A DNA stretch of 33,209 nucleotides, taken from contig JAGWVB010000014.1 of the NCBI GenBank assembly GCA_018971105.1, positions 1-33,209 on the forward strand, written 5' to 3'. Of the stretch, positions 1-33,209 are shown piece by piece; position 1 is the first letter of the stretch; the number at the start of each line of letters is the position of its first letter. The translations under genes and the position numbers were made by a program. The notes under the pieces were generated by a model. That model saw only the letters and a list, made by a program, of their open reading frames with translations. It was not told the origin of the DNA and did no database searches. Source of the DNA: Burkholderiales bacterium (lineage in GTDB: Bacteria > Pseudomonadota > Gammaproteobacteria > Burkholderiales > Burkholderiaceae_C).

Positions 1-1
1 C

Positions 2-982
2 TGCGCGCGTTCGCGCTACGCGCCGGCGCGCGCCAGCGTGGTCTGGATCGCGCTCGCGATGACCGCGGCCGCGATGCTGGCCGAATGGCTCGGCGCCTGG
101 CGCTGGCGCGCCCTGCCCCTGCATGCCGACGACGCCGGCGGCTTCGTCGAGCTGTGCCTGTGGTTCACCTGGCCGGCCTGGCCGCTGGCGCTGTGGACGC
201 TGTGGCGCTGGCGGCGCCAGCTCGCGCACCGGCATCTCGCGGTGCCGCTGGTCGTGGCCTGCAGCGGCTTCATCGCCAGCTTCGCGATGGCCGGGTCGGA
301 CCGCGCCCTGATGCTCGCGCTGCCCGGTCTGGCCGTGCTGGCGGCTTTCGCCCTGCCGACCTTCCGGCGCAGCGCGTCGGCGGCGATCGACTGGTTCTCG
401 ATGTGCTTCTTCAGCCTCTTCGCCCTCGCCGTCTGGTGGGTCTATTTCGCGCTCCAGACCGGCTGGCCGGCCTGGCAGGCGGCGATCGGGCCGCGCCTGA
501 TCCCGGGCTACGAGGCGCGCTTCTCGCTGCCGGCGCTGCTGCCGGCCCTGCTCGGCAGCGCGGCCTGGCTGTGGCTGCTGCGCTGGCGCACCGGGCGCCA
601 CCGCGAGGCGCTGTGGAAGAGCCTCGTGCTGCCGGCCGGCGGTGTCGCATTGGGCTGGCTGCTGGCGATGACGCTGCTGCTGTCGGCGCTGGACTATGCA
701 CGCAGCCCGCGCCCGCTGATGGCGCGCATCGCGCCCTGGCTGCCGCGCGGCGCCTGCGTCGCGGCCCCGGGCCTGGCCCCGGCCGAGGTCGCGGCGATGG
801 AGTATTTCGGCGCCTGGCGCGTCGACGCCCGCGCCGGCGCCGCCCACGACGGCTGCCGCTACCTGCTGCTGGCCTCGCACGACCGCCCGACGGGGCCGGC
901 GCCCGCCGGCTGGGTCCTGCTGGCCGAGGTGCAGCGGCCGACCGTGCGCGACGACTGGAACCTGATCTACCGGCGCCGCTGA
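2..982 (+). CDS. Membrane glycosyltransferase-like protein (GT39/ArnT-like), C-terminal part
   Basis: The reading frame is open from the first complete codon of the window, so the gene very probably begins upstream; the GTG at 38 is only the first possible start inside the window. The visible ~326 residues are rich in Trp, Leu and Ala. They form several hydrophobic spans (for example around residues 1-20, 45-65, 80-100, 125-150, 170-190 and 205-225, counted from the GTG), joined by short Arg-rich loops. A soluble tail of about 90 residues follows, ending in an aromatic/basic IYRRR. This layout fits the C-terminal half of GT39/ArnT-type lipid-linked sugar transferases, which end in a periplasmic domain. 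The catalytic acidic residues of that family lie near the N-terminus, outside the window, so activity cannot be checked. The gene is convergent with phoR. The family call rests on topology and on the kind of tail, not on a diagnostic motif. Confidence 0.6.
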   Translation, partial: CARSRYAPARASVVWIALAMTAAAMLAEWLGAWRWRALPLHADDAGGFVELCLWFTWPAWPLALWTLWRWRRQLAHRHLAVPLVVACSGFIASFAMAGSDRALMLALPGLAVLAAFALPTFRRSASAAIDWFSMCFFSLFALAVWWVYFALQTGWPAWQAAIGPRLIPGYEARFSLPALLPALLGSAAWLWLLRWRTGRHREALWKSLVLPAGGVALGWLLAMTLLLSALDYARSPRPLMARIAPWLPRGACVAAPGLAPAEVAAMEYFGAWRVDARAGAAHDGCRYLLLASHDRPTGPAPAGWVLLAEVQRPTVRDDWNLIYRRR

Positions 983-1049
983 GCGGCCGCGCCCGCCGAC
1001 CGACGCTGCCGGCCGCAGCCCGCCGTCTCGCCGCTCCGCCGCGGCCGCT
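982..1049. terminator. Inverted repeat between convergent genes (possible bidirectional terminator)
   Basis: Nine-base arms AGCGGCCGC (982-990) and GCGGCCGCT (1041-1049) are perfect inverted copies. They sit at the stop codon of the upstream rightward gene and at the stop codon of phoR, bracketing the whole convergent spacer. There is no T-tract and the loop is 50 nt, so classical intrinsic termination is doubtful. Confidence 0.3.
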
Positions 1050-2387
1050 TCAGGCGGCCACCGGCTTGTCGGCGACCTCGCGCCGGCGCACGCGCCAGGC
1101 CGGGAACTGGAGCTTGAAGGTCGAGCCCTTGCCGGGTTCGCTCTGGATCACGATCTCGCCGCCATGGCGCTGCGCGACATGCTTGACGATGGCCAGGCCG
1201 AGCCCGGTGCCCCCGGTGTCGCGCGAGCGGCTGCCGTCGACGCGGTAGAAGCGCTCGGTCAGCCGCGGCAGGTGCTCGCGCGCGATGCCGATGCCGCTGT
1301 CGATCACCAGCAGTTCGGCGCCGCCCTCGGCGCGCCATTGCCAGCGCATCTGGATGCGGCCGCCCTCGGGCGTGTAGCGCACGGCGTTGTGCAGCAGGTT
1401 GGCCGCCGCGCTGTAGAGCTCGGGCTCGCTGCCGGCGAACTCGGCGTCCTCGCCGCCGCTGGCCTCGACCTGGTGCCGCCCGGCCGAGAGCGTGATCGCG
1501 TCGCCGCAGGCGCGCCGCATCAGCGCGGCCATCGGCAGCCAGGTGTCGGCGGGCGGATTCGGGCTGCCCTCGAGCTTGGCCAGCGTGAGCAGGTCGCCCA
1601 CCAGGGCCTGCATGCGGTCGGTCTGCTGCGCCATCAGCACCAGCACGCGCTGGCGTTCGGGCTCGGACAGGCGCAGCGTCGAGAGCGTCTCGACGAAGCC
1701 GGCGAGCACGGTCAGCGGGGTGCGGATCTCGTGCGAGACGTTGGCGACGAAATCGCGCCGCATCGCCTCGGTGCGCTCGCGCTCGGTGATGTCCTGCGTC
1801 AGCACGAGCTTCATGCCCTCGCCGTAGGGCCGCACCAGCACTGACAGCGTGGTGCGGCCGAGCGGGCCCGCAAACGTCACCGGTTCGTCGAAATTCGCGG
1901 CCTGCAGATGGGCCACGAAGGCCGGCGTGCGCACGAGGTTGGTGACGCGCTGGCGCTTGTCGCGCTGCGGGTCGAGCCCGAAATGCTGGGCCGCGACCGA
2001 ATTGCACCAATCGATCTGATCGTCGGCGTCGAGCATCAGCACGCCGTTGGGCGAGGCTTCGATCGCCGAGAGGAAATGCGCCAGGCGGTCGCGCTCCTGC
2101 CCGGCCTGCGCCTCGCGCGTGCGCATCGCCTTCTCGGTGCGGTAGGCGAGCTCACCCCAGAATCCGGTGTCGCGCGGCGCCGGCTCGTCCTGCGGGCCGC
2201 GCAGCCAGCCCATCAGGCTCTGGCCGCGCCACGAGTCGCGGATCACCAGCACCGCGACGACGCAGATGCCGCCGGCGAGGATGCCGGTCACGGCCTGCCC
2301 TGCGATGGCGCCGACCAGCAGCCCGACAAGCGAGCCGATGACGACCAGCATCAGCGCCGCCAGCGTGCGTGCGAACCACCATCCCAT
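1050..2387 (-). CDS. phoR: Phosphate regulon sensor histidine kinase PhoR
   Basis: Inner-membrane sensor kinase that phosphorylates PhoB when phosphate is scarce and keeps it dephosphorylated, through PstSCAB-PhoU, when phosphate is plentiful. The protein has 445 residues. Two adjacent membrane spans lie at about 6-28 and 33-50 with almost no periplasmic loop, as in PhoR proteins that sense through partners rather than ligand. A PAS-like domain follows at about 105-200. The HisKA helix holds the phospho-acceptor His219 in the VSHEIRTPL motif. The ATPase domain shows an N-box around Asn334, a DSGIGI G1 box at 363-368 and GGTGLGLAI at 392-400. Start ATG at 2387. It is the last gene of the pst-pho run, 13 bp after phoB. 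In many relatives ppk/ppx follow phoR; here a convergent membrane-protein gene does. Confidence 0.96.
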   Translation of the reverse strand: MGWWFARTLAALMLVVIGSLVGLLVGAIAGQAVTGILAGGICVVAVLVIRDSWRGQSLMGWLRGPQDEPAPRDTGFWGELAYRTEKAMRTREAQAGQERDRLAHFLSAIEASPNGVLMLDADDQIDWCNSVAAQHFGLDPQRDKRQRVTNLVRTPAFVAHLQAANFDEPVTFAGPLGRTTLSVLVRPYGEGMKLVLTQDITERERTEAMRRDFVANVSHEIRTPLTVLAGFVETLSTLRLSEPERQRVLVLMAQQTDRMQALVGDLLTLAKLEGSPNPPADTWLPMAALMRRACGDAITLSAGRHQVEASGGEDAEFAGSEPELYSAAANLLHNAVRYTPEGGRIQMRWQWRAEGGAELLVIDSGIGIAREHLPRLTERFYRVDGSRSRDTGGTGLGLAIVKHVAQRHGGEIVIQSEPGKGSTFKLQFPAWRVRRREVADKPVAA

Positions 2388-2400
2388 CGCGGCGCTGGAT

Positions 2401-3114
2401 CTAGGCCGCGAGCGTGCTCAACTGTTGCGCCAGCCGGTAGCCGGCCCCGCGCACGGTCTCGATCAGCGCCGCGCACTGCACCGGCGCGAGCGCCTCGCGC
2501 AGCCGCTTGACATGGACATCGACGGTGCGCTCCTCGATGAAGACATGATCGCCCCAGACGCGGTCGAGCAGCTGCGCGCGGCTGTGCACGCGCTCGGGGT
2601 GCGTCATGAGGAAATGCAGGAGGCGGAACTCGGTCGGGCCGATCTTGACCTCGAGCGTCGCGTCGCCGACGCGGCGGTGCACGCGCCGCGTCGCCGGATC
2701 CAGGCGCAGACCCGCGACCTCGACCGCCGCGTCGAGCGCCTCGGGCGCCTTGCGGCGCAGCACCGCGCGGATGCGCGCCAGCAGTTCCTTGGGCGAGAAC
2801 GGCTTGGTCAGGTAGTCGTCGGCGCCCGCGTCGAGGCCGTTGATCTTGTCGGCCTCGTCGGCGCGCGCCGTCAGCATGATCAGCGGCAGCTCGCGCGTGC
2901 GCGCCTCGGTGCGCCAGCGCCGCGCCAGCTGCAGCCCGGACTGGCCCGGCAGCATCCAGTCCAGCAGCACGAGGTCGGGCAGCACGCGGTCGACCTCGCG
3001 CTGCGCCGCCTCGGCATCGGCCGCGACGGTGACGTCGTAGCCCGCATGACGCAGGTTGATCGCGATCAGCTCGGCGATCGCCGATTCGTCTTCGACGACG
3101 AGCACGGTACTCAT
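2401..3114 (-). CDS. phoB: Phosphate regulon response regulator PhoB
   Basis: OmpR-family transcriptional activator of the phosphate regulon. Of 237 residues, the receiver domain (1-120) has the acidic pocket Glu8/Asp9, phospho-acceptor Asp52, Thr82 and Lys104. The winged-helix DNA-binding domain (about 135-232) carries the usual recognition-helix region and a C-terminal hairpin ending in GAGYRL. I chose the ATG at 3114, which is preceded by a GGAG ribosome site and yields the canonical VLVVEDE start. The frame stays open upstream into phoU, but that extension is arginine/serine-rich shadow sequence. The gene lies 13 bp after phoU and 13 bp before phoR, so it is cotranscribed with them. Its predicted binding sites are at 7669-7686 and 7714-7742. 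Confidence 0.97.
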   Translation of the reverse strand: MSTVLVVEDESAIAELIAINLRHAGYDVTVAADAEAAQREVDRVLPDLVLLDWMLPGQSGLQLARRWRTEARTRELPLIMLTARADEADKINGLDAGADDYLTKPFSPKELLARIRAVLRRKAPEALDAAVEVAGLRLDPATRRVHRRVGDATLEVKIGPTEFRLLHFLMTHPERVHSRAQLLDRVWGDHVFIEERTVDVHVKRLREALAPVQCAALIETVRGAGYRLAQQLSTLAA

Positions 3115-3127
3115 GGGCTGGAGCTCC

Positions 3128-3835
3128 TCATCGCACGATGTTCTCGACCGCCTCGACGGTCGTGTGGCGCACATCCGTGCCCTTGACGATGTAGATGATG
3201 ACCTCGGCGAGGTTCTTGGCGTGGTCGCCGACACGCTCGATCGCCTTGGCGACGAAGACGAGGTCGATGCTCGACGAGATCGTGCGCGGGTCCTCCATCA
3301 TGTAGGTGATGAGCTTGCGCAGCAGGCCGTCGAATTCCTGGTCGATCTGGTCATCCTGCTTGAGCACTTCGAGCGCCTTGGCCGTGTCCAGGCGCGCGAA
3401 GGCGTCGAGCGACATGCGCAGCTGGGCGATCGCGAGATCGGCCTCGAAGGCGAGGTCGGCCACCGGCAGGCGCAGCCGGCTCGAGACGCCGGTGTTGATC
3501 AGGCGCTGCACCGTGCGCGCGATGCGCGCCGCCTCGTCGCCGACGCGCTCGAGGTTGGCGATCGCCTTGCTCACCGCGATCAGCAGCCGCAGGTCGCGCG
3601 CGGTGGGCTGGCGGCGCGCGATGATGGCCGAGAGGTCGCGGTCGATCTCGACCTCGAGCTGGTTGACGCGCTCCTCCTGCTGCAGCACCTGGCTCGCGGT
3701 GTCGCCGCTGAACTGGGTCAGCGCATAGATCGCCTGCGCGACCTGGGATTCGACGAGGCCGCCCATTTCGAGCACCCGGTTGGAGATGCCGCTCAGTTCG
3801 GCATCGAACTGCGTCGAGAGATGCTTGTCGCTCAT
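3128..3835 (-). CDS. phoU: Phosphate transport system regulator PhoU
   Basis: Cytoplasmic helical-bundle protein that links the PstSCAB transporter to the PhoR kinase and represses the Pho regulon in high phosphate. The 235 residues show the two symmetric three-helix bundles of the family. Each carries the metal-binding ERVGD signature: residues 96-100 followed by EAARIA, and residues 200-204 followed by HAKNLA. Length and both motifs match the family. Start ATG at 3835. It lies 17 bp downstream of pstB and 13 bp upstream of phoB, the standard pst-phoU-phoBR order of Burkholderiales. Confidence 0.97.
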   Translation of the reverse strand: MSDKHLSTQFDAELSGISNRVLEMGGLVESQVAQAIYALTQFSGDTASQVLQQEERVNQLEVEIDRDLSAIIARRQPTARDLRLLIAVSKAIANLERVGDEAARIARTVQRLINTGVSSRLRLPVADLAFEADLAIAQLRMSLDAFARLDTAKALEVLKQDDQIDQEFDGLLRKLITYMMEDPRTISSSIDLVFVAKAIERVGDHAKNLAEVIIYIVKGTDVRHTTVEAVENIVR

Positions 3836-3852
3836 GGTGCCTTCGCCCTTGC

Positions 3853-4638
<786 letters not shown>

Positions 4639-4646
4639 GGCGGGGC

Positions 4647-5513
4647 TCAGTTCTTGTTGCGGAACAGCACGCGCGCAATGATGTTCAGCGCGAGCACGCC
4701 CAGCGTGATGAGGAAGACGCCGGCCCAGGCGAGCTTCTGCCAGTTCTCGTAGGGGCTCATCGCGAACTTGAAGATGGTCACCGGCAGGCTCGCCATCGGT
4801 TCGCCCAGGTTGAGCGTGAAGAACTGGTTCGACAGCGCGGTGAACAGCAGCGGCGCGGTCTCGCCGGCGATGCGCGCCAGCGCCAGCAGCACGCCGGTGA
4901 TGACGCCGGCCGTCGAGGCCTTGAGCGTCACCGACAGGATCACCTTCCATTTCGGCGTGCCGAGCGCGTAGGCGGCCTCGCGCAGCGAATTGGGGACGAG
5001 CGAGAGCATCGTCACGGTCGTGCGCACGACGACCGGCATCACGATGAGGGCCAGCGCGAGGGCGCCCGAGAAGGCCGAGAAGCTCTTCATCGGCGCGACA
5101 ACGATGGCGTAGATGAACAGGCCGATGACGATCGAGGGTGCCGAGAGCAGGATGTCGTTGATGAACTGCGTGATGTGGCCGAGCCAGCTGCGCTGGCCGT
5201 ACTCGGCCAGGTAGATGCCGGCGAGGATGCCGATCGGCGTGCCGATCAGCGTCGCCAGCGTGACCATGATGCCGGAGCCGACGATCGCATTCGCGAGCCC
5301 GCCGACGGGCTCCATCGGCGCCGGCGTCGAGACCGTGAACAGCTGCAGCGAGAGGCCGCCGAAGCCGAGCCAGACCGTCTCGGCCAGGATCCAGATGAGC
5401 CAGAACACGCCGAAGGACATCGCCAGCAGCGCGAGCGTGAGCGCGCTCGCGTTGACGCGCTTGCGGCGGCGGTGCATGGCGAGCCGTTGCGCATCGCCTG
5501 CCGACCGGCTCAT
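4647..5513 (-). CDS. pstA: Phosphate ABC transporter permease PstA
   Basis: One of two inner-membrane permease subunits of the phosphate importer. The 288-residue protein has a basic cytoplasmic N-terminus (about residues 1-25) and six predicted membrane spans. The binding-protein-dependent permease core includes the EAA-type loop around '[16 protein letters not shown]' (about residues 175-190), which contacts PstB. The ATG at 5513 is chosen because it forms a 4-bp ATGA overlap with the pstC stop codon (5510-5513), a sign of translational coupling. pstB follows after 8 bp. Confidence 0.96.
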
Positions 5514-6487
5514 GAGCGGCGTCCCTCGCCGCGCTTGAGCCGCATCAGCAGCAGGCGCGACAAGCCGAGCACGATGAAGGTGATCAGGAACAGGATCAGC
5601 CCGAGGTACATCAGCGCCGCCTTGTGCAGGCCCTCGCCGGCCTCGGCGAATTCGTTCGCGAGCACCGAGGCGATGCTGTTGGCGGCGTCGAACAGCGAGA
5701 GCGAGTCGAGCTGGTTGGCATTGCCTATCATGAAGGTCACGGCCATCGTCTCGCCCAGCGCGCGCCCGAGGCCGAGCATGATGCCGCCGATGACGCCGGT
5801 CTTGGTGTACGGCAGGACGACCTTCCAGACCACTTCCCAGGTCGTCGAGCCGAGGCCGTAGGCCGATTCCTTGAGCATCGGCGGCGTGACGTCGAAGACG
5901 TCGCGCATCGTCGCCGCGATGAAGGGGATGATCATGATCGCCAGGATGATGCCGGCCGAGAGCAGGCCGATGCCGACCGGCGGCCCGCTGAACAGCGTGC
6001 CCAGGAAGGGCACGTTGGCGAACATCGTCTGCAGCGGCTGCTGCACGTAGGTGACCAGCAGCGGGCTGAACACGAGCAGCCCCCACATGCCGTAGACGAT
6101 CGAGGGCACGGCGGCGAGCAGCTCGATCGCGATGCCCAGCGGGCGCTTGAGCCACTTGGGCGACATCTCGGTGAGAAAGAGCGCGATGCCGAAGCTCACC
6201 GGCACCGCGATCGCGAGGGCGATGAACGACGACATCAGCGTGCCGTAGATCATCACCAGACCCCCGTACTTGTCCTGCACGGGGTCCCAGTCCTTCGACC
6301 ACAGGAAGCCGATGCCGAACTGGTGCATCGCCGGCGCCGCGCCGATGATCAGCGAGCCGATGATGCCGGCCAGCAGCGCCAGCGTGAGCCAGGCCGCTGC
6401 GTGGACGACGAGGGAGAACAGCGCGTCCCCCCAGGGCATGATGCGCCGACGCTGCGCAGGCTCGCCTGACGGCGTCACTCGCTCCAT
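5510..6487 (-). CDS. pstC: Phosphate ABC transporter permease PstC
   Basis: Partner permease of PstA in the phosphate importer. The 325-residue product has an Arg-rich cytoplasmic start followed by about six membrane spans. A periplasmic segment with [17 protein letters not shown] (about 70-86) is characteristic of PstC, and the permease loop '[16 protein letters not shown]' lies at about 205-220. The ATG at 6487 was preferred; a GTG at 6544 would add 19 residues of low-complexity sequence and is a real alternative, because ribosome sites are weak for both. The stop overlaps the pstA start by 4 bp. The spacer to pstS is 88 bp. I see no strong hairpin there that would uncouple it from pstS. 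Confidence 0.95.
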
Positions 6488-6575
6488 CTCGTTTTTCTTG
6501 TCGTATGAGGTGGCGGGGAGTGTAGCGGCCAAGTCTGCCTCCACGGGTGCGGCGCCGGCGGGCCCTGCGAGCCGC

Positions 6576-7616
6576 TTACTTGAACGCGACCGGCTTGCCG
6601 GCCTTGTCCTTGATCTTGCTGCTCCACTCCTGGCGGATCATGTTCTTCACCGACTCGGGCAGCGTCACGTAGTCGAGCTGCGCGGCGGCGCCGTCACCGT
6701 TCGCATAGGACCAGTTGAAGAACTTGAGCGTGTTGGTCGCGTCGACCGGCTTGTCCTGCACCATGTGCATCATCACGAAGGTCGCGCCGCTGATCGGCCA
6801 GGCTTCCTTGCCGGGCTGGTTCGTCAGCATCTGGAAGAAGCTCTTGGACCACTGCGCATCGGCGGCCGCGGCCTTGACGTTGTCGGCACCCGGCTGGACG
6901 TAGTTGCCGGCGGCGTTCTTCATCAGCACGAACGCCATCTTGTTCTGCTTGGCGTAGGCGTACTCGACGTAGCCGATCGAATTCGGCAGGCGCTGCACGA
7001 ACGAGGACACGCCCTCGTTGCCCTTGCCGCCGACGCCGTTGGGCCAGTTGACCGAGGTATTGACGCCGACCTTGGCCTTCCAATCCGGGTTCACCTTCGA
7101 GAGGTAGTCGGTGAAGATGTAGGTCGTGCCCGAACCGTCGGCACGGTGCACGGTCGAGATCGCCGCGTCGGGCAGCGCGAGGCCGGGATTCAGCGCCTTC
7201 AGCGCCGGGTCGTCCCACTTCGTGATCTTGCCGTCATAGATCTCGGCCAGCAGGGCGCCGGTGAGCTTCATCTGGCCCGGGCCGATGCCCTTGATGTTGA
7301 CCACCGGCACGACGGCGCCGATGACGGTGGGGAACTGGATCATGCCGTCCTTGGCCAGCTCGGCGTCGGTGAGCGGCATGTCGGAGGCGCCGAAGTCGAC
7401 CGTCTTCGAACGGATCTGCTTCAGGCCGGCACCGGAGCCGATCGACTGGTAGTTCAGGCGCACGCCGCTGGCCTTGTTGTAGGCCTCGGCCCACTTCGAG
7501 TAGATCGGAGCCGCGAAGCTCGATCCGGCGCCGGTCACGTCTTGCGCGAACGAGGCCGAGGTGACGGCCGCGAGGCCGAATCCGATGACTGCAAATCGGC
7601 GGATGGAAGAGATCAT
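6576..7616 (-). CDS. pstS: Periplasmic phosphate-binding protein PstS
   Basis: High-affinity phosphate receptor that delivers phosphate to PstC/PstA. The 346 residues begin with a Sec signal peptide (positive MISSIRR, hydrophobic core 8-20, cleavage predicted after Ala24 in SFA-QDV). The mature protein starts with the PstS signature [14 protein letters not shown] at 29-42. It also contains the phosphate-contact loops '[11 protein letters not shown]', 'FGASDMPL' and '[11 protein letters not shown]'. The ATG at 7616 is preceded by a GGAAAGG ribosome site; an upstream in-frame extension would destroy the signal peptide. It is the first gene of the pst-pho operon and lies directly behind a PhoB-type promoter (7653-7686). 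Confidence 0.97.
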
Positions 7617-7652
7617 GCGGTGCCTTTCCAGGTAGCTATGGAGGGAGCCTGC

Positions 7653-7686
7653 ACTGTAAGAAACCACTGTGACGCTCGAATGACAA
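7653..7686 (-). promoter_or_regulatory. PhoB-dependent pstS promoter (Pho box plus -10)
   Basis: On the minus strand, two 7-bp repeats spaced by 4 bp, TTGTCAT-TCGA-GCGTCAC (7686 down to 7669), match the known Pho box pattern CTGTCAT-N4-CTGTCAY. Exactly 10 bp further downstream is TACAGT (7658-7653), a 4/6 match to the sigma-70 -10 box. No -35 is visible, as expected where PhoB replaces that contact. The predicted start, near 7646, leaves a leader of about 30 nt before the pstS ATG. Confidence 0.85.
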
Positions 7687-7713
7687 CGCGAGTCGGGCGC
7701 CGCGAATATGACA

Positions 7714-7742
7714 ACGTCACGCCATTGTCATGCAATCGTCAC
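7714..7742 (+). promoter_or_regulatory. Second, oppositely oriented tripartite Pho box
   Basis: Three 7-bp half-sites with exact 11-bp period lie on the plus strand: ACGTCAC (7714-7720), TTGTCAT (7725-7731), TCGTCAC (7736-7742). All contain the GTCA core. Orientation is opposite to the pstS Pho box. It lies 28 bp upstream of that box and 33 bp past the glmM stop codon, so it may be an auxiliary PhoB site or drive antisense transcription into glmM. Confidence 0.6.
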
Positions 7743-7774
7743 TTGCCCACCCCTCCCCCGACCGCTGACGGCAT

Positions 7775-9109
7775 TCAAGCCGAGGCCGCGGCCTCGGCCA
7801 TGCGCTGGGCGCAGCGGCGGCCGAGCTCGGCGTCGCGCGCCTCGACCATCACGCGCAGCACCGGTTCGGTGCCGGAGGCGCGGATCAGCACCCGGCCCGC
7901 GCTGCCGAGCTCGCGCTCGACGCTCCGGCGCGCGTCGGACAGCGCGGCATTGCGCGTCCAGTCGCTGCCGTCGCGCAGGCGCACGTTGATCATCGTCTGC
8001 GGATACAGGGCGACGCCGTCGAGCAGCGCCGCCAGCGTGGCGCCGCTGCGCCGCACCGCCTGCAGGATCTGCAGCGCGCTGACGATGCCGTCGCCCGTGG
8101 TGTGGCGGTCCAGCGCCAGCAGGTGGCCCGAACTCTCGCCGCCGAGTTGCCAGCCGCGCGCCGTCATCTCCTCGAGCACGTAGCGGTCGCCGACCTTGGC
8201 CCGCACCAGCTCGATGCCGCGCCCGGCCAGCGCCTGCTCGATGGCGATGTTCGTCATCAGCGTGCCGACGACGCCGGCCACCGGCCGCTGCTGGGCGATG
8301 CGGTCGATCGCCATCACGTAGAGCAGTTCGTCGCCGTTGTACAGCCGCCCCTGGGCGTCGACGATCTGCAGCCGGTCGGCGTCGCCGTCGAGCGCGATGC
8401 CGTAGTCGGCCCGGTGTTCGGCCACCGCCCGCAGCAGCGCCTGCGGCGCGGTCGCGCCGAAGCCGGCGTTGATGTTCAGTCCGTCGGGGCTGCAGCCGAT
8501 CTTCACGACTGCGGCGCCGAGCTCGTGGAACACGTCGGGCGCCACATGGTAGGCGGCGCCGTGCGCCGCATCGACGACGATCTTCATGCCCTTGAGCGAG
8601 AGCTGGTGCGGCACCGTGCTCTTGCAGAACTCGATATAGCGACCGCCGGCGTCGTCGAGCCGGCGCGCCTTGCCCAGCGAGGCCGAATCGGCCCAGCGCG
8701 GCGTCTTCGTCAATTCGGCCTCGACATCCAGCTCCCAGTCGTCGGGCAGCTTCTCGCCGCGCGCCGAGAAGAACTTGACGCCGTTGTCGGCGTACGGGTT
8801 GTGCGAGGCGCTGATGACGACACCCAGGTCCAGCCGCAGCGCCCGTGTCAGGTAGGCCACCCCGGGTGTCGGCAGCGGGCCGCTGAGCAGGACATCGACG
8901 CCGGCCGATGCGAAGCCGGCCTCGAGCGACGATTCGATCATGTAGCCCGAGATCCGCGTGTCCTTGCCGATGAGCACGGTCGGGCGCTCGGCGCCGCGGC
9001 GCAGCACCTGGCCCACGGCGTGGCCGAGCCGGAGCATGAAGTCGGGCGTGATCGGCGCCTGCCCGACCGTGCCGCGGATGCCATCGGTACCGAAATATTG
9101 TCTGGTCAT
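7775..9109 (-). CDS. glmM: Phosphoglucosamine mutase GlmM
   Basis: Converts glucosamine-6-phosphate to glucosamine-1-phosphate on the way to UDP-GlcNAc for peptidoglycan and LPS. The 444-residue protein has the alpha-D-phosphohexomutase layout. FGTDGIRG lies at 6-13. The catalytic loop is [13 protein letters not shown] (98-110), with phospho-acceptor Ser102. The Mg-binding loop is DGDADR, about residue 240, and the sugar-phosphate binding loop [14 protein letters not shown] is near the C-terminus. Length and the Ser102 position match E. coli GlmM. Start ATG at 9109. folP lies 93 bp upstream in the same direction, as in most Proteobacteria. The pstS promoter region lies downstream of its stop. 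Confidence 0.97.
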
Positions 9110-9202
9110 GGGTTGCTTCCTGCGCGCGATTCTGGAACTCCGCCGCGCCGCGCCGCTACCGGCCTGCGCACGGCGCGGGAACTGATGGGAACCGTGCCCG
9201 CC

Positions 9203-10039
9203 TCAAGCCGGGCCGCCGCGTGCCGCGGCGCGCCACACCGCGAGCGCATCGACGGTGGCCGCGACATCGTGCACGCGCAGCACCTGGGCGCCGCGCAGCA
9301 CGGCGGCGAGTGCCGCGGCCACGCTCGCGGCCTGGCGCTCGCCGACCGGACGCCCCGTGATCTGGCCCAGCGTGCGCTTGCGCGACCAGCCGACCAGCAG
9401 CGGATAGCCCAGGGCCAGCAGCTCGGATTGCCGCGCCAGCAGCGCCAGGTTGTGGGCATCGGTCTTGGCGAAGCCGATGCCGGGGTCGATCGCGATGCGC
9501 TCGCGGCCGATGCCGGCGTCGATCAGGGCCTGGGCGCGACCGCCCAGGTAATCGCGCACCTCGGCGACGACATCGCCGTACTGCACGAGCCGGCTCATCG
9601 TGTCCGGCTCGCCGCGCATGTGCATCAGGCACACGCCCGCGTTCGGGTGCCGCGCCAGGCAGTCGACGGCGCCCGGCGCCTCGAGCGCATGGATGTCGTT
9701 GACGATGTCGACCCCGACGTCCAGCGCCGCCTGCATCACGAGCGGCGCGCAGGTGTCGATGGACAGCGGCACGCCCAGCGCCACGGCCTCGCGCAACACC
9801 GGCAGCACGCGGCGCAGCTCCTCGGCCGCATCGGGCTGGGTCGCACCGGGGCGGCTCGAACTGCCGCCGATGTCGAGGATGTCGGCGCCCTCGGCCAGCA
9901 GGCGCTCGCATTGCGCGAGCGCGCTGCCCTGGTCGGCGTAGCGCCCTCCGTCGGAGAACGAATCCGGAGTCACGTTGACGATGCCCATCACGCGCGGAGC
10001 GGACAGGTCGATGCGGAAACGTCGGGTCTGCCAGTGCAT
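9203..10039 (-). CDS. folP: Dihydropteroate synthase FolP
   Basis: TIM-barrel enzyme joining p-aminobenzoate to dihydropterin pyrophosphate in folate synthesis; the sulfonamide target. The 278 residues contain signature 1, MGIVNVTPDSFSDGG (18-32). Signature 2 reads ILDIGGSSSRPGAT (about 56-69), where the common form is GGESTRPG, so two positions differ. NDIHALE-type and GDVVAEVRDYL-type segments follow. 'DPGIGFAKT' and the 'GWSRKRTLG' loop with its conserved Ser-Arg-Lys are also present. Start ATG at 10039. It lies between ftsH (61 bp upstream) and glmM, the standard ftsH-folP-glmM arrangement, so cotranscription is likely. Confidence 0.96.
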   Translation of the reverse strand: MHWQTRRFRIDLSAPRVMGIVNVTPDSFSDGGRYADQGSALAQCERLLAEGADILDIGGSSSRPGATQPDAAEELRRVLPVLREAVALGVPLSIDTCAPLVMQAALDVGVDIVNDIHALEAPGAVDCLARHPNAGVCLMHMRGEPDTMSRLVQYGDVVAEVRDYLGGRAQALIDAGIGRERIAIDPGIGFAKTDAHNLALLARQSELLALGYPLLVGWSRKRTLGQITGRPVGERQAASVAAALAAVLRGAQVLRVHDVAATVDALAVWRAAARGGPA

Positions 10040-10100
10040 GCGATCCAGGGTCGGATGACGATGCGGGCCCGCAGGCCCGCGCGCGACTCGGGCGACGGCC

Positions 10101-12008
<1,908 letters not shown>

Positions 12009-12101
12009 CGCGGCTCCTTTTCCAGTTCGGCGGTACGCTGCGACGACCTCGTCGCGCCGGATTCCACGGCAATTGGGGACGATTCTAGGTCAGACAAGGG
12101 T

Positions 12102-12773
12102 TCATCCGGGTTGCCTGGCCGGCTTCAGACCCAGCCCGACCAGGAAGGTTTCCGCGGATTTGTCGCGCGAGGCCTTGGGCTTGATCGGCTTGACGACGCG
12201 GAAGCTGTCCTTGAACAGCTTGACGAGCTGGCTGTAGCCGCTGCCGTGGAAGGTCTTGCACACGAGCGCGCCGTCGGGCTTGAGGTGCTGTTGCGCGAAG
12301 GCGACCGCGAGCTCGACCAGATGCGCGACGCGCGCCGAGTCCGACGACGCGATGCCCGAGAGGTTGGGCGCCATGTCCGAGAGCACGACATCGACCGGCC
12401 GCCCGGCCAGCTCCGCCGTCAGCGCCGCGGCGACGGCTTCCTCGTGGAAATCGCCCTGCAGGAAGGTCACGCCCTCGATCGGCTCCATCGGCAGCAGGTC
12501 GAGCGCGATCAGCGTGCCGTCGAGCGCGCCGACGGCGGCGCCCCGGGGCGCGAACTTGCGGCGCAGGTACTGGCTCCAGGCGCCCGGCGCGGCGCCGAGG
12601 TCGACGACGACCTGGCCCGGACGCAGCAGCTTCAGCGTCTCGTCGATCTCCTGCAGCTTGTACGCGGCGCGCGCGCGATAGCCCTCGCGCTGCGCCAGCT
12701 TGACGTAGGGATCGTTGACATGGTCGTTGAGCCAGGCCTTGTTGATCTTCTTGCTCTTGCTGTCGATCTTCAT
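12102..12773 (-). CDS. rlmE: 23S rRNA 2'-O-ribose U2552 methyltransferase RlmE (FtsJ/RrmJ)
   Basis: Methylates the ribose of U2552 in the A-loop of 23S rRNA late in 50S assembly. The 223 residues show the whole family pattern: the basic start MKIDSKSKK, catalytic Lys39 in RAAYKL, and the SAM-binding loop [10 protein letters not shown] (58-67). The second catalytic Asp is in SDMAPN, the third residue, Lys, in CKTFHGSG, and the final Glu in the '[10 protein letters not shown]' tail. I chose the ATG at 12773; a TTG two codons upstream is possible but unnecessary. It is divergent from yhbY with only 20 bp between the two start codons, so the two genes must share or interleave promoter elements. 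Confidence 0.97.
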
Positions 12774-12781
12774 GGGCAAAC

Positions 12782-12787
12782 GATAAT
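12782..12787 (+). promoter_or_regulatory. Candidate -10 box for yhbY (leaderless arrangement)
   Basis: GATAAT is a 5/6 match to the sigma-70 -10 consensus and ends 6 nt before the yhbY ATG. Transcription would then start at or next to the A of the ATG, giving a leaderless message. No good -35 is visible at 16-18 bp; TTGCTG at 12757-12762 is 19 bp away. The short spacer also serves rlmE on the other strand. Confidence 0.4.
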
Positions 12788-12793
12788 GGGGTC

Positions 12794-13270
12794 ATGACCG
12801 CGATCCAGCTCACCCCCGCCCAACGCAAGGAGCACCGCTCCGCAGCCCATCACCTCGACCCGGTGGTGATGATCGGCGGCGACGGGCTCACGCCCGCCGT
12901 CACGAAAGAGATCGATCATGCGCTCAACGCCCATGGCCTGATCAAGGTGCGCGCCTTCTGCGACGACCGCGCCGAGCGCGAGACCATGCTCGCCACGCTC
13001 GCCGACGGCCTCGGCGCGGCGCCGATCCAGCATATCGGCAAGCTGCTCGTGCTCTGGCGCCCGATTCCGCCGAAGGAGAAGATCGAGCGCGACGACCGCC
13101 AGCCCGGGCCGCGCATCGTCAAGATCGTCAGCTTCAGCAAGAGCGGCAACCACCGCGCGACGGTGAAGAAGGTCAAGGTGTACGGCAACGAGCGCGTCAC
13201 CGCCGGCGGCCAGATCAAGCGCAACCGCAAGCGTCCCGCCGTCAGTCCGAAGCGCAAGGCGCAGGACTGA
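12794..13270 (+). CDS. yhbY: YhbY-family CRM-domain RNA-binding protein
   Basis: Small RNA-binding protein associated with pre-50S ribosomes in bacteria that have been studied. The CRM domain spans about residues 5-100, with LTPAQRKEHRSAAHHLDP at the start, the glycine-rich loop IGGDGLT, the helix-loop 'LNAHGLIKVRAF' and the strand HIGKLLVLWRP. E. coli YhbY is about 97 residues; this protein has 158, with a basic tail (about 105-158, many Lys/Arg) typical of betaproteobacterial members. It is divergent from rlmE, another 50S maturation factor. Its 3' end overlaps the convergent DUF4149 gene by 29 bp. Confidence 0.9.
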   Translation: MTAIQLTPAQRKEHRSAAHHLDPVVMIGGDGLTPAVTKEIDHALNAHGLIKVRAFCDDRAERETMLATLADGLGAAPIQHIGKLLVLWRPIPPKEKIERDDRQPGPRIVKIVSFSKSGNHRATVKKVKVYGNERVTAGGQIKRNRKRPAVSPKRKAQD

Positions 13271-13721
13271 GCGGCGGCGGCGGCGTCGCCGCACGCCAGG
13301 CCAGCGCCAGCACGATCAGGCCCTTGATGCCGAAGAAGGTGGCGCTGATCGCATGCAGCGCCCCGAACGACAGCGGGCCATGGCCGGCGCGGGCGTCGGC
13401 CATCATCGGCTCGATCACGAACCAGCCGGCGATCGTGCACAGCAGCGTCGCCAGCGCGAGCACGATGCCGGCGCTGAACTGGCTCCCCTGCCCGGCTTCG
13501 GCGGCGCGCCGCGCCGCCAGGCGCTCGAGGACGAGCAGGATGACGCCCAGCGCCAGGCTCGTATAGGCCTCCTGGGCCAGCATGCGGCCGGCGATGCGCC
13601 CGGCATCGTGCACCGGCAGCAGCGCGAACAGCGGCGGCGTGGCGAGCAGCGCCACGCACAGCTGCCAGCCGGCCCACAGCCCGGGCAGCATGCGGCGTGC
13701 ACGTTCGGCGTAGGGATGCAT
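13242..13721 (-). CDS. DUF4149-like four-helix membrane protein
   Basis: A 159-residue protein of unknown function. It has four predicted membrane spans (about residues 12-32, 48-66, 82-104 and 122-145) and a Pro-rich C-terminus. The span pattern, the GLWAGWQLCVALLATPPLF start and the FFGIKGLIVLALA end fit the DUF4149 family, which in Burkholderiales commonly sits between greA and yhbY. The ATG at 13721 was chosen because it directly precedes the first hydrophobic segment. It lies 17 bp downstream of greA on the same strand and converges on yhbY with a 29-bp overlap of coding sequence. Confidence 0.75.
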   Translation of the reverse strand: MHPYAERARRMLPGLWAGWQLCVALLATPPLFALLPVHDAGRIAGRMLAQEAYTSLALGVILLVLERLAARRAAEAGQGSQFSAGIVLALATLLCTIAGWFVIEPMMADARAGHGPLSFGALHAISATFFGIKGLIVLALAWRAATPPPPLSPAPCASD

Positions 13722-13738
13722 CGCAGGCGGCGGCCGGT

Positions 13739-14215
13739 TCAGGAATAGCGGACTTCGACGATTTCCCAATGCCGCAGGCCACCCGGGGCCTGGACCTCGG
13801 CGGTATCGCCGGCCTCCTTGCCGATGAGGGCGCGCGCGATCGGGCTGCTGATCGAGATCAGGCCCAGCTTCAGGTCGGCCTCGTCGTCGCCGACGATCTG
13901 GTAGGTGACCTTGGCGCCGCTGGCCTCGTCCTCGAGGTCGACGGTCGAGCCGAACACGATCTTGCCGCCGGCGTCGAGCGCGGCCGGGTCGATGATCTGC
14001 GCCGCCGCGAGCTTGGATTCGAGCTCCTTGATGCGGCCCTCGATGAAGCCCTGCTTGTCCTTGGCGGCGTCGTATTCGGCGTTCTCGGACAGGTCGCCCT
14101 GCGCACGCGCTTCGGCGATGGCTTGGATCACGGCATGGCGTTCGACCGACTTGAGCCGCTGCAGCTCGTTCTTGAGCAGCTCGGCGCCGCGCTGGGTGAG
14201 GGGAATCGTGACCAT
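13739..14215 (-). CDS. greA: Transcription elongation factor GreA
   Basis: Rescues backtracked RNA polymerase by stimulating transcript cleavage through the secondary channel. Its 158 residues match the E. coli length. The N-terminal coiled-coil hairpin (about 8-75) carries the acidic tip [18 protein letters not shown] with Asp41 and Glu44. The C-terminal FKBP-like domain has the signatures [18 protein letters not shown] and ends in WEIVEVRYS. The ATG at 14215 is preferred over a TTG two codons upstream. A strong hairpin (14234-14278) lies between carB and this start, so greA is either read through from carAB or has its own start of transcription in a very short space. Confidence 0.97.
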
Positions 14216-14233
14216 GGGCAAATCCAGGTGGGC

Positions 14234-14278
14234 AAAGTGAAACCGCCGCAGGGGCCCATGCGGGGCGGCCTGCGGCGG
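14234..14278 (-). terminator. Strong hairpin with T-rich tail between carB and greA
   Basis: Perfect 10-bp arms CCGCCGCAGG and CCTGCGGCGG (14269-14278 and 14243-14252 on the plus strand) enclose a 16-nt GC-rich loop. On the minus strand they are followed by TTTCACTTT. The hairpin lies just after the carB stop and ends 18 bp before the greA ATG. It could be a terminator for carAB or a partial-readthrough attenuator in front of greA. Confidence 0.65.
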
Positions 14279-14293
14279 AAGACGGCGCGCAGT

Positions 14294-17548
<3,255 letters not shown>

Positions 17549-17549
17549 T

Positions 17550-18701
17550 TCAGTTTTTCTCCATCAGCGCCACGAAACGATCGAAAAGGGTGCCGATGTC
17601 GTGCGGGCCGGGACTGGCCTCGGGGTGGCCCTGGAAGCAGAAGGCCGGCCGGTCGGTGTAGGCCAGGCCCTGCAGCGTGCCGTCGAACAGGCTGACATGG
17701 GTGGCGCGCAGGTTCGCCGGCAGCGAGTCGGCGTCGACCGCGAAGCCGTGGTTCTGGCTCGTGATGCTGACGCGGCCGCTGTCGAGGTCCTGCACCGGGT
17801 GATTCGCGCCATGGTGGCCGGCCTTCATCTTGAAGGTCCGCGCCCCCGCCGCCAGCGCCATGATCTGGTGCCCGAGGCAGATGCCGAAGGTCGGGATGCC
17901 GGTGGCGACGAGTTCGCGCACGGCGGTGATGGCGTAATCGCAGGGCTCGGGATCGCCGGGGCCGTTGCTGAGGAAGATGCCGTCGGGCGCGAGCGCCAGC
18001 GCCGCCGCAGCGCTCGTGCGCGCCGGCACCACCGTGACCTTGCAGCCGCGGCTGGCGAGCATGCGCAGGATGTTGCGCTTGACGCCGAAGTCGTAGGCCA
18101 CGACATGGTGCCGCGGCGCCTCCTGGGTCGCGCAGCCGCGGCCAAGGCGCCACTCGGTCTCGGTCCAGTCGTAGGCCGCCGGCGCCGAGACGACCTGGGC
18201 GAGGTCGAGCCCGGCCATCGACGGCGCGCCGCGCGCGAGTTCGACCGCGGCGCGCTCGTCGTCAGCGCCGAGCTCGACGCCCTCGACGAAGGTCGCGATG
18301 CAGCCGTTCTGCGCCCCGGTGCGGCGCAGCACGCGCGTCAGGCGCCGCGTGTCGATGCCGGCGATGGCGACCACGCCCTCGCGCTGCAGGTACTGCGGCA
18401 GCGACATCGTGGCGCGGAAGTTCGAGACCCGCATCGAGACGTCCTTGACGATCAGGCCGGCGGCATGGACGCGGTCGGCCTCGACATCCTCGTCGTTGAC
18501 GCCGACGTTGCCGATGTGCGGATAGGTCAGCGTGACGATCTGCCGGCAGTAGCTGGGGTCGGTCAGGATCTCCTGGTAGCCGGTCATGGCGGTGTTGAAC
18601 ACCACCTCGCCCACCGTGCGGCCGGGCGCGCCGACCGAATGGCCGCGGAAGATCGTGCCGTCTGCAAGGGCGAGCAAGGCGGGGGGCAGGACGGGCAGCA
18701 A
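17550..18701 (-). CDS. carA: Carbamoyl-phosphate synthase small (glutaminase) subunit CarA
   Basis: Hydrolyses glutamine and passes ammonia to CarB. The N-terminal domain begins [20 protein letters not shown]. The class I glutamine amidotransferase domain has the nucleophile Cys in [13 protein letters not shown] and the His-Glu pair in [11 protein letters not shown]. There is no suitable in-frame ATG at the N-terminus. A TTG at 18701 (383 residues, against 382 in E. coli) lies 9 nt after a GGAG. An ATT codon immediately before it is at better spacing, about 6 nt. I chose the TTG; an upstream TTG at 18770 would add a Ser/Ala-rich tail that does not look like family sequence. A GlcG-like gene lies 171 bp upstream on the same strand. 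Confidence 0.95.
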
Positions 18702-18838
18702 AATGGAAAGCTCCGGGGTTTGCACGCTCCCAGCGCCGCTTGCCGCCGCTCGAGGCGTCGAGGGCTGCAAAGGGGGTCCGAGGGGAAACCGACGTCGGAG
18801 TTTCGCTAGGGCTGCGGTGTTGGCAGGTAAACCGCCGG

Positions 18839-18868
18839 ATTGTAGCCGCTGCGGCGCGATGCCGCAGC
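18839..18868 (-). promoter_or_regulatory. Hairpin and -10-like box upstream of carA
   Basis: Just after the stop of the upstream GlcG-like gene, GCTGCGGC and GCCGCAGC (18861-18868 and 18848-18855) form a perfect 8-bp stem with a 5-nt loop. Four bases later on the minus strand is TACAAT (18844-18839), a 5/6 -10 match. The hairpin has no T-tract, and no -35 is convincing. A start here would give carA a leader of about 130 nt. Confidence 0.4.
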
Positions 18869-18872
18869 CGGC

Positions 18873-19277
18873 TCAGGCGCCGAGGGCCGCGATGCCGGCG
18901 CGCGCGATCTGCGCATCCTCGGGCGACTTGACGCCGCTGACGCCGACGGCGCCGAGGCACTGGCCCTCGACGACGATGGGCACGCCGCCCTCGAGCATGC
19001 CGTCGACGGGCGCGCTCAGGAACGCATAGCGGCCCTGGTTGATCACGTCCTCGAAGCCCTTCGTCTCACGCCGAGCGATCGCCGCGGTGCGCGCCTTGGC
19101 CGCGGCGACCTGGGCGGAGAACGGCGTCGCGCCGTCCAGGCGCTGCAGCCACAGCAGGTGGCCGCCGTCGTCGGTGATCGCGATCGTCACGGCCCAGCCA
19201 TGGTGGTGGGCCTCGGCCTCGGCGGCGGCGGCGATGGCACGGACATCCGCCGCTTGGAGCATCGGTTTGGTGTTCAT
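18873..19277 (-). CDS. GlcG/HbpS-family (DUF336) protein
   Basis: A 134-residue protein of the GlcG/HbpS-like family, profilin-like alpha/beta proteins found near glycolate or heme-related genes; their biochemical role is mostly unsettled. The family pattern is clear: 'AEAEAHHHGWAVTIAITDDGGHLLWLQRLDGA', then KARTAAIARRETK, then GGVPIVVEGQCLGAVGVSGV, and an ending AQIARAGIAAL. The ATG at 19277 was chosen; in-frame sequence upstream is Arg-rich and has no family character. No signal peptide is present, so a cytoplasmic location is expected. It is divergent from the Bax-inhibitor-1 family gene and points toward carA. Nothing in the neighbourhood suggests glycolate use. Confidence 0.82.
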   Translation of the reverse strand: MNTKPMLQAADVRAIAAAAEAEAHHHGWAVTIAITDDGGHLLWLQRLDGATPFSAQVAAAKARTAAIARRETKGFEDVINQGRYAFLSAPVDGMLEGGVPIVVEGQCLGAVGVSGVKSPEDAQIARAGIAALGA

Positions 19278-19338
19278 GGGGCAACGATACCGCGTTCGGG
19301 ACACGGTTTGTCGTCCACCAAGCCCGATGGATGGAACC

Positions 19339-19344
19339 TAGAAT
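19339..19344 (+). promoter_or_regulatory. Candidate -10 box upstream of the Bax-inhibitor-1 family gene
   Basis: TAGAAT matches 5/6 of the -10 consensus and lies 46 bp before the ATG at 19391. No clear -35 hexamer is visible 16-18 bp upstream, so this is only a candidate. Confidence 0.35.
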
Positions 19345-19390
19345 GCCGTGCAAGCGTCCAATGACGCGTCTTTCAACTCGTGGAGGCTAA

Positions 19391-20086
19391 ATGAACGACA
19401 ACATCCAGAGCTATGCCGGCTCCGCCGCCGGCGGCACCCTGGTTGCGGAACGCAACCGCGTCCTGCGCAACACCTACTGGCTGCTCGCGCTCTCGATGGT
19501 GCCCACCGTGCTCGGCGCCTGGATCGGGGTCGAGACCGGCATCATGGCCCGGCTGGGCCATGGCATGAGCTTCCTGGTCTTCATGATCGGGGCCTACGGG
19601 CTCATCTTCGCGATCGAGAAGAACAAGAACTCGGCCGCCGGCGTGCCGCTGCTGCTGGGCTTCACCTTCTTCATGGGACTGATGCTGGCGCGGCTGCTGG
19701 CGATGGTGCTCGGTTTCCGCAACGGCGGCTCGCTCATCATGCTCGCCTTCGGCGGCACCGGCGCCGTGTTCTTCGGCATGGCGACGCTGTCGACGGTGGT
19801 CAAGCGCGACCTGAGCGGCATGGCCAAGTTCATGTTCATCGGCGTCATCCTGGCGCTGGTGGCGATGGTGGCCAACATCTTCATCCAGAGCAGTTCGCTG
19901 ATGATCACGATCTCGGTGCTGGTGATCGGCATCTTCTCGTTCTTCATCCTGCACGACCTCAAGCGGGTCCAGGACGGCGAGGAGACGAACTACATCAGCG
20001 CCACGCTGGGCGTCTACATCAGCCTGTACAACGTGTTCTCGAACCTGCTGGCGCTGCTCGGCATCTTCGGCGGCCAGCGCGACTGA
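19391..20086 (+). CDS. Bax inhibitor-1 / YbhL-YccA family membrane protein
   Basis: An inner-membrane protein of 231 residues with a short cytoplasmic N-terminus and about seven membrane spans (from about residue 28 onward). It belongs to the BI-1/TMBIM superfamily; E. coli YccA, a relative, is a modulator of FtsH. Family features are the 'VLRNTYWLLALSM' entry into span 1, the GFTFFMGLML span, and the late 'FFILHDLKRV' segment with an Asp in the position implicated in ion/pH sensing in characterised homologues. A strong GGAGG ribosome site precedes the ATG by 5 nt. It is convergent with rlmD, and a terminator-like hairpin follows. Confidence 0.9.
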   Translation: MNDNIQSYAGSAAGGTLVAERNRVLRNTYWLLALSMVPTVLGAWIGVETGIMARLGHGMSFLVFMIGAYGLIFAIEKNKNSAAGVPLLLGFTFFMGLMLARLLAMVLGFRNGGSLIMLAFGGTGAVFFGMATLSTVVKRDLSGMAKFMFIGVILALVAMVANIFIQSSSLMITISVLVIGIFSFFILHDLKRVQDGEETNYISATLGVYISLYNVFSNLLALLGIFGGQRD

Positions 20087-20107
20087 GCGTTGCCCCTGCC
20101 TGACGAC

Positions 20108-20128
20108 GGGGCCCGCGGGCCCCGTTTC
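20108..20128 (+). terminator. GC-rich palindrome with short T-run after the BI-1 family gene
   Basis: GGGGCCC (20108-20114) and GGGCCCC (20117-20123) are perfect arms around a 2-nt centre, followed by GTTTCT. It lies 22 bp after the stop codon and just before the convergent rlmD stop codon. The tight loop means the inner pairs must open, but it is still the most terminator-like sequence here. Confidence 0.6.
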
Positions 20129-20132
20129 TCAT

Positions 20133-21476
20133 TCAGGCGCGGTCGAAGACCGCGATCGACTCGACATGCGCCGTGTGCGGGAACATGTTGACGACGCCGG
20201 CCAGCGCGCAGCGGTAGCCGCCCTGGTGCACCAGCAGGCCGGCGTCGCGCGCCAGCGTGGCCGGGTTGCAGCTGACGTAGACGATGCGCGCCGGGCCCTG
20301 CCAGCCGCCCGCCTGCTGCAGGTCGGCCACGGCCTTGGCGAGCGCGAAGGCGCCCTCGCGCGGCGGGTCGACGAGCCAGCGCTGCGCGTCGCCGAGCGCG
20401 CGCAGTCCCGCGGCGTCGATTTCGAACAGGTTGCGCGCGGCAAAGCTCGTCTTGGCAGCGAGGCCGTTGGCGCGCGCGTTCGCGCGCGCGCGCTCGACCA
20501 GCCCCTCGCTGCCCTCGATGCCGAGCACCGAGCGCGCGCGCGTCGCCAGCGGCAGCGTGAAGTTGCCCAGGCCGCAGAACCAGTCGATCACGCGCTCATC
20601 GGGCTGCGGCTCGAGCAGCCCGAGCGCGCGCGCGACCAGCACGCGGTTGATATGCGGGTTGACCTGGGTGAAATCGGTCGGCTTGAACGGCATCGTGACG
20701 CCGAACTCGGGCAACCGGTAGGCCAGCACCGGCCCGGCCTCGTCGAGCCGATGCACCGACTCCGGCCCCTGGGGCTGCAGCCACCACTGCACCGCGTGCG
20801 CGGCGCCGAACTCGCGCAGCCGGCCCAGGTCGGCCGCGCTCAGCGGCTCGAGATGGCGCAGCACGAGCGCGGTGACGCCGTCGCCGGCCGCGAGCTCGAT
20901 CTGCGGCAGGCGGTCGCGCTGGTCCATGGACCCGACGAGCGCGCGCAGCGGCAGCAGCATCGCGCTCACGCGCGGCGGCAGCACCGGGCAGACCGTCATG
21001 TCGGCGACATAGCGCGACTTGCGCTCATGGAAACCGATCAGCACCTGGCCCTTCTTGGCCACATGGCGCATCGACAGCCGGGCGCGGTCGCGGTAGCCCC
21101 AGGCCGGGCCCTCGATCGGGCGCAGCATGCGCCCGGGTTTCACCTTGGCCAGATGCCAGAGGTTGTCCTCGAGCACGCGCTGCTTGACCGCCACCTGCGC
21201 GGCCGGGTGCAGATGCTGCATCTTGCAGCCGCCGCAGGCGCCGGCATGGAGGCCGAAATGCGGACAACCGGGCCTCACGCGCTGCGAGCTCTCGCGCTCG
21301 ATCGCGCTGACCTGGCCCTGCTCCCACTGGTTCTTCTTGCGCGCGACCTGGACCTGCACGCGCTCGCCGGGCAGGGCACCCTCGATGAAGACCACCTTGC
21401 CGTCGGCGCGGTGCGCGACGCCCTGGGCCTCGAGGTCGAGCGACTCGACCTCCAGCCATTCGTAGCCGCTGCTCAC
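20133..21476 (-). CDS. rlmD: 23S rRNA m5U1939 methyltransferase RlmD (RumA)
   Basis: SAM- and [4Fe-4S]-dependent enzyme methylating U1939 of 23S rRNA. The 447 residues show an N-terminal TRAM domain (about 5-62). The cluster cysteines are Cys71, Cys81 and Cys84, with a fourth at Cys163. SAM binding is in the Rossmann core '[16 protein letters not shown]', and the catalytic nucleophile is Cys403 in [12 protein letters not shown]; the general base Glu lies near 439-440. The start is GTG at 21476, 12 bp after the nlpD stop; there is no nearby ATG and no obvious ribosome site, so the exact start is uncertain by a few codons. It directly follows nlpD, where rpoS often stands in relatives. Confidence 0.96.
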
Positions 21477-21488
21477 GGGAGGTGCCGT

Positions 21489-22382
21489 CTAGCGCGGCGG
21501 CAACAGCTTGAGCGGGTCGATCGGCTTGCCCTGGCGCCGGATCTCGAAATGCAGTTCGACGCGGTCGGCCTCGGTATCGCCCATCTCGGCGATCTTCTGC
21601 CCGCGATGGACGATCTGGTCCTCCTTCACCAGCAGGGTCTGGTTGTGGGCGTAGGCCGAGAGGTAGGTCGCGTTGTGCTTGACGATCACGAGATTGCCGA
21701 GCCCGCGCAGACCGGCGCCGGCGTAGACGACGCGGCCGTCGGCCGCGGCCAGCACCGGATCGCCGGCCTTGCCGAGGATGTCGATGCCCTTGTTCTTCGC
21801 CTCGTCGAACGCGGTACCGATGGCGCCGGTCGCCGGCCACATCCAGTTGATGTCTTCGTCGCCCTCGTGCGCGACGGCTGCGCCGGTCGTGCCATTGGCG
21901 CCCGCGGCCGCCGATGCCGGCGCCGCGCCGGCCACGGGCCGGCCGTCGAGCGTGCGCGTCTCGACCCTTCCGACCGGCGCGACCGGCTTCACGCTGACGC
22001 CGTTGGCGCCCGGCTCGGCCCCCGGCGGCACGACGCGCAGCACCTGCCCGACCTCGATCCGGTCCGGGTTGACGAGCGCGTTCCAGCGCACGATGTCGCG
22101 CCAGTTCTGGCCGTTCTCCAGCGCCACCCGGATCAGCGTGTCGCCCGGCCTGACGGTGTAGTAGCCCGGCTTGCCGGCGTTCTCGGCACCGGGCGGCGCC
22201 TTCGCGGGCTCGGCCGCGCTGGCGGCGGGCGCGGGCGCATGGGCGATGCGCGCCGGGCTGCGGTCCTCGACCGGCGCGCGCGTCGGCGTCGCGGCGCAGC
22301 CCAGCAGGATGAACGCGGCGCAGCCGGCGGCGGCGAGCGCACGCAGGCGGCGGCTACGGTTGGATATCGATAGGATGTTCAT
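21489..22382 (-). CDS. nlpD: NlpD-like murein hydrolase activator lipoprotein (LysM + LytM/M23)
   Basis: Outer-membrane lipoprotein expected to activate an N-acetylmuramyl-L-alanine amidase during cell separation. The 297-residue precursor has a signal peptide with lipobox ILLGC (lipidated Cys29) and a Pro/Ala-rich linker. A LysM peptidoglycan-binding domain spans about 74-118 (YYTVRPGDTLIRVA to QVLRVV). The C-terminal LytM domain reads NKGIDILG, GLGNLVIVKHN, YLSAYAHN and LHFEIR. The first zinc ligand of active M23 peptidases (HxGxD) is Asn here, as in E. coli NlpD, so the domain should be catalytically dead and act as an activator. Its ATG overlaps the pcm stop by 4 bp. It is the last gene of surE-pcm-nlpD. 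Confidence 0.94.
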   Translation of the reverse strand: MNILSISNRSRRLRALAAAGCAAFILLGCAATPTRAPVEDRSPARIAHAPAPAASAAEPAKAPPGAENAGKPGYYTVRPGDTLIRVALENGQNWRDIVRWNALVNPDRIEVGQVLRVVPPGAEPGANGVSVKPVAPVGRVETRTLDGRPVAGAAPASAAAGANGTTGAAVAHEGDEDINWMWPATGAIGTAFDEAKNKGIDILGKAGDPVLAAADGRVVYAGAGLRGLGNLVIVKHNATYLSAYAHNQTLLVKEDQIVHRGQKIAEMGDTEADRVELHFEIRRQGKPIDPLKLLPPR

Positions 22383-23209
22383 GCGGCGCCGGATTTTAGA
22401 GGGACGAAATGGACCGCATCGTGACGCTGGCGCTGCAGACCCGCCGCGCCGCGATCGATCACCACCAGCACCTGGCCGCCGCTGGCGGCGTCGAAGGTCG
22501 GCGCGACGAGGCGGCCGCCGACCGCGAGCTGGTCGATCCAGGGCTGCGGCAGGGCGTCGCCGCCCGCCGCGGCGATGATGCTGTGGTACGGCGCGCGCGG
22601 CGCGTGGCCGAGGCGGCCGTCGCCGTAGACGAGCTGCAGGCCGGCCCTGCGCACGCCGGCCAGATGGCCGCGCGCCTTGTCGTGCAGCGCCTGCAACCGT
22701 TCGATCGAGACCACGCTGCGCCCGAGTTCGGCCAGCAGCGCAGCCTGGTAGCCGCAGCCGGTGCCGATCTCGAGCACCGAGCCCAGATGGCCCTGGGCGC
22801 GTGCCGCGGCCCCCTCGCACAGCAGCGCCAGCATGCGCGCGACGACCGAGGGCTTGGAGATCGTCTGCCCGAGCCCGATCGGCAGGCTCGTGTCCTCGTA
22901 GGCCTGGTTGGCGAGCGCGGTATCGACGAAACGGTGGCGCTCGACCCGCGCCAGGGCCTCGAGCACCGGCTCGCAGGCCAGGCCCTCGGCGCGCAGGCGC
23001 TGCACCATGCGCGCGCGCATCGCCGCGCTGTCCAGGCCCAGGCCGGCCGGCGTCGCGCGCCCCGCCGCCTCGTGCAGGGCCTGCTGCTGCGCATGCTGCG
23101 CCGCATGCTGGAGCGGGCGCTGCGGCCGCAGCAGTTCGGTGGCCGGCCTGGTGCGCGGCGCGGCGCCGACGCGGTCGAGCGCGAGCGGGAAGCGCGGCGC
23201 GCGCGTCAT
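22379..23209 (-). CDS. pcm: Protein-L-isoaspartate O-methyltransferase Pcm
   Basis: Repairs isoaspartyl residues in aged proteins using SAM. The 276-residue protein is longer than the ~208-residue E. coli enzyme. Residues 1-57 are an extension with a Gln/His-rich patch (about 35-46), absent from the standard family core. The core starts at about [14 protein letters not shown] (57-70). It has the family motif '[19 protein letters not shown]' (109-127), SAM motif [18 protein letters not shown] (145-162) and VYGDGRLG. The ATG at 23209 overlaps the surE stop (ATGA at 23206-23209), and its own stop overlaps the nlpD start, so all three genes are translationally coupled. Confidence 0.95.
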
Positions 23210-23976
23210 GCGGCGGGGCTCGCGAGCCGCTCGGCCCAGCGCGCGCGCAGCGCGTGATCGGTGAGGTCGACCTGCAGCGGCGTGATCGAGATGCAGCCCT
23301 CGGCCACGGCGTGGAAGTCGGTGCCGTCGCCGCACACGCGCGCGTCGCCCGCCGGGCCGATCCAGTAGATCGTCTCGCCACGCGGATTGACCTGGCGCAC
23401 GACGGCCTCGCTGGCATGGCGGCGGCCGAGCCGGGTGACGCGCCGCGGCAGCGTCGCTGCATCGGCACGGTTCGGGATGTTGACGTTGAGCAGCCAGGGA
23501 TCGGAGCCCAGCGCATGGGTGGCCAGCACCTGGTCGATCACGGCGCGTGCCGCGGCCGCGGCCGCGTCCAGATGCAACCAGCCCTTCTCGGCCTGCGAGA
23601 AGGCGATCGCCGGGATGCCGAACAGATACCCTTCCATCGCCGCCGCGACGGTGCCCGAGTAGAGCGTGTCGTCGCCCATGTTGGCGCCGTTGTTGATGCC
23701 CGAGACGACGAGGTCGGGCCGCTGCTCGAGCACCCCGGTGAGCGCCAGGTGGACGCAGTCCGACGGCGTGCCGTTGACGACGCGGAAGCCCTGCACCGAC
23801 TCGCCGCGGGCCTCGAAGATCGACAGCGGTCGGTTCAGCGTGAGCGCGTTCGACGTGCCGCTGGCGTTCTGCTCGGGCGCGATGACGTCGATCGTGCCGA
23901 GGCCGCGGCAGGCCTGGACCAGGGCGGCCAGGCCCGGTGCGAGATAGCCGTCGTCGTTGGCGATGAGGATGCGCAT
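23206..23976 (-). CDS. surE: 5'/3'-nucleotidase SurE
   Basis: Metal-dependent survival protein that dephosphorylates nucleoside 5'- and 3'-monophosphates. Its 256 residues start with [15 protein letters not shown], whose Asp8-Asp9 bind the divalent metal. They continue with '[19 protein letters not shown]' and '[16 protein letters not shown]', and the [26 protein letters not shown] segment (broken here for description only) carries the third metal ligand Asn. Start ATG at 23976. It is first in the surE-pcm-nlpD operon and divergent from the Rieske fusion gene with a 73-bp spacer. A TACAAT hexamer ends only 6 nt before the ATG. Confidence 0.96.
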
Positions 23977-23982
23977 CCCTCG

Positions 23983-23988
23983 ATTGTA
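23983..23988 (-). promoter_or_regulatory. Candidate -10 box for surE (leaderless arrangement)
   Basis: TACAAT on the minus strand (5/6 match) ends 6 nt upstream of the surE ATG, so the transcript would begin at about the start codon. The hexamer 17 bp further upstream is CCGGAA-like and is not a convincing -35. CGAGGG directly before the ATG could instead be a weak ribosome site in a longer transcript. Confidence 0.35.
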
Positions 23989-24049
23989 GGGAGGCCGCGG
24001 CGGCATTCCGGCATGCCAGAATGAGGCGTCGACCCACCCGGACCGCAGC

Positions 24050-24682
24050 ATGAGCGACGCGCTGAATTACCTCCTCAAGGCCCGACCCGACGCCGTCGGC
24101 CATTACTTCGCCTTCCTCAAGGAATGCGGCACCCATCTCGACCCGAAGACGCGCGACCTGATCTCGGTCATCACCAAGGTCGACGCGCAGACCGAGCGCG
24201 GCTTCAAGCAGTACCTCACGCGCGCGCTGCGCGACGGCTGCACGCCGGCCGAGATCCTCGACGCGCTGCTGATGGCGTTCCCGACGCTGGGGCTGACGAA
24301 GATCGTCTGGGCCGTCGACATCATCCTCGCGCTCGACCTGCCCGAGTTCCAGCCCGGCGCGCTCGGCGCCGGCGCCGCGCCCGAGTGGCACGACGTGATG
24401 GCCGCCGACGCCATCGCCGTCGGCGCGAGCGGGCGCGTCGACTGCGACGGCCGCGGCCTGTTCGTGCATCGCTCGGCCAGCGAGTGGCGCGTCTACGACA
24501 GCCGCTGCCCGCACCAGACGACCAACATCCCGCACCTGGCGCTGCAGGGCGACCGTCTCACCTGCCCCAAGCACGCATGGGAATTCGACCTCGCCAGCGG
24601 CGACTGCACGAAGATCGGCGACCGCGGCCTCAAGCAGTGGCCGAGTCGGGTCGTCGAGGGTCGGCTGCAGGCTCAATGGTGA
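24050..24682 (+). CDS. Carboxymuconolactone decarboxylase-like + Rieske [2Fe-2S] fusion protein
   Basis: A 210-residue cytoplasmic protein with two modules. Residues about 10-105 have the helical pattern of the carboxymuconolactone decarboxylase/AhpD superfamily ('[20 protein letters not shown]', '[18 protein letters not shown]'). They have a single Cys (64) in this region and no CxxC, so AhpD-like peroxidase chemistry is not expected. Residues about 115-208 are a Rieske domain with the full ligand set Cys153-Pro-His155, 16 residues, then Cys172-Pro-Lys-His175, and an end typical of ferredoxin-type Rieske proteins ([10 protein letters not shown]). It probably passes electrons, or gates the CMD-like domain with a redox centre; the substrate is unknown. 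It is divergent from surE, and its last 53 bp overlap the convergent thioesterase gene. Confidence 0.85.
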
Positions 24683-25103
24683 GTCGCTGCAGCGCGCGGC
24701 GCAGCGCATCCGGTATCGGCACCGAGCGGCCGCTGGCGACATCGACGAACACATGCACCATCGCGCCGCGCGCACAGGGCGCGTCCTCGCCGGGGCGCAG
24801 CAGCGCGACCGCGTAGCGCACCGAGCTGCGGCCCAGCGCGGCCACCGCGACGCCGACCTCGACCTCGCCCGGGTAGTGCACCGGACTCAGGAAATCGCAT
24901 TCGCTGCGCACGATGAAGCCGACGATGCCGCCGCGGATGTCGAGCCCGCCCTCCTCGATCAGGTAGCGGTTGATGACGCTGTCGAAGTACTGGTAGTAGA
25001 CGGCGTTGTTGACGTGGCCGTAGATGTCGTTGTCGGCCCAGCGCGTCGTCACGGCGCGGCAGTAGCGGTAGTCGGGGCGCAGCAGTTCGCGGGCAGCGGT
25101 CAT
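24630..25103 (-). CDS. Acyl-CoA thioesterase, 4HBT/YbgC-FadM-like hotdog protein
   Basis: A 157-residue single-hotdog thioesterase, expected to hydrolyse acyl-CoA esters in the cytoplasm. The family motif [20 protein letters not shown] lies at 21-40, with the catalytic acidic residue in DND and the long helix following. The strands after it ([20 protein letters not shown] and the VHVFVD end strand) complete the fold. The ATG at 25103 was chosen over an in-frame start 26 codons upstream, whose extra sequence is Ala/Pro-rich and not family-like. It is divergent from panB (95 bp) and overlaps the Rieske fusion gene by 53 bp at its 3' end. Substrate cannot be inferred from context. Confidence 0.88.
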
Positions 25104-25162
25104 CGGGTCGATCGTCGGGGCGGCGGGCGGCGATGCGCCAGCCCATCGGCCGCTCATTGCAC

Positions 25163-25168
25163 CATAAT
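25163..25168 (+). promoter_or_regulatory. Candidate -10 box for panB
   Basis: CATAAT (5/6 match) lies 30 bp before the panB ATG in the 95-bp divergent spacer. A GTGGGGG ribosome-like site lies between. No good -35 is visible, so this is tentative. Confidence 0.35.
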
Positions 25169-25198
25169 CCCGGCCGGCCAACGGTGGGGGTCCCGGCG

Positions 25199-26858
<1,660 letters not shown>

Positions 26859-26860
26859 GG

Positions 26861-26884
26861 GCAGCCGGCGGCGCGCGGGGCTGC
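26861..26884. terminator. Short GC hairpin between panC and the convergent PEP-CTERM gene
   Basis: GCAGCC (26861-26866) and GGCTGC (26879-26884) form a 6-bp stem with a 12-nt loop in the 30-bp convergent spacer. There is no T-tract on either strand, so a terminator role is only possible. Confidence 0.3.
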
Positions 26885-26888
26885 GGCC

Positions 26889-27602
26889 TCAGGCCGGCGC
26901 CGCGGCCCGCGCGCGACGGCGGCTGGCGTAGCCGGCACCGCCCAGGCCCAGCAGCACCAGCGCCCACGACGCCGGCTCCGGCACCCCGGGCGGCGCCGAG
27001 CCGCCACCACACAGGCCGGTGTTGCCGATGTCGATGCAGGCGCCGGTGTAAGTCACGTTGCCGATCGTCGACGTGTTGTTGCCCGGCGAGTTGCCGTCCA
27101 GGATCGGCGAGACGCCGGGGTTGCTGGTCCAGCCGATGTGGGTCGCGACGTTGCCGTCGCCGGCGCCGACACCGAACGTCAGCGTGAACAGGTCGTAGCC
27201 ATCGAGGCCGGCCTGCAGGCCGGCCAGGGTGGCGTCGGTCTCCAGGCTCAAGGCATTCACGCTCACGTCGCCGCCGCTGGCGCTGGCCGCGAAGTAGCAA
27301 TCCAGGCTGTAGTCGCAGGGATCGCCCGCCACGGCGCTGAACTTGCCGACGCCGACGAAGCTGGCGCTCTGGAAGGTGAGCAGCGCGGTGTCGAAAGTCA
27401 GGTCCAGCTGGAAGGCCGACAGCACCTGCTGGACACCCGTGGGGTCCAGCACGCCCTGCATGCCGGCGATGGCCACCGTGACGCTCACGGCGCCGCCGGC
27501 GCTGGCTCCCTGGCTGGCGGGGTTGACCGACACCACCGGGGCGGCGCAGGCGAGGAACGGCAGGGCCAGGGCCGTCGCGGCGGCGAGTCGATTCAGCTTC
27601 AT
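26889..27602 (-). CDS. PEP-CTERM protein with cohesin-like domain
   Basis: A 237-residue exported protein. The Sec signal peptide is at 1-20 (MKLNRLAAATALALPFLACA). Residues about 22-165 look like a cohesin-type beta-sandwich: 'VSVNPASQGASAGGAVSVTV' as first strands, 'LSAFQLDLTFDTALLTFQSA' as the hallmark Phe-x-Leu-Asp hydrophobic pair, and 'GYDLFTLTFGVGAG' as a late strand. A Cys/Asn/Gly-rich linker follows. The C-terminal sorting signal begins with VPEP at 207-210, then a hydrophobic span, then an Arg cluster and AAAPA. Exosortase is expected to process it at the envelope. A GGAG ribosome site precedes the ATG. It lies 36 bp downstream of the dockerin gene, so the two are probably one operon. 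No exosortase gene is in this window. Confidence 0.88.
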   Translation of the reverse strand: MKLNRLAAATALALPFLACAAPVVSVNPASQGASAGGAVSVTVAIAGMQGVLDPTGVQQVLSAFQLDLTFDTALLTFQSASFVGVGKFSAVAGDPCDYSLDCYFAASASGGDVSVNALSLETDATLAGLQAGLDGYDLFTLTFGVGAGDGNVATHIGWTSNPGVSPILDGNSPGNNTSTIGNVTYTGACIDIGNTGLCGGGSAPPGVPEPASWALVLLGLGGAGYASRRRARAAAPA

Positions 27603-27638
27603 TTCGAGACTCCTTGTTGATTCAGCTCGCAGCGGCCG

Positions 27639-29216
27639 TCAATGCACGCACAGCGGATGCGTGCAGACCACCGCACATTGGCGTGCGTCGGTGATGCTGA
27701 CGATGCCGCTGCGGGTGGGATTGCGCACATCGGTCGGTCCGACATGGGTGCCGATGGACTTGGTGATCAGGGCGAGGTCGAGCTTGTCGATCTCGCCGTC
27801 GCCGTTGACATCGCAGACCTGGGTCACGACGCCGGTGGCGCGCTGCAGCACGAGCAGCGAATAGGCGTTGTGCGAGGTGTTGAAGGCATCACCCCAGCTG
27901 CCGGGGTAGGTGCCGCAGGTGAACGAGCCGTTCGCGCATTGCATCGTCAGGATCTGGTGCGCGTAATCAAAATACTGCCCGGCCGTCTCGGCCGCGTAAT
28001 ACCCGACACCGCCATTGCCGAACAGCGGCACCTGCGGATAGGCGGCCGGATTCTTGTTGACTTCGCGGTACTGGCAGGCCGGGGCGCTGGCCGCCGGCAG
28101 GGTGCCGAAATCGTTCGGACCGATGTTGCCGGCGTTCACCGGGACGGCCGCCTGGCGGATCAGCTCCATCGCCTTGAACGAGCTCCAGAGGTAGTAGCCG
28201 TAGGTGTTGTTGCCCCAGGGGCTGAACGCGCTCAGGTTGTCCCAGCGGTAATGGTCCTTGACCCATTCCATGTAGCTCTGGACCATCGGCGTGTTGACGG
28301 TCGCGCCGCCGAACAGCTGGACGTAGATGCCCGATGCGGTCTGCGGCAGCGACGGATAGTAGAAGCTGTCGACCTCGTGGTAGCCATGGCCGTGCTCGGT
28401 CGCGCTCAGCGTGCCTTGCGGATAGTTCGCCGACGGGTTCGATCCCGGGATCAGCGTCCCGCCCAGCACGTTGCAACCGCTCGGACTGTCGGAGCCCTGG
28501 GTCGCGTTGGTGGCGTAGGCATTGCGCGCGTTCTGCAGCGCCGTGTTGACCTTGGCGAGCTGCGCCGGGTCGGCGAACGGGACACCGCCGTCACCGCTCT
28601 TGTTCGACTGGTAGAAGATCGACGCCGCGTACAGGCCCGCCGATGCGAATTGCGTCGTCGACGAGTCGTCGCAGTTGCCGGCGGTGTAGCACCAGTAGCC
28701 GTTGACGTTCTGGTTCGCGACGATGCGGTTCACCATGCCGTCGATCGCGGCCTTGATCGTCGTCGTCGCCGCGCCGCCCAGGCCGCTCTGGTCCGGGCCG
28801 CCCGACAGCGCATAGCTCGACAGCGCGAACAGCCAGGAACCGTCCGTGTAGGCATAGAAGCCCCGTCCGCCGCCCGTGACGCCGTTGTTGATGATGTAGG
28901 TCGCGGCCGTCCGCAGGTAGCCCTGCTCGGCCGCGGTGGCGCCGGCATAGCCCTGCGGCGGATCCGACGGGTTGCCGCTGGCGCGCTTCTCAAGCAGCGC
29001 TTCCATCGCCAGTCCCGAGGCGCCCTCCCAGCCCAGCGAGGAGGGATTGCTGTAGGCGCCCGTGGATTCCATATAGGCCAGGCCATTGTTGATCGCCGTG
29101 GCCACGTCGATCTGGAACGGCGTCAAGGCCCATGCGATGCCCGCTGTCGCGCTCAATGCCGACCCGATCAGGGCACCTATGAGAATTCGCCGCTGGGCGC
29201 GAAACACATTCAACAT
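27639..29216 (-). CDS. Secreted alpha/alpha-toroid (prenyltransferase/squalene-cyclase-like) protein with C-terminal dockerin
   Basis: A 525-residue exported protein with a signal peptide (basic MLNVFRAQRR, hydrophobic 11-30, cleavage likely after AWA at 30). Residues about 35-455 consist of aromatic, Gly-rich helical repeats ('INNGLAYMES', 'QGYLRTAATYIINNG', 'GSWLFALSSYAL', 'DYAHQILTMQCANGSF', 'NAYSLLVLQRATG') of the toroid type found in prenyltransferase/squalene-cyclase repeats. The acidic DXDD catalytic motif of true cyclases is not apparent, so enzyme activity is unproven. Residues 468-525 form a type I dockerin-like module. Its first calcium loop DVNGDGEIDKLD is canonical; the second, NPTRSGIVSITD, is degenerate. 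The tail has three Cys. The ATG at 29216 follows a strong GGAGGAA. It is first gene of the pair with the cohesin-like PEP-CTERM gene. Confidence 0.82.
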   Translation of the reverse strand: MLNVFRAQRRILIGALIGSALSATAGIAWALTPFQIDVATAINNGLAYMESTGAYSNPSSLGWEGASGLAMEALLEKRASGNPSDPPQGYAGATAAEQGYLRTAATYIINNGVTGGGRGFYAYTDGSWLFALSSYALSGGPDQSGLGGAATTTIKAAIDGMVNRIVANQNVNGYWCYTAGNCDDSSTTQFASAGLYAASIFYQSNKSGDGGVPFADPAQLAKVNTALQNARNAYATNATQGSDSPSGCNVLGGTLIPGSNPSANYPQGTLSATEHGHGYHEVDSFYYPSLPQTASGIYVQLFGGATVNTPMVQSYMEWVKDHYRWDNLSAFSPWGNNTYGYYLWSSFKAMELIRQAAVPVNAGNIGPNDFGTLPAASAPACQYREVNKNPAAYPQVPLFGNGGVGYYAAETAGQYFDYAHQILTMQCANGSFTCGTYPGSWGDAFNTSHNAYSLLVLQRATGVVTQVCDVNGDGEIDKLDLALITKSIGTHVGPTDVRNPTRSGIVSITDARQCAVVCTHPLCVH

Positions 29217-29407
29217 AACGGTTCCTCCGGTTGCTGAACCTGGACTCCGCAATTCCCGACCGGAAATCACTGAACGATGAGTCCCACGCTGCAATACATC
29301 TCAATGAGCCGCGGCGTCCAAATGCGATCCGACCGGCCCGGCAAGACGACATGCGTTTGTCCGGCCCGCCCCATTCGATCCACGTTCGAATGCCTCGGCG
29401 AAAATCG

Positions 29408-29423
29408 AGCAAATCGCGTGCCT
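29408..29423 (-). promoter_or_regulatory. Sigma-54 (RpoN) -24/-12 promoter for the dockerin/PEP-CTERM operon
   Basis: On the minus strand the sequence AGGCACGCGATTTGCT has the invariant GG-N10-GC spacing. It matches the RpoN consensus TGGCACG-N4-TTGCW at every fixed position but the first. Transcription should start near 29397, leaving a ~180-nt leader before the ATG at 29216. Sigma-54 promoters are known in front of PEP-CTERM genes in exosortase-bearing Proteobacteria, where the PrsK/PrsR two-component system is the proposed activator. Confidence 0.8.
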
Positions 29424-29569
29424 CGGCGCGATTCCACTTTTGAAACAAGCCCTTAGCTTTGGGCCGTCGATCCAAGTCCGAAGGCTTGTAAAGCTTTTCG
29501 ACACAAAGCGACACACCCTGCCCAAATCGTCAACGGTCTTAGGGATTGTTTTTGGCCGACCGAAGCCTT

Positions 29570-29587
29570 AATATTCCAAGGAATATT
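29570..29587. promoter_or_regulatory. Perfect 18-bp dyad (possible activator or repressor site)
   Basis: AATATTCC-AA-GGAATATT is a perfect inverted repeat with 8-bp arms in an AT-rich patch. It lies about 160-180 bp upstream of the predicted sigma-54 start, within the usual range for an enhancer-binding protein, and 76 bp from the stop of the small minus-strand gene at 29663. Confidence 0.45.
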
Positions 29588-29597
29588 GCCATCAATT

Positions 29598-29639
29598 CAG
29601 ACGTTAGTCTGCGTTTTTCAGACGTTAGTCTGTGTTTTT
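29598..29639 (+). repeat. Tandem 21-bp repeat; each unit a hairpin plus T-tract
   Basis: Two units of 21 bp follow each other: CAGACGTTAGTCTG plus CGTTTTT (29598-29618), then CAGACGTTAGTCTG plus TGTTTTT (29619-29639). They differ at one base. Each 14-mer is a CAGAC/GTCTG stem with loop GTTA, and each is followed by five T on the plus strand, like a small intrinsic terminator facing right. Stem strength is modest. Confidence 0.7.
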
Positions 29640-29662
29640 CAACTGTACTTGCCGTTCCGGCT

Positions 29663-29932
29663 TCAGCTCGCCGTCCAGCCCTGGATGGCGGAGACGGGCA
29701 CGATGACGGTCTCGGTATAGGGCTCGAAAGGGGCCTGGATGCTCCGCACGGTGGCGCTGTCCGGCGCCTCGAGCAGCGTGTAGTTGTGCGATCCGTCGAC
29801 CGCCGCCCATTCGCCGCGGATCGTCACCTCAGTCGGAATCGATCCATAGAACGACTGCGCCAGCGCCGCCAGTTCGCTGAATTGCGCAGGGGTCAGTCCG
29901 GGCCGCATCCGATTCGTGAGCAGGAACAGCAT
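29663..29932 (-). CDS. Small DUF3303-like protein, function unknown
   Basis: An 89-residue cytoplasmic protein with an alternating strand/helix pattern: MLFLLTNRMRPGLTPAQF, a helix 'AALAQSFYGSIP', strands 'VTIRGEWAAVDGSHNYTLLEAP', a helix 'SATVRSIQAPFE' and a final strand 'TETVIVPVSAIQGW'. This is the ferredoxin-like dimeric alpha/beta-barrel pattern of DUF3303/NIPSNAP-like proteins, and the call is at that level only. The ATG at 29932 has a good GGGAGGA ribosome site. It stands alone, divergent from the radical SAM operon by 174 bp and upstream of the non-coding regulatory region. No functional link to either side is evident. Confidence 0.6.
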   Translation of the reverse strand: MLFLLTNRMRPGLTPAQFSELAALAQSFYGSIPTEVTIRGEWAAVDGSHNYTLLEAPDSATVRSIQAPFEPYTETVIVPVSAIQGWTAS

Positions 29933-30106
29933 GCCATCCTCCCAAGCAAAGTCCGAGCATAAGCGCCGGGCCGGCGTGGCGCGCGGCCGGCAAATGAGCG
30001 GGCGCCGAAAGCAGCCACCGCCCGAATGCAGGATGTAATGCCGGGCGAAACGCATGGCATCATCGAAACCGAATCCGCCGCTCATGTTGCGAAAGGGAAA
30101 GCCGAG

Positions 30107-31342
30107 ATGAACACGCTGACCGGCTCGCCGGCGCTCAAGCTGCAGGTGATGTGCGAGGGCATCCGCTACACCCCGGCGCTGGGCGCGGCCGCCGCGCATT
30201 CGATGCCCAACTACTACCCCTACCGCTTCAAGCCGGGCGAGCCCGACCCGGGCGGCCGCGGCATCGCCACCATCCCCTACCTGATCAACACCGCCGACGG
30301 CACCGAGATCCGCATCCTCGGCGACGGCGACTCGCCCTGGCATGTCGAGGGCGACGCCGAGCACGGCTACACCCTGATCGACGACCGCAACGGCCAGCGC
30401 GAGGCGATCGGGTTCGAGCCGCTGCGCCCCTGGCTGACGCAGAAGACCGACGATGGCCTGCCCTACGCGCAGGCCGGGGTGACGACGCATGGCGACATGC
30501 TCGTCATCAACGTGGCGCCGGGCTGCGAGTATTTCCTGCACAAGCACGACGGCGTCTCGATGCGCTGCACCTTCTGCGCCTACGGCGCGCCCGACGAGCG
30601 CACGCTGCACCTGGGGCAGAAGACGGGCCAGGTCGGGATCCCGCAGGCGACGCTGGACCGCATGGCGCAGGCCTGCGAGGCCGTGTGCGCGCAGACCGAG
30701 ATCCGCCACATCTATCTCGTCGGCGGCTCGCTCACCGACGCGCGCAAGGAGGGCGAGCGCTTCCTGCAGCTGGCGCGCTATGTGCAGCGGATCAACCACC
30801 GCCGCATCCCGGTCGCGCTGGGCTCGGGGGCGATCCCCGACGACCTGCTCGAGCGCTTCCACGCCGAGCAGCTCGTGCAGCATGTCTGCTTCAACCTCGA
30901 GCAAGGCGACGCCGAGCTGTTCGCGAAGATCTGCCCGGGCAAGAACCGCTATGTCGGCTACGCGCGCTGGATCGAGTCGCTCGAGACGGCGGTGCGGCTC
31001 TGGGGCCGCGGCCATGTCTACACGGCGATGGTCGCCGGCATCGAGCTCGAACCCGAGCATGGCCTCGAATGGGAGGACGCCGCGCGGCGCGCGCTGGCCG
31101 GCGCCGAGGACCTGTGCCGGCGCGGCATCGTCCCGGTCTACTCGCTCGTCTGGCCGGTGGGCGGGCGCCAGCGCCCCGACTTCCACGCCCGCATCCGGAA
31201 CTACTTCGAGACCCTGGTCTTCGGCTGCCGCGACATCCGCCGGCGCCACGCGCTGACGATCTCCGAGGGATTCATGTGCCACCGCTGCGCCTACATGCAG
31301 CTCGAATGCGACCTCGAACGGGTCGGGGAGCTGGTCGCATGA
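30107..31342 (+). CDS. Radical SAM protein with atypical CX13CX2C cluster motif
   Basis: A 411-residue protein. Residues about 130-330 resemble a radical SAM barrel. The motif region reads VAPGC140, then 13 residues including HKHDG, then C154-TF-C157-AYG. The C-TF-C-AYG end is typical of the [4Fe-4S]-SAM loop, but the first Cys is 13 residues away rather than 3. A later 'YLVGGSLTDARKEGERFLQL' fits the SAM-binding GGE-like strand, and 'ALGSGAIPDDLLERF' a barrel strand-helix. The C-terminus has Cys391, Cys394 and Cys401 (CHRCAYMQLEC), possible ligands of a second cluster. The ATG at 30107 was chosen; a start 27 codons upstream is possible. Substrate unknown. Its stop overlaps the next gene's start (ATGA), so the two products likely act together. 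Confidence 0.85.
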   Translation: MNTLTGSPALKLQVMCEGIRYTPALGAAAAHSMPNYYPYRFKPGEPDPGGRGIATIPYLINTADGTEIRILGDGDSPWHVEGDAEHGYTLIDDRNGQREAIGFEPLRPWLTQKTDDGLPYAQAGVTTHGDMLVINVAPGCEYFLHKHDGVSMRCTFCAYGAPDERTLHLGQKTGQVGIPQATLDRMAQACEAVCAQTEIRHIYLVGGSLTDARKEGERFLQLARYVQRINHRRIPVALGSGAIPDDLLERFHAEQLVQHVCFNLEQGDAELFAKICPGKNRYVGYARWIESLETAVRLWGRGHVYTAMVAGIELEPEHGLEWEDAARRALAGAEDLCRRGIVPVYSLVWPVGGRQRPDFHARIRNYFETLVFGCRDIRRRHALTISEGFMCHRCAYMQLECDLERVGELVA

Positions 31343-32340
31343 CGGCGCCCGATGCGGCGTCCATCGTGCGCCTGAGCACCGCCTACTGGGAAAGCCAGAC
31401 CCTGCTCACCGCGAACCGGCTGCGCCTCTTCGACACCCTGGCCGACGGCGCGCTCGGCGCCGCCGAGGTCGCCGCGGCGCAGGGGCTGGACGCGCGCAGC
31501 ACCGAACTGCTGCTGCGCGGCTGCGCCGCGCTGGGCTTCATCGAAGCCGGCGCCGACGGCCGCTACGCGAACACGCCGACGGCGGCAACCTTCCTCGTCT
31601 CGCGCAGCCCGGCCTACATGGGCCACGCGATCGGCTACAGCGACCAGCTCTACGCCACCTGGGGCCGGCTCGAGGACGCGCTGCGCAGCGGCCGGCCCGC
31701 CCTGCCCGCCCAGGCCTACCTCGGCGACGATGCCGTGCGCACGCGCACCTTCGTGATGGCGATGCACGAGCGCGCGCTGGGCGTGGCGCGGGCGCTCGTC
31801 GGCTGCATCGACCTCGCGGGGCGGCGCTCGATGCTCGACGTCGGCGGCGGTCCGGGAACCTATTCGGTGCTGCTGACGGCGCGCTTCCCCGGCCTGCGCT
31901 CCGAGGTGCTCGAGCTCCCCGGCGTGGCCGCGGTGGCGCGCGAGCTCGTGGCGCAGGCCGGCGCGAGCGAGCGCGTCGCGCTGCGCGACGGCGACTACCA
32001 CGGCGCCGACTTCGGCAGCGGCAAGGACGTGGTGCTGATGTCGGGCATGTTCCATCGCGAGACGCCGGCCGCCTGCCGCTCGCTCATCGCCCGCGCCGCG
32101 GCCTGCCTGGACCGCGGCGGCCTGCTCGTCGTCGCCGACGTCTTCACCGATGCGGGCGGCACGAGCCCGGCCTTTGCGGCGATGTTCGGCCTCAACATGA
32201 TGCTCACCGCGCCCGACGGCGGCGTCCATGCCGATGCCGATGTCCAGCGCTGGATGGCCGAGGCCGGGTTCGTCGAGCTGCGCACGACGGCGCTGCCGCC
32301 GCCGATGCCGCACCGCGTCGTGACCGGGATCAAGCGATGA
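31339..32340 (+). CDS. SAM-dependent O-methyltransferase-like protein (dimerisation HTH + Rossmann domain)
   Basis: A 333-residue small-molecule methyltransferase of the hydroxyindole/hydroxyneurosporene O-methyltransferase class. Residues about 10-85 form the winged-helix-like dimerisation domain ('RLRLFDTLADGALGAAEVAAAQGLDARSTELLLRG' type, ending at YANTPTAATFL). The Rossmann SAM site is SMLDVGGGPGTYS (164-176), with the acidic strand end SEVLELPG after it. 'VLMSGMFHRE' holds the His that often serves as catalytic base, then a GGLLVVADVF strand. The start overlaps the radical SAM stop and the stop overlaps the next start, both by 4 bp. With the radical SAM protein it suggests a modification pathway whose acceptor I cannot name. 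Confidence 0.85.
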   Translation: MTAPDAASIVRLSTAYWESQTLLTANRLRLFDTLADGALGAAEVAAAQGLDARSTELLLRGCAALGFIEAGADGRYANTPTAATFLVSRSPAYMGHAIGYSDQLYATWGRLEDALRSGRPALPAQAYLGDDAVRTRTFVMAMHERALGVARALVGCIDLAGRRSMLDVGGGPGTYSVLLTARFPGLRSEVLELPGVAAVARELVAQAGASERVALRDGDYHGADFGSGKDVVLMSGMFHRETPAACRSLIARAAACLDRGGLLVVADVFTDAGGTSPAFAAMFGLNMMLTAPDGGVHADADVQRWMAEAGFVELRTTALPPPMPHRVVTGIKR

Positions 32341-33131
32341 GCCGCGGTCGAGGCCGGGCCGCCGCCGCGGCGCTCGGCTGCCTGTGCGCGCTCGCGGCAC
32401 CGGCGCAGGTGCCGCCGCCTGTACCGACGCCGTTGCCGGTGCCGACGCCATTGCCGGCGCCGTCGCCGGCCCAGGGCGCGGCGGCGGCGCCGGCCCTGGG
32501 CCGGGATCCTGGCGCGCCGCCGATCGGCCCGCTGAAGTCGCTCGGCCACCACCGCTACGGCATCGACCGCATCGTCGTCGACCGGGCCGCGCGCACGATC
32601 ACCGTGCCGGGCCGCGTCCATGTGCTGGGCCGGCCGATCGAATACCTGGCGACGAGCCACGACGGCATGAAGCAGTACGAATCGCTGCTCGAGCTCGACG
32701 CCAGCGGCAGCGAGCTCAACCTCGCCTGCATCCTGCTCGGTCTCGAGCGCGACCCGGCGCAGCCGGCCCTGCATCAGTTCGACCGCCGCACGGTGACGGG
32801 GCCGCATCTGGCGATCTCGATCGCCTGGACCGAGAACGGACACCGGCGCGAAGTGCCGGCGGCGCAGGCCTTGCTGAACCCGGATGCGGGCGTCAACCCC
32901 GACAGCGTCGAGTGGGTCTACACCGGCTCGTTCTTTTCCGACGCCGGCGGCGCCTATGCCGCCGACCTCTCGGGCACCTTGATCGGCGTCGTGCACGACG
33001 GCAACACGGTGATCGAATCGGCCCAGGGCGTGGGCATCGGCGCCTACGGCTCGGTGCGGGGCAACGCGATGCTGCCCCCGGTGGGGTCGCCCGTCGAGTT
33101 GATCATCCACACGGCGCGCGGCGGGCCGTGA
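32337..33131 (+). CDS. Secreted YdjY-domain protein with Pro-rich linker
   Basis: A 264-residue exported protein. The start MSRGRGR is followed by a hydrophobic segment (8-23) and a likely signal peptidase site after APA. Residues about 25-45 are a Pro/Val/Thr/Leu linker made of repeats, encoded by an 18-bp DNA repeat (32421-32456). Residues about 75-250 resemble the YdjY domain: 'DRAARTITVPGRVHVLGRPI', 'EYLATSHDGMKQYESLLELD', 'LNLACILLGLE' and the late 'EWVYTGSFF'. This domain's function is unknown to me; in E. coli, ydjY also sits in a redox-like gene group. Its ATG overlaps the methyltransferase stop and its TGA overlaps the next gene's GTG. A periplasmic location is expected. Confidence 0.78.
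   Translation: MSRGRGRAAAAALGCLCALAAPAQVPPPVPTPLPVPTPLPAPSPAQGAAAAPALGRDPGAPPIGPLKSLGHHRYGIDRIVVDRAARTITVPGRVHVLGRPIEYLATSHDGMKQYESLLELDASGSELNLACILLGLERDPAQPALHQFDRRTVTGPHLAISIAWTENGHRREVPAAQALLNPDAGVNPDSVEWVYTGSFFSDAGGAYAADLSGTLIGVVHDGNTVIESAQGVGIGAYGSVRGNAMLPPVGSPVELIIHTARGGP
32421..32456 (+). repeat. Tandem 18-bp repeat inside the YdjY-domain gene
   Basis: Two adjacent 18-bp units (GTACCGACGCCGTTGCCG and GTGCCGACGCCATTGCCG) differ at two positions and encode a repeated VPTPLP linker. Both differences are synonymous, which suggests selection for the linker or an old duplication. Confidence 0.75.
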
Positions 33132-33209
33132 TCGGCGCGCGCTGGGCGATGCTGCTGGCGGCGCTGGCCCTCGCGGCCGGCGTGCTCGGCGTCGCGGCGG
33201 CGGCGCCCG
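33128..33209 (+). CDS. N-terminus of an exported protein (cut by the window end)
   Basis: The GTG at 33128 overlaps the stop of the YdjY-domain gene (GTGA at 33128-33131). It opens a frame that begins MIGARWAMLLAALALAAGVL and continues to the end of the window with no stop. This looks like a signal peptide or first membrane span. Only 27 residues are visible, so no family can be named. Its coupling to the preceding gene makes it the fourth member of the radical SAM operon. Confidence 0.6.
   Translation, partial: MIGARWAMLLAALALAAGVLGVAAAAP

Follow-up and report, generated by a model that had tools for sequence, protein, structure and literature searches.

A putative cohesin–dockerin gene pair with an exosortase-type sorting tail in a Burkholderiales genome

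Described cohesin–dockerin and exosortase systems

The gene pair described here is closest to systems that share either its binding modules or its sorting signal. Cellulosomal pairs (Clostridium, Acetivibrio, Ruminococcus) have in common with it both domain families, by profile, the known dockerins ranking behind two other EF-hand proteins, and duplicated calcium loops, of which the second is degenerate in the window. They differ in that the system in the window has one cohesin per anchor, an exosortase-type tail, a four-cysteine dockerin and neighbouring genes; no carbohydrate-binding module (CBM) was found, and the scanned cargo has no glycosidase catalytic domain. Cohesin and dockerin modules outside cellulosomes were reported in 2009, as cited in the accessible text of PMC5244752 and PMC6461901, and their function is described as not known in that of PMC5244752. 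For freshwater Planctomycetes a planctosome has been proposed, with a lamin-tail-domain anchor, an adaptor and peptidase cargo (PMC6461901, accessible text). It too is hypothetical, and resembles the present system in its Gram-negative-type hosts, its non-cellulosomal cohesin–dockerin modules and the proposed holding of exported enzymes, whereas the anchor of the window's system is a small single-cohesin PEP-CTERM protein beside each cargo gene. ANME archaea likewise carry non-cellulosomal cohesins and dockerins alongside archaeosortase or exosortase genes, but these are archaea with many cohesins and dockerins, and the accessible description does not include gene pairing (PMC5244752). Finally, PEP-CTERM/exosortase sorting, as far as the accessible account goes, involves the same sorting tail and the same enzyme class (Haft 2006, PMC1569441); the sorted protein in the window differs in that it is proposed to receive a second exported protein. 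The main text of Haft 2006 contains 0 occurrences of cohesin or dockerin.

Our literature search, which did not reach the 2009 survey of non-cellulosomal modules, returned no paper joining PEP-CTERM with cohesin or dockerin. To our knowledge, the role of most PEP-CTERM proteins is little known. The pair joins this question to that of the role of non-cellulosomal cohesins and dockerins, and makes both testable.

The gene pair and its domains

The window is the whole stretch of 33,209 nucleotides that was analysed (contig JAGWVB010000014.1 of assembly GCA_018971105.1). Genes were called with a simple ORF picker. The coordinates, strand and 36-bp gap of the pair, re-derived here, matched the initial annotation exactly, with both genes on the minus strand; they share one reading frame, with a single TGA between them. 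The features are as follows.

27639..29216, minus: cargo gene, 525 aa, stop TGA; signal peptide, alpha-helical toroid-like body and C-terminal dockerin (sequence, Pfam, model)
29124..29216, minus: cargo signal peptide region, residues 1–31 (by eye from sequence)
27831..29120, minus: toroid-like body (present at 39–90% identity in 5 other loci; nothing in Pfam or NCBIfam at E ≤ 1)
27645..27827, minus: dockerin domain with four-cysteine pattern (Pfam, dockerin comparison)
27813..27815, minus: Cys468, proposed disulfide partner of Cys514 (co-presence in dockerins)
27777..27812, minus: calcium loop 1, DVNGDGEIDKLD, canonical (loop pattern)
27687..27722, minus: calcium loop 2, NPTRSGIVSITD, degenerate in the window, canonical in most relatives (loop pattern)
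27675..27677, minus: Cys514, proposed disulfide partner of Cys468 (co-presence in dockerins)
27663..27665, minus: Cys518, possible pair with Cys523 (dockerin comparison)
27648..27650, minus: Cys523 (dockerin comparison)
27603..27638, minus: 36-bp intergenic gap (sequence)
27610..27615, minus: AAGGAG, ribosome-binding-site-like, ahead of the second gene (by eye)
26889..27602, minus: cohesin-PEP-CTERM gene, 237 aa (sequence, Pfam, NCBIfam)
27540..27602, minus: cohesin-protein signal peptide region, residues 1–21 (by eye from sequence)
27030..27536, minus: cohesin-like domain (two family profiles, both including the window; Pfam 0.07 alone; family matches PDB cohesins)
26913..26984, minus: PEPxxWA-CTERM sorting tail with motif, membrane helix and Arg cluster (Pfam, NCBIfam)

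The dockerin-like C-terminus originally read in the upstream gene was borne out by Pfam Dockerin_1 (PF00404, E = 8.8e-5), although the pass was narrow (23.1 bits, with the cut-off at 22.9), and the two calcium loops are as first described, DVNGDGEIDKLD canonical and NPTRSGIVSITD degenerate. Among 22 scanned cargo proteins, Dockerin_1 exceeded its cut-off in six (window, L036, L037, L046, L048 and L067), fell below it in four and was unlisted, at the limits used, in 12. The calcium-loop pattern was found twice in 34 of 41 dockerins, the window's included; loop 2 was off-pattern in five (window, L003, L004, L031 and L052), deviating most in the window and in L003, a relative with 90% identity. 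L005 is an example of a more canonical pair than the window's. Cys468 and Cys514 were both present in 34/41 dockerins and both missing in the other seven. When profile A3, built on the dockerins, was compared with the PDB, the top two matches were other calcium-binding EF-hand proteins (2.7e-6 and 3e-6), followed by the dockerins 4fl4_A, 1ohz_B and 2ccl_B (1.9e-5 to 3.9e-5) and then many calmodulins. The window genome has one dockerin of the window kind at E ≤ 1e-4, and a second Dockerin_1 match (C72) below the cut-off.

For the downstream protein, the proposed cohesin body holds at the level of the family, but the window protein's own match to Pfam Cohesin (PF00963) is only 0.07 (13.8 bits, under the cut-off of 24.1). 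Pfam Cohesin matched 8/10 partner proteins at E ≤ 1 (best 1.3e-6) and eight of ten further partners, outside the first profile, at E < 0.1; four of the latter ten (L040, L042, L043 and L045) exceeded the cut-off. Profile A11 (22 partners) matched the PDB cohesin 3l8q_A at 4.2e-8, then more scaffoldin cohesins, the cohesin profile matches including 3l8q, 1zv9, 2y3n_A and 5lxv_A. All 25 A11 matches at E ≤ 1 were cohesin modules except for one Ig-like protein, counting the NagJ entries, which we take to be cohesin modules. Searching the window genome with Pfam Cohesin gave no match, a false negative caused by divergence, since family profiles that contain the window protein do match, and find one cohesin gene. 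Despite its weak individual match, the protein's membership of the cohesins thus appears secure through the family profile.

The exosortase-type sorting tail stood up well (PEPxxWA-CTERM, 1.3e-9; NF035944, 37.7 bits against a cut-off of 35). The window protein combines several PEP-CTERM substrate features: the tail, an exosortase gene in the same genome (PF09721, 3.0e-70) and a signal peptide recognized by eye. For the ten partners outside the first profile, PEP-CTERM was over the Pfam cut-off in four, below it in four and unlisted in two (L043 and L046). Each partner is short, with room for one cohesin, and no carbohydrate-binding module was found by Pfam in the 20 scanned.

The toroid body was modelled with a pLDDT of 57 and pTM of 0.63; Foldseek placed terpene cyclases on much the same level as polysaccharide lyase PL10 and GH88/GH105, with no match at E ≤ 0.001. 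The terpene-cyclase fold put forward in the initial annotation is thus unproven, the matches being to mixed alpha/alpha toroids. The dockerin and cohesin were also modelled as one chain, with the intervening TGA read as Trp and a 10-row alignment. In this model (mean pLDDT 46, pTM 0.34) the confidence is too low for any interface to be read. The dockerin is readable, with a helix after each of the two calcium loops (pLDDT mostly 70–84; loop 2 degenerate in the window), and the cohesin part is poor (pLDDT mostly < 50), its first eight Foldseek matches all being cohesins (best E 0.015).

Recurrence of the pair beside diverse cargo

A separate, independent search within the same class yielded 25 new dockerin places, all of which were fetched. 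A same-strand, directly adjoining cohesin gene was present at 12 of them, and at 10 of the 12 strongest (E ≤ 2e-9); two of those 10 places, in G638, share one cohesin gene that lies between two dockerin genes. The remaining two of the strongest 12 were G479, with one intervening gene, and G743, where the candidate cohesin fell below the profile threshold but matched Pfam Cohesin at 0.032. The 11/25 places that had no cohesin partner gene were all weaker matches. Against a local background of 7/113 genes, the adjacency of dockerin and cohesin genes is far above chance (P = 5e-11). In the reverse direction, 10/12 new cohesin places had an adjoining dockerin gene and an eleventh had a dockerin in a shifted frame, in a test confined to one family, with three of its cohesins in the profile and several loci probably orthologous. 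G780 carries two separate dockerin–cohesin pairs. The neighbour arrangement first noted in the window therefore recurs in both searches.

In 22 dockerin-bearing genomes chosen by hand (nine from the first dockerin search and 13 later, all 13 with a cohesin neighbour; the weak-dockerin genomes G407, G408, G474, G486, G489 and G535 left out), 20 of 23 cohesin places were at most two genes from a dockerin. Because the positive genomes were chosen, the Fisher p-value for cohesin presence was set aside. Cohesin-PEP genes were found by family-profile search in 0/43 dockerin-negative genomes. Profiles A5 and A11 include many of the searched genomes' own cohesins: in one genome search, 7/8 cohesin genomes were already in the profile. 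Likewise, G028, the only match of another search, is itself in profile A10. An exosortase was present in 20/22 dockerin-bearing (not found in G594 and G682) against 13/43 dockerin-negative genomes (p = 3.5e-6). Mirror-tree correlations, uncorrected for species relatedness, were r = 0.41 (p = 2e-4) for 24 pairs, one cohesin being counted twice, and r = 0.33 (p = 0.009) for the 20 non-toroid pairs. Unpaired genes also occur: dockerins without a cohesin partner in G113 and, within their contigs, in G032 (C98 and C68), an orphan toroid dockerin in L006 and, in G254, a cohesin-PEP gene that lacks a dockerin. Plasmid and phage records, searched with one cohesin and with a phage dockerin, gave nothing at E ≤ 0.001.

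The cargoes beside the pair include subtilase, nuclease, GDSL lipase, metallophosphatase, RHS/teneurin, IgGFc-binding, propeller and toroid proteins. No glycosidase catalytic domain was found in 22 scanned cargo proteins, the only related match being a weak one to a GH2 sugar-binding domain in L048. The toroid, originally singled out as the cargo of the system, is not special, as many unrelated cargoes ride with the same pair. Some dockerins are partnered instead by a second, non-cohesin PEP-CTERM family, and these form their own subtype; partner type, not cargo, tracks dockerin subtype, and the switch is seen within the toroid family. The second PEP-CTERM type occurs in L007 and L028, and the dockerins that go with it are of a 'CIPxCTR' kind. 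Judged by sequence, dockerin and cohesin are the apparent constant part of a modular system and cargo its variable part. The diversity of the cargo (protease, nuclease, lipase, RHS/teneurin, IgGFc-binding, propellers) suggests a general retention device rather than a cellulose machine.

A proposed docking pair and its alternatives

We consider it probable (roughly 0.7) that the products of these genes dock with each other, as one case of this modular system; the Pfam scores and EF-hand matches above lower that estimate slightly. The pair is best read as a putative exosortase-anchored, single-cohesin, non-cellulosomal display module. Signal peptides would take both proteins out of the cytoplasm, and the exosortase would process the PEP-CTERM protein, leaving one cohesin displayed at the outer membrane or beyond it. 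The cargo, which has no sorting tail, would then be held through dockerin–cohesin binding, probably in a Ca2+-dependent manner, with a predicted Cys468–Cys514 disulfide bracing both calcium loops.

The two products might instead be surface or matrix proteins, co-expressed as functional partners in one task, that never bind through these modules; the dockerin would then be only an EF-hand domain stabilised by calcium, and carbohydrate would be the ligand of the beta-sandwich. Close same-strand genes in most pairs would fit such a partnership, as would a dockerin profile whose resemblance to EF-hand proteins is no weaker than that to known dockerins and a dockerin subtype that adjoins the non-cohesin PEP-CTERM family; cohesin folds are also akin to carbohydrate-binding modules. 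We nevertheless think it unlikely: cargoes are unrelated from pair to pair while dockerin and cohesin stay constant, so a shared task does not explain the adjacency, and cohesin-PEP genes are found in none of the 43 dockerin-negative genomes. It is more improbable still that one ancestral pair was inherited vertically and its adjacency is a functionless relic. Wide differences in cargo imply a re-sorting of genes around a pair that was kept as a unit, the window retains both frames and both sorting features intact, and toroid-family dockerins switch subtype with partner type. On the other side, shared descent would also yield a mirror-tree correlation, the second loop is strongly degenerate in the window and L003, and the reverse test stayed within one family with several probably orthologous loci.

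The G638 cohesin gene, flanked by two dockerin genes, is what might be expected if several dockerin proteins converged on one cohesin in a multi-protein, cellulosome-like scaffold. We regard this as the least probable arrangement, given a window genome with one dockerin of its kind (E ≤ 1e-4) and one cohesin, short partners with room for a single cohesin and no Pfam carbohydrate-binding module in 20, and cargo whose only sugar-related match is the weak one in L048. A true cellulosome, with a multi-cohesin scaffoldin, CBM and glycosidase cargo, was rejected on the same grounds: partners have a single cohesin each, Pfam shows no CBM among the 20 scanned, and the 22 scanned cargo proteins contain no glycosidase catalytic domain.

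Returning to the docking pair, its recurrence beside diverse passengers points to what may be a general way of retaining exported proteins on the cell surface. If so, an exosortase substrate would serve as the anchor for another exported protein, and these compact, neighbour-encoded natural pairs of Gram-negative bacteria would supply new parts for surface-display and orthogonal-binding tools. We would give even odds to a broader proposal, in which exosortase users of the same class share a general surface display: dockerin cargo would be encoded beside its own cohesin anchor, receptor types (cohesin or the second PEP-CTERM family) would be exchangeable with a matching dockerin subtype, pairs would be mutually specific, and at least one phage would encode such a dockerin in the form of a small exported protein, which might exploit or obstruct the host cohesin.

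Organization of the gene pair and the toroid family

The pair lies on the minus strand with a gap of 36 bp, an arrangement that agrees with the initial annotation:

27639–29216, minus strand: gene 1 (the cargo), an exported 525-residue protein with an alpha-helical, toroid-like body and a C-terminal dockerin (from sequence and Pfam)
26889–27602, minus strand: gene 2 (the partner), an exported protein of 237 residues, beta-rich in its body and ending in a PEPxxWA-CTERM tail (from sequence and Pfam)

Pfam matches to the individual genes upheld the dockerin of gene 1 (Dockerin_1, 8.8e-5, clearing the cut-off by 0.2 bits) and the sorting tail of gene 2 (PEP-CTERM, 6.9e-8), whereas the proposed cohesin was weak at this level (0.07). 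One exosortase is encoded in the window's genome. The closest named relative in our set is L003, from a Burkholderiales MAG (90%).

Relatives of the toroid gene were found at five loci, with three copies in L006, giving eight toroid genes including that of the window. A cohesin-like PEP-CTERM gene adjoins the toroid in the window, L003, L004 and L005; a second PEP-CTERM family (type 2) does so in L007 and twice in L006, while the third L006 copy has no PEP-CTERM neighbour. A search of 399 order genomes recovered the toroid body (E ≤ 1e-10) in no genome other than that of the window. Its predicted structure (pLDDT 57, pTM 0.63) weakly resembles PL10 lyase, GH88/105 and terpene cyclases. Genes flanking the locus (window:29666–33128) encode a radical SAM protein, an O-methyltransferase (PF00891, 4.3e-22), a DUF3303 protein and a product that looks exported. 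The radical SAM and DUF3303 genes have nearby matches in L003–L006, and the other two in L003–L005 and L007; in these relatives the order and orientation of the genes have changed.

Association of dockerin and cohesin genes

Toroid-gene and dockerin-only searches together placed the window-type dockerin in 9 of the 399 order genomes; beyond the window, ten such places were retrieved. Seven of these (L028–L031, L034, L036 and L037) have a neighbour whose tail is PEP-CTERM or similar, and none was seen at L033, L035 and L032, the last being a 5-kb contig with a single open frame. L033 (G113:C8) holds an orphan N-terminal dockerin on a giant that is PKD-like by eye, in a genome without a cohesin match. 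Six of the seven neighbours and the four toroid partners form one family (Pfam Cohesin E ≤ 1 in 8/10, best 1.3e-6).

A dockerin profile was then run over 369 genomes of the class, presumably Gammaproteobacteria in GTDB. Its matches comprised 27 places from 21 genomes. The surroundings of every one of the 25 new places were retrieved and examined with A5, a cohesin profile to which none of these loci had contributed. A cohesin gene was immediately adjacent on the same strand in 12 of the 25, including 10 of the 12 strongest dockerin places (E ≤ 2e-9), so that the expected conservation of the two genes as neighbours was borne out. By comparison, 7 of 113 non-dockerin genes of L038–L048 have a same-strand cohesin gene next to them (probability of 10/12 against this local background, 5e-11). 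Two of the ten places, in G638, have one cohesin gene in common, lying between them. In the eleventh (G479) the cohesin is one intervening gene away, and in the twelfth (G743) the neighbour was missed by A5 and has a Pfam Cohesin match of 0.032. The product of the intervening G479 gene (L043:7256–7945) appears to be exported and, by eye, carries a tail resembling a sorting signal. Among the 13 weaker places, two have a cohesin neighbour (G682, and G610 at 0.0018); by A5 scoring of the fetched neighbourhoods the other 11 have none alongside, and one of these (G474 C18) has a cohesin-like match inside the same protein.

The reverse search used a cohesin-domain profile built from 22 partners, sorting tail excluded (A11), over 24 genomes of one family, and returned 15 places. 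Ten of the 12 new ones have an adjacent same-strand dockerin gene; these 12 are not independent events, since three cohesins of that family are in the profile and several loci are probably orthologous. In L071 a dockerin lies beside the cohesin, with its frame shifted relative to the rest of the cargo, and at the weak L080 no dockerin was detected by profile. Two pairs occur in G780; their cargoes are 691 and 510 residues long.

In 22 dockerin-bearing genomes, 20 of 23 cohesin places have a dockerin no more than two genes away; the other three are two contig ends of G032 and one weak match in G028. No cohesin place was found in 43 dockerin-negative genomes, a contrast that is descriptive because the positive set was hand-chosen and six weak-dockerin genomes were dropped. 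Exosortases occur in 20/22 versus 13/43 (p = 3.5e-6). In the order search, which was less selected, cohesins were found in 8/399 genomes: seven of the nine dockerin-positive genomes, all seven being in the profile, and 1 of 390 others (G254). The latter is an orphan cohesin-PEP gene (L057, G254:C34) without a dockerin in its 16 kb. The G032 contig ends (L032, L055 and L056) share sequence, namely the cohesin-bearing C31 and C35 and, on C98, the beginning of an RHS-like frame of 1745 residues that bears the dockerin; cohesin and dockerin may belong to one repeated giant protein.

Identity of the two modules

The cohesin assignment proposed for the body of gene 2 found support at the family level. 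The 22-partner profile recovered scaffoldin cohesins at the top of its PDB matches (best 4.2e-8), and all 25 matches at E ≤ 1 are cohesin modules bar one Ig-like protein; the NagJ entries among them we take to be such modules, partly from entry titles. Ten partners were not part of the first profile; eight of them have Pfam Cohesin at E < 0.1 (four above cut-off), and in the same ten PEP-CTERM is over cut-off in four, below it in four and unlisted in two. The first eight Foldseek matches of the poor window model (pLDDT 46) are cohesins (best E 0.015), a result that calls for caution at such low confidence.

Dockerin_1 is above cut-off in 6 of 22 cargo proteins scanned, listed below it in 4 and unlisted in 12; proteins lacking a sufficient score were assigned to the family via our own profiles. 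Against the PDB, the dockerin profile matched two other EF-hand proteins best, with cellulosomal dockerins next. Given this ranking and the mostly low or absent Pfam scores, the name ‘dockerin’ rests on the sequence pattern and the constant cohesin neighbour. Loop 2 departs from the calcium-loop pattern in 5 of 41 dockerins, among them that of the window, whose degenerate second loop had been noted initially. Four cysteines occupy fixed positions in 32/41; the first two are jointly present in 34 and jointly absent in 7, which suggests that they form a disulfide bracing the two calcium loops. The module ends within 10 residues of the C-terminus in 30/41 and lies near the N-terminus in 7/41, for example in the RHS or Ig-like giants L038, L040 and L041.

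Cargoes, partner types and a putative display module

Cargoes in the order-search places include Ig-like, propeller-like (weak matches), IgGFc-binding and PKD/cadherin proteins, a GDSL lipase and a metallophosphatase. Elsewhere we found a subtilase (L044), Endonuclease I with lamin-tail and Exo_endo_phos domains (L047), GSDH (L052), NHL (L048), RHS with PASTA (L040) and a teneurin-like YD shell (L041); L039, L043 and L045 gave no family match at E ≤ 0.001. No glycosidase catalytic domain was listed in the cargo scans, which gave just a weak GH2 sugar-binding match, in L048.

The observed domains, sorting tail, exosortase, adjacency and cargo variety point to a probable exosortase-anchored single-cohesin display module. 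Both proteins would be exported; the cohesin protein would be processed by exosortase and so remain on the surface or within the matrix, where the cargo would be clipped to it through the dockerin. Among the papers searched, none combines PEP-CTERM with dockerin, with cohesin or with both. Exosortase and dockerin appear together in one paper, on archaea (PMC5244752), and the nearest earlier idea is the planctosome (PMC6461901), itself hypothetical.

A viral contig (IMGVR_UViG_3300021440_000018) carries a 98-residue stand-alone dockerin of the window family (L059:4890–5183), exported by eye, shortly after terminase (2.2e-94) and portal (2.6e-70) genes. It had no relatives in phage records at E ≤ 0.001, and could bind host cohesin anchors.

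Type 2 takes the cohesin's place beside one dockerin subtype.

Type-2 PEP-CTERM genes (motif SLTDLLxGxSIxxGDKxFD)
L006:1673–2407
L006:4549–5274
L007:7766–8473
L028:7892–8629

Partner type and dockerin subtype go together: dockerins with ‘DVKxCIPxCTR’ accompany these partners (L006 twice, L007 and L028). The L028 cargo is unrelated to the toroid, yet has this dockerin and a type-2 partner. The body of L006_0 is 70–71% identical to those of L004 and L005, while its dockerin shares 43% identity with theirs versus 65% with that of L028. Gene conversion among the tandem copies of L006 may contribute to this pattern. The branch joining the four type-2-paired dockerins has low support (0.143; 0.913 with L006_6), and among 200 order genomes the only match to a type-2 profile was G028, itself a profile member. 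Mirror-tree comparison of dockerins and cohesins, uncorrected for species relatedness, gave a correlation of 0.41 (24 pairs, p = 2e-4), and of 0.33 (p = 0.009) without the toroid pairs.
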